This document shows positions 1-64,000 of a DNA stretch of 64,000 nucleotides, one piece after another. The stretch is from Methanospirillum hungatei JF-1. GTDB taxonomy: Archaea > Halobacteriota > Methanomicrobia > Methanomicrobiales > Methanospirillaceae. The DNA is taken from contig NC_007796.1 in assembly GCF_000013445.1 (NCBI RefSeq), positions 1,338,936-1,402,935 of the forward strand, in the 5' to 3' direction. The position numbers and the translations under genes were made by a program. How positions within the stretch are numbered: the first letter of the stretch is position 1; every line of letters begins with the position of its first letter. The notes under the pieces were generated by a model. The model searched no databases. It saw only the letters and a program-made list of their open reading frames with translations, and had not been told where the DNA came from.

Positions 1-1407
1 AGCCGTCAAATAGAGAATAAATGCAGATACGATGTAGGATTTAGAATAGTAACCCGCAATTCTCTCCCAGACCATTCCACAATCTCGCGATTTATCAAGA
101 AAAACAGTTCTTTTATTGGACAACTTTTCATTCCAGTATTGACTCTCCTTAATGAAGCAGGATTAATCAATAACGTCCTTCTCGCCTTGGATGGAACAAA
201 ACTAAAGGCGAATGCTTCACTTGGATCGAACATGCCATATGAAAAGATTGAGGGAGAAATTCAAAAATATCTAAAGGAAGTCCAAGAAAAAGATGATGTC
301 GAGGATCGTCTTTATGGCCCGGATAAATCAGGTAACGAGGTTCCCGATGATTTTAAGACTCACTCAAAAAGGATAAAACGATTCATTCAAGCAAAAGAAC
401 GACTTGAGGCTGAACATAAGGAGAAATCCCAAAAAAAGGAAGAGAAGATTGCCCAAAGGGAGGAAGAGGAGAGAGAGTCTGGAAAAAGGAAACGAGGTAG
501 AAAACCTAAAAAGCCTGCAAAAAACCCTGATGAGCAAAGTCTTGCAAACACTACAGATCCTGATAGTTCAATAATGAAAAGTGGGCCTGGTTGTATTCAA
601 GGATATAATGGCCAGATAATTGTAAACCAGGATGGCTATATTCTGGTTCCGTTTTTAAGTAATTCACCCGTTGATTACAGATTACTTCAACCATGTTATG
701 AAAGATTAGAGGAAATTGCTCAATTAACCGGCTTATCGCTTGAATATCTTAATTTACTTACTGATGCTGGTTATTGGAGCTATGAAAACTATCTGTATAT
801 GAAACAGCAGGATATTGGATTTCTCTGTTCTACATGCCATGAACCAGATATTTTCAGTATTAGAGGCCTCGAGAGAAGTTTACTTGAACTTGAACGAATT
901 TCCGATCAACTTTTTGATGGCATTTGCAGTATTCCAACGTTAGCATCTATTGGTGATTGGTGTACGAGAAATCTCATTCAAGATGATAATATTCCAACAC
1001 CCGCTTCTATTGCTAAAGGGATTATGGAAGTGACAATGACTCCGTATGGTGCCAAAAAGACATATTCACAACGAAAAACGATTGTTGAACCCGCATTTGG
1101 ATGGATTAAAGAAAATCGCAATTTAAGAAAATTGCAGAGAAGGGGAATATCACATTGTCAGGATGAATGGAGTTTGATTTGTTTAACACAGAATCTTCGG
1201 AAGGTCTGTTCAAGAGGGGAGTTGAAGAAATTCAGAGAACTGATCCTGCAAAAGAAGCGGCATATTATCTGTAATAAGGGAGTGGGTATTAGAATACCTT
1301 ATTCAATATTGTCCGATGCATTATCATCTTTGGGCAGAATGATCGGAGACAATTTTCTAAAGATGTTGATAAGAAAAAGTACTTACCAAAAATTTTCCAA
1401 ATTTTAG
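1..1407 (+). CDS. IS1182-like DDE transposase, 5' end outside the window
   Basis: Cut-and-paste transposase of the IS1182/IS4-like DDE group. The reading frame is open from base 1, and its first residues include the family hallmark DHSTISRF, so the true start lies left of the window; the TTG at 139 is internal. DDE residues are visible in LALDGTKLKANAS (first Asp), LTDAGYWS (second Asp) and TIVEPAFGWIKENRNLRK (Glu). A Lys/Arg/Glu-rich insert holding a GRKPKKP stretch separates the first two, as is common in the family. The catalytic core looks intact. It sits 134 bases upstream of the ATP synthase operon on the same strand. The element ends were not identified. Confidence 0.85.
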   Translation, partial: SRQIENKCRYDVGFRIVTRNSLPDHSTISRFIKKNSSFIGQLFIPVLTLLNEAGLINNVLLALDGTKLKANASLGSNMPYEKIEGEIQKYLKEVQEKDDVEDRLYGPDKSGNEVPDDFKTHSKRIKRFIQAKERLEAEHKEKSQKKEEKIAQREEEERESGKRKRGRKPKKPAKNPDEQSLANTTDPDSSIMKSGPGCIQGYNGQIIVNQDGYILVPFLSNSPVDYRLLQPCYERLEEIAQLTGLSLEYLNLLTDAGYWSYENYLYMKQQDIGFLCSTCHEPDIFSIRGLERSLLELERISDQLFDGICSIPTLASIGDWCTRNLIQDDNIPTPASIAKGIMEVTMTPYGAKKTYSQRKTIVEPAFGWIKENRNLRKLQRRGISHCQDEWSLICLTQNLRKVCSRGELKKFRELILQKKRHIICNKGVGIRIPYSILSDALSSLGRMIGDNFLKMLIRKSTYQKFSKF

Positions 1408-1479
1408 TCATGCAACACCCTCTCTGTTTCTCATGTTATAAAACACAAATACTTCGTGATTCTCTTTCGGGAGTAAAAC

Positions 1480-1537
1480 AATAACAAATATACTGATGAC
1501 TGTCCACTTTAGTAATGTACCATCAATGAGAGGAGGG
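1480..1537 (+). promoter_or_regulatory. Probable promoter and strong ribosome binding site of the ATP synthase operon
   Basis: Only 134 bases separate the transposase from ahaH. An AT-rich ACAAATATAC stretch near 1488-1497 could be the TATA box, which would put transcription start near 1520. A very strong Shine-Dalgarno GAGAGGAGGG follows just before the ATG at 1542. The TATA call is by eye. Confidence 0.35.
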
Positions 1538-1541
1538 TTGG

Positions 1542-1871
1542 ATGAAAATTGAGGTCTTGAAGGATATCAGACTTGCAGAAGAAGACTACAAAAAGATGAT
1601 TTCAGAGGCACAGGAAAAGCGCAAAACAATTATTACCAGTGCCGAACTTGAAGCAGACAACATGATTCAGAAGGCTCATGCCGACGCCGAAGAGTTCAAA
1701 AAACAGCGGATTGCAGATGCACGGAAAGAGGCTGATAACCGTTATCAGCGGATTGTCAGTGATGGAAAGGCTGAAGCAATGGCTCTGGAAAACAAGGGGC
1801 GGCAAAATCTGCCAAAAGCAGTAGACCTGCTCGTATCACGATTCCGGGAGCAGCTCAATGTTTCAACCTGA
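1542..1871 (+). CDS. ahaH: A-type ATP synthase subunit H (peripheral stalk)
   Basis: Small 109-residue, almost wholly alpha-helical protein rich in Lys, Glu and Ala, the pattern of the peripheral-stalk subunit H that pairs with subunit E as a coiled coil and holds the A1 head still against the AO rotor. Heptad-like charged repeats run from about residue 10 to 95. It is the first gene of the operon, has a strong AGGAGG site, and overlaps the start of ahaI by 14 bases, which suggests translational coupling. The assignment rests on composition, size and position, because H subunits conserve little primary sequence. Confidence 0.88.
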   Translation: MKIEVLKDIRLAEEDYKKMISEAQEKRKTIITSAELEADNMIQKAHADAEEFKKQRIADARKEADNRYQRIVSDGKAEAMALENKGRQNLPKAVDLLVSRFREQLNVST

Positions 1872-3882
1872 GTCAATGAGCAGACTGCTCATCGTCGCAT
1901 CCAAGCAGCAACTCGAGCCAGTCATAACTGAACTGTATCGCATGAACATCTTTCATATCGACGACTATGTTGAGAAAGGAGATGGAGAATGGGAAGGGTT
2001 CAGGATTGGAATGCCCCTTGCCGGGGCCGATGTCACATCCGCGGCACTTGTGAAGATACGATCAATTGCCAGTGCATTTGGTATTAGTAAAGATACCGTC
2101 AGTGACGCAGAACGCTCTTCGATCAACGTATTAAAGCAACGCATTGAGCAGGATCTACCTGCAATTGCTGAAGAAGTTGAGAAACTTCTTGCCAAAAAGA
2201 CAAAATATGAGTCGATGGTCAAGGAGTATGAACAGCGGATTGAAGCACTGCGACCATTTATTGATGCCCCTGCGCCATTGGAACTTCTGCAGGGTTATGA
2301 TACCATCAGTTTCATCGCCGGTAATGTAAAAAGCCCGGTCAGTCTGTCTGTCCCCTGTGAAATATGGGAGAAACAACTGAAATCAGGGTATTTTGTCATA
2401 CTTGCTGTGAAAAACTCAGACGTTTCAACGGTAGAGAGAGAACTGCTCGATTTCCAGATTCAAAAGATTCAGATCCCGACAGAAACCGGCTCAGCTTCTC
2501 AGGTTATTCATGAATATGAGCTGAAGATTGAAGGGCTTAAAAAGGAAATTGCAGATATCGAACGCCAGATGGGAACCATCCGGGACAAGCATGAATTTTT
2601 CCTGATGTCATCAGAAGAATTCCTTTCAGGAGATGTAGAACAGGCAGAAGCTCCACTTCGGTTTGCTACCTCCGAACATGCATTTGCTGTAACCGGCTGG
2701 GTCCCGACAAGTAAAGTAACCAAGGTCTTTGAAAACCTGGACAAGGCATGTGCAGGAAAAGTCTACGTCTCTGAACTTGAGGTCGAAGATTATAATGAAA
2801 TGCCGCCGGTTGAATACCACAACCCGGACTTTGCACATCCGACCCAGTTATTCATGGATCTGTACTCGCGGCCCAGATATACCGAAGTCGATCCGACACT
2901 GTTAATGGCTATTTTATTCCCGATAATGTTCGGGCTTATCCTTGGAGATGTCGGGTATGGTGTTATCCTGCTCATCATGAGCATGGGTCTGAGGTCATTT
3001 GTAAAGGGCAGTGAAGCAGGAAACCAGCTGATCACTGTTCTCCGTAACTGTAGTATAAGCAGTATCATCTTCGGGTTAGCGTTCTCAGAAATATTCGGTT
3101 TTTCACTTCCATGGCAGCCGATCTGGCTTTCACGTCATATTAACATGGGCGGAGCTGCACACGGGGCAGCAACTGAAGCTGCAGCACATGGAATGGAAGC
3201 TTCTGTAGAACATGTATCACATATCCCGCAACTGCTGGTTATTTCGATCTGGATTGGTATTCTTCATATCACCCTTGGAAGAATCTGGGGTGCACGAAAT
3301 GCCGCAAAAATGGATCACGGACATCACCGGACCTTAAAGATCTATGCGAACATCGGATGGATTCTGGTCATGTGGGGTATCCTTGTCCTTATCTGGTCGA
3401 ATTTCCCAATACCCATGATGCCTGACTTTTCCCAGTTACCAGCCCTTGTAGCCGGTTTGAATCCTGCCATGATTGCAGGTGCCGTCATGCTTATTCTTGG
3501 ACTGGTCTTTATTGCCCGGGAAAATGTTCTTGACCTCATGGAAGTTCCGACGATTATCAGTCACGTGCTTTCATATACACGTCTTATCGCCGTTGGACTT
3601 TCTTCCGTTGCAATCGCAATGGTTACCAACTTTATCGCAATTGATATGATCATCAGCCCCCAGCTGAAGCTCCTATCACCGATTGGGATTATCCTGGTCA
3701 TTGTAGGAATTGTAGTCTTCCTCTTTGGTCATGCGCTAAATACTGCACTTGGTATCCTTGGCGGTGGATTACATCCCCTTCGTCTTCACTATGTAGAGTT
3801 CTTCACCAAATTTTACCGTGGTGGAGGAAAGAAATACACCCCATTCGGGATGATTAGAAAACTGACTAAACAGACAGATTAA
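1858..3882 (+). CDS. ahaI: A-type ATP synthase subunit I (membrane stator, a-subunit homologue)
   Basis: 674 residues, normal for the family. The N-terminal half (1-330) is soluble with coiled coils and anchors the peripheral stalks; the C-terminal half (about 345-655) has some seven or eight membrane helices that form the ion half-channels facing the c ring. Conserved SYTRLIAVGLSSVAIA carries Arg575, the essential arginine expected opposite the rotor carboxylate. A His-rich loop near 435-455 lies between helices. It overlaps ahaH and is followed after 25 bases by ahaK. Function: ion translocation that drives or is driven by the A1 motor. Confidence 0.95.
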   Translation: MFQPESMSRLLIVASKQQLEPVITELYRMNIFHIDDYVEKGDGEWEGFRIGMPLAGADVTSAALVKIRSIASAFGISKDTVSDAERSSINVLKQRIEQDLPAIAEEVEKLLAKKTKYESMVKEYEQRIEALRPFIDAPAPLELLQGYDTISFIAGNVKSPVSLSVPCEIWEKQLKSGYFVILAVKNSDVSTVERELLDFQIQKIQIPTETGSASQVIHEYELKIEGLKKEIADIERQMGTIRDKHEFFLMSSEEFLSGDVEQAEAPLRFATSEHAFAVTGWVPTSKVTKVFENLDKACAGKVYVSELEVEDYNEMPPVEYHNPDFAHPTQLFMDLYSRPRYTEVDPTLLMAILFPIMFGLILGDVGYGVILLIMSMGLRSFVKGSEAGNQLITVLRNCSISSIIFGLAFSEIFGFSLPWQPIWLSRHINMGGAAHGAATEAAAHGMEASVEHVSHIPQLLVISIWIGILHITLGRIWGARNAAKMDHGHHRTLKIYANIGWILVMWGILVLIWSNFPIPMMPDFSQLPALVAGLNPAMIAGAVMLILGLVFIARENVLDLMEVPTIISHVLSYTRLIAVGLSSVAIAMVTNFIAIDMIISPQLKLLSPIGIILVIVGIVVFLFGHALNTALGILGGGLHPLRLHYVEFFTKFYRGGGKKYTPFGMIRKLTKQTD

Positions 3883-3907
3883 AAACAAAATTATTGGAGT
3901 TTAAATT

Positions 3908-4165
3908 ATGGCAGCAGAATCAGTAGCAGTAGAAGTGGCAGCAGCAGCAGCATCAGCAGCAGGACTTAAGGCAGTCGGTGCAGGTCTCGCAGTAGGCCTT
4001 GCAGGCGTTGGTTCCGGACTTGGTGAGATGGGTATCGGAGCAGCAGCAATGGGAGCTGTTGCAGAGAACAAAGACATGTTCGGTCTTGCTCTCCTCTTCA
4101 CCGTTCTACCGGAGACTATCGTCATTTTCGGTCTTGTCGTTGCACTCCTTCTCATGTTCCAGTGA
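3908..4165 (+). CDS. ahaK: A-type ATP synthase subunit K (rotor c-ring proteolipid)
   Basis: 85-residue proteolipid with one Gly/Ala-rich hairpin: helix 1 about 15-48, polar loop ENKD at 53-56, helix 2 about 57-84. Helix 2 carries LPETIVIF with Glu69, the ion-binding carboxylate, followed by Thr70. Helix 1 carries a second acid, Glu40, in GLGEMGIG. Glu followed by Ser/Thr is one element seen in Na+-binding rings, so Na+ coupling is possible but cannot be decided from sequence alone. A GGAG site precedes the ATG. The stop overlaps the possible GTG start of ahaE by four bases. Confidence 0.93.
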   Translation: MAAESVAVEVAAAAASAAGLKAVGAGLAVGLAGVGSGLGEMGIGAAAMGAVAENKDMFGLALLFTVLPETIVIFGLVVALLLMFQ

Positions 4166-4179
4166 GTGAGGAAAAGACT

Positions 4180-4755
4180 ATGGGACTGGACGCAGTCATC
4201 GCAGAGATAAAGGAAAAAGGACGACATGAAGCGGAGACCATTGTTAACGAAGGCTCCGCACGCAAGGATGAAATAATGAATGCTGCCAAGCAGGAAGTTG
4301 AGAAGATACATCTCACTGTCAGGGATGAAGTGGAGAAGAACCTCTCCCATATCATCTCCCAGGAGGAGGCAGCAGCACATTTAATCGTAAAGCGTCAGGT
4401 TCTGAACGCCCAGAAGGATTTAATGGATCAGGTGTACAAGCAGGCGCTTGATAAAATCGTCTCAATGCCTGAATCTTTCCATGAAGAGGCGATCACTTCC
4501 CTGCTTCGGAAAGCAAAGGAAGAGATCCCAAAGGGTAGGGTCAGCTGCGCAGCACGTGATGAAAAGATCCTCAAGAATGTCCTGAAACAGTCCGAATTCT
4601 CTGCATACACATTCGGTTCTGTCATCGATACCGACGGGGGCATCATCGTTGAAAGCGATGACGGACAACTGCAGGTCGATTACAGTTATCGTACATTCCT
4701 GAACCAGGTTTGGGAATCAGGATTAAAGGACGCATCAGACTCTCTCTTCGCGTGA
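4180..4755 (+). CDS. ahaE: A-type ATP synthase subunit E (peripheral stalk)
   Basis: About 191 residues: an N-terminal coiled coil (1-100) and a C-terminal globular domain that binds the top of the A1 head; partner of subunit H. I prefer the ATG at 4180, which gives MGLDAVIAEIKEKG, the usual family start, and is preceded by GTGAGG. An in-frame GTG at 4162 overlapping the ahaK stop would add six residues (MSEEKT). The C-terminal motif DTDGGIIVESDDG is typical of the family. 18 bases separate it from ahaC. Confidence 0.92.
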   Translation: MGLDAVIAEIKEKGRHEAETIVNEGSARKDEIMNAAKQEVEKIHLTVRDEVEKNLSHIISQEEAAAHLIVKRQVLNAQKDLMDQVYKQALDKIVSMPESFHEEAITSLLRKAKEEIPKGRVSCAARDEKILKNVLKQSEFSAYTFGSVIDTDGGIIVESDDGQLQVDYSYRTFLNQVWESGLKDASDSLFA

Positions 4756-4773
4756 CTCAGAGGGGTATAAGAA

Positions 4774-5829
4774 ATGGTTCAGAACAGTGGCGGCCCGGCT
4801 CCGTATATCTATGTCAGTACACGGTTACGGGTCAGGAAGGCCAAACTGCTCCCCCCTGAAGAATATCAGCGGATGCTCAACATGAGTCTTCCGGAGATTA
4901 TTCGTCTGATTGGAGAGACAGAGTACCAGAAAGAGGTCGATGAGCTCGGAACTTCTTTTGAAGGTATCGATCTGATTGAGGTCGCTCTTTCCTGGAATCT
5001 TGCCAAAGAATATCAGCGGGTTATTGAACTTGCCCCCGGATCCCTCAAGGAATTCACCATGGCATACCTTCGCCGGTGGGATATCTATAATATCCTGACC
5101 ATTCTGCGTGGGAAGATACAGGGCATGAAGGAAGGGAAGATTAAAGAAGTACTTATTCCTGCCGGAAGCCTTGACCGGACTATCCTTGACCGGGTTTTAG
5201 CAGAAGAAAACTGCGAACGGGTTGCAGACGCTCTGAAGAGCTGGAAAATGTATCCGACACTTTCTGCAGAACTTTCTGAAGGATGTGCCGTTGGTTCATT
5301 TGCCAGACTTGAAAATGAGCTCTACAAGCGGTTGTATGCAGATCTTCTCCAGATTGCCCGGAGAGGAGTGAAGGGAGGTAACCAGTTCCTGAAATTTGTT
5401 CAGCTGGAGATTGATGTGAAGAACATCAAGACGCTCTTTCGGATGAGGGGTGACGGATATGAAGAAGATGCACGTGAATTTTTCATCCCCGGAGCCACAT
5501 TCACCCCTGAAGAGCTGCAACAGATGAACCAGATGACCAGCAGGAACGAGGTCATTGATGCCCTGCTCGCACGGATAAAGGCAAAGGCTATTCAGGTTGC
5601 CCTGGAAGATCTGAGAACAGAAAAGTCAGAGCAGGAGGTCGATGCTGAACTTACCAAAACACAGCTTGACCATATGGAACAGCTCTCCAAGATTAATCCG
5701 TTCTCAATTCATCCTATCCTCGTCTATCTTGAAAAGAAGAAATACGAGGTCTTCAACCTGAGAGCCATAGCCCGTGGAAAAGAATCCCGTCTTGCCGGTG
5801 ATACCATCGCAAAATATCTGGTGATATAA
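4774..5829 (+). CDS. ahaC: A-type ATP synthase subunit C (rotor-shaft connector, V-type d homologue)
   Basis: 351 residues, all alpha, the normal length for subunit C, which forms the funnel seating the central shaft on the K ring. The family pattern of three similar helical bundles shows in repeated Tyr/Arg-rich segments such as [16 protein letters not shown] and [18 protein letters not shown]. It lies between E and F as in other methanogens, and its stop at 5827-5829 is one base before the ATG of ahaF. Confidence 0.94.
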
Positions 5830-5830
5830 T

Positions 5831-6133
5831 ATGGAGATCGCGGTAATCGGAAATAGTGAATTCATCCTCGGGTTCAGGCTTGCCGGAATAACAAAAACGT
5901 ACGCGGCAGAATCTGATGAAAAGGTTGTTGAGTATGTTCACAAGGTTCTCGATGATGGTAAGATCGGAATTCTTGTCCTCAACAGCAGTGATATGGCAAA
6001 GATTCCAGTACGACTCCGCACTACCCTCGAAAACTCAGTTCACCCGACGGTTATCACACTTGGTGAGGAGGAAGGCGGATTGTCGATGCGTGAGAGAATT
6101 AAACGATCAGTGGGTGTTGATCTGTGGAAGTAA
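5831..6133 (+). CDS. ahaF: A-type ATP synthase subunit F (central shaft)
   Basis: 100-residue alpha/beta protein of the central shaft. The N-terminus [19 protein letters not shown] and the middle [15 protein letters not shown] match the Rossmann-like fold of archaeal F and eukaryotic V-ATPase F. It overlaps the GTG start of ahaA by ten bases, so translation is likely coupled. Confidence 0.94.
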
Positions 6134-7872
6134 AACGAACCAAAGGGGTTTTAAAGAGAATTGCAGGACCTGTCGTCACTGCAGTCAATCTCGACGCACA
6201 CATGTATGATGTGGTGAAGGTCGGGGATGAGCAGCTGATGGGTGAGGTCATCAAGATCAAGGGTGAAGATATCATCATCCAGGTCTATGAGGATACCTCA
6301 GGCATCAAGCCGGGTGAACCGGTAGAGAACACCGGTCTCTCGCTCTCCGTTGAGCTGGGACCAGGACTTCTGACCAGTATTTATGACGGTATTCAGCGTC
6401 CGCTCGAAGTACTGGTAGAGAAGATGGGAAATTTCATCGAGCGTGGAGTTACTGCTCCCGGTCTCTCCCATGATAAGAAGTGGGAATTTAAGCCAATCAA
6501 GAAAGCAGGCGATATGGTAACTCCCGGCACTATTATCGGAGAGGTTCAGGAGACCAATATCGTTCACAAGATAATGGTTCCCCCCTACTGCGACGCAGGG
6601 AAGATCAAGGATATCAAAAGCGGTTCCTTTACCATCGATGAGATCATCTGTACCCTTGACAACGGGGCAGAGATCGCCATGATGCACAAGTGGCCGGTGC
6701 GTATGCCCCGTCCGGTTACGGAAAAACTCAATCCGGACATTCCGCTCATCACCGGTCAGCGTATTCTTGATGGTCTGTTCCCGGTTGCAAAAGGTGGAAC
6801 GGCAGCGATTCCAGGACCATTCGGATCCGGAAAGACGGTTACCCAGCAGGCTCTTGCAAAGTGGTCTGATGCCGAGATCGTCGTGTATATCGGGTGTGGA
6901 GAACGTGGAAACGAGATGACTGAAGTTCTGACCGAATTCCCCGAACTCGAAGATCCGAAGACTGGCCGGCCGCTCATGGAACGTACGGTTCTTATCGCCA
7001 ACACCTCAAACATGCCGGTGGCTGCTCGTGAAGCATCTGTGTACACCGGTATTACCATTGCAGAATACTTCCGTGACATGGGGTACGACGTTTCCCTTAT
7101 GGCAGACTCAACTTCACGTTGGGCAGAAGCCATGCGAGAAATCTCATCCCGTCTTGAAGAGATGCCTGGTGAGGAAGGATATCCGGCATACCTTGCAGCC
7201 CGTCTGTCTGAATTTTACGAGCGTGCAGGTCGTGTAAACACCCTGAACAAGGACTTTGGGTCAGTTACCGTTATCGGTGCGGTTTCACCACCTGGTGGAG
7301 ACTTTTCAGAGCCGGTTACCCAGAACACCCTGCGTATCGTCAAGTGTTTCTGGGCTCTGGATGCAAAACTCTCACAGCGGCGTCACTTCCCGGCTATTAA
7401 CTGGCTGAACTCCTATTCACTGTATCTAGATACCTTAAGCCAGTATTATGATGAGAATGTCTCGCCTGAGTGGAACCCGCTTCGTACCTGGGCTATGGAA
7501 GTTCTCCAGAAAGAAGCCGAACTGCAGGAGATTGTGCAGCTCGTAGGTTCAGATGCACTGCCTGATGAGGAACAGGTCACCATCGAAGTTGCCCGTATGC
7601 TTCGTGAGATCTTCCTGCAGCAGAACGCATTCGACCCGGTCGATACCTATTGTGACATGACTAAGCAGTTTGACATACTCAAGGCAATCAGATTCTATTC
7701 TGACCAGGCATATGCAGCTCTGAAGGCCGGGGTCATCACCTCTCAAATCACCGGTCTGAAGGCAAAGAACGACCTCCCACAGATCAAGTATGTCAAGGAA
7801 TACAAGCCTGAAATCGAAAGGATTGTCAAGACAATGGAATCAGAGTTTACCAAACTCCGGGAGGCGGCTTAG
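6124..7872 (+). CDS. ahaA: A-type ATP synthase catalytic subunit A
   Basis: 582-residue catalytic subunit of the A1 head; three copies alternate with subunit B and make or hydrolyse ATP. Start is GTG at 6124. The Walker A loop GPFGSGKT is at residues 231-238, with the phenylalanine variant typical of A-type enzymes. A long non-homologous region (about 110-200) that distinguishes A from F1-beta is present, as are [11 protein letters not shown] and [14 protein letters not shown]. No intein is present, although this subunit carries one in some archaea. The stop TAG directly abuts the ATG of ahaB. Confidence 0.98.
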
Positions 7873-9255
7873 ATGAAGGAGTACAGAACTATCACACAGG
7901 TTGCAGGTCCTCTGGTCTTTGTCGAGAAGACTGAACCTGTGGGATACCAGGAACTCGTTAATCTCGTCCTTGCAGATGGATCAGAAAAGCGTGGTCAGGT
8001 ACTTGATACCTCTGATGACATTGTCGTCGTTCAGGTGTTTGAGACCACTACCGGTATTGGAAAGGACACCGGTGTCCGGTTTACCGGAGAGACCATCAAG
8101 ATGCCCGTCGGTAAGGATATGCTCGGACGTATCCTCTCCGGTGCAGGAAAGCCAAAAGACGGCGGTCCTGACATCGTTCCGGAGAAGCGTCTTGAGATCA
8201 CCGGTGCGGCTATCAATCCATGGGCACGTGGTTCACCACGCCAGTTTATCCAGACCGGTATATCAACCATCGATCTGACAAACACTCTTGTTCGTGGACA
8301 GAAACTGCCAATCTTCTCTGGATCTGGTCTCCCCCACAACGAGATTGCACTGCAGATCGCCCGTCAGGCAAAGGTTCCAGGATCTGATGAACAGTTCGCA
8401 GTCGTGTTTGCTGCAATGGGTATCACCAAGGAAGAAGAAAACCAGTTCATGGCCGAGTTCGAGAGAACCGGAGCACTTGAGCATGCAGTGGTGTTTTTAA
8501 ACCTTGCAGATGATCCGGCAGTCGAGCGTATCATTACCCCACGACTTGCTCTGACTACCGCTGAATATCTGGCATTCGAGCTTGATTACCATGTGCTGGT
8601 TATCCTGACCGATATGACCAACTACTGTGAAGCTCTCCGTCAGATCGGTGCAGCTCGTGAAGAAGTGCCAGGTCGTCGTGGATATCCGGGTTACATGTAC
8701 ACTGACCTTGCATCCCTGTACGAACGTGCAGGTATCATCAAGGGCAAAAAAGGTTCAGTTACCCAGCTGTCCATCCTGACCATGCCTGGTGATGATATCA
8801 CCCACCCAATTCCTGATCTGTCCGGTTACATTACCGAGGGCCAGATCGTGGTGAATCGTGATCTTCACCGGAAGGGTATCTATCCACCGATCAACGTTTT
8901 GCCTTCACTTTCACGTCTGATGAACCTTGGTATCGGAAAGGGTTTCACTCGTGAAGACCATAAGAAAGTCTCAGACCAGCTGTATGCAGGGTATGCAGAA
9001 GGTGTCGATCTTCGTGGACTGGTGGCAATCGTCGGTAAGGATGCACTTTCAGAGCGTGACCGGGGATTCCTTGAGTTTGCCGAGATGTTCGAGAACCGCT
9101 TTGTCCGTCAGGGCAAGGATGAGGACCGGACCATCGATGAATCACTGGATCTTGGATGGGATCTGCTCAAAGACATTCCTGAAGAACAACTTGTGCGTAT
9201 TGACCGTGAACTTATTCAGAAGTATCATCCAAAATACCGCAAGAAGGCAGAGTGA
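7873..9255 (+). CDS. ahaB: A-type ATP synthase regulatory subunit B
   Basis: 460-residue non-catalytic partner of subunit A. The P-loop position reads [10 protein letters not shown], without the Walker lysine, as expected for B subunits, which bind nucleotide but do not catalyse. The family segments [19 protein letters not shown] and [13 protein letters not shown] are present. It starts at the base after the ahaA stop and is followed after six bases by ahaD. Confidence 0.98.
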
Positions 9256-9261
9256 GCCTCC

Positions 9262-9891
9262 ATGGCACTGAAAGATGTCAAGCCGACACGGTCTGAGCTT
9301 ATCAATATCAAAAAGAAGATTAAGCTCTCCCAGAACGGCTACAAAATCCTCAAAATGAAGCGCGATGGACTCATTATGGAGTTCTTCAAAGTGCTTGAGG
9401 AGGCAAAGGACTCCAGAGGTGCTCTGCTTGAGAAATATGCCCGTGCACAGGAGATGATGGCTATCGCAAACACCATTGAAGGTTCAATCGGTGTGAAGGC
9501 AGCTGCATTTTCTGTCCGGGAAAACCCGGATATCACCCTCAAGAGTAAAAACATCATGGGCGTCGTGGTTCCGGAGATTGAATCAACCAAGGTCAGAAAA
9601 GGTATTGCAGATCGTGGATATGGTGTTATTGGCACCACCCCGGTCATCGATGACACAGCAGCTGCCTTTGAAGATCTGGTTGAAGCGATCATTAAAAGTG
9701 CAGAGATAGAGACCACGATGAAACGTCTGCTTGATGAGATTGAATCCACCAAGCGTCGGGTCAATGCTCTGGAGTTCAAGGTTATTCCTGAACTTTCCGA
9801 TGCACGTGACTTTATCAAGATGCGGCTTGATGAAATGGAGCGTGAAGAGTTATTCAGGCTAAAAAAGATCAAGGCCAGATCTACCGCATAA
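9262..9891 (+). CDS. ahaD: A-type ATP synthase subunit D (central shaft)
   Basis: 209-residue antiparallel coiled coil that rotates inside the A3B3 head (F1-gamma counterpart). The N-terminal signature is PTRSELINIKKKIKLSQNGY and the C-terminal helix EMEREELFRLKKIKA pairs with it. It is the last gene of the operon; no ahaG-like gene follows. A decayed partial copy of this gene lies at 10740-11050, on the far side of a vapBC pair. Confidence 0.96.
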   Translation: MALKDVKPTRSELINIKKKIKLSQNGYKILKMKRDGLIMEFFKVLEEAKDSRGALLEKYARAQEMMAIANTIEGSIGVKAAAFSVRENPDITLKSKNIMGVVVPEIESTKVRKGIADRGYGVIGTTPVIDDTAAAFEDLVEAIIKSAEIETTMKRLLDEIESTKRRVNALEFKVIPELSDARDFIKMRLDEMEREELFRLKKIKARSTA

Positions 9892-9952
9892 TTTTTTAAT
9901 TGACATTTTTTCTGTTCTTCGTTTATTCCTTTATAGGCTTTTTTCAAAAATT
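9892..9952 (+). terminator. T-rich terminator of the ATP synthase operon
   Basis: Directly after the ahaD stop come several runs of T on the coding strand (ATTTTTTAATT, CATTTTTTCTG, GGCTTTTTTC) without a strong stem, the usual form of archaeal intrinsic termination. Confidence 0.5.
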
Positions 9953-10071
9953 AGGGACATATTGAGAATTTTTCTCTGTATCAATTATCCTTTTTTCACC
10001 ATTCCCACTGAATGAATTGTTATACCAGGAGTAATGATTATCAGCAATCATGGAGATAAATCAGGAAAAGT

Positions 10072-10293
10072 ATGACACTTGTGAAAATATCAGAAAAAGG
10101 ACAGATTGTCATACCTGCAGCATTCCGAAAGAAATGGAATCTCGAAGGAGATTCAACGATTATACTCACGGATGATGCAGATGGTATACATATCAGACCT
10201 CCTGTCCATCTCTCTGACCTCTCCGGGATCGATGAAGGGAAGGGATTATTACAGAAACTTCAGGAGATGAGAGAAGAAGAAGGGGACATTTAA
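10072..10293 (+). CDS. vapB: AbrB/MazE-fold antitoxin (VapB type)
   Basis: 73-residue SpoVT/AbrB swapped-hairpin DNA-binding protein. KISEKGQIVIPAAFRKKW at residues 5-22 is the family signature. The acidic C-terminal tail (about 50-73) would thread into and block a PIN toxin. The stop overlaps the downstream toxin ATG by one base (TAATG). Such antitoxins normally repress their own promoter. The gene itself is open and intact although the toxin carries a stop. Confidence 0.88.
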   Translation: MTLVKISEKGQIVIPAAFRKKWNLEGDSTIILTDDADGIHIRPPVHLSDLSGIDEGKGLLQKLQEMREEEGDI

Positions 10294-10685
10294 TGCCGGA
10301 TATGCTTTTCGACACACATGCATTTATCACCATGTTCGAACGACAGCCGGGATGGGAGATCGTCAGGGACTATATGAGAGCAGTTGATGATGACGATTGT
10401 TCAGGGTTTATTCCAACGGTTGTACTCACGGAGATTATGTATTTGTACACTCTCCAAGAGGGACATACTATCGCATAACAGAGAATTGGACAGATAATGA
10501 ATTCCCGAATGAAAACTCTCCCAATGGATGAAAGCTTTTCCCTTGTGGCAGGGAGGATTAAAAAACCGGGTATCGCATTGGCTGATGCATGTATAGGAGC
10601 TGCTGCACAAGTTCACGGACTTTCGGTATTATCAGAGGATAAACACTTTGACCAGATGAATATTCAGCGAATCGGCTATCCGTGA
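10293..10685 (+). pseudogene. vapC: VapC-like PIN-domain toxin with an in-frame TAA
   Basis: PIN-domain ribonuclease of about 130 codons broken by one TAA at 10476-10478. Reading through it, the same frame continues to 10685 and completes a PIN domain: first acid in LFDTHAF, second in VLTEIMY, third in GIALADACIGA, and the closing LSVLSEDKHFDQM. All catalytic acids survive, so this is a single recent lesion, or a cloning or sequencing artefact. The start overlaps the vapB stop by one base. Confidence 0.85.
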
Positions 10686-10739
10686 AATTCTGGACAAAGG
10701 AGTATGGTAGCCCACCATGGTGATCTTCGCCTGAATACA

Positions 10740-11050
10740 ATTGAAGGTTCAATTGATGTGAAAGCAGCCGCATTTTCTATCCAGGAAAACCCGGATATCA
10801 CCCTCATGATTAAAGTATCATTGGTGTTTTAGTTCCGGAGATTTAACCAACACAGGTCAGAAAGGGTATTATAGACTGTGTGTTGTTATCGGCACCCCCC
10901 GGTCATCGATGACACGGCAGTTTCCTTTGAAAACCTGGTAGAGGCTATCATAAAAATGCTGAGATAGAGACCACGATGAAACGTCTGCCTGATGAGATGG
11001 AGCGTGATGAGTTATTCAGCCTCAAAAAGATCTAGGCCAGATCAACCGCT
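10740..11050 (+). pseudogene. Decayed partial duplicate of the ahaD 3' half
   Basis: DNA alignment by eye to ahaD from about 9477 to 9889: shared tracts include GAAAACCCGGATATCACCCT, CCCCGGTCATCGATGACAC and GAGATAGAGACCACGATGAA. The copy has stops, single-base changes, and an internal loss of about 100 bases that joins two similar sites of ahaD, CTTGATGAGATTGA (near 9731) and CTTGATGAAATGGA (near 9827), as expected for slippage between short direct repeats. It cannot code. It shows that vapBC lies between ahaD and a relic of the ahaD tail. Confidence 0.85.
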
Positions 11051-11506
11051 TTTATAAACGTCCGAATTATTATCGCAATATTTCAATTATTTTCTCATTT
11101 AGAGCCATATTATAATTTATTGTATTAGAATAATAAAATAAAATATTCTTTTATGATGTTCACAACTGCAGATCTCATTAGCCATGAAACAGAAATTAAG
11201 ACACATAAATTCTTTTAACTATTGTAATTTATGATAAATCTCATTTTATTTCATCGAATATTAAAGCCCTACAATCAATCGAAATACAGCCGCACTATTC
11301 ACATAAACACTTGCACCCATAGTAATATAGGATCATCATAGGAAAAAACTACGCCCTGTTGTAAACACATCTTAAAAACTCTATTTATGAACACATTTTT
11401 TCTTACATCAACATCACTAAAATTTAATTCTACTCAAAAATCCAAACACAAAATCATATATTATTAAAATACATATTCTAAAAAAATTTATAATATTATT
11501 ATACAT
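11051..11506. other. AT-rich spacer without a recognisable gene
   Basis: 456 bases of AT-rich sequence. No coding frame worth reporting on either strand. The last 40 bases (TTTATAATATTATTATAC near 11488-11505) may be the TATA region of the ATPase gene starting at 11507. Confidence 0.5.
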
Positions 11507-12490
11507 ATGATCGCGGATTACCAGCTGGACCGTGTCATTCAGGACCAGGCGAAATCATTTGCACGGAAAGATCCCGGAACACCCAGGTCCATCAATCTCT
11601 TTAAGTATCTTTATCTTAACCAGGTGATCATCATTTCCGGTGTCCGGAGATGTGGAAAAACAACCCTGCTCAGACAGATTGCATCTCATTTTAAGGCCTA
11701 TCATTATCTGAACCTTGCCGACATCCGTCTTCATGGACTATCAGACCTAACTGCCAGTCTGCTTCTTCTGGAAAAGCGAGACCCAGGAATCAGGATCCTC
11801 TTTCTTGATGAAATACAGAACCTGCCCGGATGTGAAGATACCATCAGGCAATTACATGATTCAGGATACAAAATATTCTGCACCAGTTCACAAACTGGCT
11901 CCAATATCTCTCATTCAGATAAACCAAAGGGAGAATGGGTCACTATTATCCTTCACCCATTTTCATTTGTCGAGTATCTCGCCTGGCATGCAATAGACAA
12001 AAGCACGGCGTCTGAAAATCAGGTAGCAGTATTGTCACATCTGGACAGGTATCTGGAAGAAGGTGGTTTTCCGGAGTATACCAGAATGTGGGATACAGAT
12101 CATATCAGAAGTATATATGAAGAGATCCTGTACCGGGACTGTATCGCACGGTGGAATATCAGGGATGTTTCCGGATTTATCAGACTGGCGGGCTTCCTTC
12201 TTACGAACATTGGAACCAAAGTCCATTACCGATCCCTTGCCTCTATGCTCGGAATGAAAAGTCCCATGACTGTCAGGGATTACATCCATATTCTGGCAGA
12301 TACGCATCTGATAACCGAAGTTCACCGGTATGATCCATCCCTGAAGAAACAGTATGGGACCGGTAAAAAGATCTATGCTGTCGATATCGGTATGAGAAAC
12401 CAGGTAGCATTCAGGGTTTCCGGGGATCATCAAAAACTCCTGGAAAATCTGGTGTTGGTAGAGTTAAAACGTCGGGATTTTGATGTTTAT
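11507..12490 (+). pseudogene. DUF4143-type AAA ATPase, 5' part (split by an IS element)
   Basis: First 328 codons of an archaeal/bacterial ATPase with an N-terminal AAA domain and a C-terminal DUF4143 domain. Walker A GVRRCGKTTLL is at residues 45-55 and Walker B ILFLDEIQN near 102-110. Role in the cell is unknown for the family. The frame breaks at 12490, where an IS1634-like element begins. It resumes at 14215: removing 12491-14214 (element plus one five-base duplication) restores one frame of 413 codons reading DVYYHFSAKECDFVII across the join. As it stands the protein would end with about 32 residues encoded by IS sequence. Confidence 0.92.
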
Positions 12491-14209
12491 CCCACATTCG
12501 CCAGATCTTTTTTCAACTATAGAATTTTTCGTACTCCGGCCCAAGCAATCGCAATATCTTCAATAGTTCTCGATCCAAATTCTGGATAGATGAATGGAGT
12601 GCATCATCGACAGAAATAATACATGACTTAATCTCTCTGAATTTAAAAAAAATCCATTTGAGCGTTGGACGAGAGGTAGGTTTCTTCTTCTGATTCAACA
12701 CCGTTTCATCTTCTTCTTTCAGCCTTTTTCGCAGCAGCATTTCAGTATATGAGTAAACCATGAGGCAGAGAACCATAACCATACATAAAGCCTCGATCCT
12801 TTTTTCACTTTTCAGATAAACTTCAGCAACCCGGAATGATTTGTCCTTTAAAAACCGGAAACCTTTTTCGACAAGCATCTGTCCTTTATAGTGATTCAGA
12901 ACCGTTTCAGAATCCAAACTCAAAACATTCGTTGCAAGAATAAATCTGCCCAGATACTGTTTTTCACTTTCAACGAAATCCTGAGCAAGTTCAACCCTTG
13001 CATCGATCGAATATTGTGGGATTAACGTTTCTCCTGCTTTTGGGCGCCCCTTCTTACCATTTTCCCGTTTATAACTGACCTTGATCCTTGAATCCACCAA
13101 TTTTACTAAAGGTGTTTCATTAAGATAGCGTAAGAGAGCGTTACTGGCATCTGTTTCACATGCATAGCATACTTTAGAAATCTGTTTTAACCCTTTTAAT
13201 GCGGCTTTGAACCTCACAGGGAGGTTTTTCTCAAACGTCTTCAATTCTCGAGCTTTCATCTCTTCAGATGAGACAACAATCCATTTTTGAGGAACACCAC
13301 CATAATGTGAGTCAACGCTACTGCAAGAATACCGTGGATCTGAGGTAGGAGTGAAGAGAAGATCAGATTTGAGTAACTCTGTCATCTCATTTATTGTGGC
13401 TGGGACATTTGATATCCACCTTGTTTCCGGACCGAGGGTTTTGATGTTTTTATCAGTATACAGGGCACTGTCACCCATGAAGATTACATCAGGATCAAAT
13501 GTGAATGAATCTTGCAATGATAGGATTGTTTGCACAAGAACTTCCTTATCTGATTCGTTGCCATCGTGTGCACGAGCAAAAATCGGTATCCCGTGTTGGT
13601 TAACCACCATACTTAAGGCAAATCTGTTTAAATCCCAGCGTTTGTCTTTTGGATGTCCCTTTGTAATTTTGATACATCCATCTCCGGATTCATTTCCATA
13701 TTCACCATGAACACTGAAATTGGTTGTATCAACATGACAAAGCTGTACTCCATCTTTGTAAACAGTAAACATCTGGGTGACAAGATCAGTAAAGAGCTTG
13801 CTGGGGCCATATGCATATATCTTATCCAAAAGGCGACCAATGACTGATTCATTAAGATTTTTTGCAGAAATATCCGGACCTATGAGACGTTCCAAATCAA
13901 GATGCTTGCAGTATTCGGGAAAAAGATAGAGTCGTCTCTCTGTGAATCCAAGTCCGTTGAGAATGAGGGCTAATAAAATTTGAGAACTTGATATTTGATG
14001 TTGACCGATTTTAGGGATTGCCCGGTCAATTATAGGAGCTAAACCAAGCTTATGGAACGTGCCTGCAACGATTCCAAGATGATCAATGGTTTTTATGGAG
14101 TCTATTTCTAATGAAACATCCTCATCTTTCATTAATTATAGTAATGGAGATCTTCTTAGTTATATAGTTTACTATTATATAAAATTGTAATAGATCTGAC
14201 GAATATGGG
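12491..14209 (-). mobile_element. IS1634-like insertion sequence, complete, 1719 bp
   Basis: The ends are imperfect inverted repeats: left CCCACATTCGCCAGATCT (12491-12508), right AGATCTGACGAATATGGG (14192-14209), 16 of 18 matching. A direct duplication TTTAT flanks it (12486-12490 and 14210-14214). It contains one transposase gene on the minus strand. Intact ends, target duplication and open transposase together suggest a recent insertion. Confidence 0.92.
12513..14132 (-). CDS. IS1634-family transposase (DDE)
   Basis: 539 residues, start ATG at 14132. N-terminal DUF4277-like region (HLGIVAGTFHKLGL, FTERRLYLFPEY), then a DDE core with DTTNFSVHGEY (first Asp, near 140), FMGDSALYT (second Asp, near 217) and a late Glu in YKGQMLVEKGFRFLKD. 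The IS4-like YREK-type signature is recognisable in the last motif. The second IS of this window (15526-17238) encodes a clearly related but distinct transposase. The gene looks intact. Confidence 0.9.
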   Translation of the reverse strand: MKDEDVSLEIDSIKTIDHLGIVAGTFHKLGLAPIIDRAIPKIGQHQISSSQILLALILNGLGFTERRLYLFPEYCKHLDLERLIGPDISAKNLNESVIGRLLDKIYAYGPSKLFTDLVTQMFTVYKDGVQLCHVDTTNFSVHGEYGNESGDGCIKITKGHPKDKRWDLNRFALSMVVNQHGIPIFARAHDGNESDKEVLVQTILSLQDSFTFDPDVIFMGDSALYTDKNIKTLGPETRWISNVPATINEMTELLKSDLLFTPTSDPRYSCSSVDSHYGGVPQKWIVVSSEEMKARELKTFEKNLPVRFKAALKGLKQISKVCYACETDASNALLRYLNETPLVKLVDSRIKVSYKRENGKKGRPKAGETLIPQYSIDARVELAQDFVESEKQYLGRFILATNVLSLDSETVLNHYKGQMLVEKGFRFLKDKSFRVAEVYLKSEKRIEALCMVMVLCLMVYSYTEMLLRKRLKEEDETVLNQKKKPTSRPTLKWIFFKFREIKSCIISVDDALHSSIQNLDRELLKILRLLGPEYEKFYS

Positions 14210-14214
14210 TTTAT

Positions 14215-14472
14215 TATCATTTTTCGGCTAAGGAATGTGATTTTGTTATTATTGAGAATGGCCAGGTAAATGGTCTGTATCAGGTCTGCTCTGAATTAAC
14301 TGATCTGAACAGGGAGCGGGAATATGGTGGTTTACAGGAAGCGATGAACCAATATGGACTTGACTGGGGGATACTGATTACTCTAAACCAAGAGGGAACA
14401 GTTCGGGTTCCGGAAGGGGTGATTCAGATTGTGCCGGTGTGGAAATGGTTGTTGTATATCGAAGAAAAATAA
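14215..14472 (+). pseudogene. DUF4143-type AAA ATPase, 3' part
   Basis: Last 85 codons of the ATPase starting at 11507. Begins after the second copy of the TTTAT duplication; the first residues YHFSAKECDFVII are the PD-(D/E)XK-like nuclease-fold end of DUF4143 proteins. It ends at TAA 14470-14472 with VPVWKWLLYIEEK. It has no start of its own. Confidence 0.88.
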
Positions 14473-14573
14473 TTTTTGTCGATAAAGATTAAAATTTGGA
14501 GTTGACCCTTCATTTATGAGCTCTTAATTTCTAATTGTATTATTTATACGTCATGATGAATATTTATCAACAA

Positions 14574-14619
14574 ATTTTTATAAAGGAATCATCTTATGTG
14601 ATGAAGGAGAATTATTGTC
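14574..14619 (+). promoter_or_regulatory. Probable promoter and ribosome binding site of the second toxin-antitoxin pair
   Basis: A TTTTTATAAAGG sequence near 14574-14585 fits an archaeal TATA box, followed by a clear GAAGGAG ribosome site before the ATG at 14620. Confidence 0.4.
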
Positions 14620-14880
14620 ATGTCAGATATTTGCTTAAAAATACCCAGTAATATTACAAATACAATCCGTCTTCCACCCGATACTCTACAGGAAGAATTA
14701 CTCAAGGAACTGGCTATTGCTTTGTATACAAGAGGAATTTTAAGTTCAGGACAGTCCTGTAAACTAGCCGGAATGAAACGATATCAATGGGAAGAGGAAT
14801 TAGGTAAACGAAATATTTCTCGCCATTATAATCTGGAAAAGTTAGAGGAAGACTTTTCCTATGTTTTTCATAGCAAGTGA
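14620..14880 (+). CDS. UPF0175-like antitoxin
   Basis: 86-residue protein of the UPF0175 type, helix-turn-helix antitoxins that accompany DUF3368 PIN toxins. Visible: LQEELLKELAIALYTRGILS followed by SGQSCKLAGMKRYQW, the HTH segment. The stop lies 20 bases inside the downstream toxin start at 14861, the normal overlap for such pairs. The gene is intact although its toxin is frameshifted. Confidence 0.8.
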   Translation: MSDICLKIPSNITNTIRLPPDTLQEELLKELAIALYTRGILSSGQSCKLAGMKRYQWEEELGKRNISRHYNLEKLEEDFSYVFHSK

Positions 14881-15362
14881 TTCTTCACCATTAATTAGTC
14901 TGGCATCAATCGACCGATTCTGTATCCTTGAAAAACATTATGATCATATTATCATCCCTCCGGCAGTTTGGGACCGAAATAACTGATGATCCACACAGAC
15001 GACCAGGATGTTTAGAACTTATAAAAGCCCGTGATACGAATTTTGTAAAAATCATTAACCCTGAAAACCTTCATCTTATTCAATTATTAAAAAACCAATT
15101 ACATGAAGGGGAAGCTGAAGCCATAGCTCTGGCTCAGCAGGAAAAGGCACCAATCCTTCTTATTGATGAGGCTGAAGGTAGAGAGGTGGCAAAATCATAT
15201 AACATACCAGTTATTGGTGTAATTGGCATACTCGCTGCGGCAAAAAAGACCGGTGAGATTGAATCAATGAAGACCGAATTGGACAGTCTGATTCAAAGAA
15301 CCTCTTTTCGTGTTTCACGAATTATGTATGATAAAGCACTTGAGATGTCAGGTGAATTGTAA
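14861..15362 (+). pseudogene. DUF3368/PIN-like toxin, frameshifted
   Basis: PIN-fold toxin of about 166 codons. The first frame starts at ATG 14861 (MFFIASDSSPLISLASID, with the N-terminal PIN Asp) and reads to IIIPPAVW. The GGG at 14970-14972 appears to hold one extra base: removing one G joins it to TEITDDPHRRPG and then to LHEGEAEAIALAQ and LLIDEAEGREVA in the other frame, which ends at 15362. All core motifs are present in the joined product. One-base lesion, or a sequence error in a short G run. Confidence 0.82.
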
Positions 15363-15519
15363 CAATTTAACTTGATTAAAGGCGATGAAACTGAATATAA
15401 TCAATGTAAAAAGGAATTTATTAAACCAACAGTGAATGTAAAAAAATCCCCTGAATGGACTGCTGAAGGAATTCCACCACCTACAGGTATTTTTCAATAA
15501 AAATTTTTTCCATGTATAT
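15363..15519 (+). other. Short spacer with a possible coding remnant
   Basis: One frame holds an open stretch ending PEWTAEGIPPPTGIFQ before a TAA near 15500, which looks protein-like but has no start and no recognised family. It is probably the remnant of a gene tail. The second IS element begins just after it. Confidence 0.3.
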
Positions 15520-15525
15520 TTACAG

Positions 15526-17238
15526 CCGACACTCGGCAGCAACGAGTGTTACGAAACATAATTTTTGTACAAACATTTAAATCTGAGTACGTTGTATACT
15601 CTTTTTGAATAATGTCCATCGTTGCTGATTCAAATGTAACCATCGCTCACTTAGGCATAGTCTCAGGGATAATAGACAAACTTGGAATTTGTGAATATAT
15701 CGATCGGCTCATTCCCAAAAAGCGTAGCCATATTGTCACTCATGGCGAGGCAGTGAAAGCATTACTTCTCAATTGCCTGGGTTTTACTGAACGGCGTCTT
15801 TACCTGATGCCAGAATATTTTGATGATGTTGCAACTGAACGTCTAATTGGCGAGGGAATTGAAGCAAAGCATTTGAATCAGTACTTATTTGGTGAAACTC
15901 TTGATGCGATAGCCGCTGCAGGTCCCACTGAGTTATTCACGGGTATCATCCTTGAAATCCTTGATAATCTTCTCCATGGAGTTCTTCGACTTCATTATGA
16001 TACAACAACGATCAGTGTAACAGGAGAGTATGATCAAGAACTAAATACTCGTCTGATTAAGCTGGTTCGAGGGCATTCAAAAGATCACCGCAATGATTTG
16101 AAACAGTTAGTCCTATGTTTAGTAACGGATCAACGTGGGATTCCTGTTTTTATGGAGCCTTTATCCGGTAATGCATCAGATAAAAAGACTTTAATTCGAA
16201 CCATTCAGGAAGTGCGAAAGAATTTCAATACAGACGAGAAGGTTTACCATATGGCCGATTCAGCCCTTTACGCCGCAAAAATGGTTCAAGATCTAGGTTC
16301 TCACTGTTACTGGATAACTCATGTTCCTGAAACGATTAAGGAGGTAAAAACTATCCTCAAATCTGACGTTGAGTGGATTCCGTGTTCTGATGCCCGGTAT
16401 AAGTATGCTGCTTTCGATAGCAACTATGGCGGTATCGATCAAAAATGGTTTTTATTCCACTCTGAAGAGAGACATAAAGCCAGCATCAAACATGATATTG
16501 AAAAAATTGAGGAGAAACTGGCGAAAAGTCAGACTGCCCTGAATAAATCATTGGTCAACGGGTTTGCTTGCGAAAATGATGCACTTCTCGCTGTAGAAAG
16601 ATGGATGTCAAAGCATAAGCGATACATCCTTTCTGATATTGAAATAACATGTGATAACAAAAAACCGTCAGGTAAGGTTGGGAGACCGAAAAAAGGTGAG
16701 GTACTTGAGAAATGGTATTCTGTCTCCTGCAAATTAGCGCTAAACCAGGAGGTTATTCAAAAAGAACAAGCAATGATGGGTCGGTTTATTCTCGCTAGCA
16801 ATGACACTACTGTCGATCCGAACACCTGTCTTGAATATTATAAGGAACAAAATGCCGTTGAAAGAGGATTCAGGTTCATAAAGGGGAATTCTTTTCACGC
16901 ATCAGAGGTTTATCTGGAGAATTCAAATCGTGTTGCAGCCTTATCCATGATAATGGTTCTATGCCTTCTCGTGTATTCGTTCACAGAGTGGGTAGTTCGT
17001 GAGACATTGAAGATTGAGAAGAAACAAATCCGGGATCAAAAAGGAAAACCAACTCAGAGACCATCTGCAAAATGGTTGTTCTTCATGTTCAGAAGAGTAA
17101 GGCAGATTAAGGAAATTGATAATTCCAGAATAATTGTGCGAATTCTAAATTTCACTGATGAATTAAGAGATATTGTTCGATTGATAGGGCCGCATGTTGA
17201 AAAATATTATGCGTGAATTTTTTGGTGCCGAGTGTCGG
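15526..17238 (+). mobile_element. Second IS1634-like insertion sequence, complete, 1713 bp
   Basis: Perfect 13-base terminal inverted repeats CCGACACTCGGCA (15526-15538) and TGCCGAGTGTCGG (17226-17238), flanked by a six-base duplication TTACAG (15520-15525 and 17239-17244). Contains one open transposase. Its ends differ from those of the IS at 12491-14209, so the two elements are relatives and not copies of one another. Confidence 0.92.
15612..17216 (+). CDS. IS1634-family transposase (DDE), second type
   Basis: 534 residues. It shares the family layout with the transposase at 12513-14132: HLGIVSGIIDKLGI, FTERRLYLMPEYF, first Asp in YDTTTISVTGEYD, second Asp in HMADSALYAAK, Glu in EQNAVERGFRFIKG and a similar C-terminal QRPSAKWLFFMFRR. 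Many residues differ between them, so they belong to separate branches. The gene appears intact. A poly-Lys GRPKKGEV segment near 360 is shared with many transposases. Confidence 0.9.
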   Translation: MSIVADSNVTIAHLGIVSGIIDKLGICEYIDRLIPKKRSHIVTHGEAVKALLLNCLGFTERRLYLMPEYFDDVATERLIGEGIEAKHLNQYLFGETLDAIAAAGPTELFTGIILEILDNLLHGVLRLHYDTTTISVTGEYDQELNTRLIKLVRGHSKDHRNDLKQLVLCLVTDQRGIPVFMEPLSGNASDKKTLIRTIQEVRKNFNTDEKVYHMADSALYAAKMVQDLGSHCYWITHVPETIKEVKTILKSDVEWIPCSDARYKYAAFDSNYGGIDQKWFLFHSEERHKASIKHDIEKIEEKLAKSQTALNKSLVNGFACENDALLAVERWMSKHKRYILSDIEITCDNKKPSGKVGRPKKGEVLEKWYSVSCKLALNQEVIQKEQAMMGRFILASNDTTVDPNTCLEYYKEQNAVERGFRFIKGNSFHASEVYLENSNRVAALSMIMVLCLLVYSFTEWVVRETLKIEKKQIRDQKGKPTQRPSAKWLFFMFRRVRQIKEIDNSRIIVRILNFTDELRDIVRLIGPHVEKYYA

Positions 17239-17316
17239 TTACAGCAGAGATATCAATTGTTATTAATTTCGGGGACTTATTTCATTAATACCCGTATACT
17301 CTGATAGGTCTTACGG

Positions 17317-17480
17317 TTAATGAATATCCGGAATTTCAATAGACAGCCCTACGAAATCTCCTTCGGCCTCAATGCGACCCATATCATCAATAAATCTGCG
17401 TTTTTTTATCCTCCACCATGAACAGAAGAATATCATCGAACGTTTGACCAGGTTGTTTTAGCTCATATATATCAGCCCAT
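17317..17480 (-). pseudogene. Frameshifted remnant of a VapB-like antitoxin
   Basis: On the minus strand IYELKQPGQTFDDILLFMVE reads in one frame and KKRRFIDDMGRIEAEGDFV in the next, ending at TAA 17317-17319. The switch falls in a run of seven A (17401-17407 as T on the plus strand). The joined product resembles the C-terminal half of short archaeal antitoxins with the KPGQTFDDIL signature. No start and no toxin are present. Bases 17481-17698 upstream hold no gene I recognise. Confidence 0.5.
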
Positions 17481-17698
17481 ACCCATTAAGATACGGGATT
17501 TTTTTATACCAACCATTGAGTATTGTTGTCACTACCATATTTTCAGCATTGACCAGAGCAGGAAAAATATTACCCATTACAGGAATTTTTTTCAATATAT
17601 TTTATTTAGCCATATTTCCATAATTTGTGAAATCTGCGATAATTCTATCTATTCGATTGATAACAGATAACATACTTTAGGTTTAACTATACTATACG

Positions 17699-19282
17699 AT
17701 GAGGTTCTTCAACACTGCCGGACCTGTCAATTGCCAGGATCATTATTGCCTGCCTCCATTAAGCCGTTTTAATCTCACAGAAATTCTCTCACTCATCGCA
17801 CAAAAAAATATTTTGTTCTTCATGCCCCACGACAGACCGGGAAGACCTCATGTTTTTTGGTCTCAGGGATCAGTTGAATCAGGAAGGAACATACTCTGCA
17901 TTCTATGTATATGTCGAAATGGGACAAACTGCCAGAGGTGATGTTGGCAAAGGGATGAAAGCAAACCAATACTCACAGAACTTGCATTTCAGGCAGAACG
18001 GACCCTGGGGGATACTACATATCGAAACAGGATCTCCGAAATCATTGCAGAATCCGGAGAAGATGCTGCCCTGAAATCTCTGTTATCAGACTGGTGTAAA
18101 AGACTAAAATTGCCTCTTGTTCTCTGTATTGATGACGTTGATGCCTTTGTTGGTGATACCCTGGTTTCTCTTCTCCGTCAGATCCGTTCAGGGTACCCGG
18201 AAAGAGCAACTGAACTTCCATCCTCAATTATTCTCTGTGATGTTCATGATGTCCGTGATTATCGGATTCATTCTGACCGGGAAAAGGAGATTGTCACCGG
18301 TGGGAGGGCCTTCAATATTAAGGCAAAGTCACTCCGTCTGGGAAATTTTTCTGAAGAAGAAACAAAAACGCTCCTTCAACAACACACCACAGAAACCGGT
18401 CAGATCTTTGAATATGATGCTATTTCAGCCATATGGGCCCTAACGAAAGGACAGCCATGGCTCGTGAATGCCTTAGCATATAAAGTCTGCTTTGAACTCC
18501 CGATGGGAAAAACCGGGCAAATCATATTACACTGGATCAGGTCATCGACGAAAAAGAACGTCTCATCAAACGGCGGGACACACACCTTGCCCAGCTTGTA
18601 GATAAACTCAAAGAGGAACGGGTTCGACGGGTTATCGAACCTATGCTCACTGGGGAAGTCTTTGAACAGGACTTCAGGCCTGATGATGTCGTAGACCTGA
18701 TAGATCTTGGCCTTATAACATAGTAAATAGCCGGTGCTATCAAGATTGCAAACCCCATCTATGGAGATCATCCCCCGTGAACTCAGCTGGAGAACACAGA
18801 CTGGCGTGACCATCGAAACCGCCTGATATGTTGAACAGAACGGGAGACTCCTTCTTTCAAAATTTATCAGTGCATTTACCCAGTTTTTCCGGGAACATTC
18901 AGGGAGCTGGCTTGAGATCACTGAATATAAAGAGGCCGGGTCGAATCAGTTACTCCAGGCATTCCTGCAACGGATTGTCAATGGTGGCGGGCAGATAACA
19001 CGGGAATATGGTCTTGGAATGGGTAGGACTGATCTCTTCATTCTCTGGCTTCTTTCTAATGGAACAAACCAGCGGTTTGTTATCGAATGTAAGATTCAGA
19101 GGGGAACACGAGAAAAAACGATAGAGGCAGGAGTAACTCAGGTAACCAGATATACAGACACCTGCAGAGCAGAAGGGGTCTATCTTGTAATTTTTGACCC
19201 TTCGGATAAACCATGGGATGATAAGATATTCACGGAAATAAGATCGAAAGACCCGTATCAGGTTGAAATTTTTGGTATGTGA
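17699..19282 (+). pseudogene. Degenerate AAA ATPase with C-terminal PD-(D/E)XK domain
   Basis: Translation pieces in shifting frames rebuild one protein of about 520 residues: MRFFNTAGPVNCQDHYCLPP start, Walker A HAPRQTGKTSC (near 17810), Walker B LVLCIDDVDAF (near 18120), KGQPWLVNALAYKVCFE (near 18450), then a C-terminal nuclease-like part with GMGRTDLFILW and FVIECKI. At least four frame changes occur (near 17800, 17860, 17965 and 18515) plus stops near 18718 and 18825. The gene is dead. It is of the kind often found in several copies in Methanospirillum-like genomes. Its 3' end overlaps the next, convergent gene by 25 bases. Confidence 0.82.
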
Positions 19283-20826
19283 AACGAGTACTCATCAATA
19301 TTTCTCGTTTCAGGATCAAAAACAATCCCAATTTCTATTAATTGTCTTTTATCAGAACGGTATTTCTCAGAATATCCCCGGTTCTGTATTTGCTCGAGAG
19401 GACTTAAGTCTCCGGTTTTGTCGATCCCTTTCACCTTAAATTCAAAGATCCAGGTATATGATGCAGTTTTAACCGTCAGATCAATGCGACCCTTGTTTGT
19501 GGTATCTTCCGGGATTATCTCATATCCAAGACTTGCAAGGTATGAATAGACCAGACTTGCCCAGTACCCTTCAAATTGTGCAAGAGGATTTTTTCTAAAC
19601 CTGTCATGAGGAATCGAAGCCAAAAAAGATTTTAATTGGCGATGAAACCCATCAACATTCCCAGAACCAAGAAGTTTTCGGATATCAGGAAATGATAGGG
19701 GTGTAGCATCCTTTCTGAGAAGATTGAGAATGCTTTTATTAAATGATTCTTTCACTTCCCTATTCGGGAAACCAAGGGTATACCATGTTCCTTCCTCCGG
19801 ATTACTGGTCCAGGATTTGATCGTAAGATACCCTGCCTGAAAGAGAAGGGTTTCAAGCCGGATCTGGTCAGGATCAAAAGACCCAAGCAGATCATCCCCG
19901 GCTATGAGCCCTTCATATTCTGCCGGGATTCTTGGCTGTGATTGCCAGAGTTTTAAAAAAAAAGATGGCGTTCCGGTTTCAAACCAATATGGCTTGAAAA
20001 GATCTGAATCAAAATAGAGCAGAATATCAAAGGGATTATATACAGACTCACCAGTCCAGGAATACCCGTTATACCATTCACGGACGAGTTTTGGATCACA
20101 TATTGCAAACCATGACGAGAAATCATCCCTGATATTTTCTTCTGTATACCCACAGAGTGAAGAATACCTTCGGTCAAGCGTGATGTCTTTCAAATTATTT
20201 AGTCCGGAAAAAATCCCGGTTTTAACGAATTTAGATACTCCGGTGAGAAAGACAAATCGAATATGAGAATCCAGAGGTTTGATTACCGCATAAAAATCAC
20301 GCAGGACGTCACGCATCTCAGCCGCCCGGGATGGATCCTCAAGAACATCGAGAATTGGTTTGTCATACTCATCCACCAGGATTACTACCTGTTCTCCGGT
20401 TTTTTCGTGAATTTCCCGGATGATGGCAGAGAATCGCCCACCTATGGTTGTTTCAAAAGGCTCAAAATCCCATTCCCTTGCCCAGGCAGAGAGAATCTCA
20501 TGGATCCGGGTTTTTAACTCCTCTCCAGTTCGGGGAGAAGATAATGACCAGTCAATTTTCAGAACCGGGTTTTTTCTGCTCCAGTCCCAGGCAGCATCCG
20601 GCGTATCCAGATATAACCCCGAGAACAAACACCGTTCTCCGGAAAAAGCACAATGAAATGTATCTATCAATAGACTTTTTCCAAACCGACGGGGACGGGA
20701 GAGGAAATAATATTTACCTGATCTGACAAGTGAAGATATAAAAGAGGTTTTATCAACATACACATACCCACCGGTCCTGATTTCAACAAAAGATTGGATA
20801 CCGATGGGTAATTTCAGGTCAGTCAT
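19258..20826 (-). CDS. AAA-ATPase-like protein with PD-(D/E)XK nuclease-like domain
   Basis: 522 residues, intact. N-terminal AAA-ATPase-like domain (PF09820 type): YVYVDKTSFISSLV, then a P-loop variant SRPRRFGKSLL at residues 43-53 and Walker B VVILVDEYDKPIL near 147-159. The C-terminal domain (DUF1703/PDDEXK_9 type) carries the pattern GRIDL followed by FEFKV, the Asp and Glu-x-Lys of a PD-(D/E)XK site. These proteins are numerous and variable in archaea and gut bacteria; their role is not settled. A dead paralogue lies at 47187-49126. Confidence 0.88.
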   Translation of the reverse strand: MTDLKLPIGIQSFVEIRTGGYVYVDKTSFISSLVRSGKYYFLSRPRRFGKSLLIDTFHCAFSGERCLFSGLYLDTPDAAWDWSRKNPVLKIDWSLSSPRTGEELKTRIHEILSAWAREWDFEPFETTIGGRFSAIIREIHEKTGEQVVILVDEYDKPILDVLEDPSRAAEMRDVLRDFYAVIKPLDSHIRFVFLTGVSKFVKTGIFSGLNNLKDITLDRRYSSLCGYTEENIRDDFSSWFAICDPKLVREWYNGYSWTGESVYNPFDILLYFDSDLFKPYWFETGTPSFFLKLWQSQPRIPAEYEGLIAGDDLLGSFDPDQIRLETLLFQAGYLTIKSWTSNPEEGTWYTLGFPNREVKESFNKSILNLLRKDATPLSFPDIRKLLGSGNVDGFHRQLKSFLASIPHDRFRKNPLAQFEGYWASLVYSYLASLGYEIIPEDTTNKGRIDLTVKTASYTWIFEFKVKGIDKTGDLSPLEQIQNRGYSEKYRSDKRQLIEIGIVFDPETRNIDEYSFHIPKIST

Positions 20827-20899
20827 TCATCCATTATTATACCCGGTTTGATGTAAATAAGTTATTCATCACACCACAGAAAGAAAATATGAGTAAACA

Positions 20900-20922
20900 A
20901 TCGATTTAATTAAATCAGATAA
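20900..20922 (+). promoter_or_regulatory. Palindromic probable promoter of pgk
   Basis: A perfect 14-base palindrome GATTTAATTAAATC at 20903-20916 contains TTTAATTAAA, a good TATA candidate. It lies about 80 bases before pgk and would give a leader of about 50 bases. It may also be an operator. Confidence 0.35.
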
Positions 20923-20996
20923 TGACAGGAGATTATGTACTTCCAGCTTGAATTGAGCTGTGATTTTTCCGAAACTGGCAATAACCGGGGAAGTCT

Positions 20997-22223
20997 ATGG
21001 GCACATATTCAAAAATTAAAGGATTATCTGACGTTGATATTTCAGGAAAGACAGTTCTGCTCAGGGTTGATTTTAATTCACCAATCGATCCCCAGGCCGG
21101 AGTTATCCTTGATGATAAGCGCTTTCGTGAAATTCTGTATACGATAAAAGCATTGGACAAGGCAAAAACCGTCATCATCACTCATCAGAGCAGACCTGGA
21201 AAAAAGGATTTTACTTCTCTTGTCTCCCATGCTCACCGACTTTCAGAACTCCTGGGAAAAGAGGTCAGATTTGTTGATGATATCTTTGGAACATGTGCCC
21301 GGGATGCTGTCCGCAATGCAAAAGTTGGCGATGTTATCATGCTGGAAAATGTCCGGTTCAATGCAGAAGAGAACCTGAAACTATCCGGTGAGGAGTCAGC
21401 AAAGACCGTTCTTGTGAAAAACCTTGCACGAATGGGCGATCTCTTCATCAATGATGCATTTGGTACTGCACACCGGTCCCAGCCAACCATTGTCGGCCTT
21501 CCGGAAGTGCTCCCTGCCATAGCCGGACTCCTTATGGAACGGGAAGTTGAAAACCTCTCACGAGTTTTCAGTGGTGCTCCCCGGCCGGTGACATTCATCC
21601 TTGGCGGAACAAAGGTTGATGATTCAATCGATGTTGCCAGACATGTACTCACGAACGGCATCGCTGATAACGTCCTTGCGGTCGGTGTGGTTGCTAACAT
21701 TTTCCTTGCCGCCAAAGGGTACAGCATCGGAAAACCTTCGATGGACCTGATTGAACAACTCGGATACATTGGACAGATCGAAATCGCGAAAGATATCCTT
21801 TCCAGGTTCGGTGAAAAGATCGTCGTTCCTGAACATGTCGCGATAAAAAAAGAGGGTGCCAGGGTTGAGATGCATGTCCGTGATATCCCATCAGACTGCC
21901 CTATTCTGGATCTTGGATCTGAAGGGCTCATACCCTGCCTTGATGTTATTAAAAGATCCCGCACCGTTGTATTAAATGGTCCGGCCGGTCTTTTTGAAGA
22001 GTCTGATTACTCATTCGGAACATATGAAATAATTAAAGCTGCAGCAGAAGCTGAGTTTTCCGTCGTCGGGGGAGGACATACTGCCGCTGTCATTGAAAAG
22101 ATGGGATATGATAGAAAGTTCACCCACATCTCAACCGGTGGCGGTGCATGCATAGAATTTTTAACCGGCAAGAAACTACCAGCTATAGCTGCCCTGGAAA
22201 AAAGTGCTGAACGGTTTACATAG
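20997..22223 (+). CDS. pgk: Phosphoglycerate kinase
   Basis: 408 residues, the archaeal length. Converts 3-phosphoglycerate and ATP to 1,3-bisphosphoglycerate, here mainly in gluconeogenesis. Motifs: RVDFNSPID (substrate loop, near 23), HQSRPGKKDF, ENVRFNAEENLK, FINDAFGTAHR, TFILGGTKVDDSI and the C-terminal VVGGGHTAAVIEKMG and STGGGACIEFLTG nucleotide-binding segments. The ATG at 20997 follows GGGGAAGT. The VOC protein and the Cas1-like gene follow on the same strand. Confidence 0.97.
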   Translation: MGTYSKIKGLSDVDISGKTVLLRVDFNSPIDPQAGVILDDKRFREILYTIKALDKAKTVIITHQSRPGKKDFTSLVSHAHRLSELLGKEVRFVDDIFGTCARDAVRNAKVGDVIMLENVRFNAEENLKLSGEESAKTVLVKNLARMGDLFINDAFGTAHRSQPTIVGLPEVLPAIAGLLMEREVENLSRVFSGAPRPVTFILGGTKVDDSIDVARHVLTNGIADNVLAVGVVANIFLAAKGYSIGKPSMDLIEQLGYIGQIEIAKDILSRFGEKIVVPEHVAIKKEGARVEMHVRDIPSDCPILDLGSEGLIPCLDVIKRSRTVVLNGPAGLFEESDYSFGTYEIIKAAAEAEFSVVGGGHTAAVIEKMGYDRKFTHISTGGGACIEFLTGKKLPAIAALEKSAERFT

Positions 22224-22287
22224 GCCGATATAAAAAAGGCAACCTTAATTTTTCTGCGACTGACCTCATAAGAAGATTTCTGAATAT

Positions 22288-23205
22288 ATGAATGATACAA
22301 CCATTACCCTTGATCACATTGCACTACAGGTAACAAACCTGGAGCGAAGTATCCGCTTTTACCAGGATATCCTGCACATGCAGGTCTATGGTCCGGTCCA
22401 TCTTGGAGCGCTCTCCACAGGCGGGAGGATTTTAGGAAAAGTCGCCGGCGGTCATGGTCTTTTAAAAGGGATCCTTGGCAGCATCTCATCACGGGCTCTT
22501 CGTGATCAGTATACCGATGTGGCTCTTCTTTCATCTTCTGGGAGATCATATGATATTCTGCTTGTCCAGGAACGATACCCGGAAACAAACGCTACCAGAT
22601 CGGTTGACGGAAATACCATATTCGGATTTTCATGCTTTCTTTCTTTAGCAGTTGATTCAGAGATCCTTGGTTGGGATCTTCATCAGGCTGAAGCTGATTT
22701 TTCCTGGGGAGATCCAGGTCTTGATGGAACTATCTTCACACAGGATTGCCCCAATCACTCCCTGTATGTCCGCGATCCTGATGACCGGCTCATTGAATTA
22801 ATACCGAACAGAAGTGATGATGGATCGGCCCCCTTCATCACCGGCCTGAATTCAATCACTCTGCATGTGACCCATCCGGATAAAAGCAAACAATTCTATA
22901 GTGAAAAACTTGGAATGAAGGTTGAATCTGATATCACGAGATCAGGCCAAGGGAAACGATTTATCAGGCTGGAAAGCACAGAGGGAAAAATCTGCATTAT
23001 CCTGTATGGTCTGACAAAACCAGATGGAAATCCCATAGAGGCGGGAGGATACGGACTTGACCATTTCGCAATAACCGGATGTCAGGGAGCAGGAGAGAAA
23101 TCCACAGATGCAATAGATATCTGGATGGATCCAGAGAAACTATCCGAACATACCGGTTCCTCATATATCAGGGATTATGACGGGTACTGGATCGAATGTA
23201 TCTGA
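22288..23205 (+). CDS. Two-domain VOC (glyoxalase/dioxygenase fold) protein
   Basis: 305 residues with two vicinal-oxygen-chelate modules. Module 1 starts LDHIALQVTNLERSIRFYQDIL (first ligand His10) and ends YVRDPDDRLIELIP; module 2 starts NSITLHVTHPDKSKQFYSEKL and ends YIRDYDGYWIECI. Ligand-like His and Glu are found in the expected places (His10, Glu near 170, His near 194, Glu304). Such proteins are often called ring-cleaving dioxygenase-like, but the substrate here is unknown. A possible TATA (GATATAAAAAAGG, near 22227) lies between pgk and this gene, so it may have its own promoter. The Cas1-like gene starts 33 bases later. Confidence 0.82.
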   Translation: MNDTTITLDHIALQVTNLERSIRFYQDILHMQVYGPVHLGALSTGGRILGKVAGGHGLLKGILGSISSRALRDQYTDVALLSSSGRSYDILLVQERYPETNATRSVDGNTIFGFSCFLSLAVDSEILGWDLHQAEADFSWGDPGLDGTIFTQDCPNHSLYVRDPDDRLIELIPNRSDDGSAPFITGLNSITLHVTHPDKSKQFYSEKLGMKVESDITRSGQGKRFIRLESTEGKICIILYGLTKPDGNPIEAGGYGLDHFAITGCQGAGEKSTDAIDIWMDPEKLSEHTGSSYIRDYDGYWIECI

Positions 23206-23237
23206 ATTTATGCTTTACCAGTTTTTTGAGATGATCA

Positions 23238-24170
23238 ATGACGATATCATGGAGAGTAGTGGGAGGATTTGGAGCCCACATTAAATCAAACCGGACTGAA
23301 ATCACTATTCAGCATAAGGGAAAAATTACTGATATACCAATCAAAGACCTCTCTCATTTTCTTCTCATCGGTGGTCATACCATCCAGACATCAACGATAA
23401 CATCCCTGGTAAAAGAAGGAGTTTTTATCTCATTTTGTGAGTCTGATGGTGAGCCGGTTGGATATATTTCACCCTATGATTATTCTCTTTTCAAGGAGAT
23501 TCAGAATCTGCAAAAGACTGCAGCTCCGTATTCATATGCCCTTGCCTGTGCAAATGAATCAATTAAGTCCAGGATTCTTGCAATAGAAAAATATGCAGAA
23601 GAGATTGGACCGGAGATTCTTTTCTCCGGAGAACTTGACATCCTTACAGGGTATGCGAAGGAACTGGAAAACATGGTTCTTATTGAAGAACTGCGGAGAA
23701 TAGAACAATTGGTCCGGGATATGTACTATGAAATCCTTGGTCGACTCATCAGTCCGACGTATCTTTTTAAAAGAAGAACCAGTCGTCCGTACCTTGACCC
23801 GGTAAACGCTATTTTCTCTTTTGGGTATGGAATGCTCTCATCAGCATGTACACGGGCTGTCATCGGTGGACATTTGGATCCTGGCCATGGGTATTTAAAC
23901 AGAGGAAATCAGGCCCTTGTTCAGGATCTTATGAACTGCTGGAAACCGAAGATGATTGACAACCATGCGATTGGATTTCTGAGATCCGGCAGGTTACATC
24001 AGAATGGCTATGAACGAACAAAAGATCGGTGTATTCTACATGATGAGGTTATTGAAGAATTAATTCATCTTTTTTCAAAATCCATTCAGGAAGAACTTAT
24101 CAATACACAGATAGATGTGCTCATTCAGTCATTGCGAGGAGAAGCACAGTTCTCAATTATCAAACCATAG
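23238..24170 (+). CDS. Stand-alone Cas1-family protein with altered active site
   Basis: 310 residues with the full Cas1 plan: N-terminal beta domain (IPIKDLSHFLLIGGHTIQT, then GVFISFCESDGEPVGY at 61-76) and an alpha-helical C-terminal domain with RRIEQLVRDMYYEIL, LDPVNAIFSFGYGMLSSA, HLDPGHGYLN and ALVQDLMNCWKP. In active Cas1 the metal ligands are Glu, His, Asp and Asp/Glu. Here Glu156 and Asp230 are kept, but the His position reads Asn221 (GYLN in place of GFLH) and the last acid reads Asn233 (DLMN in place of DLME). No cas2, other cas gene or CRISPR array is in the window. Integrase activity is therefore doubtful; a structural or DNA-binding role is possible. Confidence 0.85.
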   Translation: MTISWRVVGGFGAHIKSNRTEITIQHKGKITDIPIKDLSHFLLIGGHTIQTSTITSLVKEGVFISFCESDGEPVGYISPYDYSLFKEIQNLQKTAAPYSYALACANESIKSRILAIEKYAEEIGPEILFSGELDILTGYAKELENMVLIEELRRIEQLVRDMYYEILGRLISPTYLFKRRTSRPYLDPVNAIFSFGYGMLSSACTRAVIGGHLDPGHGYLNRGNQALVQDLMNCWKPKMIDNHAIGFLRSGRLHQNGYERTKDRCILHDEVIEELIHLFSKSIQEELINTQIDVLIQSLRGEAQFSIIKP

Positions 24171-24364
24171 GTTTCTAACGGAACTATTTTTCCCTAACTT
24201 TTTTCTCCACAGTTTTTATTTTCATATTTTCACCCAGGTATATATTTATTTTAATAAATTTTACAATATTTTTGTATATCTAATATATAGCATCATATGA
24301 TTTAATATATGAAGATTGCGAAGTGGCATTGAGACAATTATATTATAATAAATATAAAAATAAG

Positions 24365-25726
24365 TTAAATAAAATTAGAAATACAGGATAATATTTCCTT
24401 TTCAAATCCTTTGGCAATTGATTCGTCCGTGGATTCCACGTATAATCTGACAAGAGGTTCGGTCCCGGACGGACGAATAAGAGCCCAGGCATCTTTCCGA
24501 TCTATTCTGATCCCATCCACCTGATTCAAAGAGTCCCGTGAAAATTTTTCTCGCACTGCTGTCAGGATTTCGGAGGCTTTATCGGTGTGGAATTTATGTT
24601 TTAACATTATTGAAGGGGGGAGTGAATCGACGAGGGTGGAAAGCGGTTGTTTTTTCGTTGCAAGAAGAAGAACCATCATTGCTGCCGTCATACCCCCATC
24701 ACGGCAGAACTGATGATCCGGATAGATAAGGCCACCATTTCCTTCTCCTCCAAAAGCAACTGGTTTTCCTTCGGCAATGAGTGCCCGCATCCGTCTGGCA
24801 ACATAAATACTACCAACTGCGGTATAATCAACCGTGCATCCATGAGGTGCGATGACCGTCTCGATAAGTCTGGACGTGCTGACCGGTGTTACCAGAATTC
24901 CCTTCTTTTGTGAACAGATATACTCAGCAATGAGTGCAAACTCCTTATTTTCTTCAACGAACCGCCCCTTGTCATCGATAAAGACAGCACGGTCCGCATC
25001 CCCGTCATGGGCAACACCAAATGCTGCTCCGGTCGAAACAACCATCTCTGCAAGCGGGGCAAGACCCTCAATGGACGGTTCTGGATCACGTGCCGGGAAG
25101 TTACCATCAGGATATGCATTCAAAGTGAAGATCTTACACCCGATGGACTGTAATATTTCAGCCGTTGTCCGGTATGCAGCGCCACACCCGGGATCAATCG
25201 CAACCATGATGCCTTCACCTATCTTTTCTGGGACTTTTTTCACAACACCGGCGATATATTTGGATACCAGATCCCCTTCGGGAATGACGACACCAACATC
25301 TTTCCATTCTTTCAGGTCAAAGTTGTAAGAAAAGACCCGTTCTTCTATCTCGATAGATGCCTCATCATCCATCTCGGTCCCGTCTTTTTCAATGACCTTG
25401 ACTCCGTTGTAGGCTCCCGGATTATGTGATGCGGTAATGACTACTCCGGCATCATACCGGTTCATAACGATATACTGAAGTGCGGGAGTTGGAAGGATCC
25501 CACAGTCTATAACATTACAGCCCGTTGCCATAAGGCCTGCTTTCATTGCATTAATTAATGCAGGCCCGGAGGTTCTGGTATCCATGCCGACTGCAATGGT
25601 TCCCGGTCTCATAGAGCCGACAGCCATTCCGATCTTCATGACCAGTTCAGGAGTGATTAGTTCTCCAACGATACCACGAACTCCGTTTGTCCCAAATAAC
25701 TGTTTTTTCTTTTCAGTCATATGCAT
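24365..25726 (-). CDS. glmM: Phosphoglucosamine mutase / phosphohexomutase
   Basis: 453 residues of the alpha-D-phosphohexomutase family. The phosphoserine loop TASHNP has Ser100; the metal loop is HDGDADRAVFIDD; the sugar loop is GGEGNGGLIYPD; the phosphate loop is RPSGTEPLVRLYVES. Archaeal members of this type convert glucosamine-6-phosphate to glucosamine-1-phosphate, and some also act on mannose or glucose phosphates, so specificity is inferred. It overlaps the upstream gene by 14 bases; the ATG at 25720 (MTEKKK) is an alternative start. Confidence 0.9.
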   Translation of the reverse strand: MHMTEKKKQLFGTNGVRGIVGELITPELVMKIGMAVGSMRPGTIAVGMDTRTSGPALINAMKAGLMATGCNVIDCGILPTPALQYIVMNRYDAGVVITASHNPGAYNGVKVIEKDGTEMDDEASIEIEERVFSYNFDLKEWKDVGVVIPEGDLVSKYIAGVVKKVPEKIGEGIMVAIDPGCGAAYRTTAEILQSIGCKIFTLNAYPDGNFPARDPEPSIEGLAPLAEMVVSTGAAFGVAHDGDADRAVFIDDKGRFVEENKEFALIAEYICSQKKGILVTPVSTSRLIETVIAPHGCTVDYTAVGSIYVARRMRALIAEGKPVAFGGEGNGGLIYPDHQFCRDGGMTAAMMVLLLATKKQPLSTLVDSLPPSIMLKHKFHTDKASEILTAVREKFSRDSLNQVDGIRIDRKDAWALIRPSGTEPLVRLYVESTDESIAKGFEKEILSCISNFI

Positions 25727-26321
25727 CTTCTTTTGTTTCGTTTTGCATGCCGGGATCTTCCTCCGGTTCTGCTCCAGAATCCTTTTTTCTGCGTTTTTCC
25801 TGCTTTTCCTTCAGCTGATCTTCACGAATCTTCAGGAGACGTGATGAAGCCAGAGCAACATGACGCATCACCTCAGTTACCCGGTCTTCCACTTCAATCT
25901 CATCATCAACATCAATAGATGTGCTCTCTATCTCCATGAGAAACCGGGCAACTTCACTTACCTCAAACAATAAATCATCAAGTTCTTCAGGTGTATAAAA
26001 CCCGCACATTGCTCCATAGAGAAATGTTGCACCAGCCTTACTCACCTTTTTCTTAAATGAACTTCGTGCCTGGTTGACTGCCTGTGGCGTATATGTCCCA
26101 GTCATGAAAGGAACCAGTTCAGGGAGATTTTTCCCGATATATGTCATTTCAGCCCCTGAGGAAGTCTGAAAATCAGCACATAACCGTGATATCGCCCATT
26201 CTCTGGCGGTGATGAAGGTCCTCTTCCTCAGGAATTGGTTTACCTGCAGATATGATGCGCCGTCTACCTTCCTGAACTTGTGATACTTGGTAGGATCCCG
26301 TGAACGGAATGGTGTTGCCAT
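25713..26321 (-). CDS. Archaeal DUF5806-like protein
   Basis: 202 residues, soluble, no signal peptide. It resembles a conserved archaeal family of unknown function (DUF5806, by recognition): KYHKFRKVDGASYLQVNQFL near 12-31, then FITAREWAISRLCADFQT, and a Lys/Glu-rich tail from about 165 that is probably disordered. It overlaps glmM, so the two are co-transcribed, which links it loosely to sugar-phosphate or cell-envelope metabolism. No catalytic motif seen. Confidence 0.65.
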   Translation of the reverse strand: MATPFRSRDPTKYHKFRKVDGASYLQVNQFLRKRTFITAREWAISRLCADFQTSSGAEMTYIGKNLPELVPFMTGTYTPQAVNQARSSFKKKVSKAGATFLYGAMCGFYTPEELDDLLFEVSEVARFLMEIESTSIDVDDEIEVEDRVTEVMRHVALASSRLLKIREDQLKEKQEKRRKKDSGAEPEEDPGMQNETKEDAYD

Positions 26322-26432
26322 CAGTGTACCGTTAGATGTGCCTTACAGATAAGTCCACGGGATGAAGATAGGGGATGCAGGCATCTGGTTTTTTATGGAA
26401 GAGAGATAACATGTATAGGGGTTGTTCCCAAA

Positions 26433-26506
26433 GCCCAGATAGTGTAGTGGCCTATCATGTCGGCCTGTCACGCCGACGACTCGGATTCGAATTCCGATCT
26501 GGGCGT
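26433..26506 (+). tRNA. tRNA-Asp (GTC)
   Basis: 74 bases. Acceptor stem GCCCAGA / TCTGGGC closes perfectly, followed by G as discriminator. Anticodon loop CTGTCAC with GTC between stems TCGGC and GCCGA; T arm TCGGATTCGAATTCCGA. No CCA is encoded. A TTTTTTAT near 26390 could be the TATA box. The convergent kinase gene ends three bases beyond it. Confidence 0.96.
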
Positions 26507-26509
26507 TCA

Positions 26510-29416
26510 TTAATCAATATTATCCTTTTCTGAATAGCCGCCAGACGGAACCCATATCTCAAATCGAGCGCCTTTCCCATAAGTCCCGGTTTCGAAGATC
26601 CGAATCCCGGTTATTGATAATATTTCCCGAACAAGGAATAATCCAAGACCGGTATTACTTCCATATCCCCGATCAAAAATCCTCTCCTTGAGGTCATCAG
26701 GGATACCCTGACCATCATCCTCACAGCAGATACACACCTCATTGTCAATAGAGTACCATGAAAACCGGATGGATGAGAGATTCGGACCTGCATGCCGGAG
26801 GGCATTATCTATCAGATTGTAAAATACCCGCTCAAGGAGGGGATCTGCATATATGAAAAGACCGGAGAGATTATTCTCAACAGTAATCCGTTCAGGAATG
26901 CCAATTTCTGCTGCCTTACGAACCAGAAATCCTGCATCCTTCCATTCTGGTGACTGAATACCAAGGTTCTGATATACTCGCGTGAACTCAATCTGATCAT
27001 GAATGAGTCTGGTTGCATTATCCATGATCTTTACAATCTCTGCCGTCTCCGGATCATTCCTGGCCTCCTTTAGCAGGGGAAGAAGTCCAAGAATGACGGT
27101 CACACGGTTTCTGATGTCATGCCTGGTTATGCTGGAGAGGAGATTTAATTTCTCATTTGTCCGCATGAGTGCCTGTTCAGCCATGATCCGTGCAGTAATA
27201 TCACGCATGCTCTGGATAGCGCCGATAATATTCCCTTTTGAATCGAATAACGGTCCGGCCATCGATGAGAAATATTTCCCTCCTTTCCCCATCTTCGGGA
27301 ATGTTTCATCGGTAAAGAGTGAATCGCCCGACCGGCTGACATTCGGGAAGAGTTTTATGATGGTACCTTCCTTGTCAAGAACGGCATTGAGGAGCATTGG
27401 CCTCTTTTCTCCATAGAATGGTATTGCATACTCATATCTTCCTCTTCCGATGATGTCTGCCTCCTGAATCCCAGTCAGATGTTCCATAGCCTGATTCCAG
27501 AAGATTACCCATCCATCTTTGTCAATAACAAACGTTGCATCAGGAAGCCTGGAGATTACATCGCGGAGTTGTCGGGCTGATTCACGAAGAGCTTCGCTGT
27601 CGATAAGTGCTTTCCAGGCCAGTCGCTGTTCGGTAATATCCTGAACATTCAACGACCATACGGCATTGTCAGCTGATGTTCCGGAGAGGATGGTCAGATC
27701 ATGAAGTGCCGGAAAGACAGAGTTATCAGATCTGATGTGATCAAGTTCAAACGTGGCATGGCCGGAAAAGAGAGCACTGTCAAGGTATGACAGAAAATTT
27801 TTCTCCGGATACCTGGTTCCCACAAGAAATGGATTTTTTCCGATGAACTCTGCAGGTTCCATTCCATGCATCTGTGAATATGCTGCATTGACATAGTCGA
27901 CATTTGCCCCGGTCCCGGTTACGATACCGGTGCTGGTATGTTCAACAATATCGGCAAGTTTCCGAAGTGAGTTCTCAATCTCTTTTCGGTCTGATATGTC
28001 AATTGCAAATCCACGAAACCCGGTAACCTGTGATCCTGACCAAATAGGGGATGCATATACAGTAATAGGATAGGTCTCACCATTGTGGTTAATTCCTGAA
28101 AATTCAGTCCCGTTAATTGGTTTTCCCTTTCTGATCTGATCAAGTGCCTGGAGAAACTGAGGATGGCTTTGTGGGTGAATAAAATTCAATATATGAAAAC
28201 CGGTATTCTTATCATCCATTCGATGTCCGGATATCTTCATTCCCATCTGATTGATGAATGAGATATTCCCATCCAAGTCTGCTTCAAAAACGAATTCAGG
28301 TAGTAAATCCGCGAGTTCACGGTATTTGCGCTCACTTTCAGAGAGAAGTCGATTATGTTCTTCCAGATCCTTTTGTGACTGGTTTAATTCAAGAAAAATG
28401 GGATGTATCTCCTTGGCGAGTCTGGAAAATTCGTCATCACCCTCCAGAAGAGGGGCATCTATCTGTGCACGTTCTGTGTTCCGGTTTTTAATATTCTCTA
28501 TAAGCGTTCGTAACCTGAAGAGAACAAACCGGTCAATGATTATGAGTGAGACAACGATTACTACAAGGCCCAGGATCATGAGGAATAGTATAAAGGTCAG
28601 AATTGTTGCTTTCCCCTGTGTGATTATATCTCTGGGTAATGTAACGGTAAACTCAAGAAAGCCATTTGAATCAATGGATGAAAGATATGACGTTCCTGTT
28701 ATGTTTGTGTCAGATTCAGGTGTTACGATTATATCGGAGGTAGTTATTTCATTGATCTCATTCAGGGCTTTTATAAGTGGAAAGTCATGTATTGATGAGA
28801 TGGTAAGATGTAGATCTGCTATACTTGACAATGTCTTAACTTTTGCCTCATTTAAATATTCAATACATATGAGAGTTCCAACCGATGGACCCTCATAGAT
28901 ACTGGTGATGATAGGTTCAGCAACAATAATAGCAGGACCATCAGGCAGGATGATGAAACCAGACTTTCCATCTAGAATCGATTCGAATGTACATATATCC
29001 GGGATGGAGAGTACCTGTGACAGGATCTCATCAGGGACGGATTCCATTCGCCCTGCGGTTGTATTTATCCTGGTTGCATATTTGAGGGTGCTATCACCTC
29101 TTACAAAAATCAGGAGATCGATACCAAGATTGTGGATAGAGGCATAATTGAGGTTTTGTATGATGTACTCATCGTTTTTATCCTGAACAAAATTGTACGT
29201 CTCATCCCACCGTGACCAGTCCCCGGTCAGGGAATAGATCTGATCCTTTTCATAACTGAGTACCTTCAAACCTTTGATGAGATTCTGCCTGGTGTCATCT
29301 TCTTCAAACTGGGCATAACTGTCAGTCAGAAGAGTAAAGGAAAAGAGTATTATGAGCGCTATACCCCCGAGCAGGGTCAGTCCGATTATAAGGAATGTTT
29401 TTGCCCGAAGATCCAT
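26510..29416 (-). CDS. CHASE4-PAS membrane sensor histidine kinase
   Basis: 968 residues. Membrane helix 1 about 7-29; an extracytoplasmic CHASE4-like domain about 45-230 (SYEKDQIYSLTGDWSRWDETYNF pattern, cut here); membrane helix 2 about 270-297; then PAS domains at about 365-480, 485-605 and 615-745. The kinase core has phospho-acceptor His766 in SSITRHDIRNRV and an ATPase domain with EDDGQGIPDDL and TGLGLFLVREIL. It follows the response regulator 29471-30217 by 54 bases on the same strand, so they form a likely signalling pair. The signal is unknown. The kinase at 37975 shares the same core. Confidence 0.9.
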   Translation of the reverse strand: MDLRAKTFLIIGLTLLGGIALIILFSFTLLTDSYAQFEEDDTRQNLIKGLKVLSYEKDQIYSLTGDWSRWDETYNFVQDKNDEYIIQNLNYASIHNLGIDLLIFVRGDSTLKYATRINTTAGRMESVPDEILSQVLSIPDICTFESILDGKSGFIILPDGPAIIVAEPIITSIYEGPSVGTLICIEYLNEAKVKTLSSIADLHLTISSIHDFPLIKALNEINEITTSDIIVTPESDTNITGTSYLSSIDSNGFLEFTVTLPRDIITQGKATILTFILFLMILGLVVIVVSLIIIDRFVLFRLRTLIENIKNRNTERAQIDAPLLEGDDEFSRLAKEIHPIFLELNQSQKDLEEHNRLLSESERKYRELADLLPEFVFEADLDGNISFINQMGMKISGHRMDDKNTGFHILNFIHPQSHPQFLQALDQIRKGKPINGTEFSGINHNGETYPITVYASPIWSGSQVTGFRGFAIDISDRKEIENSLRKLADIVEHTSTGIVTGTGANVDYVNAAYSQMHGMEPAEFIGKNPFLVGTRYPEKNFLSYLDSALFSGHATFELDHIRSDNSVFPALHDLTILSGTSADNAVWSLNVQDITEQRLAWKALIDSEALRESARQLRDVISRLPDATFVIDKDGWVIFWNQAMEHLTGIQEADIIGRGRYEYAIPFYGEKRPMLLNAVLDKEGTIIKLFPNVSRSGDSLFTDETFPKMGKGGKYFSSMAGPLFDSKGNIIGAIQSMRDITARIMAEQALMRTNEKLNLLSSITRHDIRNRVTVILGLLPLLKEARNDPETAEIVKIMDNATRLIHDQIEFTRVYQNLGIQSPEWKDAGFLVRKAAEIGIPERITVENNLSGLFIYADPLLERVFYNLIDNALRHAGPNLSSIRFSWYSIDNEVCICCEDDGQGIPDDLKERIFDRGYGSNTGLGLFLVREILSITGIRIFETGTYGKGARFEIWVPSGGYSEKDNID

Positions 29417-29470
29417 ACATTACTCCTTCGGATCATTCACCCGTTCTGGGGGCCATGGGCATGTGCCAGG

Positions 29471-30217
29471 TTACGAGGGCTTTGTGATCGTAATAAATGA
29501 ACCGGAATATGTACCAAACATATTCATAATCGGCCGGGCAGTAATTATATATTGTCTTTCTTCCTGGCCTGAACCAACACAAAGCTGCATCCCACTTTCA
29601 TCATGCGACCTGAAAAAATCAGGTGAGATGTCAAGGTCTGGGCATAAGAGACGAAGTGCCTGGCGAATGTCTTTTAAGAAGAGTGCAGAACTGCGTTCTT
29701 CAATGCATTCTTCAGCCGCCTGATTCATCCAGAGAATAGCATGATCTGAATTTATGATTATCACCGGATGAGAAGAATCTGCTATCTGAACCCACATGGA
29801 AGGAGAGAGACCTGCCTTTTTTCCCTCTGTTGTCTGGCGTATCCTGTCACATAGATTCAAACTGACTTTGATCGCACAGTAAAGAAGACTCGGATTGACC
29901 GGTTTTATGAGAAAACCAAATGGCGTAGAAGACATAGCCTTCTCAAAAATCTTCTTCTCATCATGGCCGGTGACGAAGATAACCGGTATTGAGAATATGT
30001 TGAAGAGTTGTGCCGCAGCTTCTATCCCTGACATGACCCCGGGAAGATCAATGTCCATGAGGACTACGTCTGGTTTTTCCACGGCTACCTGCTCGAGTAC
30101 TTGTTCACCCGAGTTTACCGGGGTATGAACAATAAATCCACCGTCGCGTAGGATAGAGATTAAGACCCGGGCTATTATCTCATCGTCCTCGACAATCAGG
30201 ACTGTATTTTCAGGCAT
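29471..30217 (-). CDS. Response regulator with PAS-like output domain
   Basis: 248 residues. Receiver domain 1-120 with acidic pocket Asp11/Asp12, phospho-acceptor Asp55 (VLMDIDLPG), switch Thr near 84 and Lys105 (LIKPV). The second half (about 135-248) looks like a PAS sensor, with HPVIIINSDHAILWMNQAAEE cut at its core. No DNA-binding domain is seen, so output is probably by protein contact, as is common for archaeal receivers. First gene of the pair with the CHASE4 kinase. Confidence 0.88.
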   Translation of the reverse strand: MPENTVLIVEDDEIIARVLISILRDGGFIVHTPVNSGEQVLEQVAVEKPDVVLMDIDLPGVMSGIEAAAQLFNIFSIPVIFVTGHDEKKIFEKAMSSTPFGFLIKPVNPSLLYCAIKVSLNLCDRIRQTTEGKKAGLSPSMWVQIADSSHPVIIINSDHAILWMNQAAEECIEERSSALFLKDIRQALRLLCPDLDISPDFFRSHDESGMQLCVGSGQEERQYIITARPIMNMFGTYSGSFITITKPS

Positions 30218-30380
30218 ATATGATAAACCTCAGGGGGTTCTCGCCAGACAGCAGGCGACTCACGCATGTTTCCGTTATCATAGTTGGAATAATCGATATA
30301 AAGTAATTCCGAGATCTCAGTTTCGCAGAATAGGTATTCTACGAAATGCTTAATATTTTAGAGATAGAGTTAATATAACA

Positions 30381-31340
30381 GTGGAAAAAGGATATTTTTC
30401 AGAATGGATTCCCAGATTTATCCAATATCTGAAAATGAGGAATTATTCGCAGAAAACTTTGAGCAGTTATGATCTCACCATCAGGCGGTTTGGTCAGTTC
30501 ATCTGGTTGACCCGATCCTTCAGGGGTGACCTGTCCAAAAAGTGGGAGCACAAGGAACTGCTCAGGCTTGAGACCGGAGTTGATGTTAGTGCATCTGATA
30601 TCTCCAGGTACTTAGAATTCCTCTCTCTTGATCGGCAGTACCATGCTACCACATACAACCGTATCCTCTCCTCACTCTCATCTTTTTACCGGTTTCTTCT
30701 CATGCAGGAGGTGGTTGAGACAAACCCGGTCCCTCGAATTGACCGTCCGAAGGTAAAAGAGAAAGAACTGAAGTATCTGAAACACAGCCAGGTTATGCGT
30801 CTTTTGCAGTCCATTCCTGATGAACGAGACCGGCTCATGATAAGGATTATTTATGCAACCGGAGTACGGGTCTCTGAACTTTGCACGATGAATGTTGAGG
30901 ATGTGGACTTTGATGATCAGATGATCCGGGTGCTGGGAAAGGGAGGGAAAGTCCGGATGGTCTTTGTGGATGAAGTTACTCTGAATGAGATTGCAGGCCT
31001 TATCGGAAACCGACTGTCAGGTCCCCTCTTCCCCGGTCAGGGAGGCAATCATATATCCGTGAGAACCGTGCAGCTTATCTTTAAAAAATACGCACCACCA
31101 GGGATCACACCACACAAGATCCGGCATAGTTATGCCAGTGAGCTCTATCGGAGATCCAGAAATCTCCGGGTTGTGCAGGAGAACCTGGGACATGCATCTA
31201 TTAAAACCACTGAAGTATATTTACATACCGATGTGGATGAACGCCGTCAGGTATATCGGGAGTTTTTCCCGCTTGTTACTTCAACCCGGAGATCGGTATC
31301 TGAAACCGGTACCCGGCAATACCAGGGAGAAGAACCATGA
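30381..31340 (+). CDS. xerA: Tyrosine recombinase, archaeal Xer type
   Basis: 319 residues, start GTG at 30381. N-terminal SAM-like core-binding domain (1-110: FIQYLKMRNYSQKTLSSYD), then the catalytic domain with the complete set Arg163 (TGVRVSEL), Lys187 (GKGGKVR), His245 and Arg248 (TPHKIRHS), His271 (LGHASIKTT) and nucleophile Tyr280. The likely job is resolution of chromosome dimers at a dif-like site; an integrase of a lost element is less likely because no other phage or plasmid genes are near. It overlaps the next gene by four bases (ATGA). Confidence 0.87.
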   Translation: MEKGYFSEWIPRFIQYLKMRNYSQKTLSSYDLTIRRFGQFIWLTRSFRGDLSKKWEHKELLRLETGVDVSASDISRYLEFLSLDRQYHATTYNRILSSLSSFYRFLLMQEVVETNPVPRIDRPKVKEKELKYLKHSQVMRLLQSIPDERDRLMIRIIYATGVRVSELCTMNVEDVDFDDQMIRVLGKGGKVRMVFVDEVTLNEIAGLIGNRLSGPLFPGQGGNHISVRTVQLIFKKYAPPGITPHKIRHSYASELYRRSRNLRVVQENLGHASIKTTEVYLHTDVDERRQVYREFFPLVTSTRRSVSETGTRQYQGEEP

Positions 31341-31681
31341 GGACAATACGGACAACAGATGGAAAATGGCTACAGATAGATCCAAAAACAGATCCTTGGA
31401 TCTTTAAAACGCCCCATTCCTCAGTCAGAGCATCGCTTGATTACCGGCAGGGTGAGGATCTCTATCTTCGAACTCTTCCTGACGGGATACACTATTATTA
31501 TGTAATATCCTGGACCGACTGGCAGCGCGAGTCTAAGGAAGCGTACAGAACCCTCTCCGAAGAGGAGGCAAAGGATTTCCTCATAAAAAAAGCACAATCA
31601 GCAGGCAAAATCGGTCTTGACCCAGATATTTTAGATAGAATTGAGAAGTACTTCCCAGGCCTTCTGAAAAAACGCAGATAG
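31337..31681 (+). CDS. Conserved-looking small protein of unknown function
   Basis: 114 residues, soluble, not assigned to a family. Aromatic-rich middle (HYYYVISWTDWQRESKEAYR, near 52-71) and a C-terminal helix ending FPGLLKKRR. Its start overlaps the xerA stop in an ATGA, so it is translated with the recombinase. tRNA-Gln follows after 68 bases. Confidence 0.6.
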   Translation: MRTIRTTDGKWLQIDPKTDPWIFKTPHSSVRASLDYRQGEDLYLRTLPDGIHYYYVISWTDWQRESKEAYRTLSEEEAKDFLIKKAQSAGKIGLDPDILDRIEKYFPGLLKKRR

Positions 31682-31749
31682 GCGATGCGGGAATTTCTAT
31701 ATTCCAGCAGCACAAATATGTAAAGGCAAGGCCTGTCCTGCTCTTTTCA

Positions 31750-31822
31750 ACTCCCGTAGTGTAGAGGTCAATCATATCGGATTTTGGTTCCGATGACGAC
31801 GGTTCGAATCCGTCCGGGAGTA
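31750..31822 (+). tRNA. tRNA-Gln (TTG)
   Basis: 73 bases. Acceptor ACTCCCG / CGGGAGT, discriminator A, anticodon loop TTTTGGT with TTG between TCGGA and TCCGA, T arm GACGGTTCGAATCCGTC. No encoded CCA. CTTTTTTT follows at 31824-31831 and may terminate it. Confidence 0.95.
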
Positions 31823-31894
31823 TCTTTTTTGCTGACTATCCACAGTATAGCGACTGATTCATCTGCACGATATCCTCTCAAAACATTCGGCCAT

Positions 31895-31915
31895 TAACTA
31901 TATACGATATATGAA
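31895..31915 (+). promoter_or_regulatory. Probable TATA box of the glucan phosphorylase gene
   Basis: ACTATATACGATATATGA lies about 30-40 bases before the start, which implies a very short leader and supports the start at 31937 or 31952. No Shine-Dalgarno is visible, as expected for a near-leaderless transcript. Confidence 0.4.
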
Positions 31916-31936
31916 GATAATCACCTATCAGCAAGA

Positions 31937-34141
31937 GTGCACGGGCATATTATGATAGGCATTCGATGGATAGATTTTGATCATATTCCTGATCGTCTTT
32001 CAGGGCTGATCGATCTCTCATATAATCTCTGGTCCTCATGGCACCCTGAAGCATGGCTCCTGTTTAAAAATCTGAACCGTCAGGGATGGAAAGAATCCAT
32101 ACACAATCCGGTCAGAATGCTTCAGGAACTCCCACCTGAATTACTTGAAGCAGCGGCATCCAATATTGACTATACCAATCACTATGATGCGGTCATCGCG
32201 AAGTTTCAGCGATACATGCTGGCAAAAAACCAATGGTTTGATGAATATTACCCGGAACACCAGCATCATAAGATCGCATACTTTTCTGCAGAATACGGGC
32301 TTCAGCACTCACTCCCCCTATATGCCGGGGGCCTTGGATTCCTTGCCGGAGATCATCTGAAAGAATGTAGTGACATAGGGATACCACTTGTGGCCGTCGG
32401 ATTCATGTACTCTGACGGATATCTGCACCAGCGAATCAGAAATGACGGCTGGCAGGAGGATGTCGAAGAAAAACTTGACCGTGATAATGCCCCGGTCAAG
32501 CGGGTTCTTGGCAGGGATGGTAACCAGTTAATTCTTCAGGTTCCTTTTATTGCACCCCAGATTCATTTTGCTCTCTGGAGAGTGGATATCGGTCGTGTTA
32601 TCCTCTACCTGATTGATACGGAGATAGAGCAGAATCCACCGCATCTTCGCAATATCAGCAGCCGTCTGTACAGTAGTATCAATGAGATGAGACTACTTCA
32701 GGAGATCGTCCTTGGTATTGGGGGGACTCATGCCCTGAAATCACTTGGGGTAAAATATTCTGCAGTCCACCTGAATGAAGGTCATGCAGCCTTTGCTCTG
32801 GTTGAACTCTATCGTCAGAAGATAGAGGAAGGGCTTACTTCTGAAGAAGCATTCCATCATGTCTATAATACAACGCTCTTCACCACTCATACACCCGTCC
32901 CTGCAGGCCATGATAAATTCCCTCACTGGATGATTGACAAGTACTTTAATGCATACTATTCCGGAATGCATATGTCAAGGGAGGATTTTCTGAAGAAAGG
33001 TCTGCATTTCGAGGATCCCCCGGACACCTTTAACATGGCAGCGTTCTGTATGCGTATGGCTGCACATGCAAACGGAGTAAGTGAAAAGCATGGGGAAGTT
33101 GCAAGACGGATGTGGCATTTCCTCTGGCCTGAACACAAACTAGATGAAGTCCCTATAGGTTCGGTAACGAACGGGGTGCACATTCCCACATGGATAAACC
33201 CACGCCTGGTTACGCTCATAAATCGGTACATCTCCCCCATCTGCCCGGACTGGTTTGAACATCATGATAAGGAGTATGTATGGGCTCTCATTGACCGGGT
33301 ACCTGATGCAAAACTCTGGGAACTCCATTATGCGCTGAAGATAAAACTCATCAACCGGATATTACAATTTAAAAGGCGCGATTGGATGAAATACCAGGCA
33401 GACTGTGCAAATGTGGTGGCAGGTGGTGCTCTGATAGATCCCAATACCCTGACCATCGGATTTGCACGCCGCTTCTCGACATATAAACGGGCTGACCTTA
33501 TCTTCCAGGATCTTGACCGGCTGAAAAAGATCCTGAATAATCCCTGGAAACCGGTACAGATAATTTTTGCCGGAAAAGCACATCCGGCTGATGATGAAGG
33601 AAAACGGATTTTACAGCGGATCTATCAGTATGCACAACAACCAGAATTTGGCGGAAGAATTGCATTTGTTGAAGACTATGGCGAGCAGGTAGCAAAGTAC
33701 CTGGTGCAGGGAGTTGATGTCTGGATGAATAACCCGGTTCCCCCATTAGAAGCCAGTGGTACAAGCGGAATGAAAGCTGCTGTCAATGGTGTTCTCAACT
33801 TCTCAATTGCTGACGGATGGTGGATAGAGGGATATAATGGCAAGAACGGATGGATATTCGGAAAGAGCCATACCAATAATGATCGGAACTGGGAGGATGC
33901 GTCTGAAATGTACTCCCTCCTTGAAAATGAGATAGTCCCACTCTATTACGATACTGATCTTGATGGAATACCCCATAAGTGGGTTGCGATGATGAAGGAG
34001 TCAATCAAGAGTAATGCACCCCGGTTTTCATCCCGCCGGATGGTAAAAGAATACATGCATAAATATTACATATCCATTCTTTCCTGTGCGGAATGTAATG
34101 CATTTGTTGATGATAGTACCCCTGAAGGGATATCACAATAA
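31937..34141 (+). CDS. glgP: Alpha-glucan phosphorylase
   Basis: 734 residues from GTG 31937; an ATG at 31952 (MIGIRWIDF) is an equally possible start. Glycosyltransferase family 35: N-terminal DUF3417-like part (LSYNLWSSWHPEAW), active-site segments HLNEGHAAFALVELYR, NGVHIPTWI and FARRFSTYKRADL, and the PLP site EASGTSGMKAAVNG with Lys613. It releases glucose-1-phosphate from glycogen or maltodextrin. Methanogens store glycogen, and fbp and pgk are close by. It converges on the regulator at 34146 with four bases between stops. Confidence 0.92.
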   Translation: MHGHIMIGIRWIDFDHIPDRLSGLIDLSYNLWSSWHPEAWLLFKNLNRQGWKESIHNPVRMLQELPPELLEAAASNIDYTNHYDAVIAKFQRYMLAKNQWFDEYYPEHQHHKIAYFSAEYGLQHSLPLYAGGLGFLAGDHLKECSDIGIPLVAVGFMYSDGYLHQRIRNDGWQEDVEEKLDRDNAPVKRVLGRDGNQLILQVPFIAPQIHFALWRVDIGRVILYLIDTEIEQNPPHLRNISSRLYSSINEMRLLQEIVLGIGGTHALKSLGVKYSAVHLNEGHAAFALVELYRQKIEEGLTSEEAFHHVYNTTLFTTHTPVPAGHDKFPHWMIDKYFNAYYSGMHMSREDFLKKGLHFEDPPDTFNMAAFCMRMAAHANGVSEKHGEVARRMWHFLWPEHKLDEVPIGSVTNGVHIPTWINPRLVTLINRYISPICPDWFEHHDKEYVWALIDRVPDAKLWELHYALKIKLINRILQFKRRDWMKYQADCANVVAGGALIDPNTLTIGFARRFSTYKRADLIFQDLDRLKKILNNPWKPVQIIFAGKAHPADDEGKRILQRIYQYAQQPEFGGRIAFVEDYGEQVAKYLVQGVDVWMNNPVPPLEASGTSGMKAAVNGVLNFSIADGWWIEGYNGKNGWIFGKSHTNNDRNWEDASEMYSLLENEIVPLYYDTDLDGIPHKWVAMMKESIKSNAPRFSSRRMVKEYMHKYYISILSCAECNAFVDDSTPEGISQ

Positions 34142-34145
34142 ATTA

Positions 34146-34520
34146 TTATTCAGTTTTTTCTGAAACAGAGGATGACTCCTCTGCATCACTGATTGCCAGC
34201 TGATACATCCAGTCAAGTAGATCATTACATGTTTCGATGGTACAATCCTCATCACATGCGATGCAGGGAATCAGTTCATCACCGGCAAGAAGACAGTATG
34301 GATCTGCAGGACCCTTACGGGCAATAAGTCTGAATGTCTTAATGCCATCCTGCCGGTATTCAACGCGTTCAACCCTGTTTGAATCCAGAAGTTTCTTTAC
34401 GATTCGTGAACATTTCCTGCTGTCAACCCCAAGGATCTTCCAGAGTTCACTCTGCAGTACACCTTCAGGTGAAGAGGCAATGATCCGAAATGCATCCTCG
34501 TCTGTTCCGGACATGTCCAC
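34146..34520 (-). CDS. Winged-helix regulator with a cysteine cluster
   Basis: 124 residues. A winged-helix domain (about 8-70) resembles the Lrp/MarR-like archaeal type: AFRIIASSPEGVLQSELWKI, then SRKCSRIVKKLLDSNRVERV as the recognition helix and wing. A C-terminal segment carries four Cys (in PYCLLAG, IPCIAC and ETCNDLL, near 75-100) that may bind metal or a cluster. It follows the Sm-like gene by two bases. Target unknown. Confidence 0.72.
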   Translation of the reverse strand: MDMSGTDEDAFRIIASSPEGVLQSELWKILGVDSRKCSRIVKKLLDSNRVERVEYRQDGIKTFRLIARKGPADPYCLLAGDELIPCIACDEDCTIETCNDLLDWMYQLAISDAEESSSVSEKTE

Positions 34521-34522
34521 CT

Positions 34523-34762
34523 TTAAGCAACCGGTGCAATTGACAAAATATTGTTACCACGAATAACGAGTGTTCCAAGCTCGCGACCCTTGTTTTTCCC
34601 TGATGTTTCAATACTCTCTTCAAGATGCAGGTTCAGGTACTCATCCACTGCCACAAGCCGGCCCTGAAATGTCCTTCCTTCATCCTCTTTCATTTCTACG
34701 GAAATCAAAGTATCAACAAGAGAATATACTTTCTTGATTGGGAGGACAATGCTGCTAACCAT
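34523..34762 (-). CDS. Sm-like (LSm/SmAP) RNA-binding protein
   Basis: 79 residues, the size of an archaeal Sm protein. Sm1 motif about 14-48 (VEMKEDEGRTFQGRLVAVDE, then LNLHLEESIE) and Sm2 motif about 63-73 (GTLVIRGNNILSI, with the usual Arg-Gly). Such proteins form six- or seven-membered rings that bind U-rich RNA. It is first in a two-gene unit with the winged-helix regulator. Confidence 0.88.
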   Translation of the reverse strand: MVSSIVLPIKKVYSLVDTLISVEMKEDEGRTFQGRLVAVDEYLNLHLEESIETSGKNKGRELGTLVIRGNNILSIAPVA

Positions 34763-34822
34763 CTGCCTTATATAAGGCTTGCAGCCATATTAAAGATTCC
34801 TGATACCGATATGAAAAAAGTG

Positions 34823-35758
34823 TTATAAGTTTTTGTAGATCTCCTCAATCTTTTCTATAATACCTTTGCTTCCAATGTAAACCGGAGTCTTCTGATGATG
34901 TTTTTCAGGAACGATATTCAGAATATTCCTTCTTCCATCTGTTATACGTCCGCCTGCCTGGGTAATGATAAATCCCAGGGGGTTTGCTTCAAATAAAAGC
35001 CGGAATTTTCCATTCGGGCTCTTCTCAGATCCCGGATATGTGTAAATCCCGCCATAGACCAGTAACTGATGACAATCCGCTACGAATGAGCCGGAATATC
35101 GGATTTTAAAGCCATTCTGATCAAAATACTCGATGACTTTTAGATGAGGTAAAAGCCATTCATTTCTCACACCGCCGGTTCCATATTGCTTCCCTTCAGG
35201 GACTGAGAAGTGGTCCTTAAGCAGGAGATAATGCTCACTCTCCGGATCCCATGCAAAGCTCTGAACCCCTTTTCCTACGGAGACTACAAGGACTGTAAGT
35301 GGTCCAAAGAGGGTGTAAAAAGCAGCTCGGAGTTTCGAGCCCGGTTGTAGCACTCCTCCGTTCTCATAAATACCAACGATAGTGCCAACTGCAAGATTTG
35401 TCGAGATGAGCGAGGAACCATCAAGCGGGTCCATGACCATACAGTACTCACACCGTGAGTTTTCAAACCGGATGATATCAGCCTGTTCCTCTGATGCAAG
35501 TTCCCGCACCAGGCCGGACTCTCCTACCACCTTAATCAGGTGCTCATCTGCCCATGTATCCATCTGGGCCTGCAGTTCTCCAGAGGCATTTAGGGTATGT
35601 TCATACATCTGATTATCAAGAAATGCTTTTCTGATAGGGTCCATCTGACGAGAGATTAATCGTATAAGTGCTATGAGGTCAGGTTCACAGCCGCATGATT
35701 CCAGATATTTCCGAAGGAACACCATATATAATCGTAGAGAAATATCCGCATACTTCAT
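34823..35758 (-). CDS. fbp: Fructose-1,6-bisphosphatase, class I
   Basis: 311 residues. Metal and substrate motifs: MVMDPLDGSSLISTN, then IRYSGSFVADCHQLLVYGG and FEANPLGFIITQAGGRITDG, all typical of class I enzymes. Hydrolyses fructose-1,6-bisphosphate to fructose-6-phosphate in gluconeogenesis. Many archaea use the unrelated bifunctional type V enzyme, so a class I gene suggests past transfer from bacteria or a lineage trait. A group II intron starts only 68 bases upstream of its ATG. Confidence 0.93.
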   Translation of the reverse strand: MKYADISLRLYMVFLRKYLESCGCEPDLIALIRLISRQMDPIRKAFLDNQMYEHTLNASGELQAQMDTWADEHLIKVVGESGLVRELASEEQADIIRFENSRCEYCMVMDPLDGSSLISTNLAVGTIVGIYENGGVLQPGSKLRAAFYTLFGPLTVLVVSVGKGVQSFAWDPESEHYLLLKDHFSVPEGKQYGTGGVRNEWLLPHLKVIEYFDQNGFKIRYSGSFVADCHQLLVYGGIYTYPGSEKSPNGKFRLLFEANPLGFIITQAGGRITDGRRNILNIVPEKHHQKTPVYIGSKGIIEKIEEIYKNL

Positions 35759-35781
35759 ACATACGATTTTGCATCCGGCAC

Positions 35782-35821
35782 GTGGTGCAGACCACCGGTT
35801 CTATTAAGCATATTAAAAATA
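35782..35821 (-). promoter_or_regulatory. fbp control region: inverted repeat and TATA candidate
   Basis: Between fbp and the intron lie an inverted repeat GTGGT-GCAG-ACCAC (35782-35795) and, further from fbp, ATTTTTAATA on the minus strand (35811-35820), which fits a TATA box. The repeat would sit near or just after the transcription start, as for a repressor site. Confidence 0.4.
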
Positions 35822-36354
35822 ATTCAGTGCGACAAGAAGCAGTAAATCGGATTGCGAACCCGGTTTAAAATCGGGAACGCCACCCAATCCATTCTGGGCG
35901 TCCCTACCTGCACGTGCGTGTTTAGCAATAAACGGGTGCGAAGCTGCAGGAACAACGTGGTGATTCCCATAGTCTCTTTGGGATAAGCTGCCAGGGAAAG
36001 GTATCATGGACAAACAAACGTTGAACCGCTGCAGGATCGTTAATTATATCAGGAGGAAAGAGATTTGCCCCTGTCCCCACTGAGGGAGAATCACGGTATC
36101 AGTAGCTTGAATTATGCTGGTACGAATGGACGAAGCTGATTCCGGTCTATGGGCGGGTCCTAAAATACCACAATTATCCGATTTATTGAACTTGGAAAAC
36201 CCAATACGCTCCTAAAAAAAAAAAAAAAAAAAATTTTAGGTAAGAACCTTGTGAGAGGAACCACATGCGTAGTGGGAGTAGGAGGCTGCAAAACGCGAAT
36301 GCCCGGCTGTAATGGCTGTGGATAGGGGTTCAAACTTTGCCCTGACCTGAAAGG

Positions 36355-37872
36355 GTGCCGACGTGCAGCTGGTTTTTCACGGCGAACAGGATGGTTTCAA
36401 TGAACGGGATAAGTTCAATTACGCATAAAAGCGAGGACATCTCGGACAGAAAACTTGCAAAACAATGGAAGAAATTTCCATTTGCTAAAGCAAGAGATTA
36501 TGTAAAGCGACTTCAGACACGTATCGCAAAAGCAGTGAAGAACGGCCAATATCGACTTGCAAGACGACTCCAGTATCTGCTTACACATTCGTTTTATGCA
36601 AAAATGTTGGCAGTACAACGAGTAACCAAAAACAGAGGTAAAAGAAGTGCAGGAGTAGATGGGGAAAAATGGACCACCCCTGAACAGAAAATGAAAGCAG
36701 CATTAACGCTTTCGGACAAGGGCTATCGGGCAAAACCTCTCCGGAGAATCTACATCCCTAAACCGCAATCGAGTAAAATGCGACCTCTTTCGATTCCAAC
36801 CATGTATGACCGTGCTATGCAAGCTTTGTATGCAATGGCTCTTATGCCTTGGGCTGAGACCACAGCAGACAAGACATCATTCGGATTCCGAATGAAGCGA
36901 AATGCACAGGATGCTGCTTCATACACTTTTCAGTGCTTAAGCAGAAAGACTTCAGGTCAATGGATATTAGAAGGTGATATCCGCGGGTGCTTCGATAATT
37001 TCGCACACCAATGGATGCTTGATAACATCCCTCTTGACCAAAGAATCCTTAACCAATTCCTGAAAGCCGGTTATATTTATGATGGAATACTCTACCGTAA
37101 CAAGTCAGGTACGCCCCAAGGCGGCTTAATTTCCCCCTTATTGGCTAACATGGCTCTTGACGGCATGGAAAGAATGTTGAAAGAACACTTTCCCGGAAAT
37201 AAGGTTCATCTCATACGGTTTGCAGATGATTTTCTCGTAACGGCAGACTCACAGGAAACGGCACTCCAGTGCAAGGAACTCATCACTGAATTTCTTCATG
37301 AACGAGGGCTTGAACTCTCTGAGGAAAAGACCAAAATCGTTCATATCAACGAGGGGTTCGATTTCCTGGGCTGGAATTTCAGAAAATTCAAAGGCAAATT
37401 CCTGATACAACCTTCGAAGAAAGCTATTGCCGCAATCATTGATAAAGTAAGGGTAATCATTAAGTCGGCGAAGGCCTGGAAACAGGAAGACCTTATCAAA
37501 GCCCTAAATCCCGTAATTAAGGGATGGGCAATGTATCACCGGACGGTTTCTGCAAGTATGACCTTTGGGAAACTTGACTGGGTTGTCCGAAATATGTTGT
37601 GGAGATGGGCAAAGCGCCGTCATAATAATAAAGGGAAGAGATGGATTGCCAGAAAATACTGGCACCCAACACTTACCAAAAAACAGGTCTTTAGAACCTC
37701 TACTCTTACTCTCGAAAACTTCTCCAACACCAAAATTCAATACCGGAAATTCATAAAACTGGATGCAAATCCGTTTATTGATACCGAGTATTTTGAACAC
37801 AGAAAAGGAGTTTTCCTCTCAAAGCAAAGATCGATACGGATGTTCCTTCATTACGCCCATAAAAGCGGGTAG
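36355..37872 (+). CDS. ltrA: Group II intron reverse transcriptase/maturase
   Basis: 505 residues from GTG 36355; ATG 36391 (MVSMNG) is a likely alternative start. RT domain: RAKPLRRIYIPKPQSSKMRP, QALYAMALMPWAE, ILEGDIRGCFDN, GTPQGGLISPLLANMALDG and the catalytic RFADDFLVTA (Asp291/Asp292 in this numbering). It is followed by the maturase (X) domain, NPVIKGWAMYHRTVSA. The C-terminal 90 residues are basic and lack a clear Cys/His endonuclease motif. It binds the intron RNA to help splicing and copies it during retrohoming. It looks functional. Confidence 0.95.
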   Translation: MPTCSWFFTANRMVSMNGISSITHKSEDISDRKLAKQWKKFPFAKARDYVKRLQTRIAKAVKNGQYRLARRLQYLLTHSFYAKMLAVQRVTKNRGKRSAGVDGEKWTTPEQKMKAALTLSDKGYRAKPLRRIYIPKPQSSKMRPLSIPTMYDRAMQALYAMALMPWAETTADKTSFGFRMKRNAQDAASYTFQCLSRKTSGQWILEGDIRGCFDNFAHQWMLDNIPLDQRILNQFLKAGYIYDGILYRNKSGTPQGGLISPLLANMALDGMERMLKEHFPGNKVHLIRFADDFLVTADSQETALQCKELITEFLHERGLELSEEKTKIVHINEGFDFLGWNFRKFKGKFLIQPSKKAIAAIIDKVRVIIKSAKAWKQEDLIKALNPVIKGWAMYHRTVSASMTFGKLDWVVRNMLWRWAKRRHNNKGKRWIARKYWHPTLTKKQVFRTSTLTLENFSNTKIQYRKFIKLDANPFIDTEYFEHRKGVFLSKQRSIRMFLHYAHKSG

Positions 37873-37882
37873 TGAAAAACTT

Positions 37883-37916
37883 GAGCGGATTGCGGTGAAA
37901 ATCGCACGGTCCGTTC
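37883..37916 (+). ncRNA. Group II intron domain V
   Basis: 34 bases forming the expected hairpin: lower stem GAGCGGA with TCCGTTC (one G-U pair), inner stem around GCG and CGC, GAAA-type loop. The catalytic triad AGC is at 37884-37886. It lies ten bases after the reverse transcriptase stop, the usual place. Confidence 0.9.
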
Positions 37917-37974
37917 TTGGAAGGCTGGGTTAGGGTAACCTAACCTGGCTATTCGACGTATTGGGTAATACTCC

Positions 37975-39834
37975 GTGATCCGTATCCTGCTCCTTGACGA
38001 TGAGCCGGCAGTTCTCGATATTACATCTGCATTCCTCAATCGGCAGGAAGGGTTCCGGGTCAGAACAATAGATAGTGTTAAAGGAGCTCTCATGCTCCTA
38101 TCCGAGTATCCCTTCGATGTGATCGTGGCAGATTATGAATTGCCGGATCAGGACGGGATTTCTTTTTTAAAACAGGTGCGAAGTTCTCAAAGTTCTATCC
38201 CCTTTATCTTCTTCACCGGTCGCGGATCCGAAGACATTGCAATAGATGCATTGAATGAAGGTGCCGACTTTTATCTTAAGAAAGGTGATGGCAGCGTACA
38301 GGTACTGACTAAACTTGCAAGGTATATACAAAAAGCTGTCGAAAAAAGAAGAAAGCAGGATGAGATCATCCTGAATGAACACAGGTACAGGGAGCTTGCC
38401 GAGCAACAGATGGAATATGCCCAATACATTCAGGCACTCCTTGATGCAATACCGGCTCCTGTTTTCTTCCGGGACACAAACGGAGTGTATCGTGACTGTA
38501 ACAAGGCGTTTGAAGACCTCATTGGTCATCGGAAATATTCGATAATCGGAAGGTCGGTGCATGACTTTTATCCAAAAGATCTTGCTGACCACTACCGGCA
38601 TATGGATGAACTCATAATCAAGAACCCTTACATCCAGCAGTATGAGTATGTCATTACGGATTCACAAGGGGAAATTCATGATGTCCTATTTTCAAAATCT
38701 GCCCTTTTGTCTCATGAGGGATCGGTGACAGGTATTATCGGCGTTATCCTTGATGTCAGTGAAAGAAAAAAACTTGAACGGATCATCATTGAGAATGAAG
38801 AGAAGTATCGCACCCTTGCTGACTTCACCTATGACTGGGAATCCTGGATTAGCCCGACAGGAACCTATATTTACACGTCTCCCTCCTGTGAACGTATTAC
38901 CGGATACCGTGCTGAGGAATTTTTACATAACCCGGGCCTTGTTCTGGAAATTACGCATCCTGATGACCGGCAGATGGTAGAGAGACATTACTCAAATGCA
39001 CCACTCCGCCATGATGGCATTCATCACATGGACTACAGGATAATCACGAAAGACGGACAGGAGCGATGGATCAGTCATTTCTGCCAGTCAGTGTTTCGTG
39101 ACGACGGTACATGGCTGGGACGGCGAGAGAGCAAACGTGATATCACGTTTAGAAAAGAAGTCACCGCAGCATATGAAAAGGCGAACATGAAACTTCACCT
39201 GCTCTCAAGTATAACACGGCATGATATCCTGAATCAACTGACGGTTTTAAGCGGATATACAGATCTCTTATCCGATTATGCTGACAATCCGGATATCCAC
39301 GCTATACTGAACCGGATGAACAGGACCATTGATACTATTAACAACCAGATCTCGTTCACCAGACTCTATCAAGAGATTGGAGTGAACGCACCACAATGGC
39401 ATCATGTTCCGACTCTGGTCAGGCAGGCGGGGAAAGGATCTCATATTCCCTGTATTGAGATAAGTGAGAATCTTTCAGATATTCATATCCTGGCCGATCC
39501 CCTCATGGAAAAAGTGTTCTATTGCCTGCTTGATAATTCAGAGCGACATGGGAAACGGGTATCCAGGGCACATTTTTACTGTTACCATACGGATGGTGAC
39601 ATGACTCTTGTGTATGAGGATGACGGATATGGAATCGCTGCTGGAATTAAGGAAAAGATCTTTGAACGGGGATTTGGAAGCAATACCGGGTACGGACTCT
39701 TTCTTGCCAGAGAGATCATAAACATTTCCGGGTATTCTATTTTTGAAACAGGAGAGTCCGGAGAGGGTGCCAGGTTTCAGATATCTATCCCGAAAGGATT
39801 ATGGAGACATGAACCCCCAAAACATATGATTTAA
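37975..39834 (+). CDS. Receiver-PAS-PAS hybrid histidine kinase
   Basis: 619 residues, start GTG at 37975, about 20 bases after the intron end. N-terminal receiver 1-120 with Asp8/Asp9, phospho-acceptor Asp53 (VADYELPDQDG) and Lys102; PAS 1 about 145-265; PAS 2 about 275-400; kinase core with His416 in SSITRHDILNQL and an ATPase domain with YEDDGYGIAAGIKEK and GYGLFLAREII. No membrane segment, so it is cytoplasmic. The core is paralogous to the CHASE4 kinase at 26510. Transcription may have to cross or be split by the intron. Confidence 0.9.
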   Translation: MIRILLLDDEPAVLDITSAFLNRQEGFRVRTIDSVKGALMLLSEYPFDVIVADYELPDQDGISFLKQVRSSQSSIPFIFFTGRGSEDIAIDALNEGADFYLKKGDGSVQVLTKLARYIQKAVEKRRKQDEIILNEHRYRELAEQQMEYAQYIQALLDAIPAPVFFRDTNGVYRDCNKAFEDLIGHRKYSIIGRSVHDFYPKDLADHYRHMDELIIKNPYIQQYEYVITDSQGEIHDVLFSKSALLSHEGSVTGIIGVILDVSERKKLERIIIENEEKYRTLADFTYDWESWISPTGTYIYTSPSCERITGYRAEEFLHNPGLVLEITHPDDRQMVERHYSNAPLRHDGIHHMDYRIITKDGQERWISHFCQSVFRDDGTWLGRRESKRDITFRKEVTAAYEKANMKLHLLSSITRHDILNQLTVLSGYTDLLSDYADNPDIHAILNRMNRTIDTINNQISFTRLYQEIGVNAPQWHHVPTLVRQAGKGSHIPCIEISENLSDIHILADPLMEKVFYCLLDNSERHGKRVSRAHFYCYHTDGDMTLVYEDDGYGIAAGIKEKIFERGFGSNTGYGLFLAREIINISGYSIFETGESGEGARFQISIPKGLWRHEPPKHMI

Positions 39835-39858
39835 TCATTATAATACCTACTATCTGCT

Positions 39859-40011
39859 ATGCAAAAGATGAAATGCAGTATCTGCGGCCATGTGTACGAT
39901 CCGGTCATCGGAGATAAGGATGCTCCTGCCGGAACTGATTTTCAAAACCTGCCACAAGAATGGGTATGCCCTGTCTGTCTAGCGGCTAAAAGACTCTTTC
40001 GACCAGTCTGA
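39859..40011 (+). CDS. Rubredoxin
   Basis: 50 residues: MQKMKCSICGHVYDPVIGDK begins it. Cys6, Cys9, Cys37 and Cys40 form the two CxxC/CPxC knuckles for one iron, with the expected spacing, plus the conserved DAPAGTDFQNLP loop and Trp35 before the second pair. Small electron carrier of the cytoplasm; in anaerobes it often feeds oxygen- or superoxide-detoxifying enzymes. Its stop lies one base before the end of the convergent cyclase gene. Confidence 0.93.
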   Translation: MQKMKCSICGHVYDPVIGDKDAPAGTDFQNLPQEWVCPVCLAAKRLFRPV

Positions 40012-40012
40012 T

Positions 40013-41635
40013 TCAGGCGATAACCTTCACTATTTTCCCTTTTTTCATGATCGATACCTTCCCGCCGCTTTCAGACACCACAAACCCGATTGCATCGGTA
40101 ACATACGTGAGCGCAGCGACGGATGAATGACGGGTCCCCATTCCTTTCGGAAGAGATATAATTGATGTATCGACGGTGATATATCGTCCTGCCGCCTCCA
40201 GAAGACCATTTCCGCTCACAACAAATGCACCGTCCAAAAGCGCATATTCTTTCAACATCTCTCTGACATCAGGAACAGAAATATTTCTCATTTCAGGAGG
40301 ATGGCCGGAGAACGGATTTAATATCAACTGACGGGATCGCTTCAGTACTTCTTCTGAATCGCCGATAAGGAAGGAGGTTCCGATTGTCTTTCCTTCCCGC
40401 CCTTCTCTCCCGATTTCGATACATGCCTGAAGTACCGCATCAAACGCCTCTGGTGAGATATCCGTAAAGGAAAGGATGCGATCACGCCAGGCCCGTGTTG
40501 ATATCCTCTCTTCCCCGCTGGATACCTGTTCGGTCATATCAGTGCCCACACAAATGATGCCGGTCAGGGTATTGTCAGAGTCATACAATCCCCGGCTGGT
40601 CCAGGCAACCCAAAGATGATTTCCATTCTTTTTACAATGTTCAAAAATATGCAGGGCTGATGAGGATTCGTCAGATACTTCAAGAAACAAAGATGCCGGA
40701 TTTATCACATTCTGTATTGCCCTGGGTGGAAAAAGAACTCCTATACTCCTTCCTGTCAACTCATCCATCTCATATCCAAAACACCTGACCGCTGAAGGAT
40801 TGATAAAGGTGATAAACCCATCCGGATCAAGTCTGATGACCAGAGTTTCTGCAAGATACAGTTGTTCCCTGCATTTATACTCAGTCTCTCTGAGTGCAGA
40901 ATGAAGAGCTGCATAATCACTGTGGTCCTCAATGAACCAGATTCCGTCTATCGGGTTATCCTCATTCAAAGAATGCACCGTAATCCGACATGGCATCTCC
41001 TTTCCATCTTTTTTCCGGACAATCCCTTCAAGAGATATATGAAAGCACTGGTGACGAAAGAGTTCATCTCTTAAAGTCTGTCCATTCATCAGCCATGTAT
41101 CAGGAGGACGCCCAAGAATTTCATGTTCATCATACCCGGATCGTTGAAGAAAATCCGGATTCACCCGGGTAACGGTTCCTCCCCGGACTTCCAGACAGGA
41201 GAGAGGCATCGTACTGATGATCCGGTTATGATGATCATAGTCTTCCCGAAGGGAACGCTCCACCTTTGCCCGTCCAGATACCTGCCGAATCGATGCAAAG
41301 ATCTGACGGGATGCCTCATACTCCTGAAGAGCAACTGAAAAACTCCCCTGTGATATATCAAAAAAGATGGCGTTGTTATTCTGTATTATGTAAAAGAGAA
41401 AACCGGGATGATATCCGTGCACCATACACTGACGCTGCCAGTTGACGACACGGCTCAGATCATCTCCTGCGGTGAATGGTATGAGAATTATATCAGGAGT
41501 GATAGCCTGATATTTTTCCTCTCCTTCAGCAATAGATCTGACCTCCCACAATTCAATCTGAAAATTGTCAGACAGGGAAGACTGTATGGAGGAAGCGTCC
41601 TTACTTTTGTCGTTGACAAGAAGGATTTTTACCAT
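40013..41635 (-). CDS. PAS-diadenylate cyclase fusion (DisA_N/DacZ-type domain)
   Basis: 540 residues. Residues 1-125 look like a receiver that has lost its phospho-Asp (DIILIPFTAGDD). PAS 1 is about 140-255 and PAS 2 about 265-385 (ends GIICVGTDMTEQ). The C-terminal 150 residues are a DAC domain with the two hallmark motifs DGA (468-470) and GTRHSS (Arg502, His503, Ser504), which bind ATP and make c-di-AMP from two ATP. No membrane helix. Archaeal DacZ enzymes are usually short and without PAS sensors, so control of c-di-AMP by a small ligand or redox signal is inferred. Confidence 0.85.
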   Translation of the reverse strand: MVKILLVNDKSKDASSIQSSLSDNFQIELWEVRSIAEGEEKYQAITPDIILIPFTAGDDLSRVVNWQRQCMVHGYHPGFLFYIIQNNNAIFFDISQGSFSVALQEYEASRQIFASIRQVSGRAKVERSLREDYDHHNRIISTMPLSCLEVRGGTVTRVNPDFLQRSGYDEHEILGRPPDTWLMNGQTLRDELFRHQCFHISLEGIVRKKDGKEMPCRITVHSLNEDNPIDGIWFIEDHSDYAALHSALRETEYKCREQLYLAETLVIRLDPDGFITFINPSAVRCFGYEMDELTGRSIGVLFPPRAIQNVINPASLFLEVSDESSSALHIFEHCKKNGNHLWVAWTSRGLYDSDNTLTGIICVGTDMTEQVSSGEERISTRAWRDRILSFTDISPEAFDAVLQACIEIGREGREGKTIGTSFLIGDSEEVLKRSRQLILNPFSGHPPEMRNISVPDVREMLKEYALLDGAFVVSGNGLLEAAGRYITVDTSIISLPKGMGTRHSSVAALTYVTDAIGFVVSESGGKVSIMKKGKIVKVIA

Positions 41636-41748
41636 AATGAACAGAACCGGAACCCGCTCTTTGTTATTACAAATATCTTGCTCCGGGATATAAGATGAGC
41701 TCTCTGGCTGAATATATATTCAAAGGATACTGAACAAATATTCTCCTC

Positions 41749-42024
41749 ATGAAACGGGTATCTATGATCGTGTCAGGGCAGGTTCAGGGAGTCGGGTTCC
41801 GGTATTATGTTCAGGATATTGCAGAGGACATGAGGATTACCGGGTGGGTGAGAAACCTCCCGGACGGGACGGTAGAGATCGATGCTGAAGGGAAAACAGA
41901 CGTTCTTGAGACATTTATCCGGACAATCTCCAACACCAGGCAGGGAGCTATACAGGTGAGGAATGTTCATGTTCAGGAGAAAGAGGTCTGTGGATATTCG
42001 ATCTTTACTATCAGAAGAGATTGA
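41749..42024 (+). CDS. acyP: Acylphosphatase
   Basis: 91 residues, the family size. SGQVQGVGFRYYV carries catalytic Arg18, and GWVRNLPDGTVEI carries Asn36. It hydrolyses acyl phosphates such as acetyl phosphate or 1,3-bisphosphoglycerate. Start ATG at 41749 follows a TCTCCTC-poor leader, so translation may be near leaderless. Confidence 0.95.
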   Translation: MKRVSMIVSGQVQGVGFRYYVQDIAEDMRITGWVRNLPDGTVEIDAEGKTDVLETFIRTISNTRQGAIQVRNVHVQEKEVCGYSIFTIRRD

Positions 42025-42057
42025 TAGTTTTATTGGTTTGAAAGATGATTGATAATT

Positions 42058-42531
42058 ATGAAGGTTCTCTTTATATTTTCAATACTGATCGTCCTGGCGG
42101 TCTGCCTTGTTTCTCCGGTAAGTGCCGCCTGGTCGATCCCGCATATGTCTCCTGACACCGAAAACTGGAACGGATACTGGCAGTTTGAATATGATCCCAA
42201 CAATCCGATCTCCGCTGCCATGTATTGCTGCTGGTGGGAGATGGTGCACGGCCATCTCAGCAAATACTCTGATGCATTAAATGAGGAGACGAACGGAACC
42301 AGTTCATCCAGCGGTTCATCGGTACAGACGAAAAGTTACTGTCCGGCATGTCACATTGATGATTCATTTGCCACTCTTGAAGTGGACCCTGAACTCCAGG
42401 CCCTGCATGATGAACTGATGGAGACGAAACCATGGCTGAAGGAAGGGAAAAACAAGAAAAATGGTTCAGAATCATCATCCAATAATACAACAACGGCCGT
42501 CATGTTCTTTAGTGAACCAACAAAGATCTGA
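42058..42531 (+). CDS. Secreted protein with one CxxCH motif
   Basis: 157 residues from ATG 42058; a TTG at 42049 is less likely. A signal peptide spans 1-23 (LFIFSILIVLAVCLVSPVSA, cleavage after ASA-like VSA). The mature part is Trp/Tyr rich near its start (WNGYWQFEYD), has Ser/Asn-rich linkers, and carries Cys95-Pro-Ala-Cys98-His99 in SYCPACHIDD, the pattern of a c-type haem site, or of a zinc or disulfide pair. No family recognised. The RDD protein follows after 81 bases. Confidence 0.6.
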   Translation: MKVLFIFSILIVLAVCLVSPVSAAWSIPHMSPDTENWNGYWQFEYDPNNPISAAMYCCWWEMVHGHLSKYSDALNEETNGTSSSSGSSVQTKSYCPACHIDDSFATLEVDPELQALHDELMETKPWLKEGKNKKNGSESSSNNTTTAVMFFSEPTKI

Positions 42532-42612
42532 ATTTTCAATATTTTTTCCAGATATCCATTAGCCCCTAATTTTTGCGACAGATTCATTGCTCTTTAAAAG
42601 ATATATTGTATT

Positions 42613-43143
42613 GTGTCAGATATTAATCACAATAATCAAATTTCAGATGATAAAAGGTTCTATGCTGGATTTGGGAGAAGGATCATTGCCGGGATTATTG
42701 ATGGAATTATTATAACACTCATCGCTGGTTTTGCTGCATACTACCTGGGACTGACCGAAGGATGGAGAATGCTCATCATGATGATCCGACATGAGGAGGT
42801 CAGAACCATGGACGGGATTCTGGTCACATCCGCTCTTCCTGGTCAGGTAGCAACCTTCCTCCTGGTCACCGTCATTGTAATCCCCTGGCTCTATTATGCA
42901 ATTCTTGAGTCCTCTAAAAATCAGGCCACGTTAGGAAAGATGGCAGCACGGGCGGTTGTTACTGACCTGCATGGAAACCAGATAACCTTTGCCCGGGCAT
43001 CACTGCGACACTTTTCAAAATTTATATCAATAATCACCTGTTTCGCAGGAATTTTTGCAATCGCATATACCCGTCATTCACAGGGTTTTCATGATATTAT
43101 TGCAGCTTGCCTGGTGTATTACCGACCGGAAAAAATTGAGTGA
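42613..43143 (+). CDS. RDD-family membrane protein
   Basis: 176 residues, start GTG at 42613. RDD domain: FYAGFGRRIIAGIIDGIIIT with the conserved Arg and Asp pair, three predicted helices (about 22-45, 70-95 and 135-155), and the LGKMAARAVVTDLHG segment typical of the family. Such proteins sit in the cytoplasmic membrane; some have been linked to ion or stress tolerance, but function here is open. Its stop is four bases from the stop of the convergent gene. Confidence 0.8.
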   Translation: MSDINHNNQISDDKRFYAGFGRRIIAGIIDGIIITLIAGFAAYYLGLTEGWRMLIMMIRHEEVRTMDGILVTSALPGQVATFLLVTVIVIPWLYYAILESSKNQATLGKMAARAVVTDLHGNQITFARASLRHFSKFISIITCFAGIFAIAYTRHSQGFHDIIAACLVYYRPEKIE

Positions 43144-43147
43144 TTAT

Positions 43148-43675
43148 TTAACAGGGACCACAGGATATTCCCACGGGTTCGGGATCCTTGAATAATTTAT
43201 CCCAGTTACTATTTCTGTTTCCAAGCGATAACGAAGAGTCAGGGATTTCAGAGGTTGCATTAATAGAGGATGTATACCGCTGAAGGGCAGCCCAATCCTG
43301 TGCCCTGATGATATCACCCACCGACGCATAACCAGAGAGGGGATCGTTTGTCCCGGGAACTGCGGATGTTTTGTTTACTGTGGCATTTGCAGTCGTGGTA
43401 TTATTGCCAAGCCCGCTTGTTGAATTCATGACCATCCCCGCTCCAGCCAGCTCATCCAGAATACCGTTTTTTGTCTCAGTAAACAAACTGGTCGGATCTT
43501 CACCATTGAGAATCTTATCTCCTTCCCATTCAAATGATGTTGGCAGTGATCCAAAACCCGGGTTTGTTCCTGCTGAGGAAGCAGCATTTACAAATCCAAT
43601 GAGAAGAAAAATACCCATTATTGCGCACGCAATGAATCGATAATGAACCTGCATATCAATCCTATACATGTTCAC
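43148..43675 (-). CDS. Secreted protein with C-terminal CGPC
   Basis: 175 residues. Signal peptide about 10-32 (FIACAIMGIFLLIGFVNAAS), then a Ser/Thr/Asn-rich, probably glycosylated stretch (NTTTANATVNKTSAV, near 90-104) and a C-terminus ending exactly GISCGPC. CGPC resembles the thioredoxin-type active site but there is no thioredoxin fold; a disulfide, metal site or attachment to another molecule is possible. Unknown family. It lies downstream of the site-2 protease on the same strand. Confidence 0.6.
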   Translation of the reverse strand: MNMYRIDMQVHYRFIACAIMGIFLLIGFVNAASSAGTNPGFGSLPTSFEWEGDKILNGEDPTSLFTETKNGILDELAGAGMVMNSTSGLGNNTTTANATVNKTSAVPGTNDPLSGYASVGDIIRAQDWAALQRYTSSINATSEIPDSSLSLGNRNSNWDKLFKDPEPVGISCGPC

Positions 43676-43736
43676 GATCGATACTGCATATACTTTCTTA
43701 TACCACCGAAAAAAGAAAAATTGACGGTTTTCGCAA

Positions 43737-45029
43737 TTACAGATGGAAGAGGTATGGCAGGGTGAATATCGCCACCATCAGAACGACCATACCGGTACTG
43801 ACAAAGCCGACGATATGATCCGTATATCGTGCAAGTCCCCTGCGGGTCAGGATCCGTTCCGTCCCTTCTTTAAAGATAAAACCACCATCAAGAGGGATCA
43901 TGGGGAGAGCGTTGAAAAGACCGGCTGCCAGGTTAATAAATCCACTCCAGAATAGAAGGTGTATGAGCTCCCAATACCCTGGAAACGGCACCTGATAATA
44001 CCCGGTATCGGTAACATCAAATCCCAGTATCTTCATATACTGCCCTTCCATGGTCGGGTTAAACGGAACGGAAAGAAGCATGAAAATTCCGACCGGGGAG
44101 AACATGCTCTGCACGGTATCGATGATCCCCTGACCGTTGTAGTAAAAGACCCCCATGAAACCGGATTCACGACTGCCGAGTGCTTCAGGCCAGGGTGATA
44201 CATTGAGCGAATAGTATTTTCGTTCTCCATTATGATCAAATCCCACGATGACCGTATCTCCCGGACGGGTTGTATTCAGAATGTCAGATACATCCTGTGT
44301 GGTTGATACTGATTCGCCATTGACTGTCCTGATAATGGAGGGTGTCGGGACATCTGCCTGTGCTGCAGAGTAATTCTGATAAAGACCCACAACCACCGGC
44401 TCTTGGATTGGCACTGCCATCCCGATCATGCTGACCATGAGACCAAAACTGATAAGGCCAATAAGGATGTTGTTGATGATTCCCGCCCCATACATCCGCA
44501 TCCGTGGCCAGGGAGATGCTTTCTTTACCTCCTCATCATCAGGCTCAACAAAGGCACCGATGGGAATTATCAGGAACAACACGCCCATACTCTTTACTGC
44601 AATCTGTTCAACCCTGCAGAGAATTGCATGACCAAACTCATGAACCACTAAAGTCAGGATAAACGCAAACCAGACCGCAAAGGTTGATGGGACAAACTCA
44701 TTGACACCAGGAATGAGAAAGATATTCTGAGGCTTATGAAGGGATGTCGGTTCAGGTTTTAATTCGAGGGTCAGGTTTACTGAGAGGAGGAGCATCACAA
44801 CCATCGCAACGGACACGATGATCACCATAGCTACTCCAATCGTTCCATATATACGTAAAAAACCGGAGAACTTTCTGAAGTAGTCGAAAAATCCTACTTG
44901 ATCTGTCTTCAGCCCGATAATCGGACCATACAGTGTGATGAAACGGGGATAGGGATTATATGTCCGGATATATGCAAGAAGGAGGACATAGCCGGCAATA
45001 CAGCCGAGCAGAATTAGAAGCCAATCCAT
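43737..45029 (-). CDS. Site-2 (M50) intramembrane zinc protease with PDZ-like domain
   Basis: 430 residues with about seven membrane helices. Zinc motif VVHEFGH (His130, Glu131, His134) and second motif NALPMIPLDGG (373-383, with Asp381 as third ligand). A PDZ-like domain lies between, about 205-290 (SIIRTVNGESVSTTQDV). Family members cut transmembrane segments of regulators or leftover signal peptides. It is in the same direction as rnhB upstream and the CGPC protein downstream. Confidence 0.92.
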   Translation of the reverse strand: MDWLLILLGCIAGYVLLLAYIRTYNPYPRFITLYGPIIGLKTDQVGFFDYFRKFSGFLRIYGTIGVAMVIIVSVAMVVMLLLSVNLTLELKPEPTSLHKPQNIFLIPGVNEFVPSTFAVWFAFILTLVVHEFGHAILCRVEQIAVKSMGVLFLIIPIGAFVEPDDEEVKKASPWPRMRMYGAGIINNILIGLISFGLMVSMIGMAVPIQEPVVVGLYQNYSAAQADVPTPSIIRTVNGESVSTTQDVSDILNTTRPGDTVIVGFDHNGERKYYSLNVSPWPEALGSRESGFMGVFYYNGQGIIDTVQSMFSPVGIFMLLSVPFNPTMEGQYMKILGFDVTDTGYYQVPFPGYWELIHLLFWSGFINLAAGLFNALPMIPLDGGFIFKEGTERILTRRGLARYTDHIVGFVSTGMVVLMVAIFTLPYLFHL

Positions 45030-45078
45030 GAATGTTTACAGGTGGCCCTGACAAGAAGAAAAGGTTATGGAACGGATA

Positions 45079-45720
45079 TTAAAAATCTAGAAGAGAACTC
45101 TGGTTTTTCTGATGGAGAAGATTCTTTACGGTCTCCCAGCTTGAACGCGCAATGACCGGGGGTTGATTATGATGCCTGATGTACTTCGTGAGATAGGTAA
45201 TTGTTACCGGGTCTGATGGATAGCCACTCCCGATATCACCATATTCCTTGGAGAGTTCTTCTATGATCCGGTCCCGTTCGACTTTCGCTATGATTGATGC
45301 GGCTGATACTGGTGGAAAAAGAGAATCGGCTTTATGACGGGCGACGATGGTGCAATCAGGTGGTGAGAATGATGAAACCGTCTCTTCATACCGTTCTTCG
45401 CTCACATCACATGCATCAACATATGCGCATGTACAGTTCAGAGGAATGAGAGCCTCTGCATGAGAGCGGGCGACTATCTCATTCATGGTCATTGTCCGGC
45501 GGAGCTCATCTATGTCATGTGCAGTCCGGATAACGATCGAAAATGGGAATTGGGCTTTAATATCTGCTGAAATCTTTTCTCTTGATTTCGAGGATAATTT
45601 TTTCGAGTCGGCCACTCCAAGTGCGATCAGATCATCCATATCCGTACATCCGACCGCGGCGACCACCATGGGACCCAGAACAGATCCTTTTCCAGCTTCA
45701 TCAACACCACAGATCATCAA
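45079..45720 (-). CDS. rnhB: Ribonuclease HII
   Basis: 213 residues. CGVDEAGKGSVLGPMVVAAV has catalytic Asp7 and Glu8; further acids occur in AYVDACDVSEE and IVARHKADSLFPPVSAASI (the conserved Lys-Ala-Asp). Removes RNA primers and single ribonucleotides from DNA. The ATG at 45720 is nearly at the gene edge; ATG at 45717 is possible. Confidence 0.96.
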   Translation of the reverse strand: MMICGVDEAGKGSVLGPMVVAAVGCTDMDDLIALGVADSKKLSSKSREKISADIKAQFPFSIVIRTAHDIDELRRTMTMNEIVARSHAEALIPLNCTCAYVDACDVSEERYEETVSSFSPPDCTIVARHKADSLFPPVSAASIIAKVERDRIIEELSKEYGDIGSGYPSDPVTITYLTKYIRHHNQPPVIARSSWETVKNLLHQKNQSSLLDF

Positions 45721-45807
45721 TTAAAATTTGAACCGATTGATTGAAAAATCTGATGTAAGTAAAAATCTGACCGCAATTTCAAATGAAAGGAACGTGCAGT
45801 AACAGTT

Positions 45808-45840
45808 CAAAATGTTTAAATATGCATCATGCATACTTGT
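45808..45840 (+). promoter_or_regulatory. tRNA-Thr promoter
   Basis: TTTAAATA (45814-45821) is a textbook archaeal TATA box, about 40 bases before the tRNA. It runs into an inverted repeat TGCAT-C-ATGCA (45822-45832). Confidence 0.6.
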
Positions 45841-45856
45841 AGAGGCACAAGCATTC

Positions 45857-45929
45857 GCCTCAGTGGCTCAGCCGGCAGAGCGCGTCCTTGGTAAGGACGA
45901 GGTCGCGAGTTCAAATCTCGCCTGAGGCT
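45857..45929 (+). tRNA. tRNA-Thr (GGT)
   Basis: 73 bases. Acceptor GCCTCAG / CTGAGGC, discriminator T, anticodon loop TTGGTAA with GGT between CGTCC and GGACG, T arm GCGAGTTCAAATCTCGC. No encoded CCA. A run of T at 45939-45944 may terminate it. Confidence 0.95.
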
Positions 45930-46403
45930 TTAATACCCATTTTTTAAGCCCTGAATTGTTGGATTTAAATAGCCTTTCATTTTCTCAAAAATTTTTCTTT
46001 ATTATACCTTCTGAATTTCCCGAAGGTTCTTCATAAGAAGAAAGATAAATTATTCGTATTTTTTCGTAAATTACAGATGATGTCAGGTCACAAGTTTTGA
46101 ATGAAAAAATTAGTCTTCTTTGTATGCCTGATTGAAATTTTTTTTGATTTTTTTAAGCGTTTCTTATTCTTACGGATATATCTCTTACTTCTAGCCCAGA
46201 GGAAGTAGAGGCAACCTTCCAGAGCATTTTCCTATCAGATCAGACTTCATGTCTTTATCCTAAGTTTTGCCATGGATTACTCAATTAAAATCAGATCACA
46301 TCCGTCACAGATATAGATTTTCCAAGACTAGAACATTTGAAAAATGGAACACGAATTTTTGTTGTTCTTGTTCCAGTTACACCGTCTTTAAAAAAAAAGA
46401 AGT
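45930..46403. other. Spacer without a recognisable gene
   Basis: 474 bases, T-rich. I see no credible coding frame. The inverted repeat GGAACACGAA / TTCTTGTTCC (about 46344-46373) lies just downstream of the minus-strand relE relic and could be its terminator. Confidence 0.5.
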
Positions 46404-46682
46404 TCACCCCTTTACACCATACCTTTTGTATATCGTGCTTCTGTGACCTACACCATCCACAAGAAGGACTATTCTTGATTTGTCAAGAATCATGATCACC
46501 CTGTACTCTCCAACTCTCAATCGATATTGTGGGGGACTGTTCCTATCTTTCATCTTTTTAATATGCGATAAAGGATCATCTCTGATTTTATGCATTGACT
46601 GAACAATGTTACGAGAGATTTCAATTGGGAGCTTTGTGAGATCCCGATCTGCTGCCTTTCAATAATGGATTTCATAAATCAT
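46404..46682 (-). pseudogene. relE: RelE/ParE-like toxin with an in-frame TGA
   Basis: Start ATG at 46682 overlaps the antitoxin stop by four bases (ATGA). The frame reads MIYEIHY, then TGA (46659-46661), then KAADRDLTKLPIEISRNI and on to 46404. Later parts hold the RelE hallmarks YRLRVGEYRVIM and HRSTIYKRYG. Complete length would be 92 codons, normal for the family. One nonsense change in codon 8 is the only defect seen; translation from the internal ATG at 46595 would lack the first strand and helix. Confidence 0.83.
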
Positions 46683-46906
46683 GTAATGCCATATTTACGC
46701 ATTATCTCCGCTTCTGTCAGTGTTTCCCCTCTTTGAAATTCTTCAATGGCTTCTTTTGCCCTGGATGCCCACCCTTCGCAAAGGCTCTCTTCTTCCTGAT
46801 GTTCTTCAAGAAGCATTGCAATAACATCTTCATATGATTCACCGGGTTTCATTATCTGATTTAACCGTATTTTTAGATCATCTGACACAGAGATAGACTC
46901 ACACAA
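46679..46906 (-). CDS. Short antitoxin partnered with the RelE-like toxin
   Basis: 75 residues, probably starting at TTG 46906, since the frame has no ATG further upstream before a stop. ISVSDDLKIRLNQIMKPGES is the ribbon-helix-helix-like N-terminal region seen in short archaeal antitoxins, with YEDVIAMLLEEHQ next and an acidic helical tail. The stop overlaps the toxin ATG. It is open although the toxin is not. Confidence 0.72.
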   Translation of the reverse strand: MCESISVSDDLKIRLNQIMKPGESYEDVIAMLLEEHQEEESLCEGWASRAKEAIEEFQRGETLTEAEIMRKYGIT

Positions 46907-46938
46907 GTACGAACAATTAGGGAAGAGATCAGATGTAA

Positions 46939-47181
46939 TTCAAAAACTACCTGTTATCTCAATACGGATATCCAAAATTCTATTACCCAAATACACATCG
47001 TGAACGATATATCCGTGCATTGATATCAGGTAATAATGAGAAATTTTCCGAAATGCTTCGTGATTTTTCCGCAATGATATATGATCAATACCATGATGAC
47101 CTTCAGAGTAACCTTGAAAGGGTTGTTATCCCTGTGAAAGATAAAACCCAAAAGCGGCTCGAGGATTTCTTTTCTGATTAA
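46939..47181 (+). pseudogene. Gene-tail remnant, possibly Fic-like
   Basis: 81 codons open from a stop at 46936 to TAA 47179-47181 with no start codon of its own. FKNYLLSQYGYPKFYYPNTH followed by RERYIRALISGNNEKFSEML resembles the region after the catalytic helix in Fic-domain proteins, but the HPFxxGNGR motif itself is not present. Probably the surviving 3' end of a deleted gene; the toxin-antitoxin pair lies where its front should be. Confidence 0.35.
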
Positions 47182-47186
47182 AATAA

Positions 47187-49126
47187 TTACTTCTCAACTT
47201 CAAATACCCGAAATCCTATGTTACCAAAACAATAAATCACAAACAGCCTGATATCCACCTGTGGATATTCCTCGATAAGCCTTTTCCATATCCCTGAACC
47301 TGCTGTTCATGTTCAGGTTGGAGTTCAAAGGTTTCAGGAGTCTTATTAAACCGTGAAAATTCAGCCCCGGAATAATATTTAAACTCGATTATCCCCGGAG
47401 TCCGGCAAACCGCTCATTGAACTTACCCACAAACTCAAGATCTGATCTTCCCTCCGGATAGGAACGCTCTACATTCCAGGTAAACCAGGGAGACAGGTAC
47501 CGGCTTTATAATTCATAAAAGGTTGTCCAGTAAAAATTCTCATTAACCTGCATGAAGACGGATTCAGGAAGCTGACCAATATAAAGGCGCCAGTAATCAG
47601 AAAAAAACCAGGGGAGATCTGGATGAGAAACAAATTCTCTCATTCTCTGCTCATACTTTTCCTGCCCCAAATCCATGCGGAATATGTCATTAAAATATTC
47701 CACTCCCATCTCCTTCATGGAAAGGTCGGGAATTGTTCATGCAAACTCATCCTTCAGGGTTAGAATCCCAAGATAAAAGAGGGAAACGGGGTAAAATGCC
47801 GGTTCAAAAAAATCATGCAGAATAAATTGTGAAGATAGTGCTTTCCGACTATATGAAACGATTTCATGAACGGTAAGCCGACTGACGAACCCCTCAAGAA
47901 TAATTATTTCTACCCCCCTGGACAAAAGTTGAATAATCTTTGATAACCCAATCCTCTCAATTTTTCAGAAGGGCATACGAAAACTCCGGATAAATTAAAA
48001 TTATTTCCTCGCCGGCTAATGTGCTCTTCTTGTGCTAATTGAACGATGCACACTTATGGGAAGAATTTTTTTCTTCTCCTGATCTGTGACTTCACTCACA
48101 GGAACAGGAAAAAGTAAATTAGGGACAGCACGACAAGAAAACGTTAATCGGCTTGTTAACCAGGTTTTGAACGAGAAAAGTCACAAGATCCAGATCTGTT
48201 CGAAGGTTTTTATCAAAGAGATTATTTGGGATTGATTTGAGTTGTAGACCGCCGGAGTGCTGGTCTTCACAAAATGGGACCTGTTATACATATTCTTGAT
48301 AACTTCATCAACCTGATTTCGCGTGGATGGATCAATGCCATAATCACGGTATACCACATCCATGAGGTTATCGACTTCCTCCTGGGTAGAACCAAGCATG
48401 TGTTCATAGACCGGATCGAGTGTGATGAACGTGGCAATATTGTATGCAGAACATACATCATCAATGGCGACAGGAAGCACTCCAGTGATGAAAATATTGG
48501 TTACAGAACGGTTTGTCTGCCTGCTTTGAGAACTTTGTAATAGGTCCGGAGGAAACTATCCCCGGATGTAATTTCGTAATATAAATGATCGTGGTGTCGG
48601 GTTATGAGTTGATTGAAGAAATTGTCATACTCATCTATTATCACATAGACCGGGAGGGCACTTGAGGTTCTTACATGGCCCAGCCAGGTTGAAAGATTCA
48701 GTGAGGCGGGATCATCTATCCGGATATCAGGCATATTGGGCAGGTAATCAGAATAAAGAGTCGCAGTCCCAATCAATCGACAGTTACAATAATGGTTAAA
48801 ATTTTGTTCGAGTTGGTTTTTCGTGTCAGATGAGGATAGTTCAGAGAAATCCAGTTTGAGGACTATGAAGGAGTTATGCGATGGAGTCGGGCTCTTGCCA
48901 ATCCAAGTGGTTCCAAAGAGCTCTTCAAACCTTGAGGCCTCACGGATGTCATAATAATACTGGAGCCTCGAGCAGAACAGGGATTTGCCAAATCTTCTCG
49001 GACGGAGAAAAACCGGGTTTTTATTGCTTCCAGTTTTTCAATGAAATGGGTTTTGTCAATGAAATAACGGCTTTCCTGTATTAATTCAGCATAATTCATT
49101 ATTCCATATGGTATCTGCCGCTGCAT
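47187..49126 (-). pseudogene. Dead AAA-ATPase-like / PD-(D/E)XK gene
   Basis: Pieces in several frames rebuild one protein of the same family as 19258-20826: MQRQIPYGIMNYAELIQESR and YFIDKTHFIEKLEAI at the start, a P-loop variant RPRRFGKSLF in another frame (near 48990), VYVIIDEYDNFFNQLI (near 48640), FITGVLPVAIDDV (near 48475), and the nuclease-like PEGRSDLEF and IIEFKYY near 47445 and 47370. Frameshifts near 49010, 48860, 48510, 48180, 47930 and 47400. It is dead. Confidence 0.8.
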
Positions 49127-49723
49127 ATTGTTCTCCGGATATACTATTCGTGTAATCTTTTTACTATCATATAATTAAAAAGGATGTCGTGTTGAATGAT
49201 CAAAAAGATTCAGAGATATTTCGAACAGACATATCAGGAGATCTCCGTATTTCATTATTTGTTCAGGGACAGTGTAATTCCTATCTCCTGCTTCGGGTGT
49301 TCAGTATGTGACATCATCGATGAGAGATGTATATAGAAGAGATACCAATCGCGTGGCATATCGACAGAATATAATGATCTCACCAGTGGTGGTAAAATTC
49401 TCTTGTTTTTTAAAAATAGATATCATTTTGAATTTTGTTAGAAAACTTGGAAATAAATCACACCCTAATCCAATATTCAATCAATTTTCAGTTGTTTATG
49501 TAGCAAAGTCCTTTGATATTTTCAGTCAAAAAATATCAGAAAATCGATGTTAATATAAAGTGCCTAAATAGGATTGTGTCAGAAAATATCTTTATTTAGA
49601 TAAGAGATGAGGAATAGAACTACGATGAACAGGTATTCAGGTGATTTTTATTGAATGACACACATACAAAAACTTTCTTATGGTATCGATACATAGAATT
49701 CGTACGCACTCAGGAGGTGTGAT
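49127..49723. other. Spacer before the pilin genes
   Basis: 597 bases without a gene I can support. The last 15 bases hold a strong AGGAGGTG ribosome site for the first pilin. A short frame at 49308-49553 has no family features and is not called. Confidence 0.5.
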
Positions 49724-50110
49724 ATGTACAAACGTGATGATGCAGTATCACCGGTTATCGGTGTTATCCTGATGGTGGCGATCACCGTTATTCTCGCTGC
49801 AGTGATTGCAGCTTTCGTATTTGGTATGGCTGGGAACGTCCAGAGCACAAAAAATGTGGCGGCTGTGGCAGAGCAGGTAAACGCAACTGGGATTGTTGTT
49901 ACGTATCATGGTGGAAAAGACCATCCTGATGTAGCTAATTTATCAATTGGCTTTGCAGGTGCATCACCAACTATCGTAAAATCTTATCCCGATTTGAAGG
50001 TTGGAGATGTGTTCCACTCGGTAGCTGGCACATCAGGTAAAGACCGTGTTGTTGCAATTGCCAAATTTAATGATGGAAAAGAGCAGGTAATACTGGATAC
50101 AACTGTATAA
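49724..50110 (+). CDS. Archaeal type IV pilin-like protein, copy 1
   Basis: 128 residues. The N-terminus DDAVSPVIGVILMVAITVIL is the archaeal prepilin signature: a short charged leader, a cut expected near DDA|VSPV by prepilin peptidase, then a hydrophobic helix (about 8-36) that forms the fibre core. The head domain (40-128) is beta-rich. An AGGAGGTG site precedes it. Copy 2 follows 169 bases later. Role: adhesion or another surface fibre; it could also be a minor subunit. Confidence 0.88.
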   Translation: MYKRDDAVSPVIGVILMVAITVILAAVIAAFVFGMAGNVQSTKNVAAVAEQVNATGIVVTYHGGKDHPDVANLSIGFAGASPTIVKSYPDLKVGDVFHSVAGTSGKDRVVAIAKFNDGKEQVILDTTV

Positions 50111-50279
50111 CCTTACTTTTTTTCAATTATATTAGCTCAAATTTACTCATATTATGAGAATATCTTAAAAAAATAACTCAAATAAACTAAATTAAAAAAA
50201 ATGTAAAGATTTTTTGCTACTATACTCGCGAGAAATAATTATGAGACACGTAAATTAATTCAAAAAAGGGAGCATTAAC

Positions 50280-50666
50280 ATGTATAATCATAATGATGCA
50301 GTATCACCGGTTATCGGCGTTATCCTTATGGTGGCCATCACAGTTATTCTCGCTGCAGTGATAGCAGCATTCGTATTTGGTATGGCTGGAGGTGTTCATA
50401 GTGCAAAAAATGTTGCAGCTGTTGCTGAACAGGTTAACTCAACAGGAATTGTTGTGACATATCATGGAGGAAAAGATGTGGGATATGTAACGAATTTGTC
50501 AATTACATGGCCAGGAGCTGCCCCCACTATGGTTGCATCCGCCCCTAATTTGAAGGTTGGCCAATCGTTCCATTCAATGACTGGAACATCCGGTAAAGAT
50601 CGTGTTATTGTTATTGCAAGATTTAACGATGAAAAAGAGCAAGTAATACTTGATACCACAGTCTGA
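50280..50666 (+). CDS. Archaeal type IV pilin-like protein, copy 2
   Basis: 128 residues, the same length as copy 1 and close to it: the helix is identical from DDAVSPVIGV to AFVFGMAG, and the tail ends EQVILDTTV in both. Differences cluster in the head (for example PDVANLSIGFAG against GYVTNLSITWPG), the exposed face. A GGGAG site precedes it. A T-rich stretch after copy 1 (50114-50124) and an own AT-rich upstream region suggest separate transcription. Confidence 0.88.
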   Translation: MYNHNDAVSPVIGVILMVAITVILAAVIAAFVFGMAGGVHSAKNVAAVAEQVNSTGIVVTYHGGKDVGYVTNLSITWPGAAPTMVASAPNLKVGQSFHSMTGTSGKDRVIVIARFNDEKEQVILDTTV

Positions 50667-51021
50667 AAGATATTAAGATTGATTTTCCATCTTATCATTT
50701 AAATATTAAAACAATATTGCTCCTTACGATTCTCAATATTCTGTTTAGATCTCCCAATCCTGACTTATTGAATTAAAACACAGATTTATGACCACCAAAC
50801 GTGAAAATGTACACTATTTTAATACTTCATGGCAGGTTCAGAAATATTTCTGATTAGATCATAGTTTCGGTGAAGTTATCTATATACCCTAGAATTTATA
50901 TATTCCGCTAAAATTAATCACAATGTCCATTTGAACCTAATCGCATTTCCGTAAAAGTTGAACAGTGTGTTCTACTTGAACTGAACACTCTTTCCAGCAT
51001 TATTGATTAGTTTAAACATCC
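50667..51021. other. Spacer beyond the pilins
   Basis: 355 AT-rich bases; no gene recognised. It should hold the missing 3' end of the IS66-type transposase if that were complete, but no such coding is seen on the minus strand. Confidence 0.45.
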
Positions 51022-51957
51022 TTATATGTGAGCATTGAAGTATGCATGATTACAGGGATATTTGTGATATGAATCCCAGAAATCATGTACTGCTATCCCA
51101 AAATAATGTGGAAGAACTCCAAGAGCTTCGATTCCTGCATGTCCGCGACTTCCAAATATCCCGTATAATGTCAGTAGTTTGGTTGAGGCAACATGGAGCC
51201 AGGATTTCTTTTTACCCACTTTCATGCCCGTTTCATCTGTATGGACGACGGGTGATTCAATCAGCAATTCTCTAATTTTATCCGTGAATCCCTCAAGATT
51301 CCCTCCAACCCGTTCAACCATATTGATAACAGTACCTGGACTGATCGAACATCCATGAAGATCTGAAAGGATATGTGTGAGCCTTTTTACTGGGATCAAT
51401 TGATAAACAGAGAGATAAGCAACATATGCAGTTAAACGAACGCCGTATTGGACTTTTTGAGTGACGTGTCTCGGAAACTCTCCATTTGTGACAGTATGGC
51501 AATCAGGGCAGTGGTAAGAAAAGAGACGGTGAGCAATCCATAGGATAGTTGTTGGAGGGAGTTCAGCTTCCTGTCTTTCATCAAGGAATTGTAAAAGCTT
51601 AGTTTGAACTGTGGCACCGCATCTTGAACAAACTTTTGGAGCATGTTCTATTATTATGTCGGGCTTTTCAGCTGGCGATAATGTGGTTCCGATATGCCCA
51701 ATCTGCCCTCCAGGGTTTTTTCCACTCCGAACACGACTATTCGGTATTTTCTTGTGATTTAATGGATTCTTTGATGGGGGAATGCTACTATTCGAACTAT
51801 TGAGGTTGGAACGATTTTCTAATTCTCGATTCCGGTTTTCTAGTTCATGGTTACGTTCTCGTAATAATTGAATTATTGATATTAAACGAGCGATGAGTTC
51901 GATAATGATTGGATGAGATTTTCGGATATGATCCTGTTCCTCATCACTAAATTCCAT
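51022..51957 (-). pseudogene. IS66-family transposase, 3' truncated
   Basis: 311 residues. N-terminal coiled coil (RERNHELENRNRELENR), the SIPPSKN segment, zinc-finger-like CSRCG and CPDCH, and the core LIESPVVHTDETGMKV with the first catalytic Asp, then the second in GIAVHDFWDSYHKY. A full transposase would continue from NAH into LLREL and the third acidic residue, about 130 further residues; here the frame stops at NAHI. The first two acids are present and the third is lost, so it should be inactive. Confidence 0.85.
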
Positions 51958-52999
51958 ATTGAAATCTGAATAATAGATTTGTGCTCATATTACTAAGAAT
52001 TTTCGGCCAATTAAGGACGAATTAGTTGTTGAGAATCAAATGTAATTTATTTTATTTCTAGTATGGCTGGATAGTAACAAGTATTTTATGAATGATTCCA
52101 TCCCAAACGAGCCTTACTTAATGAAAGATTAAAAACGAAACATAACCAGAGTAAATGATCCTGGTTTAATTAACTTATTGTTTTAACTCTCCCCCTCAGG
52201 AAATAGAGTATCGCATTTTTCGAAGATTCAATATTCCTCCTGCATGAGATGAAACATTCATGTGCCGCACCAGTTTGACCCCTCCCCATACCCTGCATTC
52301 ATGTGATTTTTAGGCATCACAAGAAAACCAAGAACAACTCCTATTCAAATCTTTTCCAGGAGTAACCCGAGTACACCTTATCTCAATCGTAACCGACAGA
52401 TACGGTTTTTAAAAACCATTACCGGATTTTTACTGACCCTACTGTTTTATGCCATAAACACCATAGAAAACCCTGATGGAGGATGAGAATAGTTTAACGA
52501 TTTTTTTCCTGTATCAAGTTTCCTTCAGAGAGTGCATACAATACAAATATTCGACAAATATAAATATATATAAATTAATCATTTCTGACCCCCTTATTGA
52601 AATAAAAATCTGATGGAAAATACCCTCTTAATACCTTTATATCAAAGAATTTATGCAGACCACTTCAAGATTAAAAAATTTCCTCAAATCGGGCATATTT
52701 TTCTATTATTCTCCTAATTCAGACACTCATATCACAACGCTATTGGATGATAAATTGTACCCCCTTAATTTATATGTCCAACCCATGATATGCGAATAGC
52801 ATTTGTCTATTGAAACATTTTAAATACCGAAATTTACAAGTATTTTGAAATTTATATCAAAATTTGAGTTCAAAATTGATTTTTCAGCGAAAAATATCAC
52901 ATAACGAGAGAAAAAATATACCAGACCATAGAATTTCAGATTTTTCTTTCATAAGAACGGCAATGAAACAAATTTTTTTCCTATATCTGTATGGTATGA
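51958..52999. other. Long AT-rich region with no gene
   Basis: 1042 bases, very AT-rich with many stops in all frames. Nothing coding, no tRNA and no CRISPR-like array. Probably decayed sequence between an IS66 remnant and the Rpn array. Confidence 0.5.
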
Positions 53000-53144
53000 G
53001 GATATTATAGTGCCCAGCAAAACGTATTGGAATAATCGGTTTGAAAAAAAGATTATTCCAAGACGTGCATTCGAATTGCACTTCATAGGAATAAGTAAAA
53101 TTTCTGAATTATTTCAGAAAATTTTGCATTATACTATAATATCC
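53000..53144. repeat. 145-bp element with nested inverted repeats
   Basis: Outer arms GGATATTATAGT (53000-53011) and ACTATAATATCC (53133-53144) match 12 of 12, with further pairing GCAAAA (53017-53022) and TTTTGC (53122-53127). Inside are a hairpin TTGGAATAATC (53027-53037) / GATTATTCCAA (53051-53061), 11 of 11, and a second one, AAAATTTCTGA (53097-53107) / TCAGAAAATTTT (53114-53125). It could be a miniature transposable element or a structured RNA gene. It ends 50 bases before the last Rpn gene. Confidence 0.65.
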
Positions 53145-53193
53145 ACCGGAGTGATAGTGATAGCAGGATATTCAATAATTTGGTGCTGGCCGA

Positions 53194-54228
53194 TTAGATC
53201 TTCAGCTTTTTTATCTCTTCTGCTGATAATCCGGTAGCTTTTACAATATACTCATCTTCCAGCCCTAATTTAATGAGATTTCGGGCAATATTTCGTGCCT
53301 CTTCTAACTTACCTTTCTCGATTCCTTTCTCGATTCCTTTCTCGATTCCTTTCTCGATTCCCTCCTCTTTCCCTTTCTCAATGCCCTCTTCAACCCCAAT
53401 CGTATACCATTTTTTACTGATCTTCTGAGTAACGCTCTCTATCAAATTTTCCACCCTCTCCTTGCTCTTGGTATCCCGGATATATTTCTGATGCAACTGT
53501 GTATATAACTCCATTGTCGCTGAGAGAATAATATCCTTTGTTTGCTCATCCATTACTCCTTTTTCTTCAAACGTTCCGGTGATTGTTGTAATCTGCTCAA
53601 TGTCCTGTAACACATCCTGAACAATTGCATCAAATTCTTCCTGGTTCAGGTTTTTCCGTCTGCAGATATGATCAAACCTCTTCCTATACTTCACGAGAAC
53701 CAGCGGAATTACCAGATAGAGATCCATTTCGCCAAGTTCACATGCGGAGTATGCATACAACCTGAAAACCGGAACAGTATAATGTACTTCCGATTCATTC
53801 GGAAAGATGATTTTTACTTTCAGGTCATCCCGAATTCGTTTGTGCTCCTCAAGATATATCACAACCTGATGAGGGATCGATATAATCCGGGAATCATCAT
53901 CATCCATCTGTGACCGTGATGCACCGATGAGATATCCGTATTTTACCATACGTAAATCCATCATCCCATCATGTTCAGTCTGGATTTCAATGTGAAAGAG
54001 GGGATCAGGACCGGTTCCATCATGCACGGCAAGGACAATGTCGGGAAGATGACGGGAAAAGCCAGGGTGGGATATGAATTCTGATGAGACACGGATGATT
54101 TCTGCGGTTTCTTTGTTTATTTGAATGGAAAAAATCCGGCAGATAAAATCAAGTAATGCCTGATCAGATGCATCAAATAAGAACTTGGCAGTCTCATCGA
54201 TCAGAGCACGGGAGTTTTCATGGCTCAC
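53194..54228 (-). CDS. Rpn-family PD-(D/E)XK nuclease, array copy 1 (most divergent)
   Basis: 344 residues, start ATG at 54228 (MSHENSRAL). Rpn proteins are transposase-derived nucleases that promote RecA-independent recombination in E. coli and can act as toxins in phage defence. Nuclease core: Asp63 in HLPDIVLAV and Glu81-Ile-Gln83 in HIEIQTEHDG. C-terminal tail: GIEK tetrapeptides (five or so) followed by a distinct end, DEYIVKATGLSAEEIKKLKI, where the others end REAL. It differs from copies 2-7 at many places and is the probable oldest unit. Intact. Confidence 0.88.
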   Translation of the reverse strand: MSHENSRALIDETAKFLFDASDQALLDFICRIFSIQINKETAEIIRVSSEFISHPGFSRHLPDIVLAVHDGTGPDPLFHIEIQTEHDGMMDLRMVKYGYLIGASRSQMDDDDSRIISIPHQVVIYLEEHKRIRDDLKVKIIFPNESEVHYTVPVFRLYAYSACELGEMDLYLVIPLVLVKYRKRFDHICRRKNLNQEEFDAIVQDVLQDIEQITTITGTFEEKGVMDEQTKDIILSATMELYTQLHQKYIRDTKSKERVENLIESVTQKISKKWYTIGVEEGIEKGKEEGIEKGIEKGIEKGIEKGKLEEARNIARNLIKLGLEDEYIVKATGLSAEEIKKLKI

Positions 54229-54342
54229 CTGAATGAGTGTGTTCAGGGGGCATTTGAAATTTGTGAAATAGTGGCGAAATTATGCCGGAATGAATCATCA
54301 ATAAATGAAGGAATTATGATGGAAAGGGAACAGAACTTTAAT

Positions 54343-55326
54343 TTACAACGCTTCCCGTTTGATAGTATCGAGCTCATCTGGAGTAAGGCCTGTGGCTTTC
54401 AGAATTACTTCATCAGCAGTTCCGATCATTAACAGATTTTTTGCTACGATCTTAACACCTTCGGCAATACCTTCACGTTTTCCTTCTTTAATCCCGATCA
54501 TATGCCATTTTTTACTGATCTTCTGTGTGACGCTCTCTATCATATTCTCTACCCTCTCCTTACTCTTACTATCACGGATATATTTCTGATGCAGCTGTGT
54601 ATATAACTCAATTGTCGCTGAGAGAATAATATCCTTTGTTTTCTCATCCATTACACCATTTTCTTCATACGTTCCTGTAATTGTTGTGATCTGTTCAATG
54701 TCCTGCAATACATCCTGAACAAGTGCATCAAACTCTTCCTGGTTCAGGTTTTTCCGTCTGCAGATTATATCAAACCTCTTTCTGTACTTTACCAGAACCA
54801 GCGGAATTACCAGATAGAGATCCATTTCGCTAAGTTCATATGCTGAGTATGCATACAACCTGAAAACCGGAACAATATAATCTACTTCAGATTCATCAGG
54901 GAAAATGATCTTTACTTTCAGTTCATCACGTATCCGCTTATGCTCCTCAAGGTATATCACAACCTGATGTGGGATTGAGATAATCCGGGTATCATTATCA
55001 TCCATCTCTGACCGTGACGCACCGATGAGGTATCCGTATTTCACCATTCGGAGATCCATCATCCCGTCATGTTCAGTCTGGATTTCGATGTGAAAGAGGG
55101 GATCAGGACCGGTTTTGTCATGCACGGCAAGGACGATGTCGGGGAGATGGCGGGAAAAGCCAGGGTGAGAGATGTATTCTGAAGAGACACGGGTGATTTC
55201 TGCAGTTGCTTTGTCTATGTGAATCGAAAAAATCCTGCTGATAAAATCGATTATTGCATGATCTGGTGCATCAAATAAGAATTTGGCAGTCTCATCTATT
55301 GCAGCACGGGAGTTATCTTGACTCAC
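54343..55326 (-). CDS. Rpn-family PD-(D/E)XK nuclease, array copy 2
   Basis: 327 residues, start GTG at 55326 (MSQDNSRAAI). Core acids Asp63, Glu81 and Gln83 intact. It has the shortest repeat tail of the array: IGIKEGKREGIAEG with no EGRQ unit. Upstream is the shared 115-base leader. Internal ATG at 54543 (MIESVTQKIS) lies after a GGAGAGGGTAGAG stretch, so a C-terminal product of 66 residues is possible. Confidence 0.9.
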   Translation of the reverse strand: MSQDNSRAAIDETAKFLFDAPDHAIIDFISRIFSIHIDKATAEITRVSSEYISHPGFSRHLPDIVLAVHDKTGPDPLFHIEIQTEHDGMMDLRMVKYGYLIGASRSEMDDNDTRIISIPHQVVIYLEEHKRIRDELKVKIIFPDESEVDYIVPVFRLYAYSAYELSEMDLYLVIPLVLVKYRKRFDIICRRKNLNQEEFDALVQDVLQDIEQITTITGTYEENGVMDEKTKDIILSATIELYTQLHQKYIRDSKSKERVENMIESVTQKISKKWHMIGIKEGKREGIAEGVKIVAKNLLMIGTADEVILKATGLTPDELDTIKREAL

Positions 55327-55440
55327 CCGAATGAGTATGTTCAGGGGGCATTTGAAATTTGTGAAATAGTGGCGAAATTATGCCGGAATGAATCATCAAT
55401 AAATGAAGGAATTATAATGGAAAGGGAACAGAATTTTAAT

Positions 55441-56460
55441 TTACAACGCTTCCCGTTTGATAGTATCGAGCTCATCTGGAGTAAGGCCTGTGGCTTTCAG
55501 AATTACTTCATCTGAGGTTCCGATCATTAACAGATTTTTTGCTACGATCTTAACACCTTCGGCAATACCTTCACGTTTTCCTTCTTGTCTTCCTTCTTGT
55601 CTTCCTTCCTGCCTTCCCTCCTCAATCCCGATCATATGCCATTTTTTACTAATCTTCTGTGTGACGCTTTCTATCATATTCTCCACCCTCTCCTTACTCT
55701 TCCTATCACGGATATATTTCTGATGCAACTGTGTATATAACTCAATTGTCGCTGAGAGAATAATATCCTTTGTTTTCTCATCCATTACACCTTTTTCTTC
55801 ATACCTTCCTGTAATTGTGGTGATCTGTTCAATGTCCTGCAATACATCCTGAACAAGTGCATCAAACTCTTCCTGGTTCAGGTTTTTCCGTCTGCAGATT
55901 ATATCAAACCTCTTTCTGTACTTCACAAGTATCAGCGGAATTACCAGATAGAGATCCATTTCGCTAAGTTCATATGCTGAGTATGCATACAACCTGAAAA
56001 CCGGAACAATATAATCTACTTCAGATTCATCGGGAAAAATGATCTTTACTTTCAGTTCATCACGTATCCTCCTATGCTCCTCAAGGTATATCACAACCTG
56101 ATGTGGGATTGAGATAATCCGGGTATCATCCTCATCCATCTGTGACCGTGACGCACCGATGAGGTATCCGTATTTCACCATTCGAAGATCCATCATCCCG
56201 TCATGTTCAGTCTGGATTTCGATGTGAAAGAGGGGATCAGGAACGGTTTTGTCATGCACGGCAAGGACGATGTCGGGGAGATGGCGGGAAAAGCCAGGGT
56301 GGGATATGTATTCTGAAGAGGCACGGGTGATTTCTGCAGTTGCTTTGTCTATGTGAATCGAAAAAATCCGGCTGATAAAATCGATTATTGCATGATCTGG
56401 TGCATTAAATAAGAACTTGGCAGTCTCATCTATTGCAGCACGGGAGTTATCTTTACTCAC
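55441..56460 (-). CDS. Rpn-family PD-(D/E)XK nuclease, array copy 3
   Basis: 339 residues, start GTG at 56460. Core intact (Asp63, Glu81, Gln83). The tail has three EGRQ units before EGKREGIAEG. Against copy 5 I count roughly ten differences in 339 residues by eye, including FLFNAP for FLFDAP and KTVPDP for KTGPEP. A possible internal start lies at 55677 (residue 262) behind GGAGAGGGTGGAG. Confidence 0.9.
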   Translation of the reverse strand: MSKDNSRAAIDETAKFLFNAPDHAIIDFISRIFSIHIDKATAEITRASSEYISHPGFSRHLPDIVLAVHDKTVPDPLFHIEIQTEHDGMMDLRMVKYGYLIGASRSQMDEDDTRIISIPHQVVIYLEEHRRIRDELKVKIIFPDESEVDYIVPVFRLYAYSAYELSEMDLYLVIPLILVKYRKRFDIICRRKNLNQEEFDALVQDVLQDIEQITTITGRYEEKGVMDEKTKDIILSATIELYTQLHQKYIRDRKSKERVENMIESVTQKISKKWHMIGIEEGRQEGRQEGRQEGKREGIAEGVKIVAKNLLMIGTSDEVILKATGLTPDELDTIKREAL

Positions 56461-56574
56461 CCGAATGAGTCTGTTCAGGGGGCATTTGAAATTTGTAAAA
56501 TGGTGGCGAAATTACGCCGGAATGAATCATCAATAAATGAAGGAATTGTGAAAAAAAAGGAACATAACTTTAAT

Positions 56575-57582
56575 TTACAACGCTTCCCGTTTGATAGTAT
56601 CAAGCTCATCTGGAGTAAGGCCTGTGGCTTTCAGAATTACTTCATCTGCGGTTCCGATCATTAACAGATTTTTTGCTACGATCTTAACACCTTCAGCAAT
56701 GCCTTCTTCTTTACCTTTCTCGATTCCTTTCTGAATGCCCTCCTCAATCCCGATCATATGCCATTTTTTACTGATCTTCTGTGTGACGCTTTCTATCATA
56801 TTCTCCACCCTCTCCTTACTCTTCCTATCACGGATATATTTCTGATGCAACTGTGTATATAACTCAATTGTCGCTGATAGAATAATATCCTTTGTTTTCT
56901 CATCCATTACACCTTTTTCTTCAAAGTTACCGGTAATTGTGGTGATCTGTTCAATGTCCTGCAATACATCCTGAACAAGTGCATCAAACTCTTCCTGGTT
57001 CAGGTTTTTCCGTCTGCAGATTATATCAAACCTCTTTCTGTACTTCACAAGTATCAGCGGAATTACCAGATAGAGATCCATTTCGCTAAGTTCATATGCT
57101 GAGTATGCATACAACCTGAAAACCGGAACAATATAATCTACTTCAGATTCATCGGGAAAAATGATCTTTACTTTCAGTTCATCACGTATCCGCTTATGCT
57201 CCTCAAGGTATATCACAACCTGATGTGGGATTGAGATAATCCGAGTATCATTTTCATCCATTTGTGACCGTGACGCACCGATGAGGTATCCGTATTTCAC
57301 CATTCGAAGATCCATCATCCCGTCATGTTCAGTCTGGATTTCGATGTGAAAGAGGGGCTCAGGACCGGTTTTGTCATGCACGGAAAGGACGATGTCGGGG
57401 AGATGGCGGGAAAAGCCAGGGTGGGATATGTATTCTGAAGAGGCACGGGTGATTTCTGCAGTTGCTTTGTCTATGTGAATCGAAAAAATCCTGCTGATAA
57501 AATCGATTATTGCATGATCTGGTGCATCAAATAAGAACTTGGCAGTCTCATCTATTGCAGCACGGGAGTTATCTTTACTCAC
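56575..57582 (-). CDS. Rpn-family PD-(D/E)XK nuclease, array copy 4
   Basis: 335 residues, start GTG at 57582. Core intact. The tail is of the other type, EGIQKGIEKGKEEGIAEG, as in copy 6 and similar to copy 1, although the rest of the protein groups with copies 3 and 5. This mosaic suggests exchange of the repeat segment between copies. Confidence 0.9.
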   Translation of the reverse strand: MSKDNSRAAIDETAKFLFDAPDHAIIDFISRIFSIHIDKATAEITRASSEYISHPGFSRHLPDIVLSVHDKTGPEPLFHIEIQTEHDGMMDLRMVKYGYLIGASRSQMDENDTRIISIPHQVVIYLEEHKRIRDELKVKIIFPDESEVDYIVPVFRLYAYSAYELSEMDLYLVIPLILVKYRKRFDIICRRKNLNQEEFDALVQDVLQDIEQITTITGNFEEKGVMDEKTKDIILSATIELYTQLHQKYIRDRKSKERVENMIESVTQKISKKWHMIGIEEGIQKGIEKGKEEGIAEGVKIVAKNLLMIGTADEVILKATGLTPDELDTIKREAL

Positions 57583-57681
57583 CCGAATGAGTCTGTTCAG
57601 GGGGCATTTGAAATTTGTGAAATGGTGGTGAAATTACGCCGGAATGAATTATGATGGAAAAACCCGGGTAGGAGGTCTAAT

Positions 57682-58701
57682 TTACAACGCTTCCCGTTTG
57701 ATAGTATCGAGCTCATCTGGAGTAAGGCCTGTGGCTTTCAGAATTACTTCATCAGCAGTTCCGATCATTAACAGATTTTTTGCTACGATCTTAACACCTT
57801 CGGCAATACCTTCACGTTTTCCTTCTTGTCTTCCTTCTTGTCTTCCTTCCTGCCTTCCCTCCTCAATCCCGATCATATGCCATTTTTTACTGATCTTCTG
57901 TGTGACGCTTTCTATCATATTCTCTACCCTCTCCTTACTCTTCCTATCACGTATATATTTCTGATGCAGCTGTGTATATAACTCAATTGTCGCTGAGAGA
58001 ATAATATCCTTTGTTTTCTCATCCATTACACCTTTTTCTTCATAAGTTCCTGTAATTGTTGTGATCTGTTCAATGTCCTGCAATACATCCTGAACAAGTG
58101 CATCAAACTCTTCCTGGTTCAGGTTTTTCCGTCTGCAGATTATATCAAACCTCTTTCTGTACTTCACAAGTATCAGCGGAATTACCAGATAGAGATCCAT
58201 TTCGCTAAGTTCATATGCTGAGTATGCATACAACCTGAAAACCGGAATATTATAATCTACTTCAGATTCATCGGGAAAAATGATCTTTACTTTCAGTTCA
58301 TCACGTATCCGCTTATGCTCCTCAAGGTATATCACAACCTGATGTGGGATTGAGATAATCCGGGTATCATTTTCATCCATCTGTGACCGTGACGCACCGA
58401 TGAGGTATCCGTATTTCACCATTCGAAGGTCCATCATCCCGTCATGTTCAGTCTGGATTTCGATGTGAAAGAGGGGCTCAGGACCGGTTTTGTCATGCAC
58501 GGAAAGGACGATGTCGGGGAGATGGCGGGAAAAGCCAGGGTGGGATATGTATTCTGAAGAGGCACGGGTGATTTCTGCAGTTGCTTTGTCTATGTGAATC
58601 GAAAAAATCCGGCTGATAAAATCGATTATTGCATGATCTGGTGCATCAAATAAGAACTTGGCAGTCTCATCTATTGCAGCACGGGAGTTATCTTTACTCA
58701 C
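57682..58701 (-). CDS. Rpn-family PD-(D/E)XK nuclease, array copy 5
   Basis: 339 residues, start GTG at 58701. Core intact. The tail again has three EGRQ units and EGKREGIAEG, as in copy 3. The sequence just past its stop (AAAACCCGGGTAGGAGGTCT, 57658-57677) differs from that after copies 2-4 and 7 but matches that after copy 6, so downstream spacers come in two types. Confidence 0.9.
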   Translation of the reverse strand: MSKDNSRAAIDETAKFLFDAPDHAIIDFISRIFSIHIDKATAEITRASSEYISHPGFSRHLPDIVLSVHDKTGPEPLFHIEIQTEHDGMMDLRMVKYGYLIGASRSQMDENDTRIISIPHQVVIYLEEHKRIRDELKVKIIFPDESEVDYNIPVFRLYAYSAYELSEMDLYLVIPLILVKYRKRFDIICRRKNLNQEEFDALVQDVLQDIEQITTITGTYEEKGVMDEKTKDIILSATIELYTQLHQKYIRDRKSKERVENMIESVTQKISKKWHMIGIEEGRQEGRQEGRQEGKREGIAEGVKIVAKNLLMIGTADEVILKATGLTPDELDTIKREAL

Positions 58702-58820
58702 CCGAATGAGTCTGTTCAGGGGGCATTTGAAATTTGTAAAATGGTGGCGAAATTACGCCGGAATGAATCATCAATAAATGAAGGAATTGTGATGGGAAAA
58801 ACCCGGGTAGGAGGTCTAAT

Positions 58821-59840
58821 TTACAACGCTTCCCGTTTGATAGTATCAAGCTCATCTGGAGTAAGGCCTGTGGCTTTCAGAATTACTTCATCAGCGGTTC
58901 CGATCATTAACAGATTTTTTGCTACGATCTTAACACCTTCAGCAATGCCTTCTTCTTTACCTTTCTCGATTCCTTTCTCGATTCCTTTCTGAATGCCCTC
59001 CTCAATCCCGATCATATGCCATTTTTTACTGATCTTCTGTGTGACGCTTTCTATCATATTCTCCACCCTCTCCTTACTCTTCCTATCACGGATATATTTC
59101 TGATGCAACTGTGTATATAACTCAATTGTCGCTGAGAGAATAATATCCTTTGTTTTCTCATCCATTACACCATTTTCTTCATACGTTCCTGTAATTGTGG
59201 TGATCTGTTCAATGTCCTGCAATACATCCTGAACAAGTGCATCAAACTCTTCCTGATTCAGGTTTTTCCGTCTGCAGATTATATCAAACCTCTTTCTGTA
59301 CTTCACAAGTATCAGCGGAATTACCAGATAGAGATCCATTTCGCTAAGTTCATATGCTGAGTATGCATACAACCTGAAAACCGGAACAATATAATCTACA
59401 TCAGATTCATCAGGGAAAATGATCTTTACTTTCAGTTCATCACGTATCCGCTTATGCTCCTCAAGGTATATCACAACCTGATGTGGGATTGAGATAATCC
59501 GGGTATCATCCTCATCCATCTGTGACCGTGACGCACCGATGAGGTATCCGTATTTCACCATTCGGAGATCCATCATCCCGTCATGTTCAGTCTGGATTTC
59601 GATATGAAAGAGGGGATCAGGACCGGTTTTGTCATGCACGGAAAGGACGATGTCGGGGAGATGGCGGGAAAAACCAGGGTGGGATATGTATTCTGAAGAG
59701 ACACGGATGATTTCTGCAGTTGCTTTGTCTATGTGAATCGAAAAAATCCTGCTGATAAAATCGATTATTGCATGATCTGGTGCATCAAATAAGAACTTGG
59801 CAGTCTCATCTATTGCAGCACGGGAGTTATCTTTACTCAC
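58821..59840 (-). CDS. Rpn-family PD-(D/E)XK nuclease, array copy 6
   Basis: 339 residues, start GTG at 59840. Core intact. The tail EGIQKGIEKGIEKGKEEG has one more GIEK unit (12 bases) than copy 4. One 12-base step is the expected product of slippage and keeps the frame. Confidence 0.9.
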   Translation of the reverse strand: MSKDNSRAAIDETAKFLFDAPDHAIIDFISRIFSIHIDKATAEIIRVSSEYISHPGFSRHLPDIVLSVHDKTGPDPLFHIEIQTEHDGMMDLRMVKYGYLIGASRSQMDEDDTRIISIPHQVVIYLEEHKRIRDELKVKIIFPDESDVDYIVPVFRLYAYSAYELSEMDLYLVIPLILVKYRKRFDIICRRKNLNQEEFDALVQDVLQDIEQITTITGTYEENGVMDEKTKDIILSATIELYTQLHQKYIRDRKSKERVENMIESVTQKISKKWHMIGIEEGIQKGIEKGIEKGKEEGIAEGVKIVAKNLLMIGTADEVILKATGLTPDELDTIKREAL

Positions 59841-59955
59841 CCGAATGAGTCTGTTCAGGGGGCATTTGAAATTTGTGAAATGGTGGTGAAATTACGCCGG
59901 AATGAATTATCAAAAAATGAAGGAATTGTGATAAAAAAAGGAACAGAACTTTAAT

Positions 59956-60951
59956 TTACAACGCTTCCCGTTTGATAGTATCGAGCTCATCTGGTGTAAG
60001 GCCTGTGGCTTTCAGAATTACTTCATCAGCAGTTCCGATCATTAACAGATTTTTTGCTACAATCTTAACACCTTCGGCAATACCTTCACGTTTTCCTTCT
60101 TGTCTCCCCTCCTTAATCCCGATCATATGCCATTTTTTACTGATCTTCTGTGTGACGCTCTCTATCATATTCTCTACCCTCTCCTTACTCTTCCTATCAC
60201 GGATATATTTCTGATGCAACTGTGTATATAACTCAATTGTCGCTGAGAGAATAATATCCTTTGTTTTCTCATCCATTACACCATTTTCTTCATACGTTCC
60301 TGTAATTGTGGTGATCTGTTCAATGTCCTGCAATACATCCTGAACAAGTGCATCAAACTCTTCCTGGTTCAGGTTTTTCCGTCTGCAGATTATATCAAAC
60401 CTCTTTCTGTACTTCACAAGTATCAGCGGAATTACCAGATAGAGATCCATTTCGCTAAGTTCATATGCTGAGTATGCATACAACCTGAAAACCGGAACAA
60501 TATAACCTACTTCAGATTCATCAGGGAAAATGATCTTTACTTTCAGTTCATCACGTATCCTCCTATGCTCCTCAAGGTATATCACAACCTGATGTGGGAT
60601 TGAGATAATTCGGGTATCATTTTCATCCATCTGTGACCGTGACGCACCGATGAGGTATCCGTATTTCACCATTCGGAGATCCATCATCCCGTCATGTTCA
60701 GTCTGGATTTCGATGTGAAAGAGGGGCTTAGGATCGGTTTTGTCATGCACGGCAAGGACGATGTCGGGGAGATGGCGGGAAAAGCCAGGGTGGGATATGT
60801 ATTCTGAAGAGACACGGGTGATTTCTGCAGTTGCTTTGTCTATGTGAATCGAAAAAATCCTGCTGATAAAATCGATTATTGCATGATCTGATGCATCAAA
60901 TAAGAACTTGGCAGTCTCATCTATTGCAGCACGGGAATTATCTTGACTCAC
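59956..60951 (-). CDS. Rpn-family PD-(D/E)XK nuclease, array copy 7 (upstream end)
   Basis: 331 residues from GTG 60951, which aligns with the starts of the other copies (VSQDNSRAAI follows the same CATTCGG). The frame is open 31 codons further to 61044, but that stretch (MSIYLNYFNIYSC) has no counterpart in other copies and is upstream DNA. Core intact; tail with one EGRQ unit. Upstream of about 60985 the shared leader stops, so this marks the border of the array. Confidence 0.88.
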   Translation of the reverse strand: MSQDNSRAAIDETAKFLFDASDHAIIDFISRIFSIHIDKATAEITRVSSEYISHPGFSRHLPDIVLAVHDKTDPKPLFHIEIQTEHDGMMDLRMVKYGYLIGASRSQMDENDTRIISIPHQVVIYLEEHRRIRDELKVKIIFPDESEVGYIVPVFRLYAYSAYELSEMDLYLVIPLILVKYRKRFDIICRRKNLNQEEFDALVQDVLQDIEQITTITGTYEENGVMDEKTKDIILSATIELYTQLHQKYIRDRKSKERVENMIESVTQKISKKWHMIGIKEGRQEGKREGIAEGVKIVAKNLLMIGTADEVILKATGLTPDELDTIKREAL

Positions 60952-61126
60952 CCGAATGAGTATGTTCAGGGGACATTTGAAATTTATGGGATCGTGAGGA
61001 TTTATACAAGAATAAATATTAAAGTAATTGAGATAAATACTCACACTAAATGAGAAGAAAGGGAGAGATTATATCCCAATTTTACCAGATTATATATTAT
61101 ATCCGAAAACATTCTTTCATCATGTA

Positions 61127-61735
61127 TCAGGCTTTATAACGATGTTCAGAATATAGCCGATACCCCTCCATCCCTTTGAAAACAAATTCATCCAAATACT
61201 TTTCCATATATTTTCGGTTCAGCATATTTGCAGGTATTGGGCAGGATATATCTCCGTCATATTTCTGATAAATATACAGGACAACTTCATCTCCAGGTTT
61301 GATGTACCCGTTTTTCAGATCGATTACGATACTCTCTTTATATGAGAAATATAATCCCTTGCACCCGGAGCCACCTATGTATTTGACACCATAATGGTGA
61401 GAGGGAATAAAATTATGGCCGTTAAGGGAATAAATGCATGCAAGCAACTCCTCATCATTGACAAATATTTTTGCCCGGAGTTTATCATTTTCAAGATCTT
61501 CCTTCCCGAATGAACGTATGGTTACCTGACTTTCAAATTTTGTCCCATGGTTTACTCCAATGATTTGAATAATTGGAGGTGCCAGTGAGTCATCACCCGG
61601 AAAAAAGTTTAAGAATCCCAAAAGGTACGCAAGAAGCAGAACCCCGGCAATAATTACAATTGCAACCAGGAGAATATTTCCATGAGAGGATGAATCTGCT
61701 TCATCATATCGCATTTTAAGCCGTATTAGTTTCAT
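61127..61735 (-). CDS. Membrane-anchored extracytoplasmic protein, pilin-like N-terminus
   Basis: 202 residues. A basic 20-residue start, then one hydrophobic helix at about 21-42 (ILLVAIVIIAGVLLLAYLLG) and a beta-rich exterior domain with two Cys pairs (LLACIYS, SGCKGLY, ISCPIP). The helix after a charged Asp/Glu-Ser leader resembles archaeal pilins (DUF1628-like) without the SPV motif. Function unknown. It lies between the Rpn array and the IPT-repeat surface protein, same strand. Confidence 0.6.
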   Translation of the reverse strand: MKLIRLKMRYDEADSSSHGNILLVAIVIIAGVLLLAYLLGFLNFFPGDDSLAPPIIQIIGVNHGTKFESQVTIRSFGKEDLENDKLRAKIFVNDEELLACIYSLNGHNFIPSHHYGVKYIGGSGCKGLYFSYKESIVIDLKNGYIKPGDEVVLYIYQKYDGDISCPIPANMLNRKYMEKYLDEFVFKGMEGYRLYSEHRYKA

Positions 61736-61847
61736 TTTAACAGGATAATTTCTTGATATTTCTTCTCAGTGGGTTTTCATAATTTGAGAGGGTATGATTT
61801 TATACCAACCCTGCATCGCCATCTTGCAATATTGAAGAGAATTTAAA

Positions 61848-64000
61848 TCATTCAACAATCAAATCCAGTTTTTTACTGGAAGTACTATTTCTGAACATGA
61901 TCTGGTGAGATACCAAATAAGTACCAGGAGATGTATACGAATGATTCATTGGTCTACCGTAAGTAATTGATCCATCGCCATAACTCCAGGATTCCCACAA
62001 AGAATCCGGATAATAATCTGATGTAAACATGATCTCCCGTGTGCCATTTTCTGTTACACTACTCACATTGAATTCAGCCCAATACGGGGAGATTTTTCGG
62101 TCTGATATGAGCCTGATAGTATGATCTGATTGCACTGACTGAAGGGTCCAGGAAATATTCACCGGAATTGTATCATTATCAACCTGAAGATATGAAGGTG
62201 TGAAATCCTTATGCGACACGAATTCGAATGGAACATCTGATCCTCGTTTCACCCGTATTGTTCCATTCGGCATAATTATCCCACCATATTCAGCGGTTAC
62301 ATACAAATTGCAGAATTCCGGCTCTTTCGTAGGAAGAGGGGTTGGAATGACGGTTGGAAATGGTGTTGGATGAGGATCATTTTTAGAAAAATCTACAAAT
62401 ACGCTGTGATTGGTAATAATATCAGTTAATAATAATTCGTTCAGAGGTCCCTGAAGTGTGGTATCAAGATAGACATTTTGAATTCTGTATCCAGAATCCT
62501 GTTGAATATGAATCCTGAGATCAGAATGAACAGGTACCTGAATGAGACCATTCGGGATTGTGGAACCACCCTGGCCCGCTGTTATATGAATATCATGTTT
62601 TTGCTTTGATGGTTCGCATATCTGAAAGATAATTTTCTCATCTGACACCTGGTTATCAGGATTGACAACATGAACCAGATATGAACCAACCGGTACATGG
62701 GACAGGTCAAAAGAACCCTGAACACACGTCCCGTCCGCAACTGTGATTGTGGGACTGATATTTACCAAGGTAATGGTATGTGATATGTCCGTAATATGAA
62801 TGCTACACCCATCGGTAAAGCCGGAACCGGTTACAGACAACGACAGACTCGAGTCACCTGCTATCCCAGAAGAGGGATGAACCGAATAAACTACAGGAAC
62901 AGGAAGTCTGACGGTGAAGATTACATCATCAACACTCTCCTGACCATCAGGGTTCTCAACATACACACCATACGAACCAGCACCGGCTCCGGTTAAATCA
63001 AATAAACCAGTAACCACCTGACCTTCATCAGACACAACTGTAGAACTCAAATTGGTGATCGAAGAACCACTCACCAGATCACGAAGATGAATAGAACACC
63101 CATCGGTGAAACCGGAACCAGTTACAGACAAAGAAAGACTTGAATCACCAATCAGACCAAAAGGGGGATTGACTGAAACTGCCGTAGGAGCAGCGTGTTT
63201 CACCGTGAATGTAATTTCATCATCACTCTCCTGACCATCAGGGTTCTCAACATACACACCATACGAACCTGCACTGACTCCGGTTAAATCAAATAAACCA
63301 TTAACCACCTGACCTTCATCAGACACAACTGTAGAACTATAGTTGGTGATCGACGAACCACTCACCAGATCACGAAGATGAATACGACACCCATCGGTGA
63401 AACCGGAACCGGTTACAGACAAAGAAAGACTTGAATCACCAATCAGACCAAAAAGAGGATTGACTGAAACTGCTGTAGGAGCGGCGTGTTTCACCGTGAA
63501 TGTAATTTCATCAACACTCTCCTGACCATCAGGGTTCTCAACATACACACCATACGAACCAGCACCGGCTCCGGTTAAATCAAATAAACCAGTAACCACC
63601 TGACCTTCATCAGACACAACTGTAGAACTATAGTTGGTGATCGACGAACCACTCACAAGATCACGAAGATGAATACGACACCCATCAGTGAAACCGGAAC
63701 CGGTTACCGAAATATCCAAAGCACCATCGCCAATTCTTCCAATATTTGGGTTAATCCCGGTAACCATCGGAGGAGGACCATACACAACAAAATACACCTC
63801 TTCTTGGGATATCTGGTCATCAGTATTCCTGACTCGTACCAGGTATCGGTCCCCACCGTCCAACCGTCCGGTAAAAGAACACTGAATTGAATTCAATAGA
63901 ACAGAGCTTACAGTCGCAGGGAAAATTTCACCTCCCTTGCTTTCCATCTCTACCGTACATCCGGACATGAATCCGCTTCCTGTTATCATACAAGAAAACG
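61848..64000 (-). CDS. Surface protein with IPT/TIG repeats and a PKD domain, N-terminus outside the window
   Basis: More than 713 residues; the frame is open to the right edge (FSC before the first visible Met at 63989), so the start lies beyond 64000. From N to C: part of an IPT domain, then four IPT/TIG repeats of 97 residues (VTGSGFTDGC, SYGVYVENPDGQES), then two modules like bacterial repeat domains (GQGGSTIPNGLIQV, EYGGIIMPNGTIRV) joined by a Pro-rich linker PHPTPFPTVIPTPLP, and a C-terminal PKD-like domain (WSYGDGS, HSYTSPGTYLVSHQI). Expected to be secreted and to act in adhesion or in the sheath. No C-terminal anchor is seen. Confidence 0.85.
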   Translation of the reverse strand, partial: FSCMITGSGFMSGCTVEMESKGGEIFPATVSSVLLNSIQCSFTGRLDGGDRYLVRVRNTDDQISQEEVYFVVYGPPPMVTGINPNIGRIGDGALDISVTGSGFTDGCRIHLRDLVSGSSITNYSSTVVSDEGQVVTGLFDLTGAGAGSYGVYVENPDGQESVDEITFTVKHAAPTAVSVNPLFGLIGDSSLSLSVTGSGFTDGCRIHLRDLVSGSSITNYSSTVVSDEGQVVNGLFDLTGVSAGSYGVYVENPDGQESDDEITFTVKHAAPTAVSVNPPFGLIGDSSLSLSVTGSGFTDGCSIHLRDLVSGSSITNLSSTVVSDEGQVVTGLFDLTGAGAGSYGVYVENPDGQESVDDVIFTVRLPVPVVYSVHPSSGIAGDSSLSLSVTGSGFTDGCSIHITDISHTITLVNISPTITVADGTCVQGSFDLSHVPVGSYLVHVVNPDNQVSDEKIIFQICEPSKQKHDIHITAGQGGSTIPNGLIQVPVHSDLRIHIQQDSGYRIQNVYLDTTLQGPLNELLLTDIITNHSVFVDFSKNDPHPTPFPTVIPTPLPTKEPEFCNLYVTAEYGGIIMPNGTIRVKRGSDVPFEFVSHKDFTPSYLQVDNDTIPVNISWTLQSVQSDHTIRLISDRKISPYWAEFNVSSVTENGTREIMFTSDYYPDSLWESWSYGDGSITYGRPMNHSYTSPGTYLVSHQIMFRNSTSSKKLDLIVE
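62800..63770. repeat. 291-bp direct repeats coding for IPT domains
   Basis: The marker CACCCATCGG or its variant recurs at 62806, 63097, 63388 and 63679, exactly 291 bases (97 codons) apart. Neighbouring units from 62900 to 63700 are nearly identical (for example CATACACACCATACGAACC in three units). Such close repeats favour gain or loss of whole units. Confidence 0.9.

Follow-up and report, generated by a model that had tools for sequence, protein, structure and literature searches.

Within the 64-kb stretch of Methanospirillum hungatei JF-1 DNA analyzed here (the window), one gene encodes a full-length Cas1 homologue that, as judged by the published description it matches, belongs to the already known Cas1-solo group 1 (Makarova 2013; Krupovic et al., 2014, PMC4046053); we call it cas1-solo. 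Three of the four catalytic ligands in this family drift at the protein's average rate. The explanation we favor, with moderate confidence, is that the protein is a domesticated Cas1 pseudo-integrase that would work independently of CRISPR and without metal, by binding or as a scaffold. On balance, we also consider it probable that constraint has moved from the catalytic helix face to the opposite face in what would be an order-wide, metal-independent housekeeping Cas1.

A full-length Cas1 with drifting catalytic positions

The product of cas1-solo, read from an ATG start codon, matched Pfam Cas_Cas1 (PF01867) over profile positions 4–282 of 283 (E 3.4e-55; 187.6 bits against a cut-off of 22.3 bits) and TIGR00287 cas1 at 141 bits (cut-off 71.7). 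In a structure search, its AlphaFold2 model (pLDDT 93.5, pTM 0.92) aligned over its entire length with solved Cas1 and casposase structures at TM-scores of 0.84–0.87, with A. fulgidus Cas1 and M. mazei casposase among the matches. The full-length Cas1 architecture claimed in the initial annotation was thus borne out by profiles, model and structure matches, and both the two-domain sequence and the fold are those of PF01867. Alignment gave no support for a C-terminal truncation relative to canonical Cas1.

In alignments to solved Cas1 proteins and to 23 Cas1 sequences of the same phylum, the catalytic Glu, His, Asp and Asp/Glu columns fall on E156, N221, D230 and N233, and these columns read E-H-D-E/D in all 23 phylum sequences. 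The alignments confirm the earlier observation that Asn occupies both the His and the acid position; as to its conservation, 128 distinct cas1-solo proteins show about 35 drifting ligand combinations, of which Asn221/Asn233 is one; a single combination is complete. The catalytic set is incomplete in 57 of the 58 orthologues, and all four ligands are present in one member (L075/L119). Residues at columns 156, 221 and 233 across the family include Phe, Tyr, Arg, Lys and Ala, and positions 156/221 are Phe/Tyr or Tyr/Tyr in one divergent genus. Parsimony counted 14, 17 and 12 changes at 156, 221 and 233 in the 58 orthologues, where the protein mean is 15.1, and 0, 0 and 1 changes in the 23 canonical Cas1 proteins. 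These three ligands drift at the protein's average rate.

Glu156 and Asp230 had been described as retained ligands. For Asp230 this stands (Glu replaced it once among 20 further cas1-solo loci beyond the 58), but for Glu156 it is doubtful: because parsimony reconstructs H-H-D-E at the base of the family, with Glu156 regained later on the Methanospirillum line, the Glu of this line is probably not an ancestral survivor.

Could the protein be a metal-dependent nuclease or integrase with a ligand set shifted around D230? The near-invariance of that residue, the frequent acid at 233 and the one member with a complete set would fit such an enzyme. It is nonetheless unlikely, given that columns 156, 221 and 233 change as fast as the average position and accept aromatic, basic and Ala residues, and that the sole substitute ligand suggested, His217, is highly variable. 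The initial annotation's proposal for His217 fails on the same evidence, since His occurs there in 9 of 58 orthologues, with 32 inferred changes that put the position at the 97th percentile of variability. Near-invariant D230 and the four-ligand member may leave room for some metal role; for cas1-solo proteins as a family, we strongly infer from the sequences that catalysis has been lost.

Features of the cas1-solo gene and its surroundings in the window (codon numbers refer to the cas1-solo product)
Feature	Position	Strand	Remarks
cas1-solo group 1 gene	23238..24170	+	310 aa, full-length Cas1 fold (profiles, AlphaFold2, structure search)
Plausible Shine-Dalgarno GAGATGATC	23228..23236	+	Putative, read from the sequence
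Trp5 codon	23250..23252	+	Newly invariant
Glu132 codon	23631..23633	+	Newly invariant
Helix 149-169	23682..23744	+	Newly invariant E151, R154, M162, E165, R169, mostly opposite the residue-156 face
Glu156 codon	23703..23705	+	Canonical catalytic Glu column; Glu in only 10/58 orthologues
Basic loop 178-183	23769..23786	+	Consensus (K/R)RRTxR; possible nucleic-acid contact
His217 codon	23886..23888	+	Earlier-proposed substitute ligand; highly variable, rejected
Asn221 codon	23898..23900	+	Canonical catalytic His column; His in 26/58 orthologues
Asp230 codon	23925..23927	+	Canonical Asp; kept in 58/58 orthologues
Asn233 codon	23934..23936	+	Canonical acid column; Asp or Glu in 43/58 orthologues
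Arg264 codon	24027..24029	+	Newly near-invariant
AAA-ATPase_like + PDDEXK_9 protein	19258-20826	-	Upstream of pgk
pgk	20997..22223	+	Upstream neighbour in 12/12 Methanospirillum loci, not order-wide
Two-domain VOC/glyoxalase-like gene	22288..23205	+	32 nt upstream of cas1-solo; genus-level neighbour
Phosphoglucomutase-type and DUF5806 genes	24365..26321	-	Convergent neighbours recurring across the order
Two archaeal type IV pilin genes	49724-50666		Near the IS66-family transposase
IS66-family transposase	51022-51957	-	Apparently partial (profile 1-156 of 284)
Seven tandem paralogues	53194-61044	-	327-362 aa; six 92-97% mutually identical

Newly invariant residues and a candidate interaction surface

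Residues W5, E132, R154, E165, R169 and C265 are invariant in all 58 orthologues and R264 nearly so, and the 20 further loci keep all seven with rare exceptions. Most of the newly invariant positions vary widely in canonical Cas1, which has Gly where R154 stands. On helix 149–169, the average direction of the new invariants lies 192 degrees from that of residue 156 (permutation p 0.027, for few positions), and the surface they would form is drawn from a helical wheel. Positions 165 and 169 vary and are polar in canonical Cas1, which suggests that they are exposed there. Because the motif used to select the genome-contig sample covered positions 161–169, conservation in this segment was taken from the 58 and 20 loci only. 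A role for R154 as a filler of the metal site was dropped, since residues 154 and 156 are separated by ~160 degrees around the helix.

In casposases, target DNA is read by R191/R192 (PMC6977970), two residues that counting places, with uncertainty, in the region of the cas1-solo basic loop. The core of cas1-solo proteins has a median net charge of -5, compared with +3 in canonical Cas1, and this predicted acidity argues against strong DNA binding.

In the domestication we propose, an ancestor of the Methanomicrobiales would have captured a Cas1 and turned it into a housekeeping protein that no longer needed metal-dependent strand transfer. We would expect it still to form the Cas1-type dimer and to function through binding: one side would contact nucleic acid around the basic loop, and the other would present a new interaction surface, made up of the rear of the former catalytic helix (E151, R154, E165, R169) together with newly invariant W5, H47, E132 and R264. 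Such a protein could serve outside CRISPR in a structural or regulatory capacity, by binding DNA or as a scaffold; its binding target and the process that it serves are a matter of hypothesis only.

A more specific role would lie in repair or recombination, where the protein would bind branched DNA or DNA ends and close a gap in the processing of junctions. E. coli Cas1 is cited as acting on branched DNA in a passage of PMC4046053, and 31 genomes of the order yielded no convincing Hjc (PF01870), with matches of only 20–25 bits. The gap is not specific, however, because Methanosarcina acetivorans, which lies outside the order, also lacks an Hjc match and cas1-solo was not found outside the order. 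Given also the acidic core and the lack of repair-gene neighbours order-wide, we regard this role as rather unlikely, if worth keeping in mind.

Distribution, selection and genomic context

A profile built from the 58 orthologues detected cas1-solo, nearly always as one copy, in 217 of 232 Methanomicrobiales genomes overall, in 133 of the 135 that are at least 90% complete and in all 81 that are at least 97% complete. The lowest-scoring member inside the order reached 252 bits; when the phylum was sampled evenly, cas1-solo was not found outside the order and the best outsider scored 159 bits. Genome-contig matches that name a lineage in their title are Methanomicrobiales. In a tree, the 58 orthologues group together as a single clade with a long stem (length 1.46, support 95), consistent with vertical inheritance; placement of a CRISPR sister group in this tree is limited by a long-branch warning and by canonical Cas1 proteins partly picked by similarity. 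A viral origin was also considered and rejected, with no relative among the scanned viral contigs.

NG86 estimates for 16 usable close pairs, some with dS near saturation, gave dN/dS values of 0.06–0.18 in 14 pairs and of 0.28 and 0.31 in the remaining two. Thus, cas1-solo is under purifying selection and is not decaying. Together with ligand drift, these values uphold the earlier suggestion that a Cas1 fold is kept under selection without its normal catalytic set. They also bear on the view that the gene is vestigial, a former Cas1 decaying after its function was lost. Such a view would account for the incomplete catalytic sets, and a later paper reports that group 1 was held to be probably vestigial (PMC9755687). 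Purifying selection contradicts decay, though, as do presence across the whole order, new residues invariant over 58 to 78 proteins, and open, stop-free reading frames, leaving vestigiality highly improbable.

We searched for CRISPR components with Cas1, Cas2 (PF09827) and Cas5 (PF09704) profiles; a Cas6 profile was dropped as a marker after missing even the home genome. The profiles and an array scan agree with the earlier statement that the window holds no cas2, other cas gene or CRISPR: cas1-solo was the sole profile match inside it, the genome's others all lying outside, and the scan found no CRISPR-like array, only 12-bp coding repeats at 53.3–59.0 kb. The designation of the gene as an orphan holds by neighbourhood only, since the genome has three other loci at which a CRISPR array lies beside its own intact cas1. 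These are of types I-D and I-E and one assignable only to general Cas1, and PF09827 Cas2 adjoins two of them. All three carry complete catalytic sets by alignment; therefore, no CRISPR locus needs cas1-solo, although a role in trans may be formally possible.

Given the shared fold, mixed dimers are conceivable, through which cas1-solo might regulate the CRISPR Cas1-Cas2 complex or act on it as a dominant negative; many host genomes, JF-1 included, have a CRISPR Cas1. Yet 34 of the 81 near-complete genomes have no PF09827 Cas2, and in 24 of the 81 cas1-solo is kept as the only Cas1 without such a Cas2; 22 of those 24 also lack PF09704 Cas5. We consider a regulatory role in CRISPR very unlikely.

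The initial annotation had noted the position behind pgk and a VOC gene. This order recurs in 12 of 12 Methanospirillum loci, but beyond the genus only one locus keeps pgk, and outside Methanospirillum we rejected the two genes as functional partners. Downstream, over 56 loci of which several are on short contigs, the recurrent and convergent genes encode phosphoglucomutase (34/56), an acylphosphatase named from sequence without a profile (27/56), a ~1190-aa protein (23/56) and DUF5806 (18/56). These flanks point to a stable ancestral location and to no particular process, and their stability across the order makes a mobile element at the locus unlikely. No partner gene was found.

Several other features were recorded. 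In four loci of one family (L038, L039, L053, L062) the gene upstream of cas1-solo resembles archaemetzincin by eye (HExxHxxGxxHC), and in some of them an RFC-large-subunit-like gene lies close by. The seven tandem paralogues are separated by spacers of about 100–120 nt and, towards their C-termini, carry EG/EKG-type repeats that vary; no Pfam match was obtained for the three tested, and by eye they resemble Rpn-type PD-(D/E)XK nucleases.

Relation to CRISPR Cas1, casposases and published group 1

Like the Cas1 proteins of CRISPR types I–III, cas1-solo has the full-length fold and core residues R180, N190, D230 and D241. It differs from them in having no array, no Cas2 and no kept catalytic set, N221 and N233 breaking the E-H-D-D/E series of an adaptation integrase, and in forming a separate long-stem clade.

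Casposases (Cas1-solo group 2) resemble cas1-solo in that a Cas1 fold acts without Cas2, and the highest TM-score among the structure matches (0.87) was to a casposase. Casposases, however, have retained the full set of four catalytic residues and are found together with polB in mobile elements (PMC4046053), whereas cas1-solo group 1 lacks both a complete catalytic set and a polB element; its flanks are housekeeping genes, and no polB occurs among the annotated neighbours.

CRISPR components put to other uses than immunity usually have a patchy distribution and an association with mobile elements. If our explanation is right, an order would carry, in nearly all its species, a Cas1 that has become a stable core gene: a pseudo-integrase of CRISPR origin that has a core role in the cell beyond immunity and transposition and is in active use while its cutting site decays.

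With published Cas1-solo group 1 the gene shares its restriction to Methanomicrobiales, its location away from CRISPR and its incomplete active site. Krupovic et al. (2014) found the group only in this order and without horizontal transfer, reported no member with a full active site, considered its members unlikely to be active endonucleases and set the family aside (PMC4046053). Our literature search, which covered few subscription papers, found no functional study of the group. To the published picture the present analysis adds near-universal presence, selection, rates of ligand drift, independence of Cas2 and the new invariants, which offer mutants and surfaces for testing the function of Cas1-solo group 1.
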